This document shows positions 1-64,000 of a DNA stretch of 64,000 bases, one piece after another. Numbering within the stretch: position 1 is the first letter of the stretch; each line of letters opens with the position of its first letter. Made by a program: the position numbers and the translations under genes. The stretch is from the NCBI RefSeq assembly GCF_003627965.1, contig NZ_RBWE01000001.1, positions 2,393,804 through 2,457,803 on the forward strand. Direction: 5' to 3'. The notes beneath the pieces are model-generated. The model saw only the letters and a list, made by a program, of their open reading frames with translations. It did no database searches and was not told the origin of the DNA. Source of the DNA: Desulfofundulus salinus. GTDB taxonomy: Bacteria > Bacillota > Desulfotomaculia > Desulfotomaculales > Desulfovirgulaceae.

Positions 1-260
1 GGAATAAATTTGAGGAGCCTGGTAAAGGCGGCCTGACAAGGACCAATCGGAGAAATTGCACTACGGGAAGGGCGCCCCAAGGGGGTGTTAGGGTAAGTAT
101 GCCCTTTGACAGGGGTGGTAAAGGATAAATAAGCCACTTGTCCCAATATAAGGTTAATCTCCCTGTCCTATGCCTTGGAAAACGTCCATGTCTGGTATGG
201 GCGTTAGCCTCCCAGAGGGCAAAAATGTTTACAACGCAAATAGCTCCAGAGGTTGGGGCA
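1..260. other. Unassigned leader segment
   Basis: No convincing reading frame covers these bases on either strand. The segment is rich in short G/C blocks (for example GGGCGCCCC near 70) that could fold, so it may be the end of a structured RNA or of a decayed element that starts before the window. I could not match it to RNase P RNA, tmRNA, SRP RNA or a group II intron with any confidence. Confidence 0.3.
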
Positions 261-289
261 TTGACAATTCACCGGCGCTGTGCTAATAT
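261..289 (+). promoter_or_regulatory. Sigma-A type promoter of tRNA-Leu(CAA)
   Basis: A perfect TTGACA -35 box (261-266) is followed after 17 bases by TAATAT (284-289). The tRNA begins 15 bases after the -10 box, so the transcript would start just ahead of the tRNA, as is usual for a monocistronic tRNA gene. Confidence 0.9.
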
Positions 290-303
290 TTAAATTACTG
301 TAT

Positions 304-392
304 GCCGAAGTGGTGGAACTGGCAGACGCGCCGGACTCAAAATCCGGTGGGGCTCACACCCCGTGCGGGTTCGACTCCCGCCTTCGGCACCA
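304..392 (+). tRNA. tRNA-Leu(CAA)
   Basis: The acceptor stem GCCGAAG pairs with CTTCGGC, followed by discriminator A and an encoded CCA. The anticodon loop CTCAAAA gives anticodon CAA, which reads UUG. The long variable arm (GTGGGGCTCACACCCCGTG region) and GGTTCGACTCCC T-arm are typical of a class II leucine tRNA. It has its own promoter and terminator. Confidence 0.98.
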
Positions 393-393
393 G

Positions 394-436
394 AAAAATA
401 AAGGCTTCCGAAGCATGGAAGCCTTTATTTTTTTCC
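394..436 (+). terminator. Intrinsic terminator after tRNA-Leu(CAA)
   Basis: An inverted repeat built on AAAGGCTTCC / GGAAGCCTTT with a 7-base loop is followed by TATTTTTTT. This isolates the tRNA transcript from the downstream DUF169 gene. Confidence 0.9.
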
Positions 437-563
437 GAACCATAATTGCAAATCCACCCCCGTGAATAATACTGGTAATAAGGTGGTTATACTTCCCCAG
501 CCAGGCAGGAATTTACCTGCCGGCGGAGAAACTTTTTTAAACTTTATCTGGGGGGCGAGAATT

Positions 564-1373
564 ATGCAGAGTAAAATTGCCGCGGCCATGAAGCTCAAGT
601 ATTCCCCGGTGGCGATCCTGTTAACTAACGAAAAACCGGAAGGAGCACTGCAGTTCAAGGAAGGGCGCTGGGGCTGCGTGGTAGCCATGTTCACCGCTGC
701 CGCTAAAGGCCGGACGGCTGTATTTGACCGGAAAACCTTTGGTTGCCCTGGCGGCGGCGTCGGGCTGGGATTCGGCAACCAGTACGTCAATTTTCCCGGC
801 GGCATTGAATACTTTATCTCCACCGGCAACAAGGACTTTTGCCGCAGCGAGATGGGAAAAAACCTAGTGCGCAACCTGCCGGCCCTGGAAGAAGGGGAGC
901 GCTACTTTAAATCACCGGAAATAGCAAAGAAGTTCGTGGATGCCCTGCCCATAACTGATGTTCCCACCACCTATGTGGTATTCAAACCTCTGGCAGAAGT
1001 AACCCCCGGAGAAACTCCCGCCGTTATCGTTTTCCTGGCCAATCCCGACCAGCTGTCGGCCTTAACTGTGCTGGCCAATTACGAGAGCGGCGGCCGGCTG
1101 AACGTCATCGCACCCTTTGGGGCCGGCTGCCATACCATCTTCCTCATCCCTTATGCCGAAGGCAAGTCGGAACACCCCCGGGCAGTAATCGGCTTGACCG
1201 ACATATCCGCGCGCAAGCATGTGGACAAGGACCTGCTCTCCTTTGCCGTGCCTTACAAAATGTTCCTGCAGATGGAAAGCAATGTAGAGGGCAGCTTTTT
1301 GGAACAAGAAAACTGGATGCAGGTGCTGGAAAGGAATAAGCAGGTGGCCAGGGTTTCAAAAGAAGTGACTTGA
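564..1373 (+). CDS. DUF169 family protein
   Basis: This 269-residue soluble protein has the look of the DUF169 family: an N-terminal KLKYSPVAILLTNEKPEG stretch, a central segment with conserved Cys (GRWGCVV, FGCPGGG) and a C-terminal FGAGCHTI segment. The function of DUF169 proteins is not established; conserved cysteines hint at metal or cofactor binding, but that is inference. An upstream GTG at 462 keeps the frame open, but ATG 564 has the better ribosome site (GGGGGGCGAGA) and matches where the conserved domain begins. No signal peptide or membrane segment is visible. It is followed closely by a methyltransferase gene on the same strand. Confidence 0.8.
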   Translation: MQSKIAAAMKLKYSPVAILLTNEKPEGALQFKEGRWGCVVAMFTAAAKGRTAVFDRKTFGCPGGGVGLGFGNQYVNFPGGIEYFISTGNKDFCRSEMGKNLVRNLPALEEGERYFKSPEIAKKFVDALPITDVPTTYVVFKPLAEVTPGETPAVIVFLANPDQLSALTVLANYESGGRLNVIAPFGAGCHTIFLIPYAEGKSEHPRAVIGLTDISARKHVDKDLLSFAVPYKMFLQMESNVEGSFLEQENWMQVLERNKQVARVSKEVT

Positions 1374-1413
1374 AAACGAAGCCACAGGTAGTCATTAAAA
1401 AGAGGCGGAACAT

Positions 1414-2076
1414 ATGCATGGGTTGAACGTATCCACCAGAGAGATCACCATTTTTTTGCCGGGGTTAACCCTGTCCCTTTTGGTGGCCAGAAATGTGGAA
1501 GATTTAATCACAGATCCCGCGGATGAGGATAACATTCCTTTATGGGCCGAAATCTGGCCCGCAGCCAGAGGCCTGGCCCGGTACATCTGGGAAAACATTA
1601 CCTTTTCCGGCGACACCGTTTTAGAATTAGGTGCCGGGGTTGGTTTGCCGGGCCTGGTCTGCGGACTTAAAGGAGCCAGAGTAACCTTTTCCGACTACAA
1701 GCCCGAAGCTTTGCAGCTTTGCATGGCCAACGCCGGACTTAACGGGGTAAAGGAAGCTGATTGCCTGCTGGCCGACTGGCGGGATTTTAAAATGGTCCGC
1801 CAATTCGATTGGATTATTGGCTCAGATATTCTCTATGACCCCAAATTTCATCCTTTCCTGACCGATATTTTCAACCGTTGCCTGAGGCCGGACGGCCAGC
1901 TCCTCATCTCCCACCCGGGGCGACCGGCCACATTTAACTTTTTGAAGGAATGGCTGCAAGAAAATGGCCACGTGGTAGCAGAAAAACTGATTCCCGTAAC
2001 CACCGAAGATCCCTATTTCCCCCACTACGATATATACATCCATCACTATTTAATGCGCCCAACACAGGCAAAATAA
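1414..2076 (+). CDS. Class I SAM-dependent methyltransferase (METTL21/PrmA-like)
   Basis: The 220-residue product has the Rossmann motif I VLELGAGVGLPG near residue 70, an acidic motif II (VTFSDYKPEA) and DWIIGSDILYDP further on, as in the lysine/nicotinamide methyltransferase-like group (METTL21-type, related to PrmA). The PLWAEIWPAARGLA segment before motif I is characteristic of that group. The substrate is probably a protein lysine or a small molecule and cannot be told from sequence. ATG 1414 is preceded by GAGGCGG. It lies 40 bases after the DUF169 gene, so the two may share a transcript. Confidence 0.8.
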   Translation: MHGLNVSTREITIFLPGLTLSLLVARNVEDLITDPADEDNIPLWAEIWPAARGLARYIWENITFSGDTVLELGAGVGLPGLVCGLKGARVTFSDYKPEALQLCMANAGLNGVKEADCLLADWRDFKMVRQFDWIIGSDILYDPKFHPFLTDIFNRCLRPDGQLLISHPGRPATFNFLKEWLQENGHVVAEKLIPVTTEDPYFPHYDIYIHHYLMRPTQAK

Positions 2077-2137
2077 CCCCGGATGTAGAGCAATGATGCA
2101 CAGGGTGAAGCCCCCCTTTTTTGCAAGCCGCCTTAAA

Positions 2138-2171
2138 GGCCAGGGGCTCCCCTTATTGGGGAGCCCCTGGC
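2138..2171 (+). terminator. Strong GC-rich hairpin after the methyltransferase gene
   Basis: GCCAGGGGCTCCCC and GGGGAGCCCCTGG form a nearly perfect 15-bp stem with a 5-base loop. There is no U-tract directly after it on either strand, so termination is only likely, not certain; the rest of 2077-2279 shows no gene. Confidence 0.5.
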
Positions 2172-2279
2172 ACTTCTCAATGAAGAGAAGCCCGGCACAA
2201 CATGCCCGGCGTGATAAGTCTATGGGTTAGAGAGTTTCATGTTGAAGATGTTACGTTACCTCATGTATGTTATGTGGCT

Positions 2280-2465
2280 TTAGCCACTTAACAGGGAACG
2301 GCTTTCGCTGGGCAAATTCCGCGATAAGGCTTTTTTATGCCCCCGGACCAGGCGTAACTTTGGCCCGGCCTGATCATTTTTAAGCATCTCCGCACGCATC
2401 AACTCGGCCTGACAGAATGGTTCTTCCAGGTATTTGGTTACCAGCTGCTTTATCCATTCCCGCAT
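2280..2465 (-). CDS. Small hypothetical protein, 61 residues
   Basis: The start is set by an AAAGGAG ribosome site 7 bases ahead of ATG 2465; the longer frame upstream has no such site. The product is short, charged and mainly helical (starts MREWIKQLVTKYLEEP) with a basic middle section (KLRLVRGHKK). No known domain is recognised. The clean ribosome site and absence of overlap with another gene support real expression, but 61 codons is short enough that chance cannot be excluded. It is surrounded by several hundred bases without other genes. Confidence 0.5.
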   Translation of the reverse strand: MREWIKQLVTKYLEEPFCQAELMRAEMLKNDQAGPKLRLVRGHKKALSRNLPSESRSLLSG

Positions 2466-2742
2466 TTCACTCACTCCTTTCGGATGCCACCTCAGCGGGA
2501 TTAATTTAATTTTACAAAGGTAAAGCAAGGTGGAAAATACTTTTCCCGCCAATTGCCTGTTTAGCCTGGCGAGTTTTTCACAAACTCAGGAAATCTACCA
2601 AATACTTAGGCGAACTGTTCACAAGCCTCCCGCAAATGCCGGGGCGGCACGGGGAAAAAGAAAACGTGGACTTAATTTGCCCACGATAAAAGGCTTACTT
2701 AATTCCGGCATGGAATTATGAGCAGAACCTGTTAGAAACAAC
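2466..2742. other. Gene-free spacer
   Basis: Apart from the ribosome site of the small upstream gene at its left end, I see no gene, tRNA or repeat here; only short open frames without ribosome sites are present. Confidence 0.5.
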
Positions 2743-2774
2743 CTGAAAAAACTGAACCGCACATTTCAGTGCGG
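2743..2774 (-). terminator. Terminator of tRNA-Leu(GAG)
   Basis: On the minus strand CCGCAC and GTGCGG pair around a 6-base loop, followed by TTCAGTTTTTTC. It lies 8 bases after the tRNA 3' end. Confidence 0.8.
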
Positions 2775-2782
2775 TGTGTGAG

Positions 2783-2865
2783 TGGTGTCGGAGGCGGGAC
2801 TCGAACCCGCACGGTTTCCCACACGCCCCTCAAACGTGCGCGTCTGCCAGTTCCGCCACTCCGAC
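2783..2865 (-). tRNA. tRNA-Leu(GAG)
   Basis: Read on the minus strand, GTCGGAG pairs with CTCCGAC, then discriminator A and encoded CCA. The anticodon loop TTGAGGG gives GAG, which reads CUC (and CUU). A long variable arm is present. CUC is the apparent specifier codon of the T-box leader at 34293-34618, so this tRNA is the likely ligand of that leader. Confidence 0.96.
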
Positions 2866-2877
2866 ATCGCATTTTTT

Positions 2878-2907
2878 ATTATACGACTTACAAAGCCCTT
2901 CTGTCAA
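2878..2907 (-). promoter_or_regulatory. Promoter of tRNA-Leu(GAG)
   Basis: Minus-strand TTGACA (2902-2907) and TATAAT (2878-2883) are separated by 18 bases; transcription would start a few bases before the tRNA. Confidence 0.9.
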
Positions 2908-2979
2908 GGGTATAATATTTTTACAGCCGACGACCGCAGGTGCCAGAAACCTGCCCGGAATCTTACCGGAAAGGATCGA

Positions 2980-4062
2980 ATGAGGATGTCCAATTCCATA
3001 TGGCTTTACCGTTTGTACGACGTAGCGGAGGAAATCAAGCTGGACATCGTGGAACAAACGCTGGCCCATACCAAACTCACTTCCAGGCTGCGCCTTTCCC
3101 GGGCGCGACTGAAATCCATACATATCCCCAATCCTCCCGTGACCGTGGAACTGGGGGAAGAATGGATCAAGCTGGGCCGGCGGGATTTCCGCGTCCGTTT
3201 TACCGGCAAGATTTACGACCTGGGCGTGGTCAGCCTGATTATGCACATTTTGCTCCCTATGGGATTCAGCTACCAGGAGATCAGGGATCTGGCCGTGTAT
3301 TTAAGTGAAAACGAAGAAACGGAAGGGATAACGGAAGGGATTTTCCAGAGCAAGCTGGAAGAAGTAATAAAAGGCCTGGGCAAAGCCATGATTCACCCGG
3401 GACTGCGGGGAGCCGAGGAAGACTATATTTTGTTTTTCTTCCAGGAATGGAATCAGGACTGGGATCCGGTGCCCCTGTTGCTGGCTGAACCGGAACCGGT
3501 AAGCCCCCAGGTGCGCAGGGAAACCCTGCAGCATTCCTTCTCCTATGGCCCGGATGATCTCACCATCATTACCTGGGCCTCGGCCCTGGTATACGACGCG
3601 GCCGGCAGTCACGACATTCCCGATCTTCTTGAATTTGCCCTGACCCAATTGCTGGAACTCCGCTATTACGATAACCTGCTCAGCGAAGAAATGGGCAAAA
3701 TGTACGATGACATTGAAGAAGCCGAACGGGTTACCCAGTTGCGGCGCCTGGGGCACTATCGCCACATTATGAACCGTTTAATGGAACTGGTAGTTGACAT
3801 AAACGAAATCCTGGAAAGGATTCAAAACTCCCTCAAAGTAACGGAAGATGTGTTCTATGCCCGGGTGTACGGGGCCGCTTTGTCCGTCTTCCGTACCAGG
3901 GCCTGGGTGGAAAGCATTCAACGCAAACTCTCGGTAATTATGCAAAATTACACCATGCTGAGCAACCGGCTGGTAAACCAGCAGTCCGTCCTGCTGGAAC
4001 TGGCCATCGTGCTGCTTTTTTTGCTGGAAATTTTTCTCACTCTTCCTTCCCTTATCCACTAG
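2980..4062 (+). CDS. Helical protein with C-terminal membrane anchor, possibly RMD1/DUF155-like
   Basis: The frame stays open through the tRNA upstream, but ATG 2980, preceded by AAAGGA, is the credible start (360 residues). The N-terminal half is mixed; the C-terminal half is a long helix/coiled coil with the sequence RLMELVVDINEILERIQ, ending in a hydrophobic segment (LLELAIVLLFLLEIFL, about residues 338-354). This layout (YDDLT-like core, long helices, one C-terminal membrane helix) resembles the RMD1/YagE (DUF155) family, whose eukaryotic members act at mitochondrial membranes. Similarity is judged by eye only. It heads the run of genes containing the tandem dynamin-like GTPase. Confidence 0.6.
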   Translation: MRMSNSIWLYRLYDVAEEIKLDIVEQTLAHTKLTSRLRLSRARLKSIHIPNPPVTVELGEEWIKLGRRDFRVRFTGKIYDLGVVSLIMHILLPMGFSYQEIRDLAVYLSENEETEGITEGIFQSKLEEVIKGLGKAMIHPGLRGAEEDYILFFFQEWNQDWDPVPLLLAEPEPVSPQVRRETLQHSFSYGPDDLTIITWASALVYDAAGSHDIPDLLEFALTQLLELRYYDNLLSEEMGKMYDDIEEAERVTQLRRLGHYRHIMNRLMELVVDINEILERIQNSLKVTEDVFYARVYGAALSVFRTRAWVESIQRKLSVIMQNYTMLSNRLVNQQSVLLELAIVLLFLLEIFLTLPSLIH

Positions 4063-4137
4063 CATTTTACCGAAATTTCGTTTATCTGATCAATACAAAC
4101 CTGGAACCAAAAGAAATATGTACATAAAGGAGTGCCG

Positions 4138-4482
4138 ATGGTGAGCGATATGAGCCCAGACGTCCAAAATTTGCTGGCTTTTTTACAAAACCTGCAGGAA
4201 AAAACCGTACCGGAAATAAGCCAGGCCTGTGCGCAGAAAATCCACCGCATGGAGCTTACCGGCGATCCCGACCGGGCTCTGGTGGAGCATTTAAAGTCCA
4301 TGATCCTGCTTATCCGGCACCTGCGTCGACCCCCCGTAGCCCGGGACGAAAAGGTGCGGCGATTTTTAATCGAGTTTTTTACCAGGATACAACAGCACGA
4401 CCGCCGGGCAAAACATGTACTCGAGGTGCTGCATAAAATGGACTCCAGCAATCAACAAACCGGTAATTCAACTGCCGGTTAA
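4138..4482 (+). CDS. Small helical hypothetical protein
   Basis: A 114-residue, highly helical and charged protein without recognisable domain or membrane segment. AAGGAG at 4127-4132 sits 5 bases ahead of ATG 4138; the GTG at 4132 that would extend the frame overlaps that site and is therefore rejected. Located 75 bases after the anchored helical protein and 127 bases before the tandem GTPase gene, it is a plausible member of the same expression unit. Confidence 0.65.
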   Translation: MVSDMSPDVQNLLAFLQNLQEKTVPEISQACAQKIHRMELTGDPDRALVEHLKSMILLIRHLRRPPVARDEKVRRFLIEFFTRIQQHDRRAKHVLEVLHKMDSSNQQTGNSTAG

Positions 4483-4609
4483 TTGTTCATACCGCACCTC
4501 CCCGGATGTCATATTTGTCCCACAATGCTAATATATAGCAGATAGGCAGGTGGACGGTATTCCCCGGCCGGGCGAAACCGGCCGGACCTTTCGGGGAGCG
4601 TGTTTTTAA

Positions 4610-6862
4610 ATGACGGGTATATTTTTTGAATTGCGGGAAAGGTACCTCCCGCACCGCCCTGCACCCACCCTCGCCGTCGTCGGATCGTGTAACGCGGGAA
4701 AATCCACCCTGATTAATGCCCTCCTGGAGGAAGAAATTTCGCCGGTGGATGTACTGCCGGCTACACCCTGCCCCATCTTTTTTTGCTACGGGGAAGCCTT
4801 TTCAGCATCCGTGGGCGGTAGACTCATCAAACAAACCCAATCCGGACGGGATCTGGCCTTCCTGCTGCGTCAAAAAAACATCTGCCGGAACCAGGTTGAA
4901 ATCACCCTGCCCAATCCCCGGCTCAAAAAGTGCACCTTAATTGACACTCCGGGGCTGGATTCCGCCAACCAGAACCAGTTGCTTAAAGAAATCATTCCCC
5001 TGGCAGATTTTATCCTCTATCTGTTCCACCAGCGGGGTCTTGATGACCGGGACCGCTATTTCCTGTACCGTTTAAAAGGGAGCCCGTTCCTCCACAGCTT
5101 TAACCGGATTTCCTTCTGGGTTAACAGCAATTGCGGCCACCCGGACGGCAGCGCCCTTGCGTCCACCCGGGCCGCATTGGGGGAAATTTTTGGCCGGGAG
5201 TTGCCGGTCAACTATCTGGACACCAAAAATAAAGAGAGCGTTGAAAACCTGCGGCTGTTTATTGAGGCAGAGATGGCCCACCTGACTTTAAAGGAAATTG
5301 AAAAGCTGTTCAAGGAAGAAGACAAGCACATTCCCCGCCAGCTGGCCAGGGCGCTTTCCATCAAGGAAGACGGGCAGTTTCTCAGCGCGTTCTGGGATAT
5401 TTACGAACGTGCCCGGGCGGCGCTGGAAACCGGGCGGCAGTTCGGGATGCTGCAGCAAATGCGCTCCGGGATCCGGGAAAGACTGGCCGCGTATAACCGG
5501 AAAGTCCTCCCGGTGCAGGTATCCCCCGCTGCCACCAGGGAGGCGTGGCAAATCGTTAATTTTTCTTTAATTAAGGAGCGCCTGCTCAATTTATTGCAGC
5601 GTTTACTGAAGGACCCGGCTCTAAAGTCGCCTGCTGCACGCGAACGCCTGAGGGAGCTGGCCAAAAGCATGGCCAATGACCGCTTTTTTATCACCCTCTG
5701 GGGGCCCTTCTCCTCGGGGAAAAGCACTTTTCTCAATGCCCTGATGCAGGAGGCCCTGCTGCCAGCCCAGGATAAATCCACCACTTCCTCCATTATCCGG
5801 CTGCACTATGGGCCGGAAAAACTGGCGGTGGCCCATTACCCCCTGCAGGTTACCCTTTCCCTTCTCGATGAAAGGGACGGGGAAGTTTTCCTGTGCCGGG
5901 AGGAACTGGCCGCCCTGGACGGCTGGCTAAAGAAACCAAATTTCCTTAACACCGTCAGGGAAATTGAGGTATGCATCGGGGGGAAATTTTCGCAGGTAGA
6001 CATGGCACAGTTGCGCACTCTCTTTGCCAGAACCCAAAACCTTTTCCGCCCGCCGGCCTTCCCGGCGAGCATTAACAGCCCCGTTCCGGCCATCACCCGT
6101 TCCATACCGGCAAAGCGGGCCACCCGGGCGGTAACGGCAGTTCGCTTCTCCTTTCATAATGCCCGGGAGAAAACCTATCACCTGGCAGATCCAAACGAAT
6201 TTATGGAATTTAAACATCTCATCGTCACCCCCGAAGAAGCAATACTTGTAGACGGAATCGACATCTATCATCCGGCCGAAATGTTCAAACTGGCCACCTT
6301 TGTAGATACTCCGGGAATAGATTCGGTGCACACCCGCTATACAAAAACCGTTACCAGCTGGCTGAGCAAAAGTGATGTACACCTGGTCTTTTTCAACGGC
6401 CGGCATATGCTTTCCCCCACCCACCGGGATCTTCTCCGGCACATGGTCTTTCCGGAAAAATTTTGGGAGAACTGTTTTTGCGTGATTAATTTTGCTGATA
6501 CCTTAAACCGCAATGAAAAAGAGCGGGTGGCAGCGTTCCTGCGCCGGGAACTGGCCCCGTCAGCGCCCCCCGAAATCCATTTCATTTCCGCCCTGGATGC
6601 CCTCAAGGATAAAAACAACTTTGCTTTTAACCAGTTTCTGCGCCGCCTGGAGCGGTTCGTCCTCACTCAACGGGGCGAGAATGTCCTCCTGCGCCGCATC
6701 GAGCAAATAAAGGAGCTGTTAACCATGGACTGCCACGAACCATCCCCAGCCGGGCGGGTGCTGGAAAAATATTGCCGGGAGCTGGAGGAGATCCGGGTGA
6801 TACTTAAGCAACCGGGAGGTTATCGCTTATGGAAAATGCCCGCGTCCTTGAGGAAAGGTTAA
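4610..6862 (+). CDS. Tandem-GTPase bacterial dynamin-like protein
   Basis: The 750-residue protein carries two dynamin-type GTPase domains. The first has P-loop GSCNAGKS at 25-32 and LIDTPGLDS with Asp near 112; the second has P-loop GPFSSGKS near 366 and FVDTPGIDS near 566. Each is followed by helical sequence. Bacterial dynamin-like proteins remodel or tether membranes; two-headed versions are known, and others act as heterodimers. No clear membrane helix is seen, so membrane contact would need a partner or an amphipathic paddle. The 3' end overlaps the next small gene by 34 bases, and three small coiled-coil genes follow, strongly suggesting a shared operon. Start ATG 4610 has GGGGAG upstream. 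Confidence 0.8.
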   Translation: MTGIFFELRERYLPHRPAPTLAVVGSCNAGKSTLINALLEEEISPVDVLPATPCPIFFCYGEAFSASVGGRLIKQTQSGRDLAFLLRQKNICRNQVEITLPNPRLKKCTLIDTPGLDSANQNQLLKEIIPLADFILYLFHQRGLDDRDRYFLYRLKGSPFLHSFNRISFWVNSNCGHPDGSALASTRAALGEIFGRELPVNYLDTKNKESVENLRLFIEAEMAHLTLKEIEKLFKEEDKHIPRQLARALSIKEDGQFLSAFWDIYERARAALETGRQFGMLQQMRSGIRERLAAYNRKVLPVQVSPAATREAWQIVNFSLIKERLLNLLQRLLKDPALKSPAARERLRELAKSMANDRFFITLWGPFSSGKSTFLNALMQEALLPAQDKSTTSSIIRLHYGPEKLAVAHYPLQVTLSLLDERDGEVFLCREELAALDGWLKKPNFLNTVREIEVCIGGKFSQVDMAQLRTLFARTQNLFRPPAFPASINSPVPAITRSIPAKRATRAVTAVRFSFHNAREKTYHLADPNEFMEFKHLIVTPEEAILVDGIDIYHPAEMFKLATFVDTPGIDSVHTRYTKTVTSWLSKSDVHLVFFNGRHMLSPTHRDLLRHMVFPEKFWENCFCVINFADTLNRNEKERVAAFLRRELAPSAPPEIHFISALDALKDKNNFAFNQFLRRLERFVLTQRGENVLLRRIEQIKELLTMDCHEPSPAGRVLEKYCRELEEIRVILKQPGGYRLWKMPASLRKG

Positions 6863-7023
6863 AGCGCATTATCCGTGAGGTAAGCAATCACACCGGAAAT
6901 GAAATTAAACAAGACTTGTTGGTGGATCTGGAAAAAGAAGTAACAGCTATCGTCCGTCAAAATTCCCAGCAGGAAGTAACCCGCTTCTTAACCCTGCTCA
7001 AAGGGGCCATTCATCAAATTTAG
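6829..7023 (+). CDS. Small coiled-coil protein A of the dynamin cluster
   Basis: A 64-residue charged helix-forming protein (MENARVLEERLKRII at the start). GGGAGGT lies 8 bases before ATG 6829, inside the 3' end of the GTPase gene; the 34-base overlap implies translational coupling. No family is recognised. Its size, helical character and position suggest a structural or adaptor partner of the GTPase, which is inference. Confidence 0.7.
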   Translation: MENARVLEERLKRIIREVSNHTGNEIKQDLLVDLEKEVTAIVRQNSQQEVTRFLTLLKGAIHQI

Positions 7024-7034
7024 GAGGGATTTTC

Positions 7035-7301
7035 ATGTCCGTCAGGCAAACGGCCCAGGATGAAGCGATTCAGGCGTTGATGAAGGAAATCCTGGTGGCC
7101 TTGCGTGAAAAATTACTGCAACCTTTCGTTCAGGAAATAAACCAGCTGTCCCGTGCTGTAGGTGAACTGCAAGAACAGCAAACTGCTTTTTACCGGGAAA
7201 CCCGGGAATTAATCAACCAGCTGGAAAACCGGGTGACGGAAACCCCCCTGGTTACACTCACTGCCTTGCGGGATGCCATTCAGCAGGCAAAGGAGGGTTA
7301 A
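7035..7301 (+). CDS. Small coiled-coil protein B of the dynamin cluster
   Basis: An 88-residue protein, nearly all predicted helix with heptad-like spacing (INQLSRAVGELQEQQ). A strong TAGGAGGGA site precedes ATG 7035 by 6 bases. It starts 11 bases after protein A and ends 4 bases before the start of protein C, so the three small genes are tightly coupled. No domain of known function is seen. Confidence 0.7.
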   Translation: MSVRQTAQDEAIQALMKEILVALREKLLQPFVQEINQLSRAVGELQEQQTAFYRETRELINQLENRVTETPLVTLTALRDAIQQAKEG

Positions 7302-7305
7302 CGCC

Positions 7306-7605
7306 ATGGCTACCGCACAGGGCAAGGAAAAAGAGGTAGTGGATTCCCTGGCCCAAACCATCCGCCAGCGGATCGTCACCCCCACTGAAAGGCGGTTTAA
7401 ACAACTGGACGGGCAGGTAACCAGTTTGAACGCCGCCCTGCACGATAGATACCAGGAGTGGCGCTCGGCCATGGAGGAACTGGAAAAACGCGTCACCCGC
7501 CTGGAACAGGAGCTTTCCCAGGCAGAAAAGCAAATCCGGGGACTGGCCTTTGCCCTCGCCCTGCTCCTGGCCGGAGCCAGTTTTTTGCTCCTCAAGGGGT
7601 GGTAG
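7306..7605 (+). CDS. Coiled-coil protein C with C-terminal membrane anchor
   Basis: A 99-residue protein: a coiled coil over residues 1-75 (MEELEKRVTRLEQELSQAEKQ) broken here only by description, then a C-terminal hydrophobic segment (LAFALALLLAGASFLLL) ending with KGW. This is a tail-anchored topology with the coil in the cytoplasm. AGGAGGG precedes ATG 7306. It could bring the GTPase to the membrane. The frame is open further upstream (7273), but that lies inside protein B and has no ribosome site. Confidence 0.7.
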   Translation: MATAQGKEKEVVDSLAQTIRQRIVTPTERRFKQLDGQVTSLNAALHDRYQEWRSAMEELEKRVTRLEQELSQAEKQIRGLAFALALLLAGASFLLLKGW

Positions 7606-7696
7606 ACGAAAATTTGCCTTTCCGGTAGGAAAACGAAATACAGAGGTAGAAGAATATCCAGCACAATCCAATCTATCCCGGGCGGGGGTATTCAAG

Positions 7697-8431
7697 TTGT
7701 ATCCTCAAACCCACGTTTACTTCGCCGAGAGAGTTTGCGGGGAACTTTCGGACGCCATGGTTTTAGGCAGTATTTTCCCCGATATGATTGCCGCCCTGGC
7801 CCCGGGCCGCGAAGAAAGCCACGGCCGGGGAAAAGAGCTGCTGGCCGCCCTGGAGGACGATCCCCAGCTGCGGGAATTTGCCCGGGGGGTATTGACCCAC
7901 GGGGTTAATCCGGAAGGCCTGGATTACTATGGGGACGAAAAATACCTTGATTACGAACGGGGTTACTGCTTTGAAAAGGGCCGCCCTTTAGTGGAGGAGA
8001 CCATCCGGGCATGCAATCTGCCTCCGGCCATGGGCTGGTGGAAGAGCCATAACATTGTGGAGATGGGCATTGAACTCCTTATTGGCGAGGGGACTATTTA
8101 CGGTCAGGCCCTGGCCGCCGCCTTTCGCAATGCCGGCCTGATCGATAAAATCAGCCGGCGGGTGGCCCCGCTATACGGGGTGGAGCCCCGCCGGCTTTAC
8201 CAGCGCATCCACAACTTCCCCCATTATATTGAAATTGCCCGGCTCACCCCCCGCACCCTGGCGGCCAAGTACGACGTGCAGATGTTCTATAAACACCGCA
8301 TCCACATCGACATCGAGCGTACGGCCCGGCTTATTGCCACGGCCCGGCACATGGTGGAAACGGACCTGGAGGAATTTTTTAAGCACGCAGAAGAACAGGT
8401 GCGGCAAAACATGCTCAAAGCAGGGGCTTAG
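7697..8431 (+). CDS. Helical metal-binding protein, zinc-dependent phospholipase C-like
   Basis: From TTG 7697 the product is 244 residues. Conserved-looking metal ligands are spaced as in the zinc-dependent phospholipase C/S1-P1-like helical fold: His in PQTHVYFAERV, Asp in GSIFPDM, His in GVLTHGVN, His/Glu in KSHNIVEMGIE. Enzymatic activity is unproven and this assignment is tentative. No ATG or GTG exists in frame between the previous gene and residue one; TTG 7697 is preceded by GGGGGT at a good distance. It is the last gene of the dynamin run, ended by a terminator 12 bases on. Confidence 0.55.
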   Translation: MYPQTHVYFAERVCGELSDAMVLGSIFPDMIAALAPGREESHGRGKELLAALEDDPQLREFARGVLTHGVNPEGLDYYGDEKYLDYERGYCFEKGRPLVEETIRACNLPPAMGWWKSHNIVEMGIELLIGEGTIYGQALAAAFRNAGLIDKISRRVAPLYGVEPRRLYQRIHNFPHYIEIARLTPRTLAAKYDVQMFYKHRIHIDIERTARLIATARHMVETDLEEFFKHAEEQVRQNMLKAGA

Positions 8432-8442
8432 GAACCTATAGC

Positions 8443-8480
8443 AAAAAGTCCCGGCCATGCCTGACCGGGATTTTTTATTT
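8443..8480 (+). terminator. Terminator closing the dynamin-cluster transcript
   Basis: TCCCGG and CCGGGA pair around a 10-base loop, with an upstream A-run and a downstream TTTTTTATTT, so the site may work for both strands. The gene on the other side is convergent. Confidence 0.85.
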
Positions 8481-8487
8481 GAGGAAT

Positions 8488-8745
8488 TTACATTAATGCC
8501 GGCCCCAGGGCAACCGACTTTACCACCACTCCTTCGATCTGCTGTAAATCCTCCTCCAGCGTCTTGCGCTCGCTTTCATCGGCCTCCATGGTCAGGGTAA
8601 TAATCCCCCGCTTACGGCTGGGATCCGGAATCCCCGACCGGCTTAAAATCCTGGAACCGTGCCTGGTAAGGACCTGCTGAACTTCCGGCGCCCTGTCTGC
8701 CCGCCCATCCACTAAAATCCCCACCACACAAATATCCTTTTGCAT
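8488..8745 (-). CDS. TM1266-type iron-only hydrogenase system regulator (ACT-like)
   Basis: The 85-residue protein fits the TM1266/iron-only hydrogenase system regulator family: a short ferredoxin-like ACT domain beginning QKDICVVGILVDGR with RHGSRILSRSGIPDP and KRGIITLTMEA segments. Family members are found with [FeFe]-hydrogenase maturation genes, but none are nearby. Two ATGs are possible; ATG 8745 is preferred because AGGAGG sits 9 bases ahead, whereas it would touch ATG 8754. The gene is convergent with the dynamin cluster. Confidence 0.8.
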   Translation of the reverse strand: MQKDICVVGILVDGRADRAPEVQQVLTRHGSRILSRSGIPDPSRKRGIITLTMEADESERKTLEEDLQQIEGVVVKSVALGPALM

Positions 8746-8928
8746 TACCACCATCCTCCTCCAGCCTTTCTTTTTAGCGGAACTCGGATGACCACACCCG
8801 TATCTCCGGTACTTGTATCCTAGTATTTACCCTGCTGGTAGTTTTTATTTCAACGGATAGTAGAGTAAGGTAATTGGCCCAAAACATGGTTAATATGCTT
8901 TTAAAAAAAAGCAAAGGGGCTAGTCCAT

Positions 8929-9903
8929 GTGTGTGAGGTCCTTGTGCTGGTCATTTGCCTGGCCCTGGCCTTTGATTTTATTAATGGTTTCCATGATACT
9001 GCCAACGCCGTGGCCACCTCCCTGGCCACCGGCGCCCTGACACCCCGCTCCGCCATCCTTCTGGCCACCACCATGAACTTTCTGGGGGCTATGACATTTA
9101 CCGGGGTGGCTCTGACCATTGCCGAAGGCATTGTCGATACCGCCACCCTCTTTAATAACCCTAAAACCATTTCGGCCGCCCTGCTGGCGGCCATTGTCTG
9201 GAACCTGTTAACCTGGTTTGGCGGGCTGCCCAGCAGTTCTTCCCACGCCCTGGTAGGCGCCTTAACCGGAGCTGCCCTGGCCGCAGCGGGCCTGAGGGGG
9301 GTCAACCTTGCCGGGCTTACCACTATTTTTCAGGCCATGGCCCTGTCCCTACCCCTGGCCGTAACTACCGGTTTTGTGGTCATGACGGTCGTGTTTTGCT
9401 TGACCGGGGGCCGGGCCAGTCCCCGTCTAAACCGCCGGTTCAGACACTGGCAACGCCTGGCCGCCGCCCTCCAGGCCTTTTCCCATGGTACCAACGACGC
9501 GCAAAAAACCATGGGGGTAATTACCCTGGCCCTGGTCCTGACCGGATACCAGGAGAGTTTTATGGTCCCCCTGTGGGTCAAGGTCCTTTCAGCCCTGGCC
9601 CTGGCACTGGGAACCTCCTGCGGCGGCTGGCGGATCATCCGTACGGTGGGCAGGGGCATCACCCACCTGGATCCGCCCGCGGGTTTTGCCGCCGATACGG
9701 GCTCGGCCCTGGTCATTTTGACGGCCACCCTTTTGGGATTACCCGTCAGCACCACCCATGTCATTTCTTCTTCCATCACCGGAGTGGGCCTTACCCGGGG
9801 AGCAAAGGCCGTATCCTGGTCCACGGTGGCCAGAATTCTTTTAGCCTGGGTTTTCACCCTGCCGGCCACCACCGCCCTGGGAGCACTGTTTTACTTCCTT
9901 TGA
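8929..9903 (+). CDS. pit: PiT family inorganic phosphate transporter
   Basis: The 324-residue integral membrane protein has the twin PiT signatures: GFHDTANAVATS near residue 20 and SHGTNDAQKTMG in the second half, plus many hydrophobic segments. It imports inorganic phosphate (as metal phosphate) using an ion gradient. GTG 8929 is the in-frame start after AAGGGG; an ATG two bases earlier is out of frame. No DUF47 (PhoU-like) partner gene lies next to it, unlike many PiT loci. It is convergent with the rhomboid gene (18-bp gap). Confidence 0.93.
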   Translation: MCEVLVLVICLALAFDFINGFHDTANAVATSLATGALTPRSAILLATTMNFLGAMTFTGVALTIAEGIVDTATLFNNPKTISAALLAAIVWNLLTWFGGLPSSSSHALVGALTGAALAAAGLRGVNLAGLTTIFQAMALSLPLAVTTGFVVMTVVFCLTGGRASPRLNRRFRHWQRLAAALQAFSHGTNDAQKTMGVITLALVLTGYQESFMVPLWVKVLSALALALGTSCGGWRIIRTVGRGITHLDPPAGFAADTGSALVILTATLLGLPVSTTHVISSSITGVGLTRGAKAVSWSTVARILLAWVFTLPATTALGALFYFL

Positions 9904-9920
9904 TAATAATACGTACACCA

Positions 9921-10616
9921 TTACCACCAGGGGTAATCGTTACGTATCCGGCTACGGGGAGTCAAAAGCTTCATCAGAATCATTCCGGCTATAAAACCAC
10001 CTACATGGGCCCACCAGGCCACCGGGTTGACCACCCCACCCAGGGAGGCCGCCCCGTTAAAGAGCTGGATGACAAACCACAGGGCCAGGAAAATTACCGC
10101 CGGCACCTCCATCAGGGTGAGGAAAAAGAACACCGGCACCAGGGCCAGGATCCTTGAATGGCGAAAGGTAACAAAGTACCCGCCCAGAACCCCGGCAATT
10201 GCCCCGCTGGCACCGATAACCGGTACGGGTGAAGCGGGGTTGGCCAGTACATGGGCCAGGCTTCCTACCACGCCGCAGAGCAGGTAAAAGAGGAGAAAAC
10301 GAAAGTGACCCAGCCGGTCCTCCACATTATCCCCGAATATCCACAGGTACAGCATGTTGCCCCCGAGGTGTACCCACCCGCCATGCAAAAACATGGCCGT
10401 AATAAAAGGTATTAACAGTGGTTCCAGCGGGGCCCCGGTTTGCAGGGCATGGGTTACCCGGGCGGGGATAACGCCCAGGTTATAGAAAAGCTCGCTCAGT
10501 TGTGCCTGGGAAAGTCCCAATTCTTTAAAAAAGAAAACCCAGAGGTTGATCAAAATTAAAAGCCAGTTCACAAAGGGCCTGCGTCGCGGGCGGATGCTGT
10601 CGCGTAAAGGAATCAC
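9921..10616 (-). CDS. Rhomboid family intramembrane serine protease
   Basis: A 231-residue protein with about six membrane segments. The catalytic Ser lies in GASGAIAG and the catalytic His in WWAHVGGFIAG; the oxyanion-hole region HLGGNMLYLW is intact. Rhomboids cut single-pass membrane proteins inside the lipid bilayer. The substrate is unknown. The gene is isolated, with a 209-base spacer to the next gene on the same strand. Confidence 0.93.
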   Translation of the reverse strand: MIPLRDSIRPRRRPFVNWLLILINLWVFFFKELGLSQAQLSELFYNLGVIPARVTHALQTGAPLEPLLIPFITAMFLHGGWVHLGGNMLYLWIFGDNVEDRLGHFRFLLFYLLCGVVGSLAHVLANPASPVPVIGASGAIAGVLGGYFVTFRHSRILALVPVFFFLTLMEVPAVIFLALWFVIQLFNGAASLGGVVNPVAWWAHVGGFIAGMILMKLLTPRSRIRNDYPWW

Positions 10617-10825
10617 GAAATCAACCCTTTTCTGTATTTATTGCCGGAAGTAGCTACAGGCTCCAGAGAACCGAAGCCTGTGGTCACTCCTCCACTATAG
10701 CATATACTTTCGCGACCATTTCTGACAAGGATTTTTATGGATAGTGTTGCTCACCCGACAAAGGTATATTTACCACATCTTAAGGAAAATACAAGCGGGC
10801 CGCCAGGTCACCCGGCCGGAAAATA

Positions 10826-11512
10826 TTACCCTGCCAGTACAAGTCGGGCATCCAACACCAGCGCCCCCCGGTCATAAACAACTACCGGATTTAAATCCAT
10901 CTCCTGGATTTGCGGATAACTGGCCACCAGATCGGAAACCTTAACCAATATATTGACGAGAGCCTCTTCGTCTGCGGGCGGGGCACCCCGGTACCCGGCC
11001 AGCAGCCGGTACCCCCGCAAGGACCGGATCATGTTCCGGGCCACACCGGGATTTACGGGAACTAAACGAAAACTGACATCCCCCAAAATTTCCGTGAAAA
11101 CCCCTCCCAGCCCGCACATGAGCACGGGTCCGAACTGCCGGTCGGTAGTAACCCCGACAATCATTTCCCTACCCAGCGGGGCCATGGGCTGCACCGTTAC
11201 TGCAGCCGCGGGATCTGTTGCCCTCGCCCGGGCCATGATCTCCCGGTAGGCCAGGCGCACCTGCTGGCTATCCACCAGGTTCAAGGCCACCCCACCTGTA
11301 TCCGACTTGTGGGCGATTAAAGGGGACCGCACCTTTAACACCACGGGATAACCCAATTCCCCGGCCCGCTCCACCGCTTCCTCCTCATTATGAGCCAGGA
11401 GGCAGGGGGTCACGGGTATTCCCACCTTACCCAGAATTTCCTTCACCTCGTCCTCACATAAATACCGGCGCCCGGCAGCCCGGGCCTCTGCTAAGAATTC
11501 CGCAACGTTCAC
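10826..11512 (-). CDS. Acetyl/acyl-CoA synthetase (ADP-forming), beta subunit
   Basis: A 228-residue ATP-grasp protein (LARYLC-like N-terminus EDEVKEILGKVGIPVTPC, YPVVLKVRSPLIAHKSDTGG, EMIVGVTTDRQFGPVLMCGLGG, MDLNPVVV). It is the ATP/ADP-binding half of NDP-forming acyl-CoA synthetase, which converts acyl-CoA + ADP + Pi to acid + ATP + CoA, giving substrate-level ATP in anaerobes. GTG 11512 overlaps the stop of the alpha gene by 4 bases, so the two are translationally coupled. Confidence 0.9.
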   Translation of the reverse strand: MNVAEFLAEARAAGRRYLCEDEVKEILGKVGIPVTPCLLAHNEEEAVERAGELGYPVVLKVRSPLIAHKSDTGGVALNLVDSQQVRLAYREIMARARATDPAAAVTVQPMAPLGREMIVGVTTDRQFGPVLMCGLGGVFTEILGDVSFRLVPVNPGVARNMIRSLRGYRLLAGYRGAPPADEEALVNILVKVSDLVASYPQIQEMDLNPVVVYDRGALVLDARLVLAG

Positions 11513-12903
11513 CGGCTGATCCCTCCTCGTTGCAGGGCGTAATGTAAAAGGGCCGAGACTCCCCAGGCCGCCTCCTCGGGGGTAATGTAGACGGGGATGT
11601 CCCGGGAGTGCAGGATTTCCCTCTCTTCCCTTACTTGTTCCTGGGTCGAAATGTACAGGGCCACCACCGGCTTACTACTTTGCTTTTGTGCGGCCAGGAG
11701 TTCGGAAGTGGGACAGCGCCAGTTCAGGTGAAGGCAGTAGGCAGCCACCAGCAGATCGATTCGCGGATCATCCAGCACCGCTTCCACCAGCCGGCCAAAG
11801 GTGGCTGCCTGCATCCCCTGTCCCGCCGCATCCAGAGGGTTTTTGAGCACCACCGGAGGGTTTTGTCCCAATACTCCTTTGATTCTTTCCATGGTACTTT
11901 CGGCAAAGGGAGGGAACACCCCGCCCCGTAAACCTGCTTCATCCAGCAGTACGATACTGGGACCTGCCGTATGGGTAACCACCCCCACCCCGTTTCCCCG
12001 GGGAATGGGAGCCATGGCCAGGGCTTTACAGGCAGCCACCATTTCTAAAGCACTCTCCACTACCAAAAGGCCGAACTGTTGCAGTATTTGTTTGTACATT
12101 TGATAGCTGCCGGCCATGCTGCCGGTATGGGTGAGGGCGGCAAAGTTCACCGCATCCGAACGCCCCACCTTATAAAAAACCACCGGTTTACGCCGGGCCA
12201 CCTCCCCGGCTACCTGTACCAGCCGCCGGGCATCATCGGTGCCTTCAACAAAAACGCCAATGACCGCCGTGCTGTCGTCCCGGGCCAGGTATTCCAGGTA
12301 ATCGCTTAATTCCAGGGTGCTGCGGTTGCCCACACCCACCCACTTGTTAATGCCCAGACCCTCATCCACGGCTTTTTGCAGTATGGTAAGCCCTACACCA
12401 CCGCTCTGGCTGACGAAGGAAACCTTGCCCCGGGGTAACCGCAGGGGATAAAAAGTGGCGTTTAGATTGGCCCGGGTATTAATCAACCCCAGCGTGTTCG
12501 GGCCAACCACTTCCATATTATATTGCCGGGCCACGGCAATCAGGCGTTCCTCCAGGGCCTTCCCTGCCGGCCCCATTTCTCGAAAACCGCCTGCTACGCA
12601 GATGACTCCTTTCACTCCTTTTTTACCGCACTGCTCCACCACTTCCACGGTAGCAAACTGATTTACCCCAATTACCGCCACATCCACCGGTCCGGGCACT
12701 TCTTCCAGGGAACGGTATACCGGCAGGCCCTGCAAGCTCTCCAGGCGGGGATGTATTGGATAAATCTTGCCCTGAAACCCGGAGTAGATAAGACTTTGTA
12801 AAAGGTTGTAACCTACGCGGTCACTTGACCCGGTAACCCCTACCACGGCCACACTGCGGGGATAAAAAATACCGTTCAGCACCTCCAGTTTATTGCCGGA
12901 CAA
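11509..12903 (-). CDS. Acetyl/acyl-CoA synthetase (ADP-forming), alpha subunit
   Basis: The 464-residue protein has an N-terminal CoA-binding Rossmann domain (YPRSVAVVGVTGSSDRVGYN) followed by two succinyl-CoA ligase-like domains, including VSFVSQSGGVGL. The phosphorylated His would be the one in ALTHTGSMAG. TTG 12903 is the start, with GGGGAGGG upstream. With the beta subunit it forms a split ADP-forming synthetase; in single-chain homologues both halves are fused. The acid handled (acetate, propionate, branched or aryl) cannot be read from sequence. Confidence 0.9.
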   Translation of the reverse strand: MSGNKLEVLNGIFYPRSVAVVGVTGSSDRVGYNLLQSLIYSGFQGKIYPIHPRLESLQGLPVYRSLEEVPGPVDVAVIGVNQFATVEVVEQCGKKGVKGVICVAGGFREMGPAGKALEERLIAVARQYNMEVVGPNTLGLINTRANLNATFYPLRLPRGKVSFVSQSGGVGLTILQKAVDEGLGINKWVGVGNRSTLELSDYLEYLARDDSTAVIGVFVEGTDDARRLVQVAGEVARRKPVVFYKVGRSDAVNFAALTHTGSMAGSYQMYKQILQQFGLLVVESALEMVAACKALAMAPIPRGNGVGVVTHTAGPSIVLLDEAGLRGGVFPPFAESTMERIKGVLGQNPPVVLKNPLDAAGQGMQAATFGRLVEAVLDDPRIDLLVAAYCLHLNWRCPTSELLAAQKQSSKPVVALYISTQEQVREEREILHSRDIPVYITPEEAAWGVSALLHYALQRGGISR

Positions 12904-12982
12904 TCGCGATCCCTCCCCATATGAATGATCCCCTTATGATTAAATTCTAAGAACTTTCTGATAAACCTTCCGGCCGGCAAAA

Positions 12983-13016
12983 TTAAAACTTCCCCAACCC
13001 GGGGGAAGTTTAAAAC
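12983..13016 (-). terminator. Terminator downstream of hisG
   Basis: Minus-strand AAACTTCCCC and GGGGAAGTTT form a stem with a GC-rich loop, followed by TTAATTTT. It separates hisG from the acyl-CoA synthetase genes. Confidence 0.75.
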
Positions 13017-13079
13017 ATGGAGAAGTGCACATCCTGGCGAACTTCAGGGAGTTAACTCAGGACAACGCACAGTCCGCCT

Positions 13080-13958
13080 TTAGGGAATCACCTTGGTCAA
13101 TGGATACTCGATGATATCCTCGGCACCGGTTCTTTTCAAGGCCGGGATCAAATCCCGCACCTTTTTCTCATCCATAATTACCTCCACCGCACACCAGTCG
13201 CAGTTCACCAGCTGGGAAATGGTGGGGTGTTTCATGGCCGGCAACAACGCCAGCACATCATCCAGCTTCTCCCTGGGCACGTTCATCTTTAAGCCTACCT
13301 TGGCGTCGGCCCGGAGCGCCCCCTGCAGCAGTACGGCCAGGTTTTCCAGTTTCTCCCGCTTCCAGGGATCCTCCCATGCCTTTTTGTTGGCATGGAGGCG
13401 GGGTGTTGATTGCAAAATGGTGGCAATCACCCTTAAATTGTTGGCCTTCAGCGAACTCCCGGTTTCCGTAAGATCAGCAATGGCATCCACCAGGTGAGGC
13501 ACCTTAACCTCGGTGGCACCGTAGGAATACTCCACAAAAGCCTCTACACCGTGGCTGGCAAGAAACTTTTTGGTCACCCGGACCAGCTCGGTGGCAATGC
13601 GTTTATTTTGCAAATCGGCCACCGTCTGGATGTCGCTATCGTTGGCCACGGCCAGCACCAGCCGGATGGGGTTGGTGGTTTGTTTCGAGTAAACAAGTTC
13701 AGCCACCTCCACCACGTCGGCCTCATTTTCCATGATCCAGTCCAGGCCGCTGATGCCCGCATCCAGCACACCCTCATATACATAACGAGGGATTTCCTGG
13801 GCACGCATCAGCACTATTTCCAGCTCCGGATCGTCAACGCTGGGAAAGTAGGAGCGGCTCCTGACCGCTATATTAAAGCCGGCCCGTTTGAATAACTGAA
13901 AAGTGGCCTCCTGCAGGCTCCCCTTTGGTAAGCCCAAACGCAACTTCAAACAAAACAC
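13080..13958 (-). CDS. hisG: ATP phosphoribosyltransferase, long form
   Basis: First step of histidine synthesis: joins ATP and PRPP to give phosphoribosyl-ATP. The 292-residue length, with a C-terminal ACT-like domain ([29 protein letters not shown]), marks the long, feedback-controlled form that does not need His[11 protein letters not shown] opens the catalytic domain and [12 protein letters not shown] is the PRPP-binding loop. GTG 13958 is chosen because AAGGA lies 8 bases ahead; GTG 13964 and TTG 13949 are alternatives. No other his gene is adjacent, so it stands outside a his operon. Confidence 0.95.
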
Positions 13959-14114
13959 CCCCACAATCCTTTTTTGCTTTAATATGATAATATACTACCC
14001 GGTGAAACTATCATCCAGTATAGATCAGTCCCTTTCCCATGTCAATAGGAAGTTGCATAAATAGGAAAACCCGGTGCCAGAATAAATCTGGCACGGCAAA
14101 GGAGGTTACGAGCG

Positions 14115-14879
14115 TTGAATTCCCGGAAGTTGTTATGGTACACCCTTCTTGCAGTGTTTACCTTATTTATTTTTTTAAACACGGCCACTGAAGTCTGTGC
14201 GGAACAACAGCAGCCCGACAAACTGCAAAATAAACAAAACCTGACCACCACCACGGAAAACGTTCTTATTTTTTGGACCGACGGTCCAAAATTAAAGGCC
14301 CTCACTCTGATGGCCATCACCCCGCGCAAGAAACCGGTGGGCATTGTCTCCATCCCCATAAACACCCGCATCCACGACATCTGGGGCGTAAAAACGCTGG
14401 AGGAACTCTACCATAAAACGGGACGGGAAGGGACGACGGCATACCTGGAAAAACGCTTCGGCATACCCATCAACCATTACGTGGATATCAGCCAGGCCAC
14501 CCTGACCCGCACCAGCGAGGCGCTGGGACCGGTGGAGATGGCGGGCAAACAAACTTCACTGCTGGAGGTATTTGAGGGAACTTATACCAACCAGCGCATG
14601 GACCTGCAAACAGAAATCCGGGCCCTGGCGGCAAGGTTGATTGAGCCGGCCGTGTTGATCAAATTGCCGCGCCTTTTGTGGATTTTTACCAGCGGGGTGG
14701 AAACAAACCTGGGCATGGGCCATATCCTGACCCTTTACCAGGCCCTGCAGGGGAACGGCCCGGAAATCCTGCGCAAGCAGGCCCTCCCCGGGCGGGATTA
14801 TTTTGTCGGCCCCGCCAAATACCGCGAGGTATCCCCGGACGCCTGGAACCGGGTGCTACGGGAAGTAACCTGCACTTAA
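14115..14879 (+). CDS. LytR-CpsA-Psr (LCP)-like secreted protein, degenerate active site
   Basis: A 254-residue protein with an N-terminal membrane/signal segment (LLWYTLLAVFTLFIFL) and an LCP-like core (ITPRKKPVGIVSIPINTRI, FGIPINHYVDI, EALGPVEM). LCP enzymes attach wall polymers to peptidoglycan. Here residues usually needed are changed: the family SIPRDT motif reads SIPINT, and the early VDxR motif reads TDGP. It is therefore probably not an active transferase. TTG 14115 follows AAAGGAGGTTAC. A terminator follows directly. Confidence 0.65.
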   Translation: MNSRKLLWYTLLAVFTLFIFLNTATEVCAEQQQPDKLQNKQNLTTTTENVLIFWTDGPKLKALTLMAITPRKKPVGIVSIPINTRIHDIWGVKTLEELYHKTGREGTTAYLEKRFGIPINHYVDISQATLTRTSEALGPVEMAGKQTSLLEVFEGTYTNQRMDLQTEIRALAARLIEPAVLIKLPRLLWIFTSGVETNLGMGHILTLYQALQGNGPEILRKQALPGRDYFVGPAKYREVSPDAWNRVLREVTCT

Positions 14880-14883
14880 AACG

Positions 14884-14909
14884 CGACCGCTCGGACGAGC
14901 GGCTTTTTC
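14884..14909 (+). terminator. Intrinsic terminator after LCP-like gene
   Basis: CCGCTC and GAGCGG pair around GGAC and are followed by CTTTTTC. Confidence 0.85.
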
Positions 14910-15001
14910 ATTCAGACAGAGTTACCATTATTAAACGCGCAAACACTTTATAACCGCAGGAAAATATATTAACGGCAGAAAAGCTAAAAGGGAGGAGCAT
15001 T

Positions 15002-16150
15002 ATGTTGTTGCAAAAAATTATTCTATCACTAATAATTGTCAGTATGGCCGGCATTCTTGGGGCTTCAAATTGCACAGCTACCGAGTCGCCCGTCTCAAAA
15101 AAGGAACTGGAAACCACGGTTAAGGAAATATTTGACACCCGTGCCCGGGCCATTATCACCGGAGCCGATCCCGCCCCGGCCCTGGTCTGCTACGACACCG
15201 GGGCCAAGCTGGGCCGCTGGGCCCTTGCCCATGAGGAACACAAGCTGAGTTTTGTACAATGCTGGGCTAAAAAAAGGGGGGTGCAAATTATTGAAGCGAA
15301 ACCAGCGATACGTATTCCCTGGTCGCAGGTACGGGAAGATACCGCGGAGTTTGTTGTCCATCAGACCCTTCAGTTAGGGTATGTTTACCCCCATGACCCT
15401 ACCATCAACCGCTTTGGCATCGGCACCCGGCACTGGATGGAACTGGTGAAAAAGGGCGGCAAATGGCTTATCCGGAAGGACTTTTACACTGACGGCCTGG
15501 GTGATGACACCCTGGTACCTAAACCCACTCCCGCTGATGGCCCTGCTTATATAGGTACGGTTGTAAAATCTGATTCCATTCAAAACTATACAAAGGGGGT
15601 TTTCGACCGGGAGGGGGCAGCCCGGTACGCGGATAATTACGCTGGCCTGGCCTGGGGGGCCGGCAACAACCACAAATACAACCCCCGTTACCGCGACCTT
15701 AACGGCAACGGCGGAGACTGCACCAATTTTGTGTCCCAGTGCCTGGGGGACCAGGAAGGGGGTAAGCTCCCCATGGACGGCACCTGGTACTACCGCTACG
15801 ACCGCAACGGCGGTTCGGGCAGCCGGGCCTGGGTGCAAACCGAGGCCTTTGCAAGCTGGCTTTTGTACAGCGGCCATGCCCGGCGTATAGCCCGGGGCAC
15901 CTTCCCGGAATTGAACCAGCCCAGCGCCAAATTTCCCCGGGGAGCCGTACGGGAACTGCAAAAAGGGGATGTGATTGGCTACGAGGAAAAGGGGCGCATC
16001 GAGCATTTTGCCATTGTGGTTGGGACGGACTCCCGGGGTTACCCGGTGGTGGACGCCCATACCGTGGACCGCTACCACTGTCCCTGGGATATGGGGTGGG
16101 ACAAGAAGACCGTTTTTCACCTCTTCCGGGTTAATGACGGCTCAAAATAA
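15002..16150 (+). CDS. Secreted protein with C-terminal amidase-like (Amidase_6) domain
   Basis: The 382-residue protein has a signal peptide (about residues 1-26), an N-terminal domain of unknown role, and from about residue 210 an Amidase_6-type domain: YNPRYRDLNGNGGDCTNFVSQCL with the catalytic Cys in GGDCTNF and a later His in GRIEHFAIVVG. Such domains are papain-like (NlpC/P60-related) and often cut peptidoglycan peptides or act on spore/cell wall. ATG 15002 is preceded by GGGAGGAGC. It is flanked by terminators on both sides, so it is probably monocistronic. Confidence 0.85.
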   Translation: MLLQKIILSLIIVSMAGILGASNCTATESPVSKKELETTVKEIFDTRARAIITGADPAPALVCYDTGAKLGRWALAHEEHKLSFVQCWAKKRGVQIIEAKPAIRIPWSQVREDTAEFVVHQTLQLGYVYPHDPTINRFGIGTRHWMELVKKGGKWLIRKDFYTDGLGDDTLVPKPTPADGPAYIGTVVKSDSIQNYTKGVFDREGAARYADNYAGLAWGAGNNHKYNPRYRDLNGNGGDCTNFVSQCLGDQEGGKLPMDGTWYYRYDRNGGSGSRAWVQTEAFASWLLYSGHARRIARGTFPELNQPSAKFPRGAVRELQKGDVIGYEEKGRIEHFAIVVGTDSRGYPVVDAHTVDRYHCPWDMGWDKKTVFHLFRVNDGSK

Positions 16151-16175
16151 CTATCAAAGGCCCGGGAAGAAAAAC

Positions 16176-16258
16176 GGGGGTAAGTTGCCGGACTTATCCC
16201 CCTTAAAACCCTTTAAAGGGAAAACTGCCCCAGCTAAAAATTAAGTGCAGTTTTCCCC
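16176..16258 (+). terminator. Two consecutive hairpins after the amidase gene
   Basis: The first stem pairs GGGGGTAAG with CTTATCCCC (16176-16201). The second pairs GGGAAAACTGC with GCAGTTTTCCC (16218-16257). Neither has a long U-tract, so they may be a terminator pair or part of the leader of the next gene. A purine riboswitch was looked for and not found. Confidence 0.5.
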
Positions 16259-16332
16259 CCTTACTTGCAGGTATTATTCCCTTTCACACGGTAAATATAG
16301 TGGGAAAACCATTCATCTTGCGGGGTGAAAAA

Positions 16333-18215
16333 ATGGCATATCAACCCAACCGGCGTCCCCTGTGGGAAGTTACCGCCGATCTGGCCCTGGCGGCCCAGGG
16401 AAAAATACCAGCGGACGTGGTAATCAAAAACGGCCGGGTGGTCAACGTACATACCGCCGAAGTCCAGCCCGGCCTGGATGTGGCTATTAAACACGGCCGT
16501 GTGGTGCTGGTGGGCCGGGCCGACCATACCATCGACAAGGATACCCTGGTGATCGATGCCGGGGGCTGTTACCTTGTACCGGGCTTTTTGGACGGGCATA
16601 TTCACGTGGAAAGCAGCATGGTTACCGTCACCCAGTTTGCCCGGGCGGTAATCCCCTGCGGCACCACTACCATTTTCATGGATCCCCATGAAATCGCCAA
16701 TGTCCTGGGTATGGAGGGCATCCGCCTGATGATGGAAGAAGGGGAAAGGCTGCCTTTAAAGGTTTTTACCACCATGCCCTCCTGCGTCCCCGCCGCCCCT
16801 GGCTTTGAGGATGCCGGGGCAAACATCGGGCCGGCGGAAGTTCGTGAAGCCATGACCTGGCCGGGGATCATCGGCCTGGGGGAAATGATGAACTTCCCCG
16901 GCGTACTGGCGGGGGATCCCCTGGTGCACGGTGAAATACAGGCCACCCTGAAAGCAAACAAGGTGGTCACGGGTCATTACTCCATTCCGGAGACGGAAGT
17001 GGGCCTGCCGGGCTACATTGCCGCGGGCATTTCCTCCTGCCACGAATCCACTCGGGCAGAAGACGCCCTGGCCCGCATGCGCCTGGGCATGTACGCCAAG
17101 ATGCGGGAGGGTTCGGCCTGGCAGGATGTTAAGGCTACGATAAAGAGCATCACCGAAACCCGGGTAGACTCCCGCTACGCCATCCTGGTTTCCGACGACA
17201 CCCACCCGGAAACCCTGCTTACCCTGGGCCACCTGAACCACGTGGTGCGCCGGGCCATCCAGGAAGGGGTCGACCCCGTGCGGGCCATCCAGATGGCCAC
17301 CATCAATCCCGCCCAGTGCTTCGGGGTAACCCGGGATCTGGGCAGCATCGCCCCCGGGCGCTATGCCGATATTTTGTTTATCCCCGATCTTGCGGACATG
17401 AAGGTAGAACGGGTCATGGTAGACGGCATGATGGTGGCCGAAAAAGGACGGATGTTATTTGACCTGGCGCCCTTCGATTACCCTGAAAAGGCCCGTCACT
17501 CGGTGCACCTGCGCAGGCCCCTTGCCGCCGGCGATTTCACCATTGCCGCCCACCACGGAAAAAAAGCCCTGGTGCGGGTAATGGAAGTAATCGAAGCCAG
17601 GGTAGGCACCCTGCACCGGCAGGTGGAAGTACCCGTGGAAAACGGGGAAATCAGGTCTTCCGTGGAACTGGATGTGGCCAAGGTGGCCTGCATTGAACGG
17701 CACGGCGGGCCGGGAAACATGGGCCTGGGCCTGGTCAGGGGCTTTCATCTTAAAGGAGGCGCGGTGGCCTCCACCGTGGCCCACGACAGCCATAACCTGC
17801 TGGTGGTGGGCATGGACGACGCCGATATGGCCCTGGCCGCCAACACCCTGGCCGAATGCGGGGGCGGCATGGTGGCCGTGCTGAACGGCCGGGTGCTGGC
17901 CCTCCTGCCCCTGCCCATAGCCGGGTTGATGTCCGACCGGCCGGTGGAAGGGCCGTGCTGAACGGCCGGGTGCTGGCCCTCCTGCCCCTGCCCATAGCCG
18001 GGTTGATGTCCGACCGGCCGGTGGAAGAGGTACGGGAAATGGTGGCCGCCCTGGAAGGGGCCTGGAGGGAGCTGGGCTGCCCCCTGGTCTCCCCCTTCAT
18101 GACCATGGCCTTGCTCTCCCTGCCGGTCATACCGGAGCTGCGGGTGACCAACCGCGGCCTGGTGGACACGGTGAACTTCCGTTTTGTGGACCTGGTGATT
18201 GAGGAAACGGTGTGA
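16333..18215 (+). CDS. ade: Adenine deaminase, reading frame broken by a 77-bp duplication
   Basis: AdeC-type amidohydrolase: adenine + water to hypoxanthine + ammonia. PGFLDGHIHVESSM carries metal-binding His residues; FMDPHEIANVLG and SDDTHPETLL are further family motifs. As written, the frame from ATG 16333 (GGGGTGA upstream) ends early at 17961 after RPVEGPC. The proper C-terminus (EVREMVAALEGAW to FVDLVIEETV) continues in another frame to 18215. Removing one copy of the exact 77-bp repeat (17874-17950 = 17951-18027) restores one open frame of about 600 residues, the normal length. I think the break is an assembly artefact, not a pseudogene. Confidence 0.9.
17874..18027. repeat. Exact 77-bp tandem duplication inside ade
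   Basis: Bases 17874-17950 are identical to 17951-18027; the base before and the base after the repeat differ, so the match is exactly 77 bases. 77 is not a multiple of three, and the copy frameshifts ade. Confidence 0.97.
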
Positions 18216-18277
18216 TACTGCCCTACTTTTTCCTTGCCTGAAACGCCCTTACCTGCTATGCTGGAAGTGAAAGGCAG

Positions 18278-18799
18278 GTGGCAGCCGTGGAAGAGGTCAA
18301 AAGGGAAATAGCAGCCACTTCCGATGAACAGGAATACCGCCAGGCCGGACAAATGTTCTTTCTGGGAAGCTGGGTTCAGGGTGAGATACGGGATCTGCGG
18401 GCCGAAATGCGGGAATTGCGCAAGGAATTATCCTCAACAGAAGATGGGTTAAGGCAGGAAATCAAAGCCGTTGAAGAAAGCCTGAGGAAGGAAATCAAAG
18501 CCGTTGAAGAAGGCCTGAGAAAAGAAATTAAAGCCGTCGAAGAAGACCTCAGAAAAGAAATCAAAGCTGTTGAAGAAGGCCTGAGAAAAGAAATCAAAGC
18601 CGTCGAAGAAGGCCTCAGAAAAGAAATTAAAGCCGTTGAAGAAGGTCTCAGAAAAGAAATGATAACTTTTGAATCAAATTTAAGGCAGGAGATAAACTCG
18701 CTAAGGCAAGAAATAAAAGGGTTTTTCTGGGCTACCGTCGGCATTGCGCTGGCCGCTCTGGCTGTTAGCATCAGTGTAGCCATCAAAATCTGGCAGTGA
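18278..18799 (+). CDS. Eleven-residue-repeat coiled-coil protein with C-terminal membrane anchor
   Basis: The 173-residue protein has about seven tandem copies of an 11-residue unit of the type LRKEIKAVEEG (about residues 58-130), giving a right-handed or straight coiled coil, then a C-terminal hydrophobic segment (FFWATVGIALAALAVSIS). Similar bacterial proteins are annotated as hypothetical or DUF1640-like; function unknown. The start may be GTG 18278 or GTG 18287, both near AAGG/AGGTGG. A terminator follows at once. It lies exactly between the two 77-bp duplications, so copy number of the repeat may be misassembled. Confidence 0.7.
   Translation: MAAVEEVKREIAATSDEQEYRQAGQMFFLGSWVQGEIRDLRAEMRELRKELSSTEDGLRQEIKAVEESLRKEIKAVEEGLRKEIKAVEEDLRKEIKAVEEGLRKEIKAVEEGLRKEIKAVEEGLRKEMITFESNLRQEINSLRQEIKGFFWATVGIALAALAVSISVAIKIWQ
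18457..18660 (+). repeat. 33-bp tandem coding repeats
   Basis: About six near-identical 33-base units encode the 11-residue coiled-coil repeat. Silent differences between copies (GCCGTT/GCCGTC/GCTGTT) show they are not freshly made. Confidence 0.9.
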
Positions 18800-18812
18800 T
18801 CGGCCTTGTTCT

Positions 18813-18856
18813 AATGAAGCCTCCGGGGAAAATTCCGGAGGCTTCATTGTTTTTTC
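18813..18856 (+). terminator. Intrinsic terminator after coiled-coil gene
   Basis: AATGAAGCCTCCGG and CCGGAGGCTTCATT form a perfect 14-bp stem followed by GTTTTTTC. Confidence 0.93.
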
Positions 18857-18950
18857 AACCCGGCCCCGGATTAAAGAAGGCATCCACGCATAACCGGCGG
18901 GCAGGGCCGATCATAATACAGTTAAACACTTATCTAAAGGGTGAATCCCG

Positions 18951-19480
18951 GTGCTCAGTCTGCAAGAAATGATTGCCAGGCTGCTGCTGGCCTTTTTAGT
19001 GGGATTTTTCATCGGCCTGGAGAGGGAAATATCAGTCTGCAAGAAATGATTGCCAGGCTGCTGCTGGCCTTTTTAGTGGGATTTTTCATCGGCCTGGAGA
19101 GGGAAATAAGCCACAAGCCCGCTGGAGTGCGCACCCATGCCCTGGTCTGCCTGGGGTCCGCCCTGTTTACTTTAATCAGCAGCTACGGGTTCATGTCCCT
19201 GTTGGGAAGGAACCCGTACCAGCCAGGGGACCCGACACGCATTGCCGCCCAAATTGTCACCGGTGTGGGATTTATCGGCGGCGGCATTATCTTCAAGGAC
19301 CGGGATCACATCCGCGGCCTGACCACTGCCGCCAGCATCTGGCTCACCGCCGGCCTGGGCACGGGCATCGGCGCCGGCCTTTATGCGCCCACCCTGGCGG
19401 CGGCAGTTTTAGGTTACATCACCCTGAAACTAAATCGCCTCCTCCGGATGTGGGGCCTGGATGATTCGGGGGAGGAGTGA
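18951..19480 (+). CDS. MgtC/SapB family membrane protein, frame disturbed by a 77-bp duplication
   Basis: MgtC family: EMIARLLLAFLVGFFIGLERE, KPAGVRTHALVCLGSALFT and GVGFIGGGIIFKD are its signatures; about four membrane helices. Members are linked to magnesium limitation, but the molecular role is debated. The natural start is GTG 18951 (MLSLQEMIAR), with AAAGGG upstream. The exact 77-bp repeat 18955-19031 = 19032-19108 puts the start out of frame with the body. Deleting one copy restores a normal protein of about 150 residues. As with ade, I infer an assembly junction. Confidence 0.85.
18955..19108. repeat. Exact 77-bp tandem duplication inside the MgtC gene
   Basis: Bases 18955-19031 equal 19032-19108, with mismatching flanks on both sides, so again exactly 77 bases. 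Same length as the duplication in ade 1 kb upstream. Confidence 0.97.
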
Positions 19481-19495
19481 AAATATCAAGCCCTG

Positions 19496-19608
19496 TCATA
19501 ACAACAGGTCAGGAGAACTCTCTTTGCGACCCTGGGGGTTGATGATGAAGGTGGCCCGGTAGGCTGCACCGGTCTCCTCATCGAGCACGCCATGGAATAT
19601 AGTAAATG
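19496..19608 (-). pseudogene. C-terminal fragment of a peroxiredoxin
   Basis: The minus strand reads FHGVLDEETGAAYRATFI then INPQGRKESSPDLLL and a stop. The GVLDEExGxAYRATFIIxPxG pattern is the peroxiredoxin (AhpC/Prx) region after the catalytic centre. Nothing upstream supplies the rest of the protein or a start, so this is a gene remnant of about 37 codons, next to a toxin-antitoxin pair and CRISPR debris. Confidence 0.7.
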
Positions 19609-19634
19609 GCTTGCACGCTGAAATTATGCTCCCC

Positions 19635-20090
19635 TTACTCCAATTCTTTCAACAATCTTACATACTTCCTTCGTCCGTTTAAAAGGTTAACCAGCTTTTC
19701 ATCCGCAGTCCAGAATTCACATCCTTCCCCGGTTCTCTCCTCCACCACCTCGGTAACCGCCAGGAAAGCCGCATCGTAAAGCGTAGGCATATCAAAGTGG
19801 CGGCTGATTTTCCAGGCCAGGTCCATTATCGAGTCATCATTAAGGTACTCTATCCCGGGAAATTGCCGGAACTCCAACCATAGGTCATCTGCTTCCTGAA
19901 CGGCTAATTCCTCTCTTCTACGCTTCTTTCTCAGAACAGTACCTACTTCAGCCCACGCGAATGCGGGAAGCACAATGAGCTGCCGGTGGTCTATAATCCT
20001 TTGCAGAAGCGCCGTTGCTTTGTCACTATCTTCCTCCTCCATGAGCACCTTGATCAAAACCGAAGTGTCCAGGCAGATATAATTACTCAT
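19635..20090 (-). CDS. PIN-domain toxin (VapC-like ribonuclease)
   Basis: A 151-residue PIN domain: first Asp in ICLDTSVLIK (residue 8), Glu in AWAEVGTVL, Asp residues in TLYDAAFLAV and FWTADEKLV, matching the acidic Mg-binding quartet of VapC endoribonucleases. It overlaps the end of the antitoxin gene by 8 bases, the usual arrangement with antitoxin first. RNA target unknown. Confidence 0.88.
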   Translation of the reverse strand: MSNYICLDTSVLIKVLMEEEDSDKATALLQRIIDHRQLIVLPAFAWAEVGTVLRKKRRREELAVQEADDLWLEFRQFPGIEYLNDDSIMDLAWKISRHFDMPTLYDAAFLAVTEVVEERTGEGCEFWTADEKLVNLLNGRRKYVRLLKELE

Positions 20091-20385
20091 GACGACTCAA
20101 CCCTTCCCGGATTTCACGGATCAGTTTTGTAGAATCACTCTTTATACCTGTCCTCTTCGCCACCTTGGCCCTTAACTGAAGCATCCTCTCCAGGCTTTTT
20201 TTCCTGGTTTGTGTCAACACGTCCATTTCATCGAACTTTCGCGATCTCTCGAACGTTTCAGCGTCGACCAGGTAAGCAACCGGCTTTGACCTCTGAAGGA
20301 TTACCGCCGGTTCTTTTGAGCGAATTACTTCCGCCAGAACCTCGCGAATGTTCCTCCGCAGATCTGTCACATTTACTATATGCAT
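20083..20385 (-). CDS. Phd/YefM family antitoxin
   Basis: A 100-residue protein starting MHIVNVTDLRRNIREVLAEV with KEPAVILQRSKPVAYLVDAE, the DNA-binding Phd/YefM fold; the C-terminal charged tail would bind the PIN toxin. ATG 20385 is chosen over an upstream start because GGAG lies 8 bases before it. Such antitoxins repress their own promoter. Confidence 0.85.
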   Translation of the reverse strand: MHIVNVTDLRRNIREVLAEVIRSKEPAVILQRSKPVAYLVDAETFERSRKFDEMDVLTQTRKKSLERMLQLRAKVAKRTGIKSDSTKLIREIREGLSRHE

Positions 20386-20502
20386 TGCAGTCACTCCCAA
20401 GTGTACTTTTAACCATAATATAACCGGTTAAGAGAGTGATTGCAACACTTTTTGGAAAATAGTAAAAAACAAGGGGCCACATTGCAGGGGACAGCCGGTA
20501 AA

Positions 20503-20992
20503 CTTTTAGCCCCTTGTTATTGGGTCAAGGATTGAAACCTCTTATAATTTTTTCGTTGAATGGTATTGATTTATGACCTTTCAGTCCCCTTGTTATCGGG
20601 ACCAAAATTCTTAAAAAGACCTTGATCTAAGCCGATGTGGTGGGCTGGAACGAAATGGGGCAAGTTTTAGTACCGAGAGTGAAATCAGTCCCCTTGTCGT
20701 CGGGTCGGTGGTTGTAACTGGAATAGCTCGGAGGCCAAGAGGCAATCCGTTTGAACACTTTCAGTCCCCTTGTCGACGTCTTCTGTATAAAACTAGAAAT
20801 TCCTGCTAATCAAGCCTAAAATTTTAGCCTTATCGACTCAACAACAAGGCACGAGTATAATTGTTGCATACCTGAACCGTTTAACTCAAATTCAAAAAGT
20901 TGCCGGTTAACCGGGGGAAGCACTGTATTCGAGACGGCAGGAGGGAAAGAGCGGTTCCAACTTCTTCAAGTGAATAAAAAGTGGATTGAAAC
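20503..20992 (+). CRISPR. Decayed CRISPR array without cas genes
   Basis: Four degenerate units share a core AGYCCCCTTGTYRTCGGG-like block: at 20503-20538, about 20578-20614, about 20682-20718 and about 20758-20792. The best unit is 36 bases and ends GGATTGAAAC, the classic CRISPR repeat end; another isolated GGATTGAAAC lies at 20983-20992. Gaps between units 1-2 and 3-4 are both 39 bases, spacer-like; the 2-3 gap is longer (about 68). No cas gene is in the window. I see no other gene in 20386-21105. Confidence 0.65.
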
Positions 20993-21105
20993 AAGAAGGA
21001 CTGATCTGAGAGGCATTCAAGTAACCTTATGTTAAGAGTAAAAACGCCGGGAACTTTGCGCCCCGGCTCTAAACAGGTGGTCTGTATTTTTAAACGTTCA
21101 TACTT

Positions 21106-22059
21106 TCAGTCCTCCACCACAAGCCCCACCGCTTCAGCGGCTTCCCGGGGTTTGAGGGGACGGGGGTAGTTGTAGGGGGTCTTCCCGGGCCGCTCGTTGT
21201 AGTAGGGCCGGTTGCAGTCCGGACAGCCGGTGGTGCGGAAGGCTTCACCGTCCGCCAGGTAGAGGACCAGTTCCTCCCGGGAGATGCCCCAGTCCACGAG
21301 CCTGCCGTCCTTAAATTTCATCCCGCCCGGCCGCACCAGGCCCCGCTTCAAAAGGTAATGGGCCGCCTGGACCCGCCGGTAGGTCCTCAGGTCGGGAGGC
21401 CGGTGGTGCTCCAGCCTGGTGCCGGGCAGCGGGGTAAAGGCAAAGAGGGCCACCCCTATCCCGCAGGCCGCCAGTTCTCCGATTAACCGTATGGCCTCTT
21501 CCTCGCTCTCGCCCAGGCCGATGATTAAGTGGGTCCCCACCCGGCCCGGAAACCGTGCCGCCGCTTCCTGCAGCAAACGAAGGTGCCGCTCCCAGTTGCC
21601 TCCCTTTACGTCCCGGTAGAGCTGCGGGGTAACCGCGTCCAGGGGCAGGCCCACCACATCCACCCCCGCTTCCAGCAACTCCCGTACCTGCTCCACCGTA
21701 CGCAGGCCGATGGAAACGCACAGGGGGATGTCCACCTCCCGGCGCACTTCTGCAATGGCCTGCCGGACCCGGTGGAAGTAATCCTCCGAATGCACCACCT
21801 GAAAGCAGGCCCGGCGTATCCGTCCGGCGCGGCAGGCATCACCCAGGCGGGGCAGGACCTCCCCGGCGGGAAAGGGGGGCCAGATCACCCGGGAAAGGCG
21901 GTGGGCCCGCCCCCGGCTGGAGCGGGCCTGGGCACAGAAGGCGCAGTCCCGGGCGCAATGTTCCCCGGTCATCAGATAGGCGGTGGTGGGTGCCGCGTCC
22001 AGCCGCACGGGGAGAAGGCCCAGCACCGCCGCCGTTCCTTCGGAAACATACCAGTACAA
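21106..22059 (-). CDS. Radical SAM protein, LipS1/LipS2-type lipoyl synthase subunit (BioB-like)
   Basis: A 317-residue radical SAM TIM barrel with the cluster motif CARDCAFC and an extra C-terminal pair CPDCNRPYYNERPG that could bind an auxiliary iron-sulfur cluster. It resembles biotin synthase in layout, as does the two-protein LipS1/LipS2 lipoyl synthase, which inserts sulfur at C6 and C8 of a protein-bound octanoyl chain. That role is inferred from two adjacent radical SAM genes next to an H-protein gene. TTG 22059 with GGGGTGA upstream is the start. Last gene of a five-gene minus-strand operon. Confidence 0.7.
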   Translation of the reverse strand: MYWYVSEGTAAVLGLLPVRLDAAPTTAYLMTGEHCARDCAFCAQARSSRGRAHRLSRVIWPPFPAGEVLPRLGDACRAGRIRRACFQVVHSEDYFHRVRQAIAEVRREVDIPLCVSIGLRTVEQVRELLEAGVDVVGLPLDAVTPQLYRDVKGGNWERHLRLLQEAAARFPGRVGTHLIIGLGESEEEAIRLIGELAACGIGVALFAFTPLPGTRLEHHRPPDLRTYRRVQAAHYLLKRGLVRPGGMKFKDGRLVDWGISREELVLYLADGEAFRTTGCPDCNRPYYNERPGKTPYNYPRPLKPREAAEAVGLVVED

Positions 22060-22103
22060 ACTTCATCACCCCAAAGCAAGGAGGGGCCGACCGGCCCCGT
22101 AGA

Positions 22104-23000
22104 TCACAAAACGCAGCATTCCCGGCGCCAGGCCACCTCCAGGCCCAGTTCCCGGGCCAGTTCCCGGGCCGGCGGGGCGGGCAGCACCAGCCGGTTCACC
22201 CCCGCCTTCACCGCCAGGGCATCCAGCCGGGCCCGGTAGCTCCCCGCCGGGCGCATGCATCCCACGTATATGGGCATCCAGGGGAGCATGATCCGGGCGG
22301 TAGCCAGAAGGCGCGCCACCTCCTCCAGGGCGGGGGGTTGACATCCCCCGTAGGCGGTGCCGGGCACCGGGAAAAACACAATCACCACCAGGGCCTCCGC
22401 CCCCAGCTCACCCAGTGCTTCCAGCACCCGGTACTCCCCGGAGAGCCGGCCGCCCCTTAACCCCACCACCAGGTGGGGAAAAACCCGGTTATAACGCCTG
22501 AGGTGGCGGTAGACCCGCAGGTAGTCCCGGGGGCCGCAGGGGAGCCCCAGGACCTCTGCAATGGTATCCTCGTCCAGGATTAAATCGAAGGAAACCGCGC
22601 TGGCCACCTGGCCGATGAGCCGGGCCGTTTCCCCGTCCACCAGGCCCGGGTGCAGGTTCAGTTTAAAGCGGGCCGCCAGTTCCCGCAGCTGGTCCAGGTG
22701 GCGGGCCACGGGTACCACCCCTTCAGGGTCGCAGCCGCCCGAAATGAGCAAACTGCTCCAGGGCAGCTCTTCTCCCTTTTGCCAGCGCTCCATGAGCCGG
22801 GGGAGGGGCAGCATCCCCTGTAAAAAGTGGCCCCCGCAATGGGCGCAATTCAGGGCACAGGCGGTGCCGGTAACACTCACCGGCCGGGTGGCGGTAGGCC
22901 GCACGAACTCCACCCGGTGGGCAAAGTTCCGGCGGCGCACCTGCCAGGCCTCTTCCAGCAGCCGCTCCAGGGGAAGACCGCCGCCCCCGGTCACGAACAT
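22104..23000 (-). CDS. Radical SAM protein, LipS1/LipS2-type lipoyl synthase partner
   Basis: About 298 residues, cluster motif CALNCAHC followed by GGHFLQGM; additional cysteines occur in SGGCDPEG, YGGCQPP, VGCMRPAG and the terminal ECCVL. It lies between the H-protein gene and the other radical SAM gene, 16 and 44 bases apart. A pair of unlike radical SAM proteins beside a lipoyl carrier is the hallmark used to propose LipS1/LipS2. ATG 23000 is annotated; GTG 22994 has better spacing from GGGG and may be the true start. An alternative is a biotin- or thiazole-related function. Confidence 0.65.
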   Translation of the reverse strand: MFVTGGGGLPLERLLEEAWQVRRRNFAHRVEFVRPTATRPVSVTGTACALNCAHCGGHFLQGMLPLPRLMERWQKGEELPWSSLLISGGCDPEGVVPVARHLDQLRELAARFKLNLHPGLVDGETARLIGQVASAVSFDLILDEDTIAEVLGLPCGPRDYLRVYRHLRRYNRVFPHLVVGLRGGRLSGEYRVLEALGELGAEALVVIVFFPVPGTAYGGCQPPALEEVARLLATARIMLPWMPIYVGCMRPAGSYRARLDALAVKAGVNRLVLPAPPARELARELGLEVAWRRECCVL

Positions 23001-23016
23001 CACCCCGGCTTTCCTT

Positions 23017-23397
23017 CTAATTCTCCTGCACTATTGTTGCATATTCTGCCGCGTCCAGCAACTGTTCAATCTCCGCACTGCTGGACATCTGGACCAGGAT
23101 CAACCATCCCTCGCCATAAGGATCCTGGTTGACCAGGTCCGGACGGTCCACCACGCGCTCGTTAACCTCCAGCACCGTACCGCTCACCGGGGCAATGACA
23201 TCGGAAACCGATTTTACCGATTCCAGCCGGCCGAAAGGCTCCCCGGCAACAATCTCGCCGCCCTTTTGCGGCAGATCGGCGAACAAAATGTCCCCCAGCT
23301 GTTCCTGGGCGTAGTGCGTCACGCCAATGCGTGCTTTTTCACCTTCCACCCTTACCCAGGCGTGCTCCCGATGATACTTTAATTCCTGCGGATACAT
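23017..23397 (-). CDS. gcvH: Glycine cleavage H-type lipoyl carrier protein
   Basis: A complete 126-residue H-protein: HAWVRVEG, DILFADLPQKG, and the lipoyl-lysine site FGRLESVKSVSD with Lys62. NEDPYGEGW-like segment NQDPYGEGWLILV is intact. It carries lipoamide between partner enzymes. No glycine decarboxylase or GcvT gene lies in the window, so the carrier may serve another pathway or a distant gcv locus. ATG 23397 overlaps the region just after the OsmC stop (spacing about one base), so the two are coupled. Confidence 0.93.
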   Translation of the reverse strand: MYPQELKYHREHAWVRVEGEKARIGVTHYAQEQLGDILFADLPQKGGEIVAGEPFGRLESVKSVSDVIAPVSGTVLEVNERVVDRPDLVNQDPYGEGWLILVQMSSSAEIEQLLDAAEYATIVQEN

Positions 23398-23398
23398 G

Positions 23399-23857
23399 TC
23401 AGGCCCCCTTTTGTTCTTCCCGGGCGGGATATTCAAACCTGGTGCCGTTTAACTCGAAGGCATAGGATATGGCAGCCGCTTTTGCCACCATATTGGATAC
23501 GGAGCAGTACTTTTCGTCGGTAAGCTTCAGGGCGTGGTACACCTTTTCCGGCGGCAGGTCGGGTCCGGTTAACTTGTAAACCATGTGGATGTTCTTGAAA
23601 ACCTTGGGGTGATCTTCCGCCCGTTCCCCTTCCACTTCTATGATCAGGCTGTCAAACTGCACCCGCATCTTTTTCAAAATGTGGGCCAGTTCAATCCCGG
23701 AACAGCCGCCCAGGGCCATCAGCAATAATTCCATGGGCCTCACACCCTGGTTCATGCCGCCGTATATCTGGCTGGCATCCATGGCCACCTGCCGCCCGGC
23801 TTCGTCCACACCTACGAACTTCATGTTTCCTTCCCATTTCACGGTTACTTCCGGCAT
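23399..23857 (-). CDS. OsmC family peroxidase-like protein
   Basis: A 152-residue OsmC/YhfA-type protein with both redox cysteines: LGGCSGIEL and DEKYCSVSNM. Family members reduce organic peroxides with thiols, and lipoyl groups are known electron donors for OsmC-type enzymes, which fits its place directly before the H-protein gene. A sulfur-handling role is also possible. ATG 23857 is used; GGAAGGAG lies upstream. Confidence 0.88.
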   Translation of the reverse strand: MPEVTVKWEGNMKFVGVDEAGRQVAMDASQIYGGMNQGVRPMELLLMALGGCSGIELAHILKKMRVQFDSLIIEVEGERAEDHPKVFKNIHMVYKLTGPDLPPEKVYHALKLTDEKYCSVSNMVAKAAAISYAFELNGTRFEYPAREEQKGA

Positions 23858-23911
23858 ATCCCATGTCTCCTTCCTAAAAATTGTTGATACAATCACTTCA
23901 AACCCAGGGAA

Positions 23912-25546
23912 TTATGCCGTGGCGGGGTCCGTCTCCATACTGGCCGCCATTTCCTCCCTGGGCACCACCACGGACAGGATCAGGACGTAGAGACCTACCA
24001 CCACCAGGAAGAAGGACAGACCAAACAATCCCATCTTATACAGCCAGCCGAATTTGGTCAGGATCAGAAGCAGGACCGCTACGGTAGCGGTGCCGGAAAA
24101 CAGGGCCAGGGACCGGCGCACAGCTGTCAGATTGGGACCGCCTATGCGCCATTTTCCGGCTTGCTCCACCAGGGTTACCAGAACCATACCCAGGATGTTG
24201 GCCGACATGCCCACGAATACCGGGTGGATATTCAGGTAGAATTTGCTGGGGTGCCAGCCACCCAGGTAATACCAGGCCAGGCCGGACAGGAAACCGCAGA
24301 GCATGGCGGTAACCGCCGCCCGCCGGGTAGCCAGGGGCCAGAATAGGGCCGCCACTACCGGAGCAAAGGTGGCCCCGTTGCGCAGGGTCCAGGCCAGTAC
24401 GTTCCACCAGGCGGCCTGGTCGCTGCGCAGGAAGCTGAGCAGGATCATCACGCCGGTTAAAAGCACCAGGGAAATCTTTGTGTAGCGAACCTTTTGCTCG
24501 TCGGTAAGCCCGGGGTTTACCGCACCCATGAAGTCCCTGCCCAGGCTGGTGGAACCGGAAAACTGGCAGGGCGCTCCCCAACCCAGGGCGCAGGCCCAAA
24601 CGCCCAGGAAGAACACTCCCACCAGGGGAGCGGGAAGCACCTGCGCCAGGTACAGGGGCACCTGGATCATTCCCCTGGCGCCGCCGGGAGCCACTGCCGC
24701 AGCAGCCAGGCCGAAAAGAACGCCAAAGAAAATGAAGAAGATGTTGGCAGCAAAAGCCATGAGTAACCCCTTGCGCCCTTCTTCCACCGTGCGGCAGGAC
24801 AGGGCCATCTGTAAGGCGGCCTGGGCCAGCAGCACGTTGATGAGGAAGGTAGCGAACCAGGCAATAATCACCTGCAGACCCACTCCGGTGAGGTCAAACA
24901 TCTCGGGTCTGCTCATCGACAGCTGGACCAAACCGCCGATCCCCGGCTTGATGAAGAAGGCGATGGCCCCCACGATAAACATTAGGGCAAACATAATGGT
25001 GTTGGCGGTTTGGGTCATGACCACCGACCACATACCCCCGGCCTGAAGGTAAATCAACAGCAACAGGGCGCTGATGATCACGGACACCGTAATGGGCAGG
25101 TTGGTGAAGGCGGAAACCGCTGAGGCAAAGGAAAGAGCGGTAGCCACCGACCACATGGGGAAGGTAAAGGCGGTAATCAGACCCGCCACCCCCAGGGCAA
25201 CCCGCCCGAAGTGGTCGCCAATCAGGCCGGAAATGGTAACCATCAACTTCCGGCGGAATATCCCCAGAAGCACAATTGCGATAATGAGCACATGCACCAT
25301 TTCCGCCACACCATACCACGCGGCGGATATTCCTTTAAGGTAAGCCAGCTCCATAACGGCAATGAAGGTAGAACCCGAAAAGAGGCCGGTAATGCACGCA
25401 AATACCATCCAGGGCCTGAAAGACCGGCCGCCCACCCAGAACCCCTCGGCGGAGGAAGCCTTGCGGCGGACAATATTGCCCAGGACTATGAGCACCGCCG
25501 TGTAAAGCACGGCCAGCCCCAGGATCCAGTAGCCATAAGAGTTCAT
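23912..25546 (-). CDS. Sodium:solute symporter (SSS family)
   Basis: The 544-residue protein has about 13 membrane segments and SSS features (WVGGRSFRPW near 40, ITGLFSGSTFIAVMELAY, WACALGWGAPCQFSGSTSLGRDF). It would import an organic solute with sodium; the solute cannot be inferred, though its operon with lipoyl genes suggests a substrate broken down by a lipoyl-dependent route. First gene of the operon, 61 bases after the transcription start predicted for the sigma-54 promoter at 25618-25633. Confidence 0.88.
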   Translation of the reverse strand: MNSYGYWILGLAVLYTAVLIVLGNIVRRKASSAEGFWVGGRSFRPWMVFACITGLFSGSTFIAVMELAYLKGISAAWYGVAEMVHVLIIAIVLLGIFRRKLMVTISGLIGDHFGRVALGVAGLITAFTFPMWSVATALSFASAVSAFTNLPITVSVIISALLLLIYLQAGGMWSVVMTQTANTIMFALMFIVGAIAFFIKPGIGGLVQLSMSRPEMFDLTGVGLQVIIAWFATFLINVLLAQAALQMALSCRTVEEGRKGLLMAFAANIFFIFFGVLFGLAAAAVAPGGARGMIQVPLYLAQVLPAPLVGVFFLGVWACALGWGAPCQFSGSTSLGRDFMGAVNPGLTDEQKVRYTKISLVLLTGVMILLSFLRSDQAAWWNVLAWTLRNGATFAPVVAALFWPLATRRAAVTAMLCGFLSGLAWYYLGGWHPSKFYLNIHPVFVGMSANILGMVLVTLVEQAGKWRIGGPNLTAVRRSLALFSGTATVAVLLLILTKFGWLYKMGLFGLSFFLVVVGLYVLILSVVVPREEMAASMETDPATA

Positions 25547-25617
25547 ACTTTACCCCCGTTCCTTTCATGATTTGTTGCGGATATCCTTGCGCCGGCGCTA
25601 TTACTTTTACTTATGGC

Positions 25618-25633
25618 AGCAAAAAGCGTGCCA
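25618..25633 (-). promoter_or_regulatory. Sigma-54 promoter of the symporter-lipoyl operon
   Basis: The minus strand reads TGGCACGCTTTTTGCT: TGGCAC (-24), five bases, TTGCT (-12), with the invariant GG and GC exactly 10 bases apart. It lies about 70 bases before the symporter ATG. A sigma-54 activator gene is encoded just upstream (27397-29499). Confidence 0.88.
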
Positions 25634-25775
25634 TGCCACCATCATATAAAGCCAGCCGTGTCATCCAGGCGACAAAGGTCAGATGCAATCTCCCGGCCCC
25701 ATCAATACTGGTCCATTTATGCACCACCACCGGCCTGTCCGTTAAGGACAGGCTGGTTTGCTTTTGTACCATACT

Positions 25776-25791
25776 GGTGCAAATCCGCACC
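25776..25791. promoter_or_regulatory. Candidate activator site upstream of the sigma-54 promoter
   Basis: GGTGC and GCACC arms with a 6-base centre form an inverted repeat about 150 bases upstream of the -24 box, the usual distance for an enhancer. A separate GGACAGG/CCTGTCC hairpin lies at about 25734-25752. Assignment as binding site is inference. Confidence 0.4.
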
Positions 25792-25827
25792 CCACCGCAT
25801 ATAGCCGTGTTTTCCTGCAAACACGAA

Positions 25828-27207
25828 TCAGGCGTGAATGGTCAAGCCGTGGATACCTTCCGCCGCCTCCAGAACCGCCTCCGCCAGGGTGGGATGGGCG
25901 TGGATCACCTGCGCCAGCCGGGCGGCCGTCATATCCATCTCCAGAGCCAGGGCTGCTTCGGCCACCAGGTCGGAGGCGTGGGGTCCCACTATGTGTACTC
26001 CAAGAATGCGGTCGGTCCGGGCATCGGCCACCATCTTGACAAAGCCCTCGGTTTCCCCCATGGCCTGTGCCTTCCCGCAGGCCATCATGGGGAACTTGGC
26101 CGTTTTTACCTCGTAGCCCTGGGCCCGGGCCTCTTCGGCGGTTAGACCCACCACCCCTACCTCGGGGCGGGTAAAGATGCAGGACGGCACCACCCGGTAG
26201 TTCATGGCCCTGTAATGGCCCATGATGTTGTGCACGGCCACCAGCCCCTGGGCCGAAGCCACATGGGCCAGCTGGATCTTACCGGTAATGTCCCCGGCGG
26301 CGTAGATGCCCGGAACCGAGGTTTCCATGCGCTCATTTACCAGCACCTCACCCCGTTCACCCAGGGTTACGCCCACTTCCGCCAACCCCAATCCGCCGGT
26401 ATTTAAAACACGGCCGACGGAGATAAGGACCAGGTCGGCGGCAATTTCCTCACCACTTTCCAGCTCGGCCACCACGCCACCGGCATCCTTCCGAACGGCC
26501 TTGATGGTGGCCCCGGTCTTGATGGTAATCCCCTGCCGTTTGAAAATCCCCTGAACGTACCGGGATACTTCCTTGTCCACGGTGGGCAGGATGGTGGGCA
26601 TCATCTCCACCACGGTAACTGTGCTGCCCAGCGCAGCAAATATGGAAGCAAATTCGCATCCCACCACACCTCCGCCGATAATGAGCAACCTGCCCGGAAC
26701 CGACGCCAGGTTCAAAGCCTCGTCCGAGGTAATCACCTGCCGGCCGTCATACCCCAGGCTCTTGATGAGCGCCGGGCTGGAGCCGGTGGCCAGGACAATA
26801 TTCTCTGCCTCCAGCTCCTGTTCAGACCCGCCGGGAAGGATTACTTTAACTGTGCGCGGCGATGTCAGCATGGCCGTCCCGCGTACCAGCTCCACCTTGT
26901 TCTTTTGCAGCAGAAACTGGATGCCGGAAGCAAGCCGCTTGACAACCTGACGCTTGCGCTCTATCAGGGCGGCCATGTCCACCTCCACCGCCCCGGTGGA
27001 GATGCCAAACTCGCCGGCCTTCTTTATGCCGGCCAGGATCTCGGCAGCCGCAGCCAGCACCTTGGTGGGAATGCAGCCCCGGTTCAGGCAAGTCCCCCCC
27101 AGTTCCTCCTTTTCCACCAGCGCCACCCGGGCACCCAGCTGGGCCGCCCGGATGGCCGCCACATAACCTCCGGGACCTCCACCGATCACGACAATCTTGT
27201 AACGCAT
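25828..27207 (-). CDS. lpdA: Dihydrolipoyl dehydrogenase
   Basis: 459 residues. FAD-binding GGGPGGYVAA at the N-terminus, redox disulfide GTCLNRGCIPTK, NAD-binding GGGVVGCEFASIFAALG, and the C-terminal His-Glu pair HAHPTLAEAVLEA. It reoxidises dihydrolipoamide with NAD+. The frame extends upstream to 27393, but ATG 27207 with GAGGTGAAGG ahead fits the family start. It lies between its presumed regulator gene and the symporter-H-protein-LipS operon, completing a lipoyl redox set. Confidence 0.97.
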   Translation of the reverse strand: MRYKIVVIGGGPGGYVAAIRAAQLGARVALVEKEELGGTCLNRGCIPTKVLAAAAEILAGIKKAGEFGISTGAVEVDMAALIERKRQVVKRLASGIQFLLQKNKVELVRGTAMLTSPRTVKVILPGGSEQELEAENIVLATGSSPALIKSLGYDGRQVITSDEALNLASVPGRLLIIGGGVVGCEFASIFAALGSTVTVVEMMPTILPTVDKEVSRYVQGIFKRQGITIKTGATIKAVRKDAGGVVAELESGEEIAADLVLISVGRVLNTGGLGLAEVGVTLGERGEVLVNERMETSVPGIYAAGDITGKIQLAHVASAQGLVAVHNIMGHYRAMNYRVVPSCIFTRPEVGVVGLTAEEARAQGYEVKTAKFPMMACGKAQAMGETEGFVKMVADARTDRILGVHIVGPHASDLVAEAALALEMDMTAARLAQVIHAHPTLAEAVLEAAEGIHGLTIHA

Positions 27208-27396
27208 ATCCTTCACCTCGTTTTGCTTATAGTTTTGCAAACTTTCAAGTCCCTTTACGGCACTTTTTTGTACGCAAACTCCGTGCGAAGGGCCAAAGAA
27301 AAAGGCCCTGTTGATTACGGCGGCTAAAAACAGCCCAGGGACCTGTACTCCAAGTAACTTGTGCTCATCCGGAAAATGCCGGGATGACAGCATGGT

Positions 27397-29499
27397 TCAA
27401 TTTTGCACCGCATCGGTGCAGTTCTGCACCGCCAGGCCATACTGACGGGCCTTGCGCAGAAGGGTGGAATGGGAAATTCCCAGAACCTGCCCGGCCCGGC
27501 GCAGGCTGTGGTATTTTTCCAGGGCCATCCTGATTAATTCTTTTTCCGTGGCCTCCCTGGCTTCTTGCAGGGGCACAATTTCCGAAATCTGGGGCCGCCA
27601 CCCCTCCCTGCCCAGGGCTTCCATGAATTCGCCGGGCAGGTGGTGAGGCTCAATAACCTCCTCCTCGCACATGATCACCAGGCGCTCAACGAGGTTGATC
27701 AGCTCCCTGACGTTGCCCGGCCAGGAATAGCCCTCCAGCAGGCGGCAGGTCTCCATGCCCAGGCGCTTTTTGGTGCCGTGCCTGGCATTAAAGCGGTTGA
27801 GAAAATGGGTGACCAGGGGCAGAATATCTTCCCGGCGTTCTTTCAGGGGCGGGATGCTGATGGGCACCACATTCAGCCGGTAGTACAGGTCCTCCCGAAA
27901 CTTTTTCTCGGCAATGAGGCGTTTTAAATCCTTATTGGTGGCGGCGATTATGCGAATGTCCAGCTTGATGGGCCTGCGTCCCCCCACCCGGTAGATGATC
28001 TGTTCTTGAAGCACCCGCAGCAACTTCACCTGCAGGTTTAAGGGCATGTCCCCAATTTCGTCCAGGAACACCGTGCCCCCGTTGGCAATCTCCAAAAGGC
28101 CCAGTTTTCCCTCCCGCTGGGCTCCGGTGAAGGCCCCCTTTTCGTAGCCGAATAGCTCGGACTCCAGAAGGGATTCCGGAATGGCTCCGCAGTTGATTTC
28201 GATGAAGGGTTTGTCCGCCCTGGAACTGTGGCGGTGAATGAGCTTGGCAAGCCTCTCCTTGCCCACCCCCGAAGGGCCGGTGATGAGCACCGTAGAGTCC
28301 ACGGTGGCCACCCGCAAGGCCTGTTCCACCGCCCGGCGCATCAGGGGACTTTCGGCGATAATTTCCCCATCGGCCAGCCGCCTGGCCCGCAATTCCTTCA
28401 GCTCCGCCGAAGCCCGGGCAGCCTCTTCCTTAAACCGGTTGAGCTCGGTTATATCCCGCAGGTTAACCACAATCCGGCCCACCTGTCCCCCTTCCCCGAC
28501 CACCGCACTGCCGGAGAAAATGAGCTCCTCTCCATCCTCCGTATGCACCGCCATGTTAACCAGGGACTTGCCGGACATAATCTCATTGTAGATTTGTAGA
28601 AGGTGTTTATGCTGCCCCGAAGCCAGCTCGGTCACGTTTTTCCCCTGGATCTCTTCCGGTGAATCCATGCCGGTGATCCGGCCGTAGCTGGCGTTAACCC
28701 TCTCTATATTCCCCTGCCGGTCGATTACCACAATGCCGTCGTAACAGGACTGGATAACCCCGACCAGCTCCTTGTTCAAATTGCGTACCGAATCCAGCTG
28801 GCTGGATATATCCTCCAGCTCCGAGATATCCTGCAACACCAGCACAAAACCCTGCACCTGCTCTTCGTCCTTTTGAATGGGGCTCTGGCGGATGATCAGT
28901 ACCCTGTCCCCCACCTTAAAACGCCCCAGGAAGGCGTCTACCCCGGGGTTCACCTGGCCAAGCCCCAATTGCTTCAAAAGAGGTCCTGCAGGCCGTCCCA
29001 GCACCTTGACGGCCGGGATGCCGGTCAGTTTTTCCGCAGCGGCGTTGAAGTGGCAAACATCGCCCCGGGCGTCCACGGCAATGATGCCGTTGTGGACCGA
29101 CTGGAGAATCACCGCCAGTTTATACTCGGTGGCCTCCAGGGCGTTGTGCACTTTGTTGATCAGGTCTATGCGGGTCAGCACCCCGGCCAGCCGGCCCTGC
29201 CGGTTGAGAATGACCAGGCGGTCTATGGGCAGGTTGCTTACCTCGTTAAAATGCATGTCCTCGTCTATGGTCATAATGTCCCGCTCCATTACCTGCCCCA
29301 CAGAAGTATCAAAAGAAGCCCCCCGCTGCAGGGCCTGGAGAACCTGAAAAACGGTAAGGATGCCAACAACCCTGCCGTCACTATCAAGAACCGGGGCGCA
29401 GTTCACCCCCTGCCGCCGGTAGACCTCACAGGCGTCCGCCAGGGTCTGCCATGGATAAAGAGTCTGGGGATTTTCCAGCATCACCTGTTTAACCAGCAA
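27397..29499 (-). CDS. Sigma-54-dependent activator with CBS, PAS, AAA+ and Fis-type HTH domains
   Basis: The 700-residue protein has, in order: two CBS repeats (residues 1-115), two PAS domains (about 130-245 and 255-365), an AAA+ module with P-loop GPSGVGKE and the sigma-54 contact motif GAFTGA, and a C-terminal Fis HTH ([23 protein letters not shown]). CBS domains usually sense adenine nucleotides; the PAS ligand is unknown. It is the obvious regulator of the nearby sigma-54 promoter of the symporter-lipoyl operon and perhaps lpdA. TTG 29499 is the start after GGGGGG. Confidence 0.93.
27404..27420. promoter_or_regulatory. Perfect palindrome TGCACCG-CAT-CGGTGCA
   Basis: Two 7-base arms with a 3-base centre, followed by another TGCACCG half (27425-27431). 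It overlaps the last codons of the activator gene, about 200 bases ahead of lpdA. Placement and symmetry suit a Fis-type activator enhancer for lpdA; this is inference. Confidence 0.5.
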
Positions 29500-29546
29500 A
29501 GCAAATCCCCCCTGCCACTCCTTTGTGTGAAAGTGAGGTGGAACAT

Positions 29547-29791
29547 ATGAAGTTTTCCCAGCTCAAGAGGGAACATGTAGCTAAGATGGCTGACTCCCGG
29601 GCCGTCTTCAAGTACGGTGAAGACTGCCTCCAGAACGGTATGGTATCAAATCTGAAGTTTACCGGCAACCGGCTGCCGGCCAGGGAACCGGCACCAATAT
29701 TTACCCTGTAGATTTCAAGCTATACATAGATCAGATTCGCAAAACAAACGCCAATCGCCCGGCGCTTATGGAGGAATTCGTGAGGCTGTAA
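29547..29791 (+). pseudogene. SWIM zinc-finger protein remnant with internal deletion
   Basis: The N-terminal part ([18 protein letters not shown] to the VSNLKFTGNR segment) opens at ATG 29547 after GAGGTGG, as in SWIM-domain proteins, then stops at 29711. The family's C-terminal end (YIDQIRKTNANRPALMEEF then VRL and stop at 29791) follows in another frame. The whole central body, including the zinc-binding motif, is missing. Both ends survive, so the loss is an internal deletion. Confidence 0.65.
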
Positions 29792-29861
29792 CAGGACAGG
29801 GAGGGCGCCGGGCGACAGTCCATAAGAAGGGCCGCCGGCGAAATGCCTGCGGCCCTTCTTG

Positions 29862-32345
29862 TCACTTCACCACGATGTTCACCAGTTTCCCCGGCACGGG
29901 GATGACCTTCACTATTTGCTTGCCCTCCACCAGTTTCTGCACCCGGGGCTGGGCCAGCACTACTTCCTGCATTTGAGCCGGGGTGATGCCGGCCGGCACC
30001 AGCACCCGCTCCCGCACCCGGCCGTTGATCTGAACCACAATGGTAATCTCGTCTTCCACAATGGCCCCGGGGTCGTAGGCAGGCCAGGGCTGCCTGTGGA
30101 TGCTCTCCCGGTGGCCGATGGACTCCCACAGCTCCTCGGTTATATGGGGAGCAAAGGGAGCCAGCAGAATCAGCAGGTGCTCGATCCCCTCCCGCAGAAC
30201 CGCCGGGTCCCGGTCGGTTTCCGGCACCTCTTTGTACTGGTACAGGGCGTTCACCAGCTCCATGATGGCGCTGACGGCGGTGTTGAAGTTAAACCGGCTG
30301 CCGATATCCTCGGTCACCTTTTTAATGGTCAGGTGGGTCAGGCGGTGCATTTGCCGGTTGACCCCCACCAGCTTACCTGCCGGTTTTGGCGGTGCTTCCA
30401 GCAGCCCGCCGGCTACGGAGGCAACCAGGCGCCAGACCCGGTTGAGGAACCGGTAGCAGCCCTCAACCCCCTGGTCGCTCCATTCCAGATCCCGCTCGGG
30501 GGGTGCGGCAAAGAGGATGAAAAGCCGGGCGGTATCGGCCCCGTATTTGGCCACAATCTCCTCCGGGCTGACCACGTTCCCCCTGGACTTGGACATCTTG
30601 GCGCCGTCTTTCAAAACCATGCCCTGGGTTAACAGGTTGGTGAAGGGCTCCTGGATGCCCACCAGCCCCAGGTCGTAGAGCACCTTGGTGAAGAAGCGGG
30701 AATACAGCAGGTGCAAAATGGCGTGTTCCACGCCGCCAATGTACTGGTCCACGGGCAGCCAGTAGTCCACCCTGGCCCGGTCCCAGGGCTGCTTGTCTTC
30801 CCGGGGACTGGTGTAACGGTAGTAGTACCAGGAGGAACACATGAAGGTGTCCATGGTATCGGTTTCCCGCCGGGCCGGCCCGCCGCACCGGGGGCAGGTG
30901 GTATTCACGAACTCCGGGCAGTCGGCCAGGGGCGATTGTCCGGTGGGTTTAAATTCCACGTCCCGGGGCAAGAGCACCGGCAGGTCCTCTTCCGGCACGG
31001 GGACGATGCCGCACTTATCGCAATATATAATCGGAATAGGGGCGCCCCAGTAACGCTGCCGGGAAATCAGCCAGTCCCGCAGGCGGTAGTTCACCTGGCC
31101 CCGGCCCAGGCCCTTTTCCTCCAGGTAGGCGATTACCGCCCGGATCCCTTCGTCTTTGGGCAGGCCGTTGAACTGGCCGGAGTTTACCATCACCCCGTCG
31201 CCGGCATAAGCTTCCGTCATGGTCTGTGGGTCCAGTTCCTCCCCGGGCGGCTGGATGACCACCCGGATGGGCAGGTTGTACTTGCGGGCAAATTCAAAGT
31301 CCCGCTGGTCGTGGGCCGGCACGCCCATCACTGCACCGGTACCATACTCCAAAAGGACGTAATTGGCCACCAGTATGGGCACCCGCTCCCCGTTCAAGGG
31401 GTTGATGCAGTAAGCTCCGGTAAACAGCCCTTCCTTTTCCACGTCGGTGGCGGTGCGGGCAATTTCGTTTAAATTGCGCACCCGCCGCACGAAGTCCCGC
31501 ACCGCTTCGGCCTGGGGCTTGCCTTCAACGAGCTTCTCCACCAGGGGATGTTCCGGAGCCAGCACCATGTAGGTCACCCCGAACACCGTGTCGGGGCGGG
31601 TGGTAAAGACCACAATCTCCTCATCCATATCGGCCACTTTAAAGCGGATTTCCGCCCCCTCGCTGCGGCCGATCCAGTTTTCCTGCATGATTTTAACCTT
31701 CTCCGGCCAGCCCTTCAGCAGCTCCAGATCCTTGAGAAGGCGCTCGGCGTAGGCGGTAATTTTAAAGAACCACTGTTCCAGTTCCCGCTTTTCCACGGGA
31801 GTCTTGCAGCGCTCGCAGGCACCCTCCTTGACCTGCTCGTTAGCCAGCACCGTGGCACAGGAGGGGCACCAGTTGACCGCTGCTTTTTTCTTGTAGGCCA
31901 ACCCTTTATGATAAAGCTGCAGGAACAACCACTGGGTCCACTTGTAGTAGCCGGGATGGCAGGTGGCCACTTCCCGGTCCCAGTCGTAGCTGATGCCCAG
32001 CTGCTTGAGCTGGGCACGCATGGTCCTGATGTTATCCATGGTCCAGTCGGCGGGATGGATGTTGCCGTGTTTGATGGCCGCGTTTTCCGCCGGCAGGCCG
32101 AAGGCGTCCCACCCCATGGGGTGCAGGACGTGGTAACCCTGCATGGTTTTAAAGCGGGCCACCACATCGCCAATGGAGTAGTTCCTTACGTGGCCCATGT
32201 GCAGCTTGCCCGAAGGGTAGGGAAACATCTCCAGGCAATAGTATTTTGGACGGTCGGAGAAATCCGGGGTCTTATATAAATTTTCTGCGGCCCAGCGGGC
32301 CTGCCACTTCGCTTCAATTTCCTTGAAGTCGTAGCGTTCGTTCAC
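29862..32345 (-). CDS. leuS: Leucyl-tRNA synthetase
   Basis: Class I synthetase, 827 residues. The HIGH motif reads HMGHVRNYS and KMSKS is present in [12 protein letters not shown]; an editing domain ([20 protein letters not shown]) sits in the middle and an anticodon-binding domain at the end. GTG 32345 is chosen ([15 protein letters not shown]) because AAGGGGG lies ahead; the frame extends further but without support. It has its own promoter and is separated by an acyl-CoA ligase gene and a terminator from the leucine-type T-box upstream. Confidence 0.97.
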
Positions 32346-32415
32346 CAAAGCATCCCCCTTGCCGTATACCGTAAACTGCTGTCCCTTGTTTCGACGGCAT
32401 TTCATCATAAGTGTC

Positions 32416-32445
32416 ATTTTATCATAAATGTTACGCTTAAGACAA
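32416..32445 (-). promoter_or_regulatory. Probable own promoter of leuS
   Basis: Minus-strand TTGTCT and TAAAAT are separated by 18 bases. The transcript would start about 60 bases before GTG 32345. Confidence 0.6.
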
Positions 32446-32461
32446 GAACCGGCACCCCGGG

Positions 32462-32509
32462 GAAAAGAGAAAACGGGGTGGTGGACAAACAAATGTCTTC
32501 ACCACCCCG
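32462..32509 (-). terminator. Terminator between acyl-CoA ligase and leuS
   Basis: Minus-strand GGGGTGGTG pairs with CCACCACCCC around an 18-base loop and is followed by GTTTTCTCTTTT. It weakens the case for read-through from the ligase into leuS. Confidence 0.75.
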
Positions 32510-32525
32510 GGGGCAACAGGCAACT

Positions 32526-34190
32526 TCAGGCTGTTTCTACCCGGGCTGCCTGGAACAAATTCAACTCACGGATGGCCTGCTCCCGCAGCTTGAACTTTTG
32601 CACCTTGCCGTTGGCCGTGGTGGGGTAGCTGGACACAAATTGGATATACTGTGGTATTTTATACCGGGCAATTTTGCCGTTACAAAACTCCCTGATTTCC
32701 TCGGCCGTGGCTGTACAGCCTTCCTTCAATTGTATGAAGGCCATTACCTCTTCACCGTACTTGCTGCTGGGCACCCCCACCACCTGCACATCCTTGATCT
32801 TGGGGTGGGTATGCAGGAATTCCTCAATCTCCCGGGGGTAGATGTTTTCACCGCCCCGGATGATCATATCCTTGATCCGTCCCGTAATACGGACGTAGCC
32901 CTGTTCATCCATAATCCCCAGGTCGCCGGTATGCAGCCAGCCTTCCCGGTCAATGGTGCTGGCCGTAGCCTCCGGCATTTTATAGTAACCCTTCATAACG
33001 TTGTATCCCCGGGCGCAAATCTCGCCCTGGTACCCCCGGGGTACTTCTTCCCCGGTGGCCGGGTCCACTACCTTTACCTCCACGCCCGGTAAGGCCCTGC
33101 CCACGGTGGATACCCTGATCTCCAGGGGGTCGTCGGTCCTGGTCATGGTAATTCCCGGGGAAGCTTCGGTCTGACCGTATGTAATTACTATTTCCTTCAT
33201 CCCCATGCGGCTTACCACCGCTTTCATCACTTCCATGGGGCAGGGAGCCCCGGCCATGATGCCGGTGCGCAGGGAAGATGTGTCGAAGGGTTGCTTTTCC
33301 AGCACCTCCAGCTCGGTGATGAACATGGTGGGTACGCCGTGCAGGGCGGTGCACCTTTCCTTTTCCACTGTTTCCAAAACCCGCACCGGATTGAAGGACT
33401 CCAGGGGCACCATAGTGGCTCCCGAGACCACACAGGTCAAAGTCCCCAGCACACAGCCAAAGCAGTGGAAGAAGGGCACCGGGATGCACAAGCGGTCCCG
33501 GGGACTGAAATTCAGGCACTCGGCTATACTTTTTGCATTCATGACTAAATTTTTATGGGTCAGCATGACCCCCTTGGGGAAACCGGTGGTCCCGGAGGTA
33601 TATTGCATGTTAATCACGTCATCGGGGGCAAGGGAGGCCTGGCGGGCTACCAGCTCCTGTTCGGAAATGGCCTCAGCCATCCCCAGCACCTGCTCCCAGG
33701 TGTACATGCCCGGGTGCTCCTCGTCGCCGATAAAAACCACATTGCGCAGCATGGGGAATTTTTTCGCATTCAGCCGCCCGGGCAGGCAATGGTTCAATTC
33801 CGGGCAGAGTTCGTGGAGCATTTCTACGTAATTGGATTCCTTTGTTCCGTTGATGAGTAAGAGGGTGGTGGCATCGGACTGCCGCAACAGGTACTCCAGT
33901 TCGCGCACTTTATAATTGGTGTTTACCGTGACCAGCACGGCACCGATTTTGGCCGAGGCAAACTGGAGGACGACCCACTGGGGTATGTTGGTGGCCCACA
34001 GGGCAATGTGCTCGCCCCGTTTTATGCCCAGGGCCATCAATCCCCTGGCCGCCCGGTTACACAGTTCCCGAAACTGCTGGTATGTATAGCGCAAACCACG
34101 GTCGGTATAAACCAGGGCCTCGTTATCTGGATACAGGGCAGCCGTCCTGTCGAGCAGGTCACCAATAGTGATCTGATCAAACCGATCCAT
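32526..34190 (-). CDS. AMP-forming acyl-CoA synthetase (fatty-acid type)
   Basis: The 554-residue ANL-superfamily enzyme has the AMP-binding P-loop YTSGTTGFPKG, GWLHTGDLG and DMIIRGGENIYP, and the C-terminal catalytic Lys in ANGKVQKFKLR. It activates an acid with ATP and CoA. Medium- or branched-chain acids are plausible but unproven. It sits directly behind a leucine-type T-box, where leuS would be expected; control by leucyl-tRNA charging would therefore fall first on this gene. Confidence 0.93.
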   Translation of the reverse strand: MDRFDQITIGDLLDRTAALYPDNEALVYTDRGLRYTYQQFRELCNRAARGLMALGIKRGEHIALWATNIPQWVVLQFASAKIGAVLVTVNTNYKVRELEYLLRQSDATTLLLINGTKESNYVEMLHELCPELNHCLPGRLNAKKFPMLRNVVFIGDEEHPGMYTWEQVLGMAEAISEQELVARQASLAPDDVINMQYTSGTTGFPKGVMLTHKNLVMNAKSIAECLNFSPRDRLCIPVPFFHCFGCVLGTLTCVVSGATMVPLESFNPVRVLETVEKERCTALHGVPTMFITELEVLEKQPFDTSSLRTGIMAGAPCPMEVMKAVVSRMGMKEIVITYGQTEASPGITMTRTDDPLEIRVSTVGRALPGVEVKVVDPATGEEVPRGYQGEICARGYNVMKGYYKMPEATASTIDREGWLHTGDLGIMDEQGYVRITGRIKDMIIRGGENIYPREIEEFLHTHPKIKDVQVVGVPSSKYGEEVMAFIQLKEGCTATAEEIREFCNGKIARYKIPQYIQFVSSYPTTANGKVQKFKLREQAIRELNLFQAARVETA

Positions 34191-34292
34191 TTAAAGGCCT
34201 CCTCTTTCTCTTTATAAATTTTTAAAATATTAACATAATAAAGGGAGGAAAATAGGCCACAATCCCCCCCGGGCAACTTCCTGGGAGGACAT

Positions 34293-34618
34293 AAAACGAA
34301 AACCTCCCGCCCCTCTAGGGACGGGAGGTTTATCCCGCGGTACCACCCTAATTGGTAAATGGTGGAGCTGGCGGGAATCGAACCCGCGGCCTCTTCCATG
34401 CCAAGGAAGCGCGCTCCCTCTGCGCCACAGCCCCATACTTACCCTCTCGATGTGCTTTAACGGCCACACGCCGGCCCGGAGTACTTTCCTTTCCCCCGGG
34501 CAACTCCGGGGCGAGTTCAGCAACCCGGTTCACCGCCTCGCACCTTCCGGCGGCTCTCTGCAGACACCGCTGCTGCCTACTGCTCCCCATCACAGTCATT
34601 TGTCCTTATTAACGGACA
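34293..34618 (-). promoter_or_regulatory. T-box leader (leucine specifier) containing an embedded tRNA-Ala
   Basis: On the minus strand: stem I region with AGTA and GGTGCGAGGCGG blocks, a specifier loop CTGAACTCGCC giving codon CTC (34513-34515, leucine), GGAAAGTACTCCGG, CCGTTAAAGC and GAGAGGG; then a complete tRNA-Ala(GGC) at 34360-34434; then the T-box AGGGTGGTACCGCG (34336-34349) and a terminator stem CCTCCCG/CGGGAGG with TTTTCGTTTT. GGTAAG before the tRNA can pair with TTTACC just after it, so the tRNA occupies the place of stem III. Promoter at 34625-34653. Confidence 0.9.
34360..34434 (-). tRNA. tRNA-Ala(GGC) inside the T-box leader
   Basis: Minus strand: acceptor GGGGCTG pairs with CAGCTCC, with the G3:U70 wobble that identifies alanine tRNA, followed by A and encoded CCA. 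The anticodon loop TTGGCAT gives GGC. D- and T-arms (GGTTCGATTCC) are intact. No separate promoter is seen between it and the T-box promoter, so it would be cut out of the leader transcript by tRNA processing. Confidence 0.95.
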
Positions 34619-34624
34619 CCTACA

Positions 34625-34653
34625 ATTGTACGACATACCTGCCCGTTTGTCAA
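34625..34653 (-). promoter_or_regulatory. Promoter of the T-box/tRNA-Ala transcript
   Basis: TTGACA (34648-34653) and TACAAT (34625-34630) on the minus strand with a 17-base spacer; predicted start about 34618, at the beginning of the T-box stem I. Confidence 0.88.
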
Positions 34654-34693
34654 CAGTTTGGTCACAAAAATTTTGGGGCATGTTATTAGGACT

Positions 34694-35050
34694 CTATAGA
34701 TTTACGGGCATACCCACTACCCGGGCATCTCCCCACAGACGTTCCAGGTTATAAAATTGCCGTTCAGACTCATGGAAGACATGGACCACCACGTCGCCGT
34801 AGTCCAGCAGTACCCAGCGCCCCTCCCGCATCCCTTCCTGCCGGGGAACAAGTCCGGTCTTTTCATCCACTACCCTGATAATTTCCTCGGCAACGGCCCG
34901 GACATGGGTGGTTGAGCGACCGCTTAAAATCACAAAATAATCGGCTATGATCGATATCCGGCTGATATCCAGCACGGTGGTGTCAAAGGCCTTTTTATCT
35001 TCCGCCGCCTCAACGACAACCTTAACCAGCGCCTGCGGATCAATGGTCAA
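34694..35050 (-). CDS. rsfS: Ribosomal silencing factor RsfS
   Basis: The 118-residue DUF143/Iojap protein (ADYFVILSGRSTTHVRAVAEEI, WVLLDYGDVVVHVFHE) binds ribosomal protein L14 and blocks subunit joining in slow growth. TTG 35050 is the start, with AAGGAGG upstream; ATG further up is out of frame. In most Firmicutes rsfS lies between nadD and leuS; here frdCAB and an RRM gene separate it from nadD. Confidence 0.93.
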   Translation of the reverse strand: MTIDPQALVKVVVEAAEDKKAFDTTVLDISRISIIADYFVILSGRSTTHVRAVAEEIIRVVDEKTGLVPRQEGMREGRWVLLDYGDVVVHVFHESERQFYNLERLWGDARVVGMPVNL

Positions 35051-35119
35051 AAGGCATGCCTCCTTAACAGTTTTTGGGTATATTATATTCGCCCTCAAGG
35101 GGAAAGTTCCTGCCTGGTA

Positions 35120-35163
35120 AAAAGAAAACCTCCCGGTCCGGAGGATCTGGAGGTTTTTTCTTT
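35120..35163 (-). terminator. Terminator between RRM gene and rsfS
   Basis: AACCTCC and GGAGGTT form the stem (with a looped GGTCCGGAGGATCT centre); both strands have flanking T-runs. Confidence 0.75.
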
Positions 35164-35430
35164 TTAAGCACGCTCTTCCCTGGGCCTGGCTTCATTAACC
35201 GTGATTACCCGACCGTTGAATTCGGTCCCGTTCAAGGCGGCAATGATGGCATCGGCATCTTTATCGGCCACCTCAACAAAGCCAAATCCCCTTGACCGCC
35301 CGGTCTGGCGGTCGGTAATCACCCGGGCGCTGATGATTTCACCATACCGGGAGAAAGCTTCTTCTAAATCCTCAGCCCTGGTAGCCCAGGGCAAATTCCC
35401 CACATAAAGGGTGCGCACCACCTGTTTCAC
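35164..35430 (-). CDS. RNA-recognition-motif (RRM) protein
   Basis: A single RRM of 88 residues: RNP2 LYVGNLPW and RNP1 SRGFGFVEV are both canonical, with TGRSRGFG. Such small RRM proteins occur in cyanobacteria and some Clostridia and deltaproteobacteria and bind single-stranded RNA; role not defined here. ATG 35430 has a purine-rich GGAAAGAGGTG ahead. Convergent to nothing; it shares the minus strand with rsfS. Confidence 0.9.
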   Translation of the reverse strand: MKQVVRTLYVGNLPWATRAEDLEEAFSRYGEIISARVITDRQTGRSRGFGFVEVADKDADAIIAALNGTEFNGRVITVNEARPREERA

Positions 35431-35717
35431 CTCTTTCCTGCAGCATGTCTAAGCTGTGTGCGCTTATTATTTGCTAAAGATCTTTCCCTCATACTGTGCA
35501 TAAACCCGAAAGCTATGCCATTTTCTTACTCAATTACCCTTTATTGTTCAGGAATACGCTTGCAAAAAAGAATGGCATTTCTAAATATAAAAATTATAAT
35601 TTTTAGAAGCTGTCACCGCTTATAAAAGCTATAAGCATAAATTATACTTAAGAGGTCAAGTTTTTTCTCGCTTTGTTCGCATAAGTCTCCTTCAGCCCGA
35701 AAAGGCAACGGCCTTAA
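35431..35717. promoter_or_regulatory. Long AT-rich region upstream of frdCAB
   Basis: This stretch has no gene. It holds a perfect 16-base palindrome (35589-35604, AAAAATTATAATTTTT) and an inverted repeat GCTTATA-N5-TATAAGC (35618-35636), about 85-130 bases upstream of the sigma-54 promoter. Both are possible regulator sites; the base composition differs clearly from the GC-rich surroundings. Confidence 0.5.
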
Positions 35718-35720
35718 AAT

Positions 35721-35737
35721 TTGGCACAAAAATTGCG
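35721..35737 (+). promoter_or_regulatory. Sigma-54 promoter of frdCAB
   Basis: TTGGCAC, five A-rich bases, then TTGCG: GG and GC are exactly 10 bases apart. The predicted start is about 58 bases before the frdC ATG. Confidence 0.85.
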
Positions 35738-35805
35738 AGGGGCAATCTATCGCCGCGGCAAAAAGTTAAAGGATGCAACATCATTACCAAAGAAAGGGGA
35801 GTCCC

Positions 35806-36444
35806 ATGACCACGCAAGAAAAACTGCTCACCCGCAATCCCCGGGCCGATCTGCTGGTGGATCTGGCTGAGCTGGTCAGCGGTCTTTTACTTGTCGGGTT
35901 CCTGTGGACCCACATGTTATTTGTGGCCTCCATATTGCTCGGCGGCAGGACCTTTGACCGGTTGTCAATCTTTTTGGACGAGTATTACCTCTCTTATATC
36001 GGCATTCCTTTTATTATCGTGGTGGCCCTGGTCCATATCGTGACAGCCGGCAGACGAATCCCCAACAAATGGCATGAGCAGCGCATTATCCTGCGCCATA
36101 GCAAAATGCTGGGCCACACCGACACCTGGATATGGGTTTTCCAAACCATCACCGGCATGGCCATTCTGGTTCTGGCCGGCATTCACGTCTGGATGGTCCT
36201 GGCCGGCTGGCCCATCCGGGCTATTACCAGTGCCGAGCGGATACAATCCTTCCTCTGGTTTTATATCGTCCTGCTCCTGGTGGGCGAATACCACGCCGGT
36301 TTTGGACTTTACCGCCAGTTTGTGAAATGGGGTTGGATTAACAGGCATACCATTGGAGTGGTACTGAAAACTATAACGGTAATCATCGTGGCCCTGGGAG
36401 CAGTCACCCTGTGGGCCTTCATGCGGCTAGGAGGTGCACAATGA
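35806..36444 (+). CDS. frdC: Fumarate reductase/succinate dehydrogenase cytochrome b subunit
   Basis: The 212-residue membrane protein has five hydrophobic segments and several membrane-facing histidines (WTHML, ALVHIV, AGIHVW, GEYHAGFG), as in the diheme Wolinella-type FrdC that exchanges electrons with menaquinone. ATG 35806 follows AAAGGGGA. Its stop overlaps the frdA start by 4 bases (ATGA). In sulfate reducers or syntrophs this complex can run as fumarate reductase or succinate oxidase; direction is not shown by sequence. Confidence 0.9.
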   Translation: MTTQEKLLTRNPRADLLVDLAELVSGLLLVGFLWTHMLFVASILLGGRTFDRLSIFLDEYYLSYIGIPFIIVVALVHIVTAGRRIPNKWHEQRIILRHSKMLGHTDTWIWVFQTITGMAILVLAGIHVWMVLAGWPIRAITSAERIQSFLWFYIVLLLVGEYHAGFGLYRQFVKWGWINRHTIGVVLKTITVIIVALGAVTLWAFMRLGGAQ

Positions 36445-38276
36445 GCGTCTACCAAACCCTCACCACGGATGTATTAGTCATCGGTGCCGGCCTGGCCGGA
36501 GAACGCACGGCCATTGAAGCGGCAACCCACGGGCTGGACGTGATTATCTTAAGCCTGGTTCCTCCCCGGCGCTCCCATAGTACCGCAGCCCAGGGGGGAA
36601 TGCAGGCTTCTTTGGGAAACTGCGCCATGGGTTACGGGGACAACCCGGACATTCACTTTGAAGATACGGTAAAAGGTTCCGACTGGGGCTGCGATCAGGA
36701 TGTGGCCCGCCTCTTTGCCAACACCGCCCCCATAGCCGTACGGCAGATGGCCTACTGGGGAGTGCCCTGGAACCGGGTTGTAGCCGGCAGGAAAACCCTC
36801 CCCGATGGCCGGGAAATAGAGGACTTAAAGGAATACGAAGGATTGATTACGGCCCGGGATTTCGGGGGTACGGCCAAGTGGCGCACCTGCTACACCTCCG
36901 ACGGCACGGGACACACCCTGCAGTACACCATGGACAGCATCGTCATCAAAATGGGTATCACCGTCCACGACCGCATGGAGGCCATCGCCCTGATTCATGA
37001 CGGCGAGAACTGCTACGGGGCGGTGGCCCGCTGCCTGCGCACCGGCCAGCTCCATGCCTACCTGGCTCGCTCCACTGTCATTGCCACGGGCGGCTACGGC
37101 CGGCTGTACGGGATTTCCACCAATGCCGTGATCAACGAGGGCAGCGGCATGTTCCTGGCCCTGGAAACGGGCGTGGTACCACTGGGCAATATGGAGGCGG
37201 TCCAGTTTCACCCCACGGGGATGGTGCCGGTGGGGATTCTGATCACGGAAGGTGCCCGGGGTGATGGCGGGTACTTGCTGGACAAAAACCTTCACCGCTT
37301 CATGCCCGACTACGAACCAAAGAAAAAGGAACTGGCTTCCCGGGACGTGGTCTCGAGGCGCATGATCCAGCATATCCGCAAAGGTTACGGCGTGGAAAGC
37401 AAGTGGGGCCCCCACCTGTGGCTGGATATCCGCCACCTGGGACGGAAACATATTTATACCAACCTGCGGGAAATTGCCAACATATGTAAGAACTTTGCCG
37501 GCATCGACCCGGCCAAAGACCTGATTCCCGTACGTCCCACCCAGCATTACAGCATGGGGGGAGTCAGAACCAACATCGACGGACATGCCTACGGTTTAAA
37601 GGGCTTATTTGCCGTGGGAGAGGCCGCCTGCTGGGACCTGCACGGCTTCAACCGCCTGGGGGGCAATTCCCTGGCCGAAACCATTGTGGCCGGCATGGTG
37701 GTGGGCAAGAAGGTGGCCGAATACACCCTGGGAGCCGCTCTGGATTGCCCCCTTAAGCTGGTGGATGAGCACGTCAAACGTCAGGAAAACAGGATAAACG
37801 ATCTCATTTCCGGCCGGCTGGGCAACGAAAATGTTTACGAGCTCCGCAAGCAGATGGAAGACACCCTGATGGAATACGTGGGCATCTTCCGCAACGGTCC
37901 CGATTTGCAAAAGGCCGTGGACAAGCTCCAGGAGCTTTACCGGCGCTCCTTAAGGCTGGGGCTGCGGTCCAGCGGGAAATATGCCAACCCGGAACTGGCC
38001 TCCGCCTTAAGGCTGCCCGGCATGATCCGCCTGGCCCTGTGCATAGCCTATGGTGCTTTAAACCGCACCGAGAGCCGGGGCAGCCACGCCCGGGAAGACT
38101 ACCCCTACCGGGACGACGTGAACTGGCTCAAGCGCACCCTGGCCTACTGGCCGCCGGGAGCTGAACTGCCGGTCCTGAAATATGAGCCGGTAAAAATCAC
38201 CGAACTCCCGCCGGGAGACCGGGGCTACGGCGAATCGTCGGCGGCAAATGCCGCCAAGCCGGAAAATGTTCAGTAG
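36441..38276 (+). CDS. frdA: Fumarate reductase/succinate dehydrogenase flavoprotein
   Basis: The 611-residue FAD protein has GAGLAGERTAIEA (dinucleotide fold), the FAD-linking His in RRSHSTAAQGGMQASLG (Wolinella-type sequence), active-site FHPTGM and RPTQHYSMGGV. GAGGTGCACA precedes ATG 36441. The last codons PENVQ-stop coincide with the inverted-repeat end of a foldback element (38261 onward), so the C-terminus has probably been replaced by the element. Confidence 0.96.
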   Translation: MSVYQTLTTDVLVIGAGLAGERTAIEAATHGLDVIILSLVPPRRSHSTAAQGGMQASLGNCAMGYGDNPDIHFEDTVKGSDWGCDQDVARLFANTAPIAVRQMAYWGVPWNRVVAGRKTLPDGREIEDLKEYEGLITARDFGGTAKWRTCYTSDGTGHTLQYTMDSIVIKMGITVHDRMEAIALIHDGENCYGAVARCLRTGQLHAYLARSTVIATGGYGRLYGISTNAVINEGSGMFLALETGVVPLGNMEAVQFHPTGMVPVGILITEGARGDGGYLLDKNLHRFMPDYEPKKKELASRDVVSRRMIQHIRKGYGVESKWGPHLWLDIRHLGRKHIYTNLREIANICKNFAGIDPAKDLIPVRPTQHYSMGGVRTNIDGHAYGLKGLFAVGEAACWDLHGFNRLGGNSLAETIVAGMVVGKKVAEYTLGAALDCPLKLVDEHVKRQENRINDLISGRLGNENVYELRKQMEDTLMEYVGIFRNGPDLQKAVDKLQELYRRSLRLGLRSSGKYANPELASALRLPGMIRLALCIAYGALNRTESRGSHAREDYPYRDDVNWLKRTLAYWPPGAELPVLKYEPVKITELPPGDRGYGESSAANAAKPENVQ

Positions 38277-38565
38277 AAAACCACTGCAGTCCCCCGGGAA
38301 GCACGGCGTTGTCACAAGCGAACGACTTGCAAAGCGCCGGTAACAGCACCCGGCGAAGCGAGGCCGCCGGCTCGGCTCTCGAGGACGCAAGATTAGCCAA
38401 CCGGAAGAAAAGTTTGAAACACATTAGTTAAGAACTTGCAACGAAGCGCAATTAGTTACGGGCAATCCGCAGAGAGCCAGAGCCGGCCCGAAGCGAGCCG
38501 CGGTGCTGTCGGCGCGGAGCACTGGAGTGAGCGAGGGACAACGCCGTGCCACGAAAGGTCAAAGC
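38261..38565 (+). mobile_element. Foldback MITE copy A (right end decayed)
   Basis: The left end AAAATGTTCAGTAGAAAACC matches the terminal repeat of copies B and C. The interior has long imperfect arms (GCACGGCGTTGTC near 38301 pairs with GACAACGCCGTGC near 38550; GGCTCGGCTCTC with GAGAGCCAGAGCC). The right terminal repeat is not recognisable. It separates frdA from frdB and supplies the frdA stop codon. Confidence 0.8.
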
Positions 38566-38597
38566 AACAACAGCCGCACATGATAAGGAGGAGAATC

Positions 38598-39347
38598 ATG
38601 GCTGAACGCCTGCTGACTTTCAGCATCTTCCGCTACAACCCCAACACGCCGGAAATAAAGCCCTACATGCAGGAGTACAAGCTCGAGGAAATGCCGGGCA
38701 TGACCCTGTTTGTGGCCTTAAATAAAATCCGGGAGGAACAGGACCCCTCCCTGATGTTTGACTTCGTGTGCCGGGCGGCCATCTGCGGCTCCTGTGCCAT
38801 GCTGGTGAACGGGAAGCCCCGCCTGGCTTGCAAAACCCTCACCAAAGACCTGCCGTCCAGGATTACCCTCTTCCCCCTGCCGGTATTCAAGCTCGTCGGG
38901 GACCTCTCGGTGGACACGGGCACCTGGTTCAGGCACATGTCCCTGAAGACGGAAGCCTGGATCCATACAACCAAAGAATTCGATCCCCAGGCCCAGGAAG
39001 AGCGCATGGACAACGAAACGGCCCTGAAAATTTACGAGGCGGAGCGGTGCATTGAATGCGGGTGCTGCATTGCCGGCTGCGCCACGGCCAATATCCGGGA
39101 AGATTTCATCGGAGCGGCGGGCATAAACCGGGTGGCCCGGTTTATGGTCGACCCCCGGGATGAACGCAGCCCGCAGGAATATTTCGAAGTGGTGGGCACG
39201 GAAGAGGGCACCTTTGGCTGCGTGGGCCTTATGGCCTGCGAAGACAACTGCCCCATGGAGCTGCCCCTGCAAATGCAGCTGGCCTACGTGCGCCGCAAGC
39301 TGGCCGCGGCCGGTCTTGCTGCCAGGCCGCAAACCAGGGCCGGTTAA
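38598..39347 (+). CDS. frdB: Fumarate reductase/succinate dehydrogenase iron-sulfur subunit
   Basis: 249 residues with the three cluster motifs: [2Fe-2S] CRAAICGSCAML, [4Fe-4S] CIECGCCIAGC and [3Fe-4S] CVGLMACEDNCP. It passes electrons between frdA flavin and frdC hemes. ATG 38598 has AAGGAGGAG upstream. An inserted foldback element lies between frdA and frdB (321-base gap where homologous operons are tight), which may reduce or modulate frdB expression. Confidence 0.95.
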   Translation: MAERLLTFSIFRYNPNTPEIKPYMQEYKLEEMPGMTLFVALNKIREEQDPSLMFDFVCRAAICGSCAMLVNGKPRLACKTLTKDLPSRITLFPLPVFKLVGDLSVDTGTWFRHMSLKTEAWIHTTKEFDPQAQEERMDNETALKIYEAERCIECGCCIAGCATANIREDFIGAAGINRVARFMVDPRDERSPQEYFEVVGTEEGTFGCVGLMACEDNCPMELPLQMQLAYVRRKLAAAGLAARPQTRAG

Positions 39348-39367
39348 TAGCGAAGTTTTTTAAGATA

Positions 39368-39668
39368 CCGTCGTAAAACTAAAAGGTGTGGGCGGGGCGG
39401 CGGTCGTCGCTAAGGAGCGACTTGCGGAGGGCCGGATACGAAACACGGCGCAGCTGAGGTTAGCGAACCGGCAGTGCGAATCGCGCTGGTAACAGTATCT
39501 ATAGAATAATAAAACTGCTTAAGTTGTAGTTTTCCGTGAATAGAGATAACTTCCGTCGCATATGCAGCGCTGCCAGGTTCGCTCCGAAGCAAGCCGATGT
39601 TTCGTCCGGTCCGGAGCACGGAGCGACTGGGGACGACCGCCGCCCAAGTGGTTATGCGACAGTATCTT
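39368..39668. repeat. Foldback element D, divergent relative of the MITE
   Basis: GGGCGGCGGTCGTC (about 39394-39409) pairs with GACGACCGCCGCCC (about 39631-39645). Inner arms also pair imperfectly (CCGGATACGAAACA with TTTCGTCCGGTCCGG region). The order of blocks (GACTTGC, GCCGG, CGGCG, GAGG) is like copies A-C but the sequence is strongly diverged and the GTAA ends are missing. Confidence 0.6.
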
Positions 39669-39691
39669 TATGCCGATCCAGGGTAAAACAA

Positions 39692-39760
39692 AAAAATTGC
39701 CCGCCGGCAGGGCGGCATCCCTCTTCAGGTGCCGCCCTGCCGCGCGGGCCATTTTTTTCA
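39692..39760. terminator. Bidirectional terminator between frdB and nadD
   Basis: GCCCGCCGGCAGGGCGGCA and TGCCGCCCTGCCGCGCGGGC make a very stable stem with A-run before and T-run after, so it can stop transcripts on both strands. Confidence 0.9.
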
Positions 39761-40372
39761 TTTATACAGCCCCCGGTTCAAGATGTACGCCTCTACCGGC
39801 TCGGGCAGAAGATACTTGATGGGACGCCCTTCCTGCACGCGGGCCCTGATTTCCGTGGAAGAAATGGCCAGGGCCGGCACTTCCATCGGGATAATGCGCT
39901 TTACGTACTCCGGACCTATCCCCGCCAGCCGGCGCTTTAAATTTCCCAGCGGGTAGCCGGGCCGGGTAGCAGCAATAAACCAGCACATTTCCAGCAATTC
40001 ATTTACGTTTTTCCAGTTCAATATTTCCAGTACCGCATCCGCACCGGTAATAAAAAAAATTTCTGCCCCCGGGTAAAGATTCCGGACCTCCCGCACCGTA
40101 TCAATAGTGTAGGAGTACCCCGGCCGGTCCACTTCGATGGTGGATGTATCAAAGTAGGGGTTGCTGGCCACGGCCAGTTCGGTCATAATCCACCGGTGGT
40201 GGGGGTCGGTAATTTTCCGCTTCGTTTTGTGGGGGGGGCGGCCGGCAGGAATAAAAATAACCTTTTCCAGTTGAAAGGTATGACGGGCCCCCTCGGCGGC
40301 AACCAGGTGTCCGTAGTGGATGGGGTCGAAGGTACCGCCCATGATGCCCAATCTTTTCAGCGTCTGTGCCAT
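39758..40372 (-). CDS. nadD: Nicotinate-nucleotide adenylyltransferase
   Basis: The 204-residue enzyme makes deamido-NAD from nicotinate mononucleotide and [18 protein letters not shown] carries the nucleotidyltransferase HxGH-type motif and [13 protein letters not shown] the C-terminal ISST motif. ATG 40372 fits the family start, although the SD (TGAGG) is weak; an earlier ATG at 40393 is possible. Typical partner proA lies upstream, but a LysR gene now sits between. Confidence 0.95.
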
Positions 40373-40576
40373 AAGCCAAAACCTCAGCACCATTTTAATG
40401 GCCCGGGCAACAAAAAGCAACCCCTTGTTGACACGATTTGCGGGTGCGTATAGAATTAGTAAGGGCTATAAAGCATATAAAAATTCATTTTCTTACGACA
40501 ACCCTGACATATTACACCCGCGTTCAAATACCTGCGTTTAGGGTGTACACAAATATACACAACTGGAGGGTAGACA

Positions 40577-41485
40577 GTGCTCGATCACCAATTGCGAGTT
40601 TTTGTAACAGTAGCGGAAAAGAAGAATTTTTCCCGGGCCGCCGAAGTATTAAATCTCACCCAGCCGGCCATCAGCCAGCACATCCACGCCCTGGAAGAGC
40701 ACTACCGGGCACGGCTCTTTGACCGGTCAAATAAAAAGGTGGAGCTGACCCAGGCCGGTACCATCCTTTATTCCTACGCCAAAAAAATTTTAAACCTGCA
40801 CCAGGAGGCCGAACGGGCGGTAACCGACCTTATTGAACTGGTTACCGGAAAGATTGCGGTGGGGGCCAGCATGACCATTGGGGAGTACGTGCTGCCCCGG
40901 CTGCTGGGCGCCTTTGCCCAGAAGTATCCCGATGTGGAGCTGGCCATGACCATCGGCAACACGGCCATGGTCTATGAACAAACCCTGGAAGGAAGCATTG
41001 ACATCGGCCTGGTGGAGGGGCCGGTGGAGCATGCCCACCTGCAGGTGGAACCTTTTCTCACCGATGAAATGGTGCTCATCGTCTCCCCGGGACATCCACT
41101 GGCCGGCAAATCCCAGGCTACGGGAGAGGACCTGGAATCCTGCACCTTCATCCTCCGGGAGGAAGGTTCCGGCACCCGTGTGGCCGCGGAAAACGCCCTG
41201 CGCCAGATGGATGTTACACCGGCCAGGATAATTGTCATGGGCAGCACCCAGGCCATTAAGCAGGCCGTGGAAGCGGGCCTGGGCATCTCCTTCCTTTCCA
41301 AGTGGACCATCCGCAAAGAACTGGCCCTGGGTACCATCAAACCCGTACGGCTGAAGGATCTGAACATAACCAGGGAGTTCAAAATCATCCGCAACCGGAC
41401 CAAGTTCCAGTCCCGGGCCTGCGATGAATTCGCCCGGTTTATCACCTCTGAGGAGGTAATAGCGGCCCTGCAGGCCAGGGCTTAA
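40577..41485 (+). CDS. LysR family transcriptional regulator
   Basis: 302 residues: N-terminal winged HTH (FSRAAEVLNLTQPAISQHI, residues about 18-40) and a C-terminal effector domain with KIAVGASMTIGEYVLPRLL. It resembles the CysL/selenium- or sulfur-related LysR group, but the effector is unknown. GTG 40577 has CTGGAGGG ahead. It is on the opposite strand to its neighbours nadD and proA and interrupts the usual obg-proBA-nadD order. Closed by a bidirectional terminator. Confidence 0.93.
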   Translation: MLDHQLRVFVTVAEKKNFSRAAEVLNLTQPAISQHIHALEEHYRARLFDRSNKKVELTQAGTILYSYAKKILNLHQEAERAVTDLIELVTGKIAVGASMTIGEYVLPRLLGAFAQKYPDVELAMTIGNTAMVYEQTLEGSIDIGLVEGPVEHAHLQVEPFLTDEMVLIVSPGHPLAGKSQATGEDLESCTFILREEGSGTRVAAENALRQMDVTPARIIVMGSTQAIKQAVEAGLGISFLSKWTIRKELALGTIKPVRLKDLNITREFKIIRNRTKFQSRACDEFARFITSEEVIAALQARA

Positions 41486-41503
41486 ACGCAAAGTAATTGC
41501 GGA

Positions 41504-41546
41504 AAAAAGGACAGGCCTTTTGTCCAAAGCCTGTCCTTTACTTTTC
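41504..41546. terminator. Bidirectional terminator between LysR gene and proA
   Basis: AAAGGACAGGC and GCCTGTCCTTT pair around an 11-base loop, flanked by A- and T-rich tracts on each side. Confidence 0.88.
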
Positions 41547-41563
41547 AATCCCTAAATAACGCA

Positions 41564-42826
41564 TTAACTCCGGATTTGACCCTCGCCAAAAACAATATAC
41601 TTGTAAGTGGTTAGCTCCTTCAACCCCATGGGGCCCCGGGCATGGAGCTTCTGGGTGGAAATGCCGATCTCCGCCCCAAAACCGTACTGGTAACCGTCTG
41701 TAAAACGGGTGGAGGCGTTTACATATACCGCCGCCGCATCCACTTCCCGCAAAAACCGCCTGGCCCTGGCATAATCCCGGGTGACGATGGCCTCGGAATG
41801 CCTGGTGCCGTAGCGGTAGATATGCTCCATGGCCTCCTCCATGGATTCCACCACCTTCACGGCCAGGATCAGGTCCAGGTACTCCGTCGCCCAATCCTCC
41901 TCTGTGGCCGGTACTACCCAGGGCGCCAGCTCACGCGTCTTCTCGCATCCCCGTACCTCTACCCCGGCCTCCTTTAAATCCTCCAAAAGCCCCGGCAGCA
42001 GCTCCCGGGCCACCTCCTGGTGTACCAGCAGCGTTTCCATGGCATTGCAAACTCCGGGACGCTGGCATTTGGCATTGATCACGATAGAACGGGCCATTTC
42101 CAGATCGGCACCTTCGTCCACATAAACGTGGCAGTTGCCCACGCCCGTTTCAATTACCGGGACCGTGGCATTCTCGACCACCGCCCGGATTAATCCCGCC
42201 CCGCCCCGGGGAATAAGTACATCCAAAAGACCGTTCAGCTTAAGCATTACATTCACTGCCGCCCGATCGGTGTTTTCAATGAGCTCAATGGCTCCGGCGG
42301 GGATACCTGAGCGTTCGGCGGCCGACGCAATGACGGTCACAATGGCGCGGTTGGAATTGATGGCCTCAGAGCCACCCCGCAGCACTACGGCGTTACCTGC
42401 TTTCAAACACAGGCCGGCGGCATCCACAGTAACATTGGGCCGGGCCTCGTAAATCATCCCCACTACCCCCAGGGGAACACGCATGCGTCCCACCTGCAGG
42501 CCGTTGGGCCGCAGCCACATGGACTCGATCTCCCCCACCGGATCGGGCAGGGAAGCCACGGCCCTCAACCCTTCGGCCATATCCTCAATCCGCTCGGGGG
42601 TGAGCAGCAAACGGTCGATGAGTGCCCGTGATAAGCCCTTCTCCCGGCCGGCCCGCACATCAACCTCGTTGGCTGCCAGGATGCTCTCCTGGTTCTTGAC
42701 CAGGCTGTCGGCCATGGCCAAAAGGGCGCGGTCCTTAACCTCAGTGGAAAGGTAGGCCAGATGCCGGGCGGCCTCCCTGGCTTTTTGAGCTTTCTCCCTA
42801 ACCTCTCGCTCAATTTGTTCGATCAT
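41564..42826 (-). CDS. proA: Gamma-glutamyl phosphate reductase
   Basis: Second step of proline synthesis: reduces gamma-glutamyl phosphate with NADPH to glutamate semialdehyde. The 420-residue aldehyde-dehydrogenase-fold protein has catalytic Cys in KCQRPGVCNAMETLL and the GNAVVLRGGSEA segment. Starts 36 bases after proB on the same strand, forming the usual proBA operon. Confidence 0.97.
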   Translation of the reverse strand: MIEQIEREVREKAQKAREAARHLAYLSTEVKDRALLAMADSLVKNQESILAANEVDVRAGREKGLSRALIDRLLLTPERIEDMAEGLRAVASLPDPVGEIESMWLRPNGLQVGRMRVPLGVVGMIYEARPNVTVDAAGLCLKAGNAVVLRGGSEAINSNRAIVTVIASAAERSGIPAGAIELIENTDRAAVNVMLKLNGLLDVLIPRGGAGLIRAVVENATVPVIETGVGNCHVYVDEGADLEMARSIVINAKCQRPGVCNAMETLLVHQEVARELLPGLLEDLKEAGVEVRGCEKTRELAPWVVPATEEDWATEYLDLILAVKVVESMEEAMEHIYRYGTRHSEAIVTRDYARARRFLREVDAAAVYVNASTRFTDGYQYGFGAEIGISTQKLHARGPMGLKELTTYKYIVFGEGQIRS

Positions 42827-42862
42827 CTTTCCCTACCCCCTGTTAATACCATGACGGCATAC

Positions 42863-43987
42863 TTAAATATCCAGCACCAGGTTATTGCGGTGGACCACCT
42901 CATCGTAGTCCTTATGCCCCAATACCCGGGCAATTTCTTTGGTCTGTAAACCCTTGATGCGTTCCACTTCGGCAGAGGAATAGTTCACTATACCCCGGGC
43001 AATTTCTTTACCTGTAGCATCGCAGATGCTCACGGTGTTCCCCATCTCAAAGGAACCTTCCACCCGGATAATCCCCGAAGGCAAAAGGCTCTTCCCGTTT
43101 TCCACCAGCGCCCGCGCCGCTCCTTCATCAACGTAGATGCGGCCGTGCACCGTGGAGCTGTAGGCAATCCAGCACTTTTTTTTCTCCAGCCGGCTGCAGG
43201 GCCAGAATACCGTGCCCAGGGGTTCGCCGGCCACCACCCGCCTTACCACGTCCTTTTCGGAAGAACCGGCCAGCACGGTAATGATCCCCGAGTGCATGGC
43301 AATGCGTGCCGCCTGCAGCTTGGTCACAATACCGCCGGTGCCCAGGGACGTACCCGCCCCTCCGGAAATGGCTTCCAGTTCCGGCGTGATTTCGTTCACT
43401 TCCGCAATTAGCCTGGCCCCGCTGTTTTTGCGGGGATCGGCATCGTAAAGGCCGTCTATATCCGATAAAAGAATCAGCAACTCGGCATCCACCAGCGTGG
43501 CCACCAGGGCCGCCAGGTTGTCGTTGTCCCCCAGCTTTATTTCCTCCACCGCCACCGTGTCATTTTCATTGATAACGGGTACCACGCCCAGGCGCAAAAG
43601 GGTATACATGGTGTTGCGGGCGTTTAAAAATCGCTTGCGTTCGCTGAAATCCTCCCGGGTTAGGAGGACCTGTCCCACGGCAACACCGTATTCGGCAAAG
43701 AACTTTTCATACATATGCATGAGCATACCCTGGCCTACCGCCGCGGCGGCCTGTTTTTCAGGAATGGTCCTGGGACGGCGGGTGTAGCCCAAACGGTGCT
43801 GTCCTACCCCAATGGCTCCCGAAGTGACCAGAAGCACTTCTTTACCCTGGTTGTGTAAATCCGCCAGTTGTCTCACCAGCTGTTCCATCTGGGAAAGGTT
43901 GGGCCGCCCGGTGGGATAGATAATGGAACTGGAACCCACTTTGACCACAACCCGTTTGATATGGCGGAAATCCCTCTCCCCGGCCAT
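42863..43987 (-). CDS. proB: Glutamate 5-kinase with PUA domain
   Basis: First step of proline synthesis. 374 residues: amino-acid kinase domain (VVKVGSSSIIYPTGRP, TSGAIGVG, NENDTVAVEEIKLGDNDNLAA, LLSDIDGLYDADP) plus a C-terminal PUA domain (GRIYVDEGAARALVENGKSLLPSG). ATG 43987 gives the family-like start; the longer open frame upstream has no good ribosome site. Activity is normally feedback-inhibited by proline. Confidence 0.97.
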   Translation of the reverse strand: MAGERDFRHIKRVVVKVGSSSIIYPTGRPNLSQMEQLVRQLADLHNQGKEVLLVTSGAIGVGQHRLGYTRRPRTIPEKQAAAAVGQGMLMHMYEKFFAEYGVAVGQVLLTREDFSERKRFLNARNTMYTLLRLGVVPVINENDTVAVEEIKLGDNDNLAALVATLVDAELLILLSDIDGLYDADPRKNSGARLIAEVNEITPELEAISGGAGTSLGTGGIVTKLQAARIAMHSGIITVLAGSSEKDVVRRVVAGEPLGTVFWPCSRLEKKKCWIAYSSTVHGRIYVDEGAARALVENGKSLLPSGIIRVEGSFEMGNTVSICDATGKEIARGIVNYSSAEVERIKGLQTKEIARVLGHKDYDEVVHRNNLVLDI

Positions 43988-44163
43988 GAAAATCACCACC
44001 GGCAACAGTATACCATAAACCATGGACCGGTGCCAAAAGATACTATTGCGTGACAGAACCATTAAAATTACCGGTTTTGTGGAACCAAAAGCCAGCCGGG
44101 GATGTCTATTAAATAGAGCTATAGTTTAAAAATGCCAAATATTAAGAAGGAGGTATGCAGCAG

Positions 44164-45882
44164 GTGCCATTGATGAAAGGATTTATCCATGGAAAGTTCC
44201 CGGTTTTTTTACCGGTCCTTTGCCTGTTTGCCTTTTCTTTTATAGCCCCGGCGGCTGCCGGCGCCGGCACGGTTGTCCTGAAGCTGTCCTCCAACCAGGC
44301 AGTAGTTGACGGGGCGGTTTACCCCCTCCCAAAGGCACCGGCAATTAAGGACGGGGTCGCCCTGGTGCCTTTGCGCTTTCTGGTGGAAACGCTGGGCATG
44401 GAAGTACACTGGGACAGCCGGTCCCGGGAGATAACCATTAAAGGACAGGAGCGAAAGATACATCTCAAACCGGAAAGCAAAGAGGCAGTGGTTGAAGGCC
44501 AGATCCAGCAACTGCCCTGCGCGCCCACCATCAGCGGCGGCACTACCCTGGTACCCCTGCGTTTCGTGGCCGAAACCTTAAAATGCCAGGTTTTCTACGA
44601 TGCTCCCAGCCGGGAAATCAGAATTACCCTACCTCCGCCACCGCCCCCGCCAAACCGGCCCCCGGTGGCCCGTTTCGAGATCGAAAAGACCACCGTGGCC
44701 CAGGGGGAGACAGTCATTTACCGGGATGAAAGTTATGACCCCGATGGGGACGGGCTGGTGGAAGTGAAATGGACGGGCAGGCAGCGGGCCTTTTTCAAAC
44801 CGGGGGAATATACCGTTACCCTGCAGGTCAAGGACAGCCGCGGTGCGTGGAGCGAACCAGCCAGCAAAATCATTACCGTCACCGAAGAAGTGCTCATGGA
44901 CGAGGTAACCTATAACCTGCACCACCCCATCCCGGGGGAACCCCTGGATTTGTCAGCGGTTAAGGTGCTCGATCTGCCGGCCGTCGACCCGGCCACCGCT
45001 ATGAACAGGGATATGTTAATGGTCAGCAACAGCCCGGAGGTCATTACCGGGGAAGGGATCCTGTATGCCGATACCCTGCTGGGAACGGCCCGGCTTTATT
45101 ACCACCACATTAACGGGAACACCGTCAAACAGCACGTTTATCTCCTGGCCACCAACAACGGTTTTGACACAGCCACGGTAACCATCAGGGAAAAGGCCAC
45201 TGCCGGCCCCGGGGACCCCATGGCCGCAGGGCGGGTGGCCACCCACCGCTACCTGGCGGCCGGGGCGGAACAGTCCCGGACCATTTACCTGGCGCCGGGG
45301 GAAAGCAAAATTCTAAACGAGGGTCACAAGCCCATTGCGCCGGGGCTATGTGTGCACGGCATTTTTGATATACATACCGACCGGGAGGTACTCTTTTCCG
45401 TGGTGGCCACGGAAGGCCGGGATCCCATAACAGCATATCGTGATCTGGCCGTGCTTCCCCCGGATGGCAAGCACATCCGGGGCACCTTTCCCCTGGCCAA
45501 CCGGTTCCTGTCGGTACACCTTTACGAAAACAAGCCAGCCCGGCTGGTTATTGCCGATGGCGGGGGTGATTCCTTCCTTTACGGCAGGGATGGGGTCACC
45601 AACCTTCTGGGATATAATAAGGGCAACTACGGTGTGCTCTACGAAATAACCATTGAGTCGAAGCACCGCATGGGCGTGTTTTTCTCGCCCCGGGGCGGGC
45701 CCTTTGCCGGCGCGGCCACCTGGGACGGCCAGCCCTTCTACCTGCCCAACCGGGGCGTGCTGAACCCACCCGGCCAGGGGGCGCTGGTGGGCATCATCGA
45801 ACCCGGGCAGCAAAAAACCCTGCGCTTCATGCCTCCGGCGGCATCCTACCTGCCGATCAACCTGGTTTTTATACCTTTTTAG
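44164..45882 (+). CDS. Secreted protein with copper amine oxidase N-type and PKD-like domains
   Basis: About 572 residues. After a signal peptide (to about residue 30) come two Cu_amine_oxidN1-type repeats (GVALVPLRFLVETLG and TTLVPLRFVAETLK), a proline hinge (LPPPPPPPNRPP) and a PKD-like beta domain (YRDESYDPDGDG, VTLQVKDSRGAWSEPA), then about 300 residues of unrecognised beta-rich sequence. Such N-domains are common in Clostridia surface proteins and probably bind cell wall or copper-free partners. AAGGAGGT abuts ATG 44155, so GTG 44164 is the better start. It stands on the opposite strand within the obg-proB block. Confidence 0.8.
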   Translation: MPLMKGFIHGKFPVFLPVLCLFAFSFIAPAAAGAGTVVLKLSSNQAVVDGAVYPLPKAPAIKDGVALVPLRFLVETLGMEVHWDSRSREITIKGQERKIHLKPESKEAVVEGQIQQLPCAPTISGGTTLVPLRFVAETLKCQVFYDAPSREIRITLPPPPPPPNRPPVARFEIEKTTVAQGETVIYRDESYDPDGDGLVEVKWTGRQRAFFKPGEYTVTLQVKDSRGAWSEPASKIITVTEEVLMDEVTYNLHHPIPGEPLDLSAVKVLDLPAVDPATAMNRDMLMVSNSPEVITGEGILYADTLLGTARLYYHHINGNTVKQHVYLLATNNGFDTATVTIREKATAGPGDPMAAGRVATHRYLAAGAEQSRTIYLAPGESKILNEGHKPIAPGLCVHGIFDIHTDREVLFSVVATEGRDPITAYRDLAVLPPDGKHIRGTFPLANRFLSVHLYENKPARLVIADGGGDSFLYGRDGVTNLLGYNKGNYGVLYEITIESKHRMGVFFSPRGGPFAGAATWDGQPFYLPNRGVLNPPGQGALVGIIEPGQQKTLRFMPPAASYLPINLVFIPF

Positions 45883-45887
45883 GTTAA

Positions 45888-45931
45888 GAGTGAAAGGCCT
45901 TCCCCTTAAGTGGAGAAGGCCTTCTTTCACT
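45888..45931. terminator. Bidirectional terminator between the wall protein gene and obgE
   Basis: GTGAAAGGCCTTC and GAAGGCCTTCTTTCAC form a long stem at the point where the two genes converge. Confidence 0.85.
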
Positions 45932-47192
45932 CAATGTAAGTAAACTCAAATTTCCCGATGCGCACCGTGTCCCCCTCCCGGATGCCCGCTTCCCTTAAGG
46001 CATCTTCCAAACCCATCCGGGAAATGACCCGCTGCAGTCTTTCCACCGCCTCTTCGTTCTCCAGGTCGGTCATGGCCACGTGGCGCTCGATCTCCCGTCC
46101 TTCCACTACAAACACTCCATTCTGGCGGGATACGGTAAACCGGGGTTCCTCTACCCTGGTTACGCGCACCCTTTCCTCAACCACTGGCTCCGGGGCCGGG
46201 AGCCGGTCAAGCAATTCAGCCAGGCGATAAATCAGGGGAGTTGTGCCTTCCCCGTTCAAGGCACTGATGGGGAAAATTTCGTACCTGTCACCCAGGGCCT
46301 CACGCAAACGGTCCAGGTTCTCCGTGGCCCCGGGTAAATCCATTTTATTTGCGGCCACCACCATGGGGCGTATCGCCAGGGCCGGGTCATAGAGGGCCAG
46401 CTCCCGGTTGATGATTTCAAAATCCTTCAGAGGATCCCGTCCCTCACTCCCGGCAATATCCAGGACGTGCACCAAAAGGCGCGTCCGTTCCGTGTGGCGT
46501 AGAAACTGGTGGCCCAACCCGGCACCGGCGTGGGCCCCTTCAATGAGGCCGGGTATGTCGGCCATGACAAAACTGCGCCCCTCGTCCACCCGCACCACGC
46601 CCAAATTGGGCACCAGGGTGGTGAAGGGGTAGTCGGCAATTTTGGGGCGGGCGGCTGATACCCTGGCGATCAGGGTGGATTTGCCGGCGTTAGGAAAACC
46701 CACCAGTCCCACATCGGCCAGCAGCTTGAGTTCCAGTTCCAACCAGCGTTCCTCTCCCGGCTCGCCTTTTTCGGCCATGCGGGGAGCCCTGTTCACCGCA
46801 CTGGCAAAACGGGCATTCCCCCGTCCTCCCCGTCCTCCCCGGGCCACCACCACTTCCTGCCCGGGGTATACCAGGTCGGCAATCACTTCCCCGGTAGCGG
46901 CATCCCGCACCAGCGTACCCGGGGGGACCCTGAGGATCAGGTCCTCCCCCTGCCTGCCGTGCATGTTCTTACCCATGCCGTGCTGGCCCCGCCCGGCCTT
47001 GTAATGACGCTGGTAGCGGAAATCCACCAGGGTGCGCAGGCCCGGATCCACTTTCAGGATTACGTTCCCGCCCCGGCCGCCGTCACCCCCCGCCGGCCCG
47101 CCTTCGGGGACGTACTTTTCCCGGCGAAAGGCCACGCACCCGTTTCCGCCGTCTCCTCCCTTGACATAAATCTTTGCGGTATCAAAAAACAT
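45927..47192 (-). CDS. obgE: GTPase ObgE/CgtA
   Basis: 421 residues: glycine-rich Obg domain (KGGDGGNGCVAFRREKYVPE), GTPase domain with P-loop GFPNAGKST and DIPGLIEGAHAG, and a C-terminal OCT domain (ERHVAMTDLENEEAVERLQR). It acts in 50S assembly and, in sporulating Firmicutes, helps stress and sporulation signalling. It directly precedes proB in the conserved order, and follows spo0B. Confidence 0.97.
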   Translation of the reverse strand: MFFDTAKIYVKGGDGGNGCVAFRREKYVPEGGPAGGDGGRGGNVILKVDPGLRTLVDFRYQRHYKAGRGQHGMGKNMHGRQGEDLILRVPPGTLVRDAATGEVIADLVYPGQEVVVARGGRGGRGNARFASAVNRAPRMAEKGEPGEERWLELELKLLADVGLVGFPNAGKSTLIARVSAARPKIADYPFTTLVPNLGVVRVDEGRSFVMADIPGLIEGAHAGAGLGHQFLRHTERTRLLVHVLDIAGSEGRDPLKDFEIINRELALYDPALAIRPMVVAANKMDLPGATENLDRLREALGDRYEIFPISALNGEGTTPLIYRLAELLDRLPAPEPVVEERVRVTRVEEPRFTVSRQNGVFVVEGREIERHVAMTDLENEEAVERLQRVISRMGLEDALREAGIREGDTVRIGKFEFTYIE

Positions 47193-47233
47193 ACTCTTTC
47201 ACCTTTGCTTATTATGTACCCCATTAAAATGGT

Positions 47234-47806
47234 TCAGGACTCCCGGCGGGAAAAAACAAGTAAAATTTCAAAGGAACTTTCGCCGTCCTTCTGAACCTCA
47301 ACCACCTCCGCCCGACCATCATGACCGGCCAGAAGCCTGTTAACGGCGGATATTTTCTCCTTGAGCGGTTCGCAAGGGGTCACCGCCGGAAAAACCAAAC
47401 GGCAGGTGTAGCAGTCTTCCGACTCCCGCAGGGTAATCTCCAGGCGGCGGTTTGTAACCTCGGGCGATGACAGGCAAGACAAAGCCTGGAAAAAGGCCGT
47501 TTCCAGGGCGGTACCCACCTGTTCCCCGGAAACGGAGCAATCGGCCAGATTGCATTGAATGTCGTAATCTACTTCAACCTGTAAATTGGCGGCCCCGGCG
47601 AGGGCTGCCAGAAATGCCGCGGTGGCCTCGGGCATCTGCAAATGGATGATTTTAGCCAGGCGCTCCAGTTCCCGGGCCACTTCCAGGAGATATTCCCGCG
47701 CCTTTTCCCCCTTATTCATTTGAATAAACCCGGAGATTACCTGTAAGTGGTTGAGAAAGTCGTGCCTTTGCAGGCGGATAAACTCCAGCAGGGATTTTAA
47801 CTCCAT
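47234..47806 (-). CDS. spo0B: Spo0B-type sporulation phosphotransferase
   Basis: 190 residues. The dimerisation helix holds the phospho-accepting His15 in LQRHDFLNHLQVISGFIQM, followed by a degenerate histidine-kinase-like C-terminal domain that lacks ATP-binding boxes. In the sporulation phosphorelay it moves phosphate from Spo0F to Spo0A. ATG 47806 has GGAGGAAGG upstream. Position between rpmA and obgE is the classic one. Confidence 0.88.
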   Translation of the reverse strand: MELKSLLEFIRLQRHDFLNHLQVISGFIQMNKGEKAREYLLEVARELERLAKIIHLQMPEATAAFLAALAGAANLQVEVDYDIQCNLADCSVSGEQVGTALETAFFQALSCLSSPEVTNRRLEITLRESEDCYTCRLVFPAVTPCEPLKEKISAVNRLLAGHDGRAEVVEVQKDGESSFEILLVFSRRES

Positions 47807-47939
47807 GAAACCTTCCTCCAGCATTATACTCGACAGGTTAACTTTTTCTATTCTATTCAGAAAAAGGGAATCCCTGCCGGCAAAAAAAGTCTGGCGAGAA
47901 AAATCAAGGCCAGCCCAAAGCTGGCCCGTGTCAAATCTT

Positions 47940-48209
47940 CTAAGCTTGCAATGCCGCCACCGGGATCACGCTAACCTGCTTTTTATCGCGCCCTTTGCGG
48001 TGGAAGGAAACCACACCGTCTACCAGAGCAAACAGAGTATCGTCGCCGCCTTTACCTACATTACGCCCCGGGTGAATGCGGGTTCCCCGCTGCCGTACCA
48101 GAATGCTTCCGGCGGTGACAAACTGACCGTCCTGACGCTTTACGCCGAGAAACTTGGGATTGGAATCCCGGCCGTTACGTGAACTACCAACACCTTTTTT
48201 ATGCGCCAT
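47940..48209 (-). CDS. rpmA: 50S ribosomal protein L27
   Basis: [17 protein letters not shown] opens the 89-residue protein, with [21 protein letters not shown] following. ATG 48209 lies behind AGGAGGTGA; GTG 48218 is inside that site. Many Firmicutes L27 proteins carry an N-terminal extension removed by the protease Prp, encoded between rplU and rpmA. Here there is neither extension nor prp gene. Confidence 0.98.
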
Positions 48210-48253
48210 AATTCTCACCTCCTGCTAAAGCCGGCCCCAAAAGCAGGGCTTCT

Positions 48254-48565
48254 TTAGGCTTCGATTTTTTCAACGATAACCTCGGTAAAAGGTTGCCTGT
48301 GCCCTTTTTTACGGCGGTAGTTTTTCTTGGGCTTATACTTAAAGACGATAATCTTGGGACCCCGGCCGTGGCGCACGGCTTTTAAGATTACCCTGGCTCC
48401 TTCCACCACCGGGCTGCCCACGCGGAGCTCCCCGTCCTTTTCCACGGCCAGCACCTGGTCGATTTCCACCACTTCGCCGGGTTCCACCGCCAGCTTTTCC
48501 ACCAGCAGGGTGTCCCCCTCACAAACCCGGTACTGCTTGCCACCTGTGGCAATTATGGCGTACAA
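48254..48565 (-). CDS. rplU: 50S ribosomal protein L21
   Basis: 103 residues, [17 protein letters not shown] at the start and [19 protein letters not shown] at the end. First gene of the rplU-rpmA-spo0B-obgE-proBA set; 44 bases to rpmA. A promoter lies at 48678-48705. The 110-base leader contains a small AGGGC/GCCCT hairpin that could be regulatory, but I could not match an L21 leader. Confidence 0.97.
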
Positions 48566-48677
48566 AGATAAAACCTCCCCTTTTTCAGGTCTCGCCGAAA
48601 GCAGGTAGGGCTTTTTGCCCTTTTATAAAACCCCTTTCGTGCGGTTGCGGCAGCGCGAAAACTGCCTACGGTATAAC

Positions 48678-48705
48678 ATTTTAACACAACCGGTAGTTTT
48701 GTCAA
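48678..48705 (-). promoter_or_regulatory. Promoter of rplU
   Basis: TTGACA (48700-48705) and TAAAAT (48678-48683) on the minus strand, 16-base spacer, about 110 bases before the rplU start. Confidence 0.75.
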
Positions 48706-48760
48706 GCAAATGACGGCAACAGGTCCGTGTCAAGATTCAGCAGGTATCTCCTCAGAAAAT

Positions 48761-49172
48761 AGTACTTGCCTGCCGGTAAATGTTCAGTCAACCCGCTTAA
48801 GGGCACGGCATTATCCCGCTCACTCATATGCTCCGCGCCGACAGCACCACGGCTCGCTTCGGGCCGGCTCTGGCTCTCTGCGGATTGCCATCGATACTGT
48901 TTTTATGCTGTTTCACTTTTTCTACCCGATGTGGTTCTTCTACATTTCTCTCGCCTGGTTTCGTTGGCGTCCTCGAGAGCCGAGCCGACAACCTCGCTTC
49001 ACCGGGTGCTGTTACCGGCGCTCCGCAAAATCGTTCGCTCTGGACAACGCCGTGCCTTTGTAGTTAACAGAGCGGTTCTACTGAACATTTACGCCTGCCG
49101 CTTGCACGCGCTCTCCGGTGAGCCTCGCTTCGTGCAAAACCGCGGCCATTTTCATCTTCTGTTGGTGGCTTC
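48761..49172. repeat. Second repeat family (R2), interrupted by MITE copy C
   Basis: The outer parts, AGTACTTGCCTGCCG at 48761-48775 and 49101-49172 (starting CTTGCACGCGCTC, ending GTTGGTGGC), match the uninterrupted copy at 62294-62472. The MITE inserted between them at GCCTGCCG. Confidence 0.85.
48776..49092 (-). mobile_element. Foldback MITE copy C (317 bp), IS66-like ends
   Basis: Ends are GTAAATGTTCAG and CTGAACATTTAC, flanked by the 8-base direct repeats GCCTGCCG (48768-48775 and 49093-49100). The interior is the reverse complement of the same arms seen in copy A. No transposase is encoded. GTAA-terminal repeats and 8-base target duplications are features of the IS66 family, so it is probably a MITE mobilised by an IS66-type enzyme elsewhere. 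Confidence 0.9.
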
Positions 49173-49204
49173 GCCGGGAAATAAAAATGGGGCCAGGCCG
49201 GGAA

Positions 49205-50893
49205 TTACTTCACCAACCTGGCCCGGGCGTAGGTGCGGTAAACTTTGCTTACCTCTACGGGCACCGTTTCGCCCACCAGGGAACCGGCCCCTTCAATGTC
49301 CAGGATAAAGCCGTCAATGCGGGCAATCCCGTCATTGGTGTTGGAGATATGGGGTTCTTCCACCTTCACCTCCAGCACCTGGCCGGGCTTGACCGGCAAA
49401 GTGTGGGCAATAACTTCCTCTTTATTGTAGAGCGGCCGGATGCTTACCGATTCTATATGCTGCCCCTGGGAACCGCGGATGTAAAGGTTTTTGCCCGTTT
49501 TCTGCTCCAGCTCCCGCAAGTTAACGCCCCCGCTACCAATTAGCCGGCCAGCCACCAGGGGGTGGGCCTCCACCAAAATGGTGTCGGCGCTGGTACGCCG
49601 GGCCAGTTCAATGATGCGGTTCTTGAAATGAATGCCCACCGTTTCCTCCGAGAGCACCTTACCCCGCCCCTCACAATAAGGGCAGGGGCGCTGCAATACC
49701 TCAGACAGGCTGGGACGGACCTTCTTTCTGGTCATTTCCACCAGCCCCAGCTGGGTGATGCCCAGGATATTGGTCCTGGTTTTGTCCTTTTTGATTTCTT
49801 CTTCCAGGACTTTTAAAACCTGGCGCCGGTGCCCTTCCTGCTGCATGTCAATGAAGTCGATAATGATGATCCCGCCTATATTGCGCAGACGCAGCTGGCG
49901 GGCTATTTCCACTGCCGCATCCAGGTTGGTTTTCAGCACCGTGTCCTCCAGGTTGGTGCTGCCCACATACTTGCCAGTATTAACATCTATCACGGTGAGG
50001 GCCTCGGCCTGATCGATCACCAGGTAACCGCCGCACTTGAGCCAGACTTTACGTTTAAGCGCCCGTTCAATTTCCTGTTCAATGCCGTAATCCTGGAAGA
50101 TATTTTCCCTTTCTTCTAAAAACACCTTGTATTTCAGCTTCGGCGAAGTGATGTCTAAAAGCTCCATAATTTTTTCATACTCGGAGCGGGAATCCACCGT
50201 CAGGCGGTCCACATCTTCAGTAAAAACGTCCCGCAGGATGCGCTGGATCAGTTCCAGATCCCGGTGGATCAGATTGGGCACCGGTCCCTGGCCGGCCCGG
50301 TGAAGGATCTTGCGCCAGAGCCTGGTAAGCATATGCACATCCTGGGCAAAGTCTTCCTCTTCAACCCCCTCAGCCACCGTGCGCACGATTAAACCCATGC
50401 CTTCAGGTTTCAAGCTGGCGGCCAGCTCTTTTAACCTTTCCCGTTCCCGCTCCTGTTCAATGCGCCGGGAAATGCCGATGTAATCCATGGTGGGCATTAA
50501 AACCACATAACGCCCGGGCAGGGTAACGTGGGTGGTCACCCGCGGCCCCTTTGTGCCAACTGGTTCTTTGACAATCTGGACAATCACATCCTGGCCCTTT
50601 TTTAATATATCGGTAATGCTGGACCCCAGTCCGTGATGATGAAAACCGTTGCCCGCACGGGGCGGCAGGGCGTCCTCCACATATAAAAAGGCGTTCTTGT
50701 CTAAACCGATGTCTACAAAGGCCGCCTGCATGCCGGGTAGAACATTTTCCACCCGGCCGCGGAAAATATTGCCCACCAGGCGCTGCTGGAAAGAACGTTC
50801 AATATACATTTCCACCAGCACCCGGTCTTCCAGCACCGCTACCCGGGTTTCCTCTTCTCCCGCATTAATCACAATTTCCTTAAACAAAACCAA
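49205..50893 (-). CDS. rng: Ribonuclease G/E family endoribonuclease
   Basis: 562 residues: N-terminal S1 domain (GNIFRGRVENVLPGMQAAFVDIG), RNase H-like part, the catalytic Mg site VIDVNTGKYVGS and IDFIDM, and the zinc link CPYCEG. Length corresponds to RNase G rather than the long-tailed RNase E. It cleaves single-stranded AU-rich RNA and trims rRNA. 15 bases separate it from the DUF2344 gene upstream, suggesting co-transcription. Confidence 0.95.
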   Translation of the reverse strand: MVLFKEIVINAGEEETRVAVLEDRVLVEMYIERSFQQRLVGNIFRGRVENVLPGMQAAFVDIGLDKNAFLYVEDALPPRAGNGFHHHGLGSSITDILKKGQDVIVQIVKEPVGTKGPRVTTHVTLPGRYVVLMPTMDYIGISRRIEQERERERLKELAASLKPEGMGLIVRTVAEGVEEEDFAQDVHMLTRLWRKILHRAGQGPVPNLIHRDLELIQRILRDVFTEDVDRLTVDSRSEYEKIMELLDITSPKLKYKVFLEERENIFQDYGIEQEIERALKRKVWLKCGGYLVIDQAEALTVIDVNTGKYVGSTNLEDTVLKTNLDAAVEIARQLRLRNIGGIIIIDFIDMQQEGHRRQVLKVLEEEIKKDKTRTNILGITQLGLVEMTRKKVRPSLSEVLQRPCPYCEGRGKVLSEETVGIHFKNRIIELARRTSADTILVEAHPLVAGRLIGSGGVNLRELEQKTGKNLYIRGSQGQHIESVSIRPLYNKEEVIAHTLPVKPGQVLEVKVEEPHISNTNDGIARIDGFILDIEGAGSLVGETVPVEVSKVYRTYARARLVK

Positions 50894-50908
50894 AACCTTC
50901 TTTCAAAT

Positions 50909-51598
50909 TTAACCTCCATAGAATTTTTCTGGTTCCGCCGGGTATAGGCCCGTCCGGATCACATCGGGCTGCTCATCTTTAACCGGAAGCCCGAACCGCT
51001 CCGCCAGCACCAGCACCACTTCTTCCGGGCGCACGGTTCCACGGTTACCCACGGCAAGGCTCATCTCCAGCCTGATGCGGCCATCTTCCAGCCGGCCGGA
51101 CAGGGCATAAATGCCCGGGCGGATATCCAGGACCTTTTCCCTGTTCTCCCCGGCCCGGCGGGTAATGATGACTTCCGGGGTCTCAAGCAGCCCGTCAATG
51201 CTCCTTTGCAGGTCTTCCTGCGTAATTTCCCGCGCCAGGGATACGTCCACCCGGTAGGTGGCTTTTTCAAGGGTGGCCATCAGTGCCGGCGCGTCACCGG
51301 GAATGCGCCATACCCGGGTCATCTTAAGTCCCCGGGGAAGCTGATCGCTCAGGCGCTTAAGCATTTCATCCACCGGGAGCGCGGCCACCAGCTCCAGGTC
51401 TAAATACTCCTTTTCCCCCTTTACCCCCACTGGTAAAGGCGCCCCCAGGCTGAAACGGGGGTGGGGGTTAAACCCCTGGGAGAAGGCCAGGGGCAGCCCG
51501 GCCCGGCGCATGGCCCGCTCGAGGGTGCGCACCAGGTCCAGGTGGGAGATGAAACGGGCCGGGCCTTCTTTGCGAAACTCAATCCGGTAACGGGGCAA
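50909..51598 (-). CDS. TIGR03936/DUF2344 radical-SAM-associated protein
   Basis: The 229-residue protein (RYRIEFRKEGPARFISHLDL, LAFSQGFNPHPRFSLGAPLP) belongs to the DUF2344 family that always accompanies, or is fused to, the B12-binding radical SAM protein encoded next. Function unknown, but the pair is thought to modify RNA or a ribosomal component since it travels with rng, rplU and rpmA. The MITE copy B separates it from its partner here. Confidence 0.88.
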   Translation of the reverse strand: MPRYRIEFRKEGPARFISHLDLVRTLERAMRRAGLPLAFSQGFNPHPRFSLGAPLPVGVKGEKEYLDLELVAALPVDEMLKRLSDQLPRGLKMTRVWRIPGDAPALMATLEKATYRVDVSLAREITQEDLQRSIDGLLETPEVIITRRAGENREKVLDIRPGIYALSGRLEDGRIRLEMSLAVGNRGTVRPEEVVLVLAERFGLPVKDEQPDVIRTGLYPAEPEKFYGG

Positions 51599-51629
51599 AA
51601 TGGATACCTCCTGTATTATATTACGCGCG

Positions 51630-51936
51630 GTAAATATTCAGTAAAACCGTTATGAGGAGGATGCGGCGCTGTCCGGAGCGAACGACTTGCGAAGCGCCGG
51701 TAACAGCACCCGGTGAAGCGAGGCTGCCGGCTCGGCTCTCGAGGACGCATGATAAGCTACCCGGAAGAAAACCATTTAAGACATATTGTTTCAAGAGGTA
51801 ACAACGAAGAATGATTAGTGGCGGGCAATCCGCAGAGAGCCAGAGCCGGCCCGAAGCGAACCGCGGTGCTGTCGGCGCGGAGCACTGGAGTGAGCGGGGA
51901 CAGCGCCGCATCCAACCGGGTTTACTGAATATTTAC
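51630..51936 (+). mobile_element. Foldback MITE copy B (307 bp), IS66-like ends
   Basis: Left end GTAAATATTCAGTAAAACC and right end GGTTTACTGAATATTTAC; 8-base direct repeats TACGCGCG at 51622-51629 and 51937-51944. The inner arms match copy A (GCGCCGGTAACAGCACC, GAGAGCCAGAGCCGGCC). Its right end encodes the last residues and stop codon of the neighbouring minus-strand gene. Confidence 0.92.
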
Positions 51937-53787
51937 TACGCGCGGATCTTGGTCCAGTACTTCCGGTTCGATCTCCAGGGTGGGGCAGAGCCCGCAGCCC
52001 GGGCACCTGCCAGTACGGCAGTCGGGTGTAGCCTTCCCCTCCATGGCCCTTTTGTGTTCCAGGACCAGGTACTTCCTGCTCACACCGGCATCAATGTGAT
52101 CCCAGGGCAAAAGGTCGTCGTAAGCATAACGCCGGTAGGCATACCAGGCCGGATCCAGGCCGGCCATACGAAATGCTTCCTGCCATTTGGCAAAGTCAAA
52201 ACACTCGGACCAGCCGTCAAACCGGCAGCCCAGCCGCCAGGCCTCTTCCAGCACCCGGTCCAGGCGCCGGTCTCCCCGGGCCAGAACGGCCTCCAAAAAG
52301 CTGGTTTCGACCTCATGCCAGTGGAAAACCAGCCCTTTTTCCTTTAACAGCCCCCGCAGGGTTTTTTGCCGGCGGTGCAGCTCATCCATTTCCACCTGGG
52401 GCTCCCACTGGAAGGGTGTATGGGATTTGGGCACAAAGGAGGAGGCGCTGACCGTTACTTTTAGCCTGTTCCCGGGCACACCCAGTTCCCTTCCCCGGGC
52501 CAGCACCTGCCGGGCCAGCCCGGCAATACCCTTAAGGTCCTCTTCCCGTTCCGTAGGCAGGCCGATCATGAAGTAAAGCTTGATGGCCGACCAGCCGGCA
52601 GCAAAGGCGGCCGAAACCGCCTCCATGAGGTTTTCTTCTGTCACGCCCTTATTGATCACATCCCGCAGGCGCTGGGTGCCAGCCTCGGGGGCAAAAGTCA
52701 GACTGGCCCGGCGCACCCGCTGTACTTCCCGGGCCAGGGCTACCGAAAAGGCATCCACCCGTAGTGAGGGCAGGGATACACTTACCCCCATATCCCCCAA
52801 TTGATCAAGCAAAGAGCGCACCACTTCCTGAACCCGGGAGTAGTCGGCCGTACTCAGGGATACCAGGGAAATCTCGTCGTACCCCGTGTGTTTGACAATT
52901 TCACTGGCCTGGCGCAGCAGGGTGGCCGGGCTTTTTTCCCGTACGGGCCGGTAAATTACCCCGGCCTGGCAAAAGCGACAACCCCGGGTACACCCTCTCT
53001 GCACCTCCAGCATACCCCGGTCGTGGACCACACCCAGGTAAGGAACCAGCGGTTTCACGGGAAAAGGAACCCGGTCAAAGTCGCGGATGACCCGTTTGGT
53101 CACCTTTGGCGGCACGCCGTCGGCAATGGGCTCAATGGCGGAAAGGGTTCCGTCGGAGCGATACTCCACCCGGTACAGGGAAGGAACATAAATGCCGGCA
53201 ATTTCCGCCGCCCGGCGCAAAAAATGCCGGCGGTCGGCCCGGTGCCCGCCCAGCTCCAGGTACAGGTCCAGTAGTTCATGAAAAACTTCTTCTCCCTCAC
53301 CAATGACAAAAAGGTCAATAAAACTGGCCAGGGGTTCGGGATTAAAAGCACATGGCCCCCCGGCAATCACCAGGGGGTGTTCCGAACCCCGCTGGTCGCT
53401 GCGCAAAGGGATACCCGCAAGATCCAGCATATTTAATATATTGGTAAAAGTCATTTCGTATTGCAGGGTAAAAGCCAGGATGTCGAAGTCCGCTACCGGC
53501 CGGTGTGACTCCAGGGTAAAGAGGGGTAGTCCCCGGCGGCGCATTTGACTCTCCATATCCACCCACGGGGCGAAGGTGCGCTCCATGAGCGCGTCCTCCC
53601 GGCCGTTCACTACATGATAAAGGATCTGCAGGCCAAGGTGGGACATGCCCACCTCGTAAACGTCGGGAAAGGCAAAGGCTACCCTTACGGGAGTTTTGTC
53701 CCAGTCCTTATATACGGCATTCCATTCCCCGCCCACATAGCGGGCCGGTTTTTGTACCCGGTGTAACACCTGCTCCAGCTCGATCAT
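51922..53787 (-). CDS. TIGR03960 B12-binding radical SAM protein
   Basis: The 621-residue protein has an N-terminal B12-binding-like region and a radical SAM core with CTRGCRFCQAG; a C-terminal Cys-rich tail (DCRTGRCPGCGLC) may bind a further cluster. It always pairs with DUF2344 (TIGR03936). The last codons VNIQ-stop are the GTAAATATTCAG terminal repeat of MITE copy B, so insertion has replaced the natural C-terminus. Catalytic function of the family is not known. Confidence 0.9.
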   Translation of the reverse strand: MIELEQVLHRVQKPARYVGGEWNAVYKDWDKTPVRVAFAFPDVYEVGMSHLGLQILYHVVNGREDALMERTFAPWVDMESQMRRRGLPLFTLESHRPVADFDILAFTLQYEMTFTNILNMLDLAGIPLRSDQRGSEHPLVIAGGPCAFNPEPLASFIDLFVIGEGEEVFHELLDLYLELGGHRADRRHFLRRAAEIAGIYVPSLYRVEYRSDGTLSAIEPIADGVPPKVTKRVIRDFDRVPFPVKPLVPYLGVVHDRGMLEVQRGCTRGCRFCQAGVIYRPVREKSPATLLRQASEIVKHTGYDEISLVSLSTADYSRVQEVVRSLLDQLGDMGVSVSLPSLRVDAFSVALAREVQRVRRASLTFAPEAGTQRLRDVINKGVTEENLMEAVSAAFAAGWSAIKLYFMIGLPTEREEDLKGIAGLARQVLARGRELGVPGNRLKVTVSASSFVPKSHTPFQWEPQVEMDELHRRQKTLRGLLKEKGLVFHWHEVETSFLEAVLARGDRRLDRVLEEAWRLGCRFDGWSECFDFAKWQEAFRMAGLDPAWYAYRRYAYDDLLPWDHIDAGVSRKYLVLEHKRAMEGKATPDCRTGRCPGCGLCPTLEIEPEVLDQDPRVVNIQ

Positions 53788-53894
53788 AAAACCCTCCTGC
53801 TTGTATTATTGCCCGGGGAAAGACGCCTTAAAACTATTTTACCTGTTTAACCAATAGTTGTAAATAGCCTGGAGATAGCGTCATATTTTATATT

Positions 53895-54785
53895 TTAAAG
53901 GGGCCGCAAAGGCAGACGGCCCACAGGCAGGTCTACCCCGTGGCTCAACAAACCATCAATAATCTGGGCTTCGGTAAGAAACCCTTTATACTGCCACTGG
54001 CGGTCAAGAACCAGCACCAGGTGAAACTTCTGGGGTAAAAATGGTTTGACAATTTTGCCCAGGGGGACGTCTTCCAGGGCAATCAGCGGCTGCACGGGAA
54101 GCACGCCAGCCCTCAGGATTTCACCCTTTTTACCGGCCAGTTGACCCATGAACAGGTAGGGGGCCATGCCCCGCTCCCGGGTGGCGGCAAAAAACAAAAA
54201 GAGCCCTGTGAACAGAATATCTAAACCAGTAAAACCAAACAACAACCCCAGGGAGCCCAGCAGCACCACGGCCACGGCAAAGACCTGCCCCAGGGTGGCC
54301 GCCCGGTAGGTGGCCTCCTTTATGCTCATCCTGCCGGCCAGGCCGGCGCGGTAAACCCGGCCGCCATCAAGGGGCAGGGCGGGCAGGAGATTGAAGGCGG
54401 CAATGAGCAGGTTGCACTGGAGAAAAAAAGGCCCCAGTTCATCATGCCATAAACCGTAGTTTTTCATGGCCAGGCCCAAAAGAACCATAACCACATTGCA
54501 TAACGGTCCGGCCGCGGCCACATAAACTTCCTTGACGGGATCCAGGACCAGTTCACTGCCCATGCGGGTCACCCCGCCGAAGGGCAATAATTCCACTTCG
54601 TTCACCGGCACTCCCAGGTACCGGGCACAGGCCACATGGGCAAGCTCATGAACCAGCACTACGGCAAAGGCCACCAGCCCCTTGCCCAGGATGCCGGCCA
54701 CAAAGAAGAGGCCCAAAAGGGCCAGGAAAAAGGTATTCAGGTATAAATCCACCCCCATGATTCGCCCCAGGCGCATAAAAACCAC
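53895..54785 (-). CDS. spoIVFB: Site-2 protease SpoIVFB-like (M50)
   Basis: A 296-residue intramembrane metalloprotease with HELAH (AVVLVHELAHVACARYLG) and a second zinc ligand region ALPLDGGRVYRAG, several membrane helices and a C-terminal CBS-like domain. In sporulating bacteria it cuts pro-sigma-K. It starts 1 base from the SpoIVFA-type gene upstream (54787), the usual pair. Confidence 0.9.
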   Translation of the reverse strand: MVFMRLGRIMGVDLYLNTFFLALLGLFFVAGILGKGLVAFAVVLVHELAHVACARYLGVPVNEVELLPFGGVTRMGSELVLDPVKEVYVAAAGPLCNVVMVLLGLAMKNYGLWHDELGPFFLQCNLLIAAFNLLPALPLDGGRVYRAGLAGRMSIKEATYRAATLGQVFAVAVVLLGSLGLLFGFTGLDILFTGLFLFFAATRERGMAPYLFMGQLAGKKGEILRAGVLPVQPLIALEDVPLGKIVKPFLPQKFHLVLVLDRQWQYKGFLTEAQIIDGLLSHGVDLPVGRLPLRPL

Positions 54786-54786
54786 C

Positions 54787-55524
54787 TCAAAACTGCAACT
54801 TGACCAGGGGATCGATCAACCTTCCCTTTTCCCGCACTTCAAAATGCAAACCGCCGCCGGCCACATCGCCCTTGTCCCCCACTTCAGCCAGTTTTTGCCC
54901 CGCGGCCACCTGCTGCCCGGAGGTCACGGCGATCCCGGTCAACCCGGCGTATAAAGTGTAATCCCCCTCCCCGTGATCAAGGAGCACAAACCGGCCCAGG
55001 GAAGGATCCTCTCCTACCCTGACTACCCGGCCCTCCCGGGCCGCTTTCACGGGCGTACCCACTGGCGCGGCAATATCAATACCCGAATGGAAACGCTCCA
55101 GGTCATCCAGAGGATCCTGCACCCACCCGAACCCCCGCACCACCTTGCCCGAAACGGGGATCTGGAAACGTCCCTCCCCACCGGCAGGAGCCATGGTCTG
55201 GCGGGTGCCCGGGGTTATATCGCCGGGAAAAGGCTGATCCACGTTAACCATTTGCAGGGCCAGCTGCACAACCTTTTGCACCACGGGCTGGTAGTTCCAC
55301 TCGGTGGTCAAAAGGTAGCGCAGGCCTTCCCGCACATGTTCCCCCCCCGGATAAGGAATCTCCCGGGCCAGGAGCAGAATGGCAAGGATAACCACAGCCA
55401 CCATACCCCGCCAGAACCAGCTGTTACCCCGGCTACCCCTGGAAGGGGAGTACCGGTATAACCAGTCCTCCGTACGTGGATGCTCGGAGATGGGGTATTT
55501 TCTTCTCGGCCTGCTCCAAAGCAA
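54787..55524 (-). CDS. spoIVFA: SpoIVFA-like M23 peptidase-domain protein
   Basis: 245 residues: cytoplasmic N-terminus, one membrane helix (FWRGMVAVVILAILLLA), then a periplasmic LytM/M23 domain (HSGIDIAAPVGTPVKAAREG, GGGLHFEVREKGR). SpoIVFA stabilises and restrains SpoIVFB in the outer forespore membrane. The HxxxD-type zinc residues look partly retained, so the domain may or may not be catalytic. Confidence 0.85.
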   Translation of the reverse strand: MLWSRPRRKYPISEHPRTEDWLYRYSPSRGSRGNSWFWRGMVAVVILAILLLAREIPYPGGEHVREGLRYLLTTEWNYQPVVQKVVQLALQMVNVDQPFPGDITPGTRQTMAPAGGEGRFQIPVSGKVVRGFGWVQDPLDDLERFHSGIDIAAPVGTPVKAAREGRVVRVGEDPSLGRFVLLDHGEGDYTLYAGLTGIAVTSGQQVAAGQKLAEVGDKGDVAGGGLHFEVREKGRLIDPLVKLQF

Positions 55525-55588
55525 GATTCATCCCCCCTGCTGGAAAAATTATATTGGACAGGGGGGACAAATATGACAAGCCCCGGTC

Positions 55589-56287
55589 TTAATTTGCCGC
55601 GACATCCTTCTGGTCCAGCCGGCGGTGTAGCACAAAATTTACCGTATCCTGGAGCATCAGGACGGCGATTTCTTCCCGGGGCTCATAATGGGACGCCTGG
55701 ACCCGCACCCGGTAGGTGCCGGCATCAATGCCTTCGAAGGCATAACTGCCGTCGGCAGCGGTAGTGGTTTCGTAAAGCACCTCTTCCTGCTCCATGTCCA
55801 GCACCTGGACCTTTGCCCCAGCCACAGGCTGTCCCGTGGCAAAGGCCGTCACCCTCCCATTTAAGCTGACCGGGGAAAGATATTCCACCTCAATGTCCAG
55901 CCGGCCAATGACACTGATGCGTCCCGGACGCATGGTAGTTTTCTCTATCCCCACTTCATGGCGAATGGAAAGGATGTCCCGGGGATGGGCCAGCGGCCTC
56001 AACCGGATAAAGGTGGTGGTGTCGACCAGACTGCTGAAACAACGGGGGCTCTGGCCATTTTGACCAGGGAGATCAGTGGCGGGAGGAGCTACGGCAAAAA
56101 GTTTGATAGTCGCCTGCACCTGCAGGACGTTGTTTTCCAACACACGGTGGGTTAATGATTCCACCCGGGGGAATATCCTCACCCCGGCTATGGCAGGGTG
56201 AACCGTAACCGAGCCGTACCAGTTTATGCGTTTTTTTGTTATTTGACGCACGGCGCTGCCCTTGGCCAACAGCATAACCTCCCGCAA
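55589..56287 (-). CDS. DUF3794 (SPOCS)-like protein with carboxypeptidase-regulatory-type domain
   Basis: 232 residues. The N-terminal half resembles the DUF3794/SPOCS domain of SipL and spore-coat associated proteins; the C-terminal half (SLNGRVTAFATGQPVAGAKVQVLD, YAFEGIDAGTYRVRVQASHYEP) is a CarboxypepD_reg-like beta domain. No signal peptide. A role in spore or envelope assembly is suggested by the neighbouring spoIVF genes. The start may be ATG 56287 or ATG 56275. Confidence 0.6.
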   Translation of the reverse strand: MREVMLLAKGSAVRQITKKRINWYGSVTVHPAIAGVRIFPRVESLTHRVLENNVLQVQATIKLFAVAPPATDLPGQNGQSPRCFSSLVDTTTFIRLRPLAHPRDILSIRHEVGIEKTTMRPGRISVIGRLDIEVEYLSPVSLNGRVTAFATGQPVAGAKVQVLDMEQEEVLYETTTAADGSYAFEGIDAGTYRVRVQASHYEPREEIAVLMLQDTVNFVLHRRLDQKDVAAN

Positions 56288-56450
56288 AGCAAATTGTTAC
56301 TTGTATTTTTCCCCGCAGGATACCACCCAAAACAGGATTACTACACATCATACAACTCCAGCCCTTAATTTTCCTGGGCTGTTGTTGATTTATTACATCT
56401 TATGTAATATAATATTACAGAAAGTGTAATATCCTGGGAGGCGCGTGACT

Positions 56451-56657
56451 TTGCCCGGTAGATTATTTCCTGTCGGCGGCCCTGTTTCAGAAAAAGACAT
56501 CGTGGACAGAGAGGATTTTATTGCTTCCCTTTAGACAAGGCTGGCTGATGGACTGGATTACCTGATTGCTAAAGGAATCATTGAAAAAAGCGGGCGCGGG
56601 GCGTATAAATTCGTTGAACCGATGTTTCAGGAGTATATTTTGCGCGAGCCCCGGTAG
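56451..56657 (+). pseudogene. AAA/archaeal-type ATPase remnant with internal deletion
   Basis: From TTG 56451 (GGGAGGCG upstream) the frame reads PGRLFPVGGPVSEKDIVDR then EDFIASL-stop, the usual N-terminus of this ATPase family. Then, in another frame, LADGLDYLIAKGIIEKSGRG and AYKFVEPMFQEYILREPR follow to a stop at 56657, the family's winged-helix C-terminus. The ATPase core is gone. The rest of 56288-56784 holds no gene beyond a terminator. Confidence 0.7.
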
Positions 56658-56710
56658 AAAGCATATTTACACCGGCGCAGGCCCGGTAAGAAGATAACGA
56701 AAAAGATACG

Positions 56711-56741
56711 AAACCCGGCGGGGCCGGGCTCTTTCTATTTT
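56711..56741 (+). terminator. Terminator after the ATPase remnant
   Basis: ACCCGGC and GCCGGGCT pair around GGG and are followed by CTTTCTATTTT. Confidence 0.7.
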
Positions 56742-56784
56742 GAACTGACATTTAAAAAAACCTTACAACAACCATGCCCATTTT

Positions 56785-58113
56785 CTAAAACAGGATTTTC
56801 TTGCGCCTCATATAGACGTTAAGCAAAAGCCCCAGCGCCGCCAGGTTCATAATCATGTTGCTACCGCCGTAACTGAAAAGGGGCAACGGGATACCCGTCA
56901 CCGGCATAATCCCGGCCGTCATGCCAATATTGACAAAGATATGAAAGGCAAACATACAAACCACTCCCCCGGCCAGCAGCGTCCCCTGCAGATCTCTGGC
57001 CTGGGAAGCAATTTTTAATCCCCGGTATAAGAGGACCAGGTACAGGCCCAGGAGCACCACCGCTCCCATGAACCCGAACTCCTCGCCTACTACCGAAAAA
57101 ATAAAGTCGGTATGGCGGATGGGCAGGAAGGTGAGGTGGCTCTGGGTACCGCCCAGTAAACCCTTGCCCAGGAGCCCTCCAGAACCAATAGCAATAAGCG
57201 ACTGCCACACGTGGTAGCCCGCCCCCAGCAAATCGCTCTGGGGATCCAGAAAAACGGTCAGCCGGGTCACCTGGTATTCTTTGAGGGTGTGCCGGTGGAA
57301 GGACTCATGCCGGCGATGGGCTTCCCGGTAATCCCTCTCCACCTGTTGATATTTTCTTTGGAGCTCCTGCCTGGCCGTTTCGGAAACGGCCGCCTTTTTT
57401 TGCTGTTCCAGGGCCAGCAGCTGTTTTTCCAGGTCAACGTCGGCATTATGCAGGTACATGTGCAGGACAAACAGGCCAATCATCAGGGCCAGCCCGGCGC
57501 CGATCAGGGCCAGAAGCAACCCCGGCCTGGCCCCGGCCAGAAAAAGCATGCCGAACATGATGGCTACAAACACCAGGGAAGTACCCAGGTCCGGCTGCTT
57601 CAGGATCAAAAGGGTGGGTATCCCTACGTACACAAAACAGGGCAGGAGATCCCGCAGGCGGTTCAAGCGGCCTTCCCGGGCAGACAGGAAACTGGCGAAG
57701 GTGATAATCATGATCAGCTTGGAAAACTCGGAAGGCTGAAAACTAAAGGGACCGATATAAATCCAGCGCTGCGCACCCAGAGCTTCCCGTCCCAAAAAGA
57801 TTACCGCGATTAGCATGACCAGGTTGAGTATATAAAGCCCCCGGGCGTGTTTACAAAGATCTTCGTAGGGTATATACATGATCGCCGCCATGACCCACAA
57901 ACCAACAAAAATCCAGGCCAGCTGTCTGATAACGTAGGTATAGTCCAGGTGCAGGAGTTTCACGGCAAAAAAAAGATTCTTTAACTGGCTGAATGATTCA
58001 TCGGTAAATTCCAGGGTGGCGCTGCCGATGGCCACTAAACTAAAGAGAACCACCATGCCGGCGGCCAGGAGGAGGACATGATCAAGGCTGCGTGCAAACC
58101 GCTTACTAACCAA
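56785..58113 (-). CDS. rodA: RodA/FtsW family lipid II glycosyltransferase
   Basis: 442 residues, about ten membrane helices, with family motifs GAQRWIYIGPFSFQPSEFSKL, KQPDLGTSLVF and MPVTGIPLPLFSYGGS. It polymerises lipid II for cell-wall elongation together with PBP2. It is longer than usual because of a charged helical stretch (about residues 225-290, LEKQLLALEQQKKAAVSETA region) in a loop outside the membrane core. Last gene of the mre-mrdA-min-rod block. Confidence 0.93.
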   Translation of the reverse strand: MVSKRFARSLDHVLLLAAGMVVLFSLVAIGSATLEFTDESFSQLKNLFFAVKLLHLDYTYVIRQLAWIFVGLWVMAAIMYIPYEDLCKHARGLYILNLVMLIAVIFLGREALGAQRWIYIGPFSFQPSEFSKLIMIITFASFLSAREGRLNRLRDLLPCFVYVGIPTLLILKQPDLGTSLVFVAIMFGMLFLAGARPGLLLALIGAGLALMIGLFVLHMYLHNADVDLEKQLLALEQQKKAAVSETARQELQRKYQQVERDYREAHRRHESFHRHTLKEYQVTRLTVFLDPQSDLLGAGYHVWQSLIAIGSGGLLGKGLLGGTQSHLTFLPIRHTDFIFSVVGEEFGFMGAVVLLGLYLVLLYRGLKIASQARDLQGTLLAGGVVCMFAFHIFVNIGMTAGIMPVTGIPLPLFSYGGSNMIMNLAALGLLLNVYMRRKKILF

Positions 58114-58179
58114 GGAAAATCACCGCTTCTTCTGATATCCCTAAAACTACAGGTTTAATTATATACCACCTCCAGAGAC

Positions 58180-58216
58180 AAAAAAAGCCCCGGGGTAATA
58201 CCAAATTACCACAGGG
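58180..58216 (-). terminator. Terminator after minE
   Basis: On the minus strand GGTAAT pairs with ATTACC, followed by CCCCGGGGCTTTTTTTG. Confidence 0.65.
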
Positions 58217-58245
58217 TCAGGGTATGGTGATTATGCGGTTGCCCC

Positions 58246-58539
58246 TTAAATACCCGACGCCAGGTTCCTCGTCACGCGTTTCATACCCTTTACCGGAATG
58301 CTGGCCACCAGGGCCACCTGGGTTTCATTGCTATCCAGGTTGATCTCCAGTGACTCCTCGTCAATGTCCATGTATTTTTCAATAACCTTGATCAATTCCG
58401 TCTTTAAGGTTTGCAAGAGCTGGGGCGAAACACTGGCCCGGTCGTGCACCAGCACCAGGCGCAACCTCTCCTTGGCCACATTTTTACTCCCACCGGCTTC
58501 CCGCCCAAAAACGCGGTTTAAAAACTCCAGCAAGGCCAA
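58246..58539 (-). CDS. minE: Cell division topological factor MinE
   Basis: 97 residues: N-terminal membrane/MinD-binding stretch ALLEFLNRVFG and AKERLRLVLVHDRA, and a C-terminal dimerisation domain. It stimulates MinD ATPase to make the Min system oscillate. Lies 17 bases after minD. Confidence 0.94.
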   Translation of the reverse strand: MALLEFLNRVFGREAGGSKNVAKERLRLVLVHDRASVSPQLLQTLKTELIKVIEKYMDIDEESLEINLDSNETQVALVASIPVKGMKRVTRNLASGI

Positions 58540-58556
58540 CCCCCCTTACCAGTAGA

Positions 58557-59351
58557 TTAGGACAAACCGATCATCCGCCGCAAAAAGCGAGATACAAAAC
58601 CACCTTCGTCCAGATTCATCATCGGTACCGGCTCTCCCTTGATCCGCCGGACAATATTGCGGTAAGCCCGTCCCGAACGGGAACGTTCATCCTGGACCAC
58701 GGGTTCCCCGCGGTTGGTGCTGATCACTACCATCTCGTCTTCCGGCACTACCCCCAAAAGATCGATAGCCAGGATGTCGATAATATCCTCAATGCTCATC
58801 ATATCCCCGTGGCGCACCATGCGCGGGCGAATACGGTTGATAATCAGCTTGGGGTCCCGCAGTTCGGCCGCCTCCAGAAGACCGATGATCCGGTCCGCAT
58901 CCCGTACGGCAGCTACCTCGGGGGTAGTCACCACGATAGCCTTATCCGCCCCGGCAATGGCATTGCGAAAGCCCTGCTCGATCCCTGCCGGACAGTCAAT
59001 AATCACGTAGTCGAATTCCTGCTTGAGTTCCTCACACAGGGCCTTCATCTGGTCCGGGCTAACCGCCGTTTTATCTTTAGTCTGGGCGGCGGGCAAAAGG
59101 AACAACCCCTCGAAGCGCTTGTCCTTGATCAAAGCCTGCCGCAGGCGGCAGTGCCCCCCGGTAACATCAGTTATATCGTAAACAATACGGTTTTCCAGCC
59201 CCAGGACCACGTCCAGGTTGCGAAGCCCGATATCGGCATCCACCAGTACCACCCGGTGCCCGTGAGTGGCCAGGCCAGCCCCCAGGTTGGCCGTGGTGGT
59301 GGTTTTACCAACTCCTCCCTTACCAGACGTAACTACGATGACCTCACCCAT
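58557..59351 (-). CDS. minD: Septum site-determining protein MinD
   Basis: 264-residue ParA-type ATPase with deviant Walker A GKGGVGKT (residues 10-17), VDADIGLRNLDVVLG and a C-terminal amphipathic helix (SRFLRRMIGLS) for membrane binding. It recruits MinC to block FtsZ rings away from midcell. Confidence 0.97.
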   Translation of the reverse strand: MGEVIVVTSGKGGVGKTTTTANLGAGLATHGHRVVLVDADIGLRNLDVVLGLENRIVYDITDVTGGHCRLRQALIKDKRFEGLFLLPAAQTKDKTAVSPDQMKALCEELKQEFDYVIIDCPAGIEQGFRNAIAGADKAIVVTTPEVAAVRDADRIIGLLEAAELRDPKLIINRIRPRMVRHGDMMSIEDIIDILAIDLLGVVPEDEMVVISTNRGEPVVQDERSRSGRAYRNIVRRIKGEPVPMMNLDEGGFVSRFLRRMIGLS

Positions 59352-59383
59352 ATAAGAGCCTCCTCTTCAGCAGTTTCCCATTT

Positions 59384-59788
59384 TCATCCCTGGCGTTCCC
59401 CATTAAAAATTTCGATCGTCACTACACCATTCTTTATCCGGGCCACTTCAGGCTGTTCGGGTTTTGAGCTCTGCTCATCCGGGGGGCGCGTAATGTGACC
59501 GGCAATGCGAAGCTGGGTGGGTTCCAGACGGAAGGCCAGCACCATGGCCTTTTCATTTCCACTGGCGCCGGCGTGAACTACACCCCGTACGGCACCCATC
59601 ACAATGATGTTGCCCGTAGCCACCACCTCCGCCCCCGGGTTGATATCGCCAATAATGACGATATTGCCGTCGTAATGTACCCTTTGACCGGAACGCAAAG
59701 TGCGCTGAATTAAAATCGTGTTATCATCAACCAGTTCATTGGCGCTAGACAGCCACCGGTGCTGCGGGTTCCCTCTCTCCTTGCCCAA
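59384..59788 (-). CDS. minC: MinC lacking its N-terminal domain
   Basis: Only 134 residues, against about 220 normally. The beta-helix C-terminal domain is complete (VHYDGNIVIIGDINPGAEVV, GNIIVMGAVRGVVHAGASGN), which dimerises and binds MinD. The N-terminal domain that attacks FtsZ is absent, and only 96 bases separate this start from the pbp gene, so it is not hidden upstream. TTG 59788 has GGGGGG ahead. Confidence 0.88.
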   Translation of the reverse strand: MGKERGNPQHRWLSSANELVDDNTILIQRTLRSGQRVHYDGNIVIIGDINPGAEVVATGNIIVMGAVRGVVHAGASGNEKAMVLAFRLEPTQLRIAGHITRPPDEQSSKPEQPEVARIKNGVVTIEIFNGERQG

Positions 59789-59884
59789 GGTGTATTCCCC
59801 CCAGTGGTGTTTTAAATTCTACAGGGCGTAACCAAATCCTGCTAGATGAAAAAAAAAGGGCGGGATGCCCGCGTTGTTTTACTT

Positions 59885-62266
59885 TTAGCCATTGGGCTGG
59901 TGGTTGGCCCGGTCGTCGAGCGGTTCCTGAGCACCACCGTTCGCCGGGGGTTGTACACCGCCATTTGCCGGAGCCTGCCTGCTCCCTTGAGCCGGTGTTT
60001 GCACACCACCCGGCGGGCTTTCCCCGGTACCGGCATCCGGTGTGGACCCGCCCGCCGGCGGCCCAGGGGAGCTGTCCTGCCCCTGTCTTCCGGGTGACGC
60101 AACGGGGACGTCAGCCGGTGCTGTTGTACGCCGGGGCTGAACATTCCCGGACCCGCCGGTAGACCGGGGTGGCTGGAAACCGGGGGAAGGCGCATGTACG
60201 CCGTGGACGGTACCCGTTGCCTGCCCCTCTTTTGCCTGTTCCCCGGCTGCAGATAAGCCTGCGGTTGGAGGTGCATTTTTCAGGTCAAAGTAAGCATCCA
60301 GGATCTCCCTGGCCACGGAACCGGCGGCGGAGCTCCCCTGGCCGCCATATTCCACCACTACGGCCAGGGCCACTTCCGGCTTTTCATAGGGGGCAAAGGC
60401 CACAAAAAGGGCGTGATTGTCGTGGCCATGGACCTCGGCAGTTCCGGTTTTGGCAGCGGAACTGTACCCGGTCCCTGCAAGCACGCCTGCGGCGGTGCCG
60501 TCGGGCGGTAAAGTAACTTCGTGCATACCCTGGCGTAATATTTCCAGCGTACGGCTGGACACGTTGACCCGGCGGATTTCCTGGGGTGAAAACTGGGCCA
60601 CCGTCTGGCCATCGGGAGCCACAACCTTTTTAACCAGGTAAGGCTTGTAAAGAACACCCCCGTTGGCGATGGCCGCCACGTAGTTGGCCAGCTGGAGAGG
60701 AGTATAGTAGTTGTTACCCTGGCCAATGGCCATATCCAGGGTATCGTATTCCCGCCATTTCAATTCCCACTCTATCTTGTTATACCTGTCCTGCAAAGGG
60801 GCCAGACGCCTGTTCATTTCCCGCTCCAGGGCCGCCTTTTCCCCTTCGCCCGCGCCGGCCAGGCGCTTCTCATACTCCTTACGGATATCGTCCATTTGCT
60901 TCTGTACACTGTCCAGAAGGGGCTTCCACAGGTTGTACTTTTGCTCCGGTCCCGGGATGCGGCCGGCATGCTCCCCGGGCAACTCCAGCCCCGTCTTTTG
61001 TCCCAGGCCGAATTCCCGGGCATAGCGGGCAATGGACTCGGGGCCGAGCATTACCCCGACGGTCCAGAAAAACGTGTCGCAGGATACCTTAAGAGCCCGC
61101 ACCACATCCACCCGCCCGTGCCCGCCGGGCTTCCAGTCGACTTTGTATTTGTAACGCCCGGTATCGTTAATGGCGAATTGGGGAGTTATTTTGCCCAGTT
61201 CCAGCGCTGCCGCCGCCACTACCATTTTAAAGGTAGAACCCGGGGGATACAGGGCTATAGCCCGGTTGAGCAACGATTGATCCCGGGTAATTTTGGCCCA
61301 GGCCGCATTCCACTCCTTCCGGGAAAGGTCCCGGGTAAAGATGGTGGGATCATAGGTGGGATGGCTCGCCAGGGCCAGGATTTCTCCGGTATGCACATCG
61401 AGCACCACCGCCGCCCCGGCCCTGGCCTGGCTGTAACCCTCCTTTTGCACCCGGGCGATACCCCGGGCCAGCGCATCCTGGACCGCCCGCTGCAGCCGGG
61501 CATCAATGGTGAGCACCAGGTTGTTTCCCGGTACGGGCTCTTTTACGCCCAGATCCCTTACCGGCTGCCCCTGGGCATCCACCTCCACCTGTCGGGCACC
61601 CCGCTGGCCCCGCAAATAGGACTCAAAGGATTTTTCCAGGCCGTCCTTGCCCCAGGAGTCCCCCAGCCTGTAACCCTTGTCTTTATTCTCCTCAAGCTCC
61701 TTCTGATCCATGATGCCCACGTAACCCAGGGTGGGCACCAGCAGGTCCCCATAGGGGTAGTGCCGCACCGGCCGCACATCGATGAGCACTCCCGGCAGCT
61801 CCAGCCGCTGTTCCTCAATACGGCTTACCGTTTCACTGGACACCTTATCGGCTATGGGCACCGGTTCATAGAGACGCAACTTCTGTTCGTTGAGTTTTTT
61901 ATGGATTTCCTGTTCTATCTCCGCCACGCTCATGCCCTGGAAGGTTTTTTCCCCCACTAAAATACGGGCCAGCCTGGCAATCACCCGGTCGGTATCCTTG
62001 ATGCCTAAATAGGCAAAGGAAATGGTGTAGACCGGCTGGTTGCCCACGATGCGCACGCCGTTGCGGTCGAGAATTTCCCCCCGGGGGGCCATGATGGGAA
62101 TCAACCGCAGGTGGTTCTGCTGGGCCATCATCTGATATTTGTCCGCCTCCACCAGCTGCAAATAGGCCAGGCGGATAAAGAGCACGGCAAAAGCGGCAAT
62201 CACCAGACCCAGCAACACCTGTAACTTTTTCTCCAGCCTTTTTGCTGTTACCCCGTTTGTTGCCAC
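59885..62266 (-). CDS. mrdA: Penicillin-binding protein 2
   Basis: 793 residues: N-terminal membrane anchor, pedestal domain, and transpeptidase domain with active Ser in PPGSTFKMV, SCD motif VSCDTFFW and AAKTGTAEVHG. It crosslinks peptidoglycan for rod elongation with RodA. The last about 110 residues are a Pro/Gly/Gln-rich tail (repeats such as ANGGVQPPANGG) with no known domain. GTG 62266 follows GGAAGGATG; the longer frame up to 62338 runs into a repeat. Confidence 0.95.
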   Translation of the reverse strand: MATNGVTAKRLEKKLQVLLGLVIAAFAVLFIRLAYLQLVEADKYQMMAQQNHLRLIPIMAPRGEILDRNGVRIVGNQPVYTISFAYLGIKDTDRVIARLARILVGEKTFQGMSVAEIEQEIHKKLNEQKLRLYEPVPIADKVSSETVSRIEEQRLELPGVLIDVRPVRHYPYGDLLVPTLGYVGIMDQKELEENKDKGYRLGDSWGKDGLEKSFESYLRGQRGARQVEVDAQGQPVRDLGVKEPVPGNNLVLTIDARLQRAVQDALARGIARVQKEGYSQARAGAAVVLDVHTGEILALASHPTYDPTIFTRDLSRKEWNAAWAKITRDQSLLNRAIALYPPGSTFKMVVAAAALELGKITPQFAINDTGRYKYKVDWKPGGHGRVDVVRALKVSCDTFFWTVGVMLGPESIARYAREFGLGQKTGLELPGEHAGRIPGPEQKYNLWKPLLDSVQKQMDDIRKEYEKRLAGAGEGEKAALEREMNRRLAPLQDRYNKIEWELKWREYDTLDMAIGQGNNYYTPLQLANYVAAIANGGVLYKPYLVKKVVAPDGQTVAQFSPQEIRRVNVSSRTLEILRQGMHEVTLPPDGTAAGVLAGTGYSSAAKTGTAEVHGHDNHALFVAFAPYEKPEVALAVVVEYGGQGSSAAGSVAREILDAYFDLKNAPPTAGLSAAGEQAKEGQATGTVHGVHAPSPGFQPPRSTGGSGNVQPRRTTAPADVPVASPGRQGQDSSPGPPAGGSTPDAGTGESPPGGVQTPAQGSRQAPANGGVQPPANGGAQEPLDDRANHQPNG

Positions 62267-62293
62267 GGCGCATCCTTCCCCTGTCCTGCAAGC

Positions 62294-62472
62294 AGTACTT
62301 GCCTGCCGTTTGCACGCGCTCGCTCCGTTCCCCAGCACTCACTGCAATTGGGGTCTCTGATGGTATGATTGCTGACCATATGCAGCTTGAATACCTGTGC
62401 AGGTACCTGGACCCGGTGAGTGCTGGGTCGCTTCGTGCAAAACGGCGGCCATTTTCATCCTCTGTTGGTGGC
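62294..62472. repeat. Second repeat family (R2), uninterrupted copy
   Basis: 179 bases starting AGTACTTGCCTGCCG and ending TCCTCTGTTGGTGGC. Contains CCCAGCACTCAC and GTGAGTGCTGGG, a perfect 12-bp inverted pair, and TTTGCACG/CGTGCAAA. It carries the empty GCCTGCCG site that the MITE used in the other copy. Confidence 0.88.
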
Positions 62473-62500
62473 GCTGAATGCGTCATGGGTGTCTACTAAA

Positions 62501-63028
62501 TTAAAACTGACCCATTCTGAACCATCCCTTGAGGTAAAGGCGGTAAAGCTTGCGGTAAAATAACGGCACCAGCAGCGCATTGTACATGGCTGAAGGAAGG
62601 ACCACCCCGACCAGGGCCACTCCCGGAGGAATTTTGATCTGCAGGTATACCAGCAAGAGGTAATAAATTAACTGACTTACCATGGTGGCAAAAAAAGTCA
62701 ACGCCATCACTACCAGGCTGCTGTCCTTGTATAAACGGGATTCCGACCAGCCCACCAGATAACCGGCCACGGCAGTGGAGAGGGCGTTGAGGCCAAAATA
62801 GTTGCCGGTGATAAAATCTTTCATCAAACCGGCAACAAACCCCCAGAAAGCCCCCTCCCGCTGCCCTCTCCAAAACGCATAAAAAACTACCAGTAAAAAA
62901 ATTAAATCCGGCACCACACCTTTGACGCGGATCAGGTCCACCACCGTTACCTGCAGCAGCAGGGCCAGCAATAAAAACCCGGGCAGGACCAGCAAGCCCA
63001 ACAAAGAAAAAACCTCCCGCACGGTCAT
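62501..63028 (-). CDS. mreD: Rod shape-determining protein MreD
   Basis: 175 residues with about six membrane helices (LLGLLVLPGFLLLALLLQ; GAFWGFVAGLMKDFITGNYFG is the conserved core). It belongs to the elongasome membrane scaffold with MreC. Stands between mreC and mrdA as in most rod-shaped Firmicutes. Confidence 0.93.
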   Translation of the reverse strand: MTVREVFSLLGLLVLPGFLLLALLLQVTVVDLIRVKGVVPDLIFLLVVFYAFWRGQREGAFWGFVAGLMKDFITGNYFGLNALSTAVAGYLVGWSESRLYKDSSLVVMALTFFATMVSQLIYYLLLVYLQIKIPPGVALVGVVLPSAMYNALLVPLFYRKLYRLYLKGWFRMGQF

Positions 63029-63094
63029 CTTTTCAATGGCAGCTCTTAAAGTAAAACGTCCGGCACACCATACCCGCTCACTTCCCGGCCCGGC

Positions 63095-63943
63095 TTACAG
63101 GGCCGGGAAGCGCACCCCGGTGATCACCAGCACTTCCTCCAGGCGGTTAAAATCCACAAAGGGCCGCACGGATGCTTCAAAGAAAAGACCGGTCGGATCC
63201 CTCTTCACACTGGTTATTTCGCCAATGGGGACACCCTTGGTAAAAATACTCTTCGTACCGGAAGTAACCACCACCTGCCCCGGTCTCACGGGCATGTCGT
63301 TGGGTATGTGGATCATGCGCAGGCTGCCGGCACTCCCGGCGGTGCCCTCAACCATACCCGGTGTACGGCTGTCCTGCACTAAAGCGCTTACCGCACTGCG
63401 CGGGTCAGTAATTAATAGAACGGTGGCGGTACGGTCGGTGGTGGCGATCACCCGCCCCACCAGACCCCGGGGAGTCAATACCGTCATGTTTTCCTTTATG
63501 CCCTGGGCCAGGCCCTTGTTGATGGTAATGGTGCTGAACCAGTTCCCCGGATCCCGGCCTATTACTGCCGCCGCGGTAACTTCAAGTCCGGAGTCGGCAG
63601 CGGGACCGCTTTTAAAATCCAGCAGCTTTTTCAGTCTTTCATTTTCCAAACGGAATTCCCTGGCCTGGTGAAGCTCGCCTTCCAGCCGGGCCACCTGCTC
63701 CGACAACTCGCTTGCCCGGCGCGACGCGTTAACCAGGGAAAGGGGGAAAGTGATCACATCCCTGACTCCCCGGCCCAGCCTGGTGGTTACCTGTTCTAAA
63801 GTGGCAAAGGTATCCACCAGTATCTTTTCCAGGGGCGTTGCTTCCACCCGGCTAAAGGCGGTCACCCGCATCACGTACAGGACCAGGACCAGCAAAATAA
63901 CCAGAAAAAAAAGCCTCTTACCCGAAGTCAACGGGATCAACAC
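63095..63943 (-). CDS. mreC: Rod shape-determining protein MreC
   Basis: 282 residues: an N-terminal membrane helix (FFLVILLVLVLYVM), a coiled coil (ASELSEQVARLEGELHQARE) and two beta-barrel domains outside the cell (GRDPGNWFSTITINKGL). It links MreB/MreD to the penicillin-binding proteins. GTG 63943 is the start. mreB probably lies beyond the end of the window. Confidence 0.94.
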   Translation of the reverse strand: MLIPLTSGKRLFFLVILLVLVLYVMRVTAFSRVEATPLEKILVDTFATLEQVTTRLGRGVRDVITFPLSLVNASRRASELSEQVARLEGELHQAREFRLENERLKKLLDFKSGPAADSGLEVTAAAVIGRDPGNWFSTITINKGLAQGIKENMTVLTPRGLVGRVIATTDRTATVLLITDPRSAVSALVQDSRTPGMVEGTAGSAGSLRMIHIPNDMPVRPGQVVVTSGTKSIFTKGVPIGEITSVKRDPTGLFFEASVRPFVDFNRLEEVLVITGVRFPAL

Positions 63944-64000
63944 CTATCATTTTGTTACAGTTTACGAAAGTTTGCGCGGGTGAATGAGTACCCGGCGTAA

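Follow-up and report, generated by a model that had tools for sequence, protein, structure and literature searches.

T-boxes are textbook tRNA-sensing riboswitches in which stem III is normally a short connector, and the leuS leader of Bacillus subtilis is an example of the transcriptional kind (RF00230). The T-box leader of B. subtilis thrS is cleaved near its terminator, and some tRNA genes are co-transcribed with mRNAs or rRNAs, from which RNase P cuts them out. The leuS leader described here brings a T-box and a tRNA-Ala together: each is of a known kind, and what is new is that the tRNA-Ala is nested in the T-box and that the nesting is conserved. No published account of a tRNA inside a T-box was found among open-licence papers in PMC, so that the remark in an earlier, sequence-only reading of this DNA that no T-box with an internal tRNA has been described is uncontradicted within that literature, with earlier mention elsewhere possible; term searches of PMC2494555 and of the TBDB paper (PMC7778990) gave no mention of one.

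A tRNA-Ala gene in stem III of the leuS leader

The window, by which we mean the whole 64,000-nucleotide stretch of Desulfofundulus salinus DNA that was analysed, holds a full-length T-box leader at 34602-34314 on the minus strand, downstream of rsfS. In an Rfam model search RF00230 matches it with 120.3 bits (E 4.6e-26, cut-off 93), and the alignment runs unbroken through all 219 model positions (1-219), passing over an insert of 76 nt within the loop of stem III. This insert is the tRNA: the tRNA model RF00005 matches it at 34434-34363 with 68.2 bits, and ARAGORN calls tRNA-Ala(GGC) at 34434-34360 (minus strand), where it forms the tip of stem III. Between 34653 and 34290 of the minus strand the order of parts is promoter, stem I with CTC, stem II, IIA/B, GAGAG, helix arm, tRNA, second arm, AA, T-box and terminator, as follows.

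34625..34653, minus strand: sigma-70-type promoter TTGACA-17-TACAAT, 11/12 consensus matches (0.4 expected in shuffles, both strands together)
34314..34602, minus strand: T-box leader with tRNA inserted in stem III (RF00230)
34503..34602, minus strand: stem I with AGUA, AGAGA and GGUG-type motifs (alignment, model positions about 1-103)
34513..34515, minus strand: specifier CTC (TGAACTCGCC), matching tRNA-Leu(GAG) as reader (sequence)
34474..34500, minus strand: stem II (RF00230 alignment and sequence)
34457..34473, minus strand: stem IIA/B pseudoknot region, CGG...CCGTTAAAGC (RF00230 alignment and sequence)
34444..34448, minus strand: GAGAG, the RRRNG motif ahead of stem III (sequence)
34437..34443, minus strand: stem III closing helix, 5' arm GGTAAGT (alignment, folding, covariation)
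34360..34434, minus strand: tRNA-Ala(GGC), intact, with G3:U70 and encoded CCA (ARAGORN; RF00005)
34354..34360, minus strand: closing helix, 3' arm ATTTACC, its first base being A76 of the tRNA (alignment, folding, covariation)
34352..34353, minus strand: AA after stem III, part of RRRNG-stem III-AA (sequence)
34317..34349, minus strand: antiterminator, with T-box AGGGTGGTACCGCG at 34349-34336 and UGGU bulge at 34345-34342 (RF00230 alignment)
34300..34331, minus strand: intrinsic terminator hairpin of 14 pairs, then a T-rich tail

The sequence-only reading had described a complete leucine-type T-box leader on the minus strand, with an intact tRNA-Ala(GGC) at the site of stem III, GGTAAG/TTTACC pairing that closes it, and one promoter for both, and all of this is borne out: the RF00230 match, CTC, CCGTTAAAGC, AGGGTGGTACCGCG and terminator are present, the tRNA is found by both methods, and the closing pairing is recovered by folding. 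The promoter is near-consensus and lies upstream of all parts, and no second one was found ahead of the tRNA on the same strand between 34150 and 34800. RNA folding of the leader gives a cloverleaf atop the helix that closes stem III; past the acceptor stem it predicts the pair U-1:A73 and a 7-bp helix of which A76 is part. Judged by sequence, the leader has each T-box feature tested, among them a UGGN bulge in an antiterminator mutually exclusive with a terminator, and each tRNA-Ala feature tested.

The genome has nine T-boxes, of which only this leuS leader holds a tRNA. Another of its T-boxes (L007 1501-1890, C1:2803335-2803724) is unusually long at 390 nt; in the region from stem I to the IIA/B motif it carries an inserted large hairpin, GCGTGATTTAGCT...AGCTAAATCACGC, and a tRNA is absent from it.

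The genes downstream of the leader, and the leucine tRNAs that ARAGORN finds in the same window, are these.

32526..34190, minus strand: fatty acid CoA ligase family protein, 554 aa, first regulated gene (best NCBIfam match NF009233, just under its cut-off)
29862..32345, minus strand: leuS, leucyl-tRNA synthetase (TIGR00396, 1160 bits; probable start codon position)
2783-2865, minus strand: tRNA-Leu(GAG), expected ligand of the leuS T-box
304-392, plus strand: tRNA-Leu(CAA)

Because the CoA ligase gene sits between the T-box and leuS, it too would be under leucine T-box control. Intervening genes occur elsewhere as well, several other loci having the leuS start ~1-2 kb downstream. The window also contains a ribosomal protein L21 leader (RF00559, 42 bits, 48578-48656, minus strand), which is ordinary.

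Distribution across genomes and phyla

A homologous leader with tRNA-Ala(GGC) inside is present in 20 of 41 genomes (the window's own and 40 relatives), spread over seven families and fourteen genera. RF00230 passes its cut-off around the tRNA in 18 of the 19 homologous loci of relatives (own genome apart), where the model places stem I and the antiterminator on one transcript, as the sequence-only reading implied. At least 120 loci were returned by a GTDB search whose pattern called for a T-box and, no more than 30 nt away, the CCA-bearing 3' half of a tRNA of any type, and relatives and listed pattern matches together make 141 distinct sequences, own locus included. ARAGORN called a tRNA in 139 of these 141 listed sequences, every one of them Ala(GGC); the remaining two, without a call, are truncated where the stretch ends. 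Within the window's own phylum, which is what the frequency figure covers, an even sample had the arrangement in 62 of 398 genomes and 41 of 266 genera; a reversed control pattern gave 0 matches in the same 398 genomes.

By record name the arrangement extends to at least seven phyla, Bacillota plus at least six others; the names among the matches listed are Bacillota, Chloroflexota (Ktedonobacteria), Thermomicrobia, Atribacterota, Coprothermobacterota, Caldisericota, Armatimonadota and Actinomycetota. Many listed loci are MAGs, and the named isolates among the matches listed are Ktedonobacter racemifer, Carboxydothermus islandicus, Orenia metallireducens, Syntrophomonas spp. and Desulfofundulus spp. 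A lone 'Desulfovibrio' record clusters with Bacillota in the LeuS tree and looks misnamed. A LeuS query against viral contigs gave three distant matches and nothing more. In Candidatus Atribacteria RBG_19FT_COMBO_35_14 (L132, about 2400-2830), tRNA-Ala(GGC) and an antiterminator stand before leuS, and stem I was not recognised, unlike in other Atribacterota loci; for this reason the T-box half may be broken there, or the sensor may have been damaged or rebuilt.

Full-length T-box scores are 94-136 bits in most of the listed homologues. Outside Bacillota the T-box part is often under the RF00230 cut-off, with E values of 1e-13 to 1e-18 in 6 of 7 such loci. Such sub-threshold scores in a few phyla could be taken to mean that the two are chance neighbours, a tRNA gene having landed in a defunct T-box, but the same tRNA and the same downstream gene recur across phyla and most homologues combine a full-length T-box with a conserved CTC and a covarying closing helix, so that this explanation is refuted for the group as a whole and we give it practically no credence.

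Conservation and covariation of the two parts

Both parts of the composite leader are conserved. Among the matches listed, leuS follows on the same strand in 104 of 129 loci and is no more than 1 kb away in 96; many of the remaining listed loci are cut short or have a gene in between. The specifier reads CTC in about 101 of the 105 listed leaders readable by the search expression. Stem III is followed by AA in 127 and preceded by RAGNG in 117 of 134 listed homologues, RRRNG-stem III-AA being a T-box motif according to PMC7778990. On the tRNA side, the cloverleaf, GGC anticodon and CCA are intact in 139/139 of the listed loci, as is the alanine identity pair G3:U70 (139/139), U stands at -1 in 117 of these 139, and embedded tRNAs score on par with free ones; in thermodynamic folding the acceptor stem has a probability > 0.5 in just 60% of the 139 listed loci. 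This pattern indicates that T-box and tRNA are both under selection.

The helix that joins the tRNA to the T-box covaries strongly. Its arms were anchored on the flanking motifs rather than on pairing, which left 75 distinct arm pairs among the matches listed, and in these 73% of positions form standard pairs, against 59% in shuffles and at most 50% when the arms are slid. Both sides have changed in 91 cells, whereas shuffles give 32 such cells (maximum 53); identical arms were removed from these counts, which are otherwise uncorrected for kinship. When arms are swapped between loci the pairing score drops from 10.5 to 8.4.

The sequence-only reading had also suggested that the ACCA end of the tRNA pairs in cis with the T-box UGGU, which might lock or tune the switch. 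The two are complementary and lie 14 nt apart, but the predicted pairing probability is 0.0006 in the window and has a mean of 0.02 over the 139 listed loci, exceeding 0.1 in only 5 of them, and the embedded CCA end is covalently extended. A 3'-extended tRNA acts like a charged tRNA toward T-boxes. The suggestion is therefore not upheld, and we regard such pairing as very improbable.

Relatives with one half and the copy number of tRNA-Ala(GGC)

Members of the same order that lack the joint element are mainly of two sorts. Nine relatives have tRNA-Ala(GGC) directly before leuS with the T-box absent, and in all eight of those whose flanking sequence was inspected the tRNA stands between a TTGAC-TATAAT-type promoter immediately ahead of it and a terminator-like hairpin, which shows it to be a gene in its own right. 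At least six relatives of the same order keep the T-box without the tRNA, and stem III there is a short hairpin; in one (L230) it reads GGTAAA-ACGT-CTTTACC, in which a short loop caps the closing helix, and in another (G031) tRNA-Ala(GGC) sits elsewhere in the genome (L246). Relatives with the tRNA outside the leader had been named in the sequence-only reading as a possible refutation; some do have one half without the other, but these cases look like losses from the joint state. In a quick LeuS tree, which leaves direction and old transfers unsettled, the one-half rows nest within joint-element groups, and the rows of several other phyla form branches of their own. We read this as a joint element that is probably old, either half of which would have been lost several times later.

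In one further leuS T-box (L227, genome G039, about 4220-4330, minus strand) the place in stem III that the tRNA occupies in sister genomes is taken by 75 nt of non-tRNA sequence. This insert could be a decayed tRNA, but its similarity to an intact neighbour is not significant, 156 of 2000 shuffles aligning as well.

The embedded tRNA is apparently often the cell's only copy of its type. In a complete relative genome (G001) 42 tRNA genes were typed, and the sole Ala(GGC) among them is the embedded one. In Carboxydothermus and in three genomes of Syntrophomonadaceae, searches that used the tRNA as query gave no further Ala(GGC). The Ala tRNAs found in the window's own genome are the embedded GGC and a CGC only; Ala-UGC and Ile tRNAs, usually rRNA-linked, were not found in this assembly of 10 contigs, and a second Ala(GGC) could therefore lie in the missing sequence. 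Taken as a group these observations make the embedded tRNA-Ala(GGC) probably indispensable. They bear on a further explanation, in which the tRNA serves only to fill the structural place of stem III and goes unused as a tRNA. The insert does replace the stem III loop exactly, at the place where T-box relatives have a short hairpin, but a mere prop would hardly be expected to keep cloverleaf, anticodon, G3:U70 and CCA intact in every one of the listed loci typed, to be the only Ala(GGC) found in a complete genome, or to be retained in nine relatives after the T-box had gone, and we consider this explanation most unlikely.

A proposed dual-use leader

We propose instead that the leuS operon leader is a dual-use RNA, at once a tRNA-Leu(GAG) riboswitch and a precursor of tRNA-Ala(GGC) that is later excised, and we hold this proposal with considerable confidence. 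The CUC specifier would read tRNA-Leu(GAG), and in leucine shortage uncharged tRNA-Leu would pair with UGGU and stabilise the antiterminator, allowing polymerase to enter the acyl-CoA ligase and leuS genes. Because the terminator is downstream of the tRNA in the order of parts, every transcript should contain pre-tRNA-Ala; each initiation would yield one whether leuS is expressed or not, and leucine control would act on the genes only. The closing helix would hold the T-box core together, and in Desulfofundulus, where it extends the acceptor stem almost continuously, it should slow RNase P until the terminator decision. Longer spacers between helix and tRNA in many relatives mean that this protective step is not general, and it is the weakest of the scheme. 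RNase P and 3' nucleases would then free the tRNA and discard the sensor half, leaving either a terminated tail or a leuS mRNA with a new 5' end. From the tRNA being intact and single-copy we infer that it is excised by these enzymes and used, and we likewise infer the order of events and the protection by the helix. Since excision splits stem I from the antiterminator, the T-box decision must come first or be lost.

On a different reading, processing is itself a regulatory input: an early RNase P cut at the tRNA 5' end would sever the sensing of tRNA-Leu and force termination, so that maturation and leuS control would compete, as the sequence-only reading had supposed. The RNase P site does fall between stem I and the antiterminator. 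The nucleotides before the tRNA are also suggestive: among the matches listed, GU stands at -2,-1 in 68 of 139 loci, and GU or GG in 80 of 139, pairs reported as unfavourable for RNase P (PMC9433436), as if cutting were restrained. Against this, the T-box decision is co-transcriptional and falls within about 70 nt past the tRNA, which may leave little time to cut, and Desulfofundulus itself has AU at -2,-1, which is an optimal pair. We consider a regulatory cut plausible but rather unlikely. Across phyla, the four nucleotides that precede the embedded tRNA (-4 to -1) fit A-Y-R-U in most listed loci.

Returning to the dual-use leader, a more far-reaching version of it, advanced tentatively and with more doubt than conviction, is that the composite is an ancient one in which maturation of an essential tRNA is mechanically coupled to a leucine riboswitch, RNase P access (through stem III and the charging of tRNA-Leu) linking the supply of a tRNA-Ala to leuS expression.

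Comparison with known systems

One RNA thus seems to sense one tRNA while also providing the precursor of another, and a stem III made of a tRNA gene specific to a different amino acid keeps the same partner gene across several phyla. This raises the questions of how a riboswitch functions when one of its parts must be cut out, whether the switch times the processing of the tRNA, and why tRNA-Ala(GGC) and leuS have stayed paired so long. It also calls for caution in annotation, where overlapping tRNA and riboswitch features get treated as separate things.

With transcriptional T-boxes such as that of B. subtilis leuS the leader shares stem I, stem II, the IIA/B element, CUC, RRRNG-stem III-AA, the UGGN bulge, the antiterminator and terminator, and a synthetase gene downstream; it differs at the end of stem III, where the short loop is replaced by a whole tRNA gene, apparently functional and specific to another amino acid. 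As in the B. subtilis thrS leader, endonuclease processing is expected between the sensor and the regulated gene, but here the leader should be cut further upstream, in the course of tRNA maturation, which would free a second functional RNA. Finally, as with tRNAs co-transcribed with other RNAs, a tRNA is to be excised from a longer, multifunction transcript, whereas this tRNA belongs to the structure of the riboswitch itself, and its excision must split the sensor from the switch.
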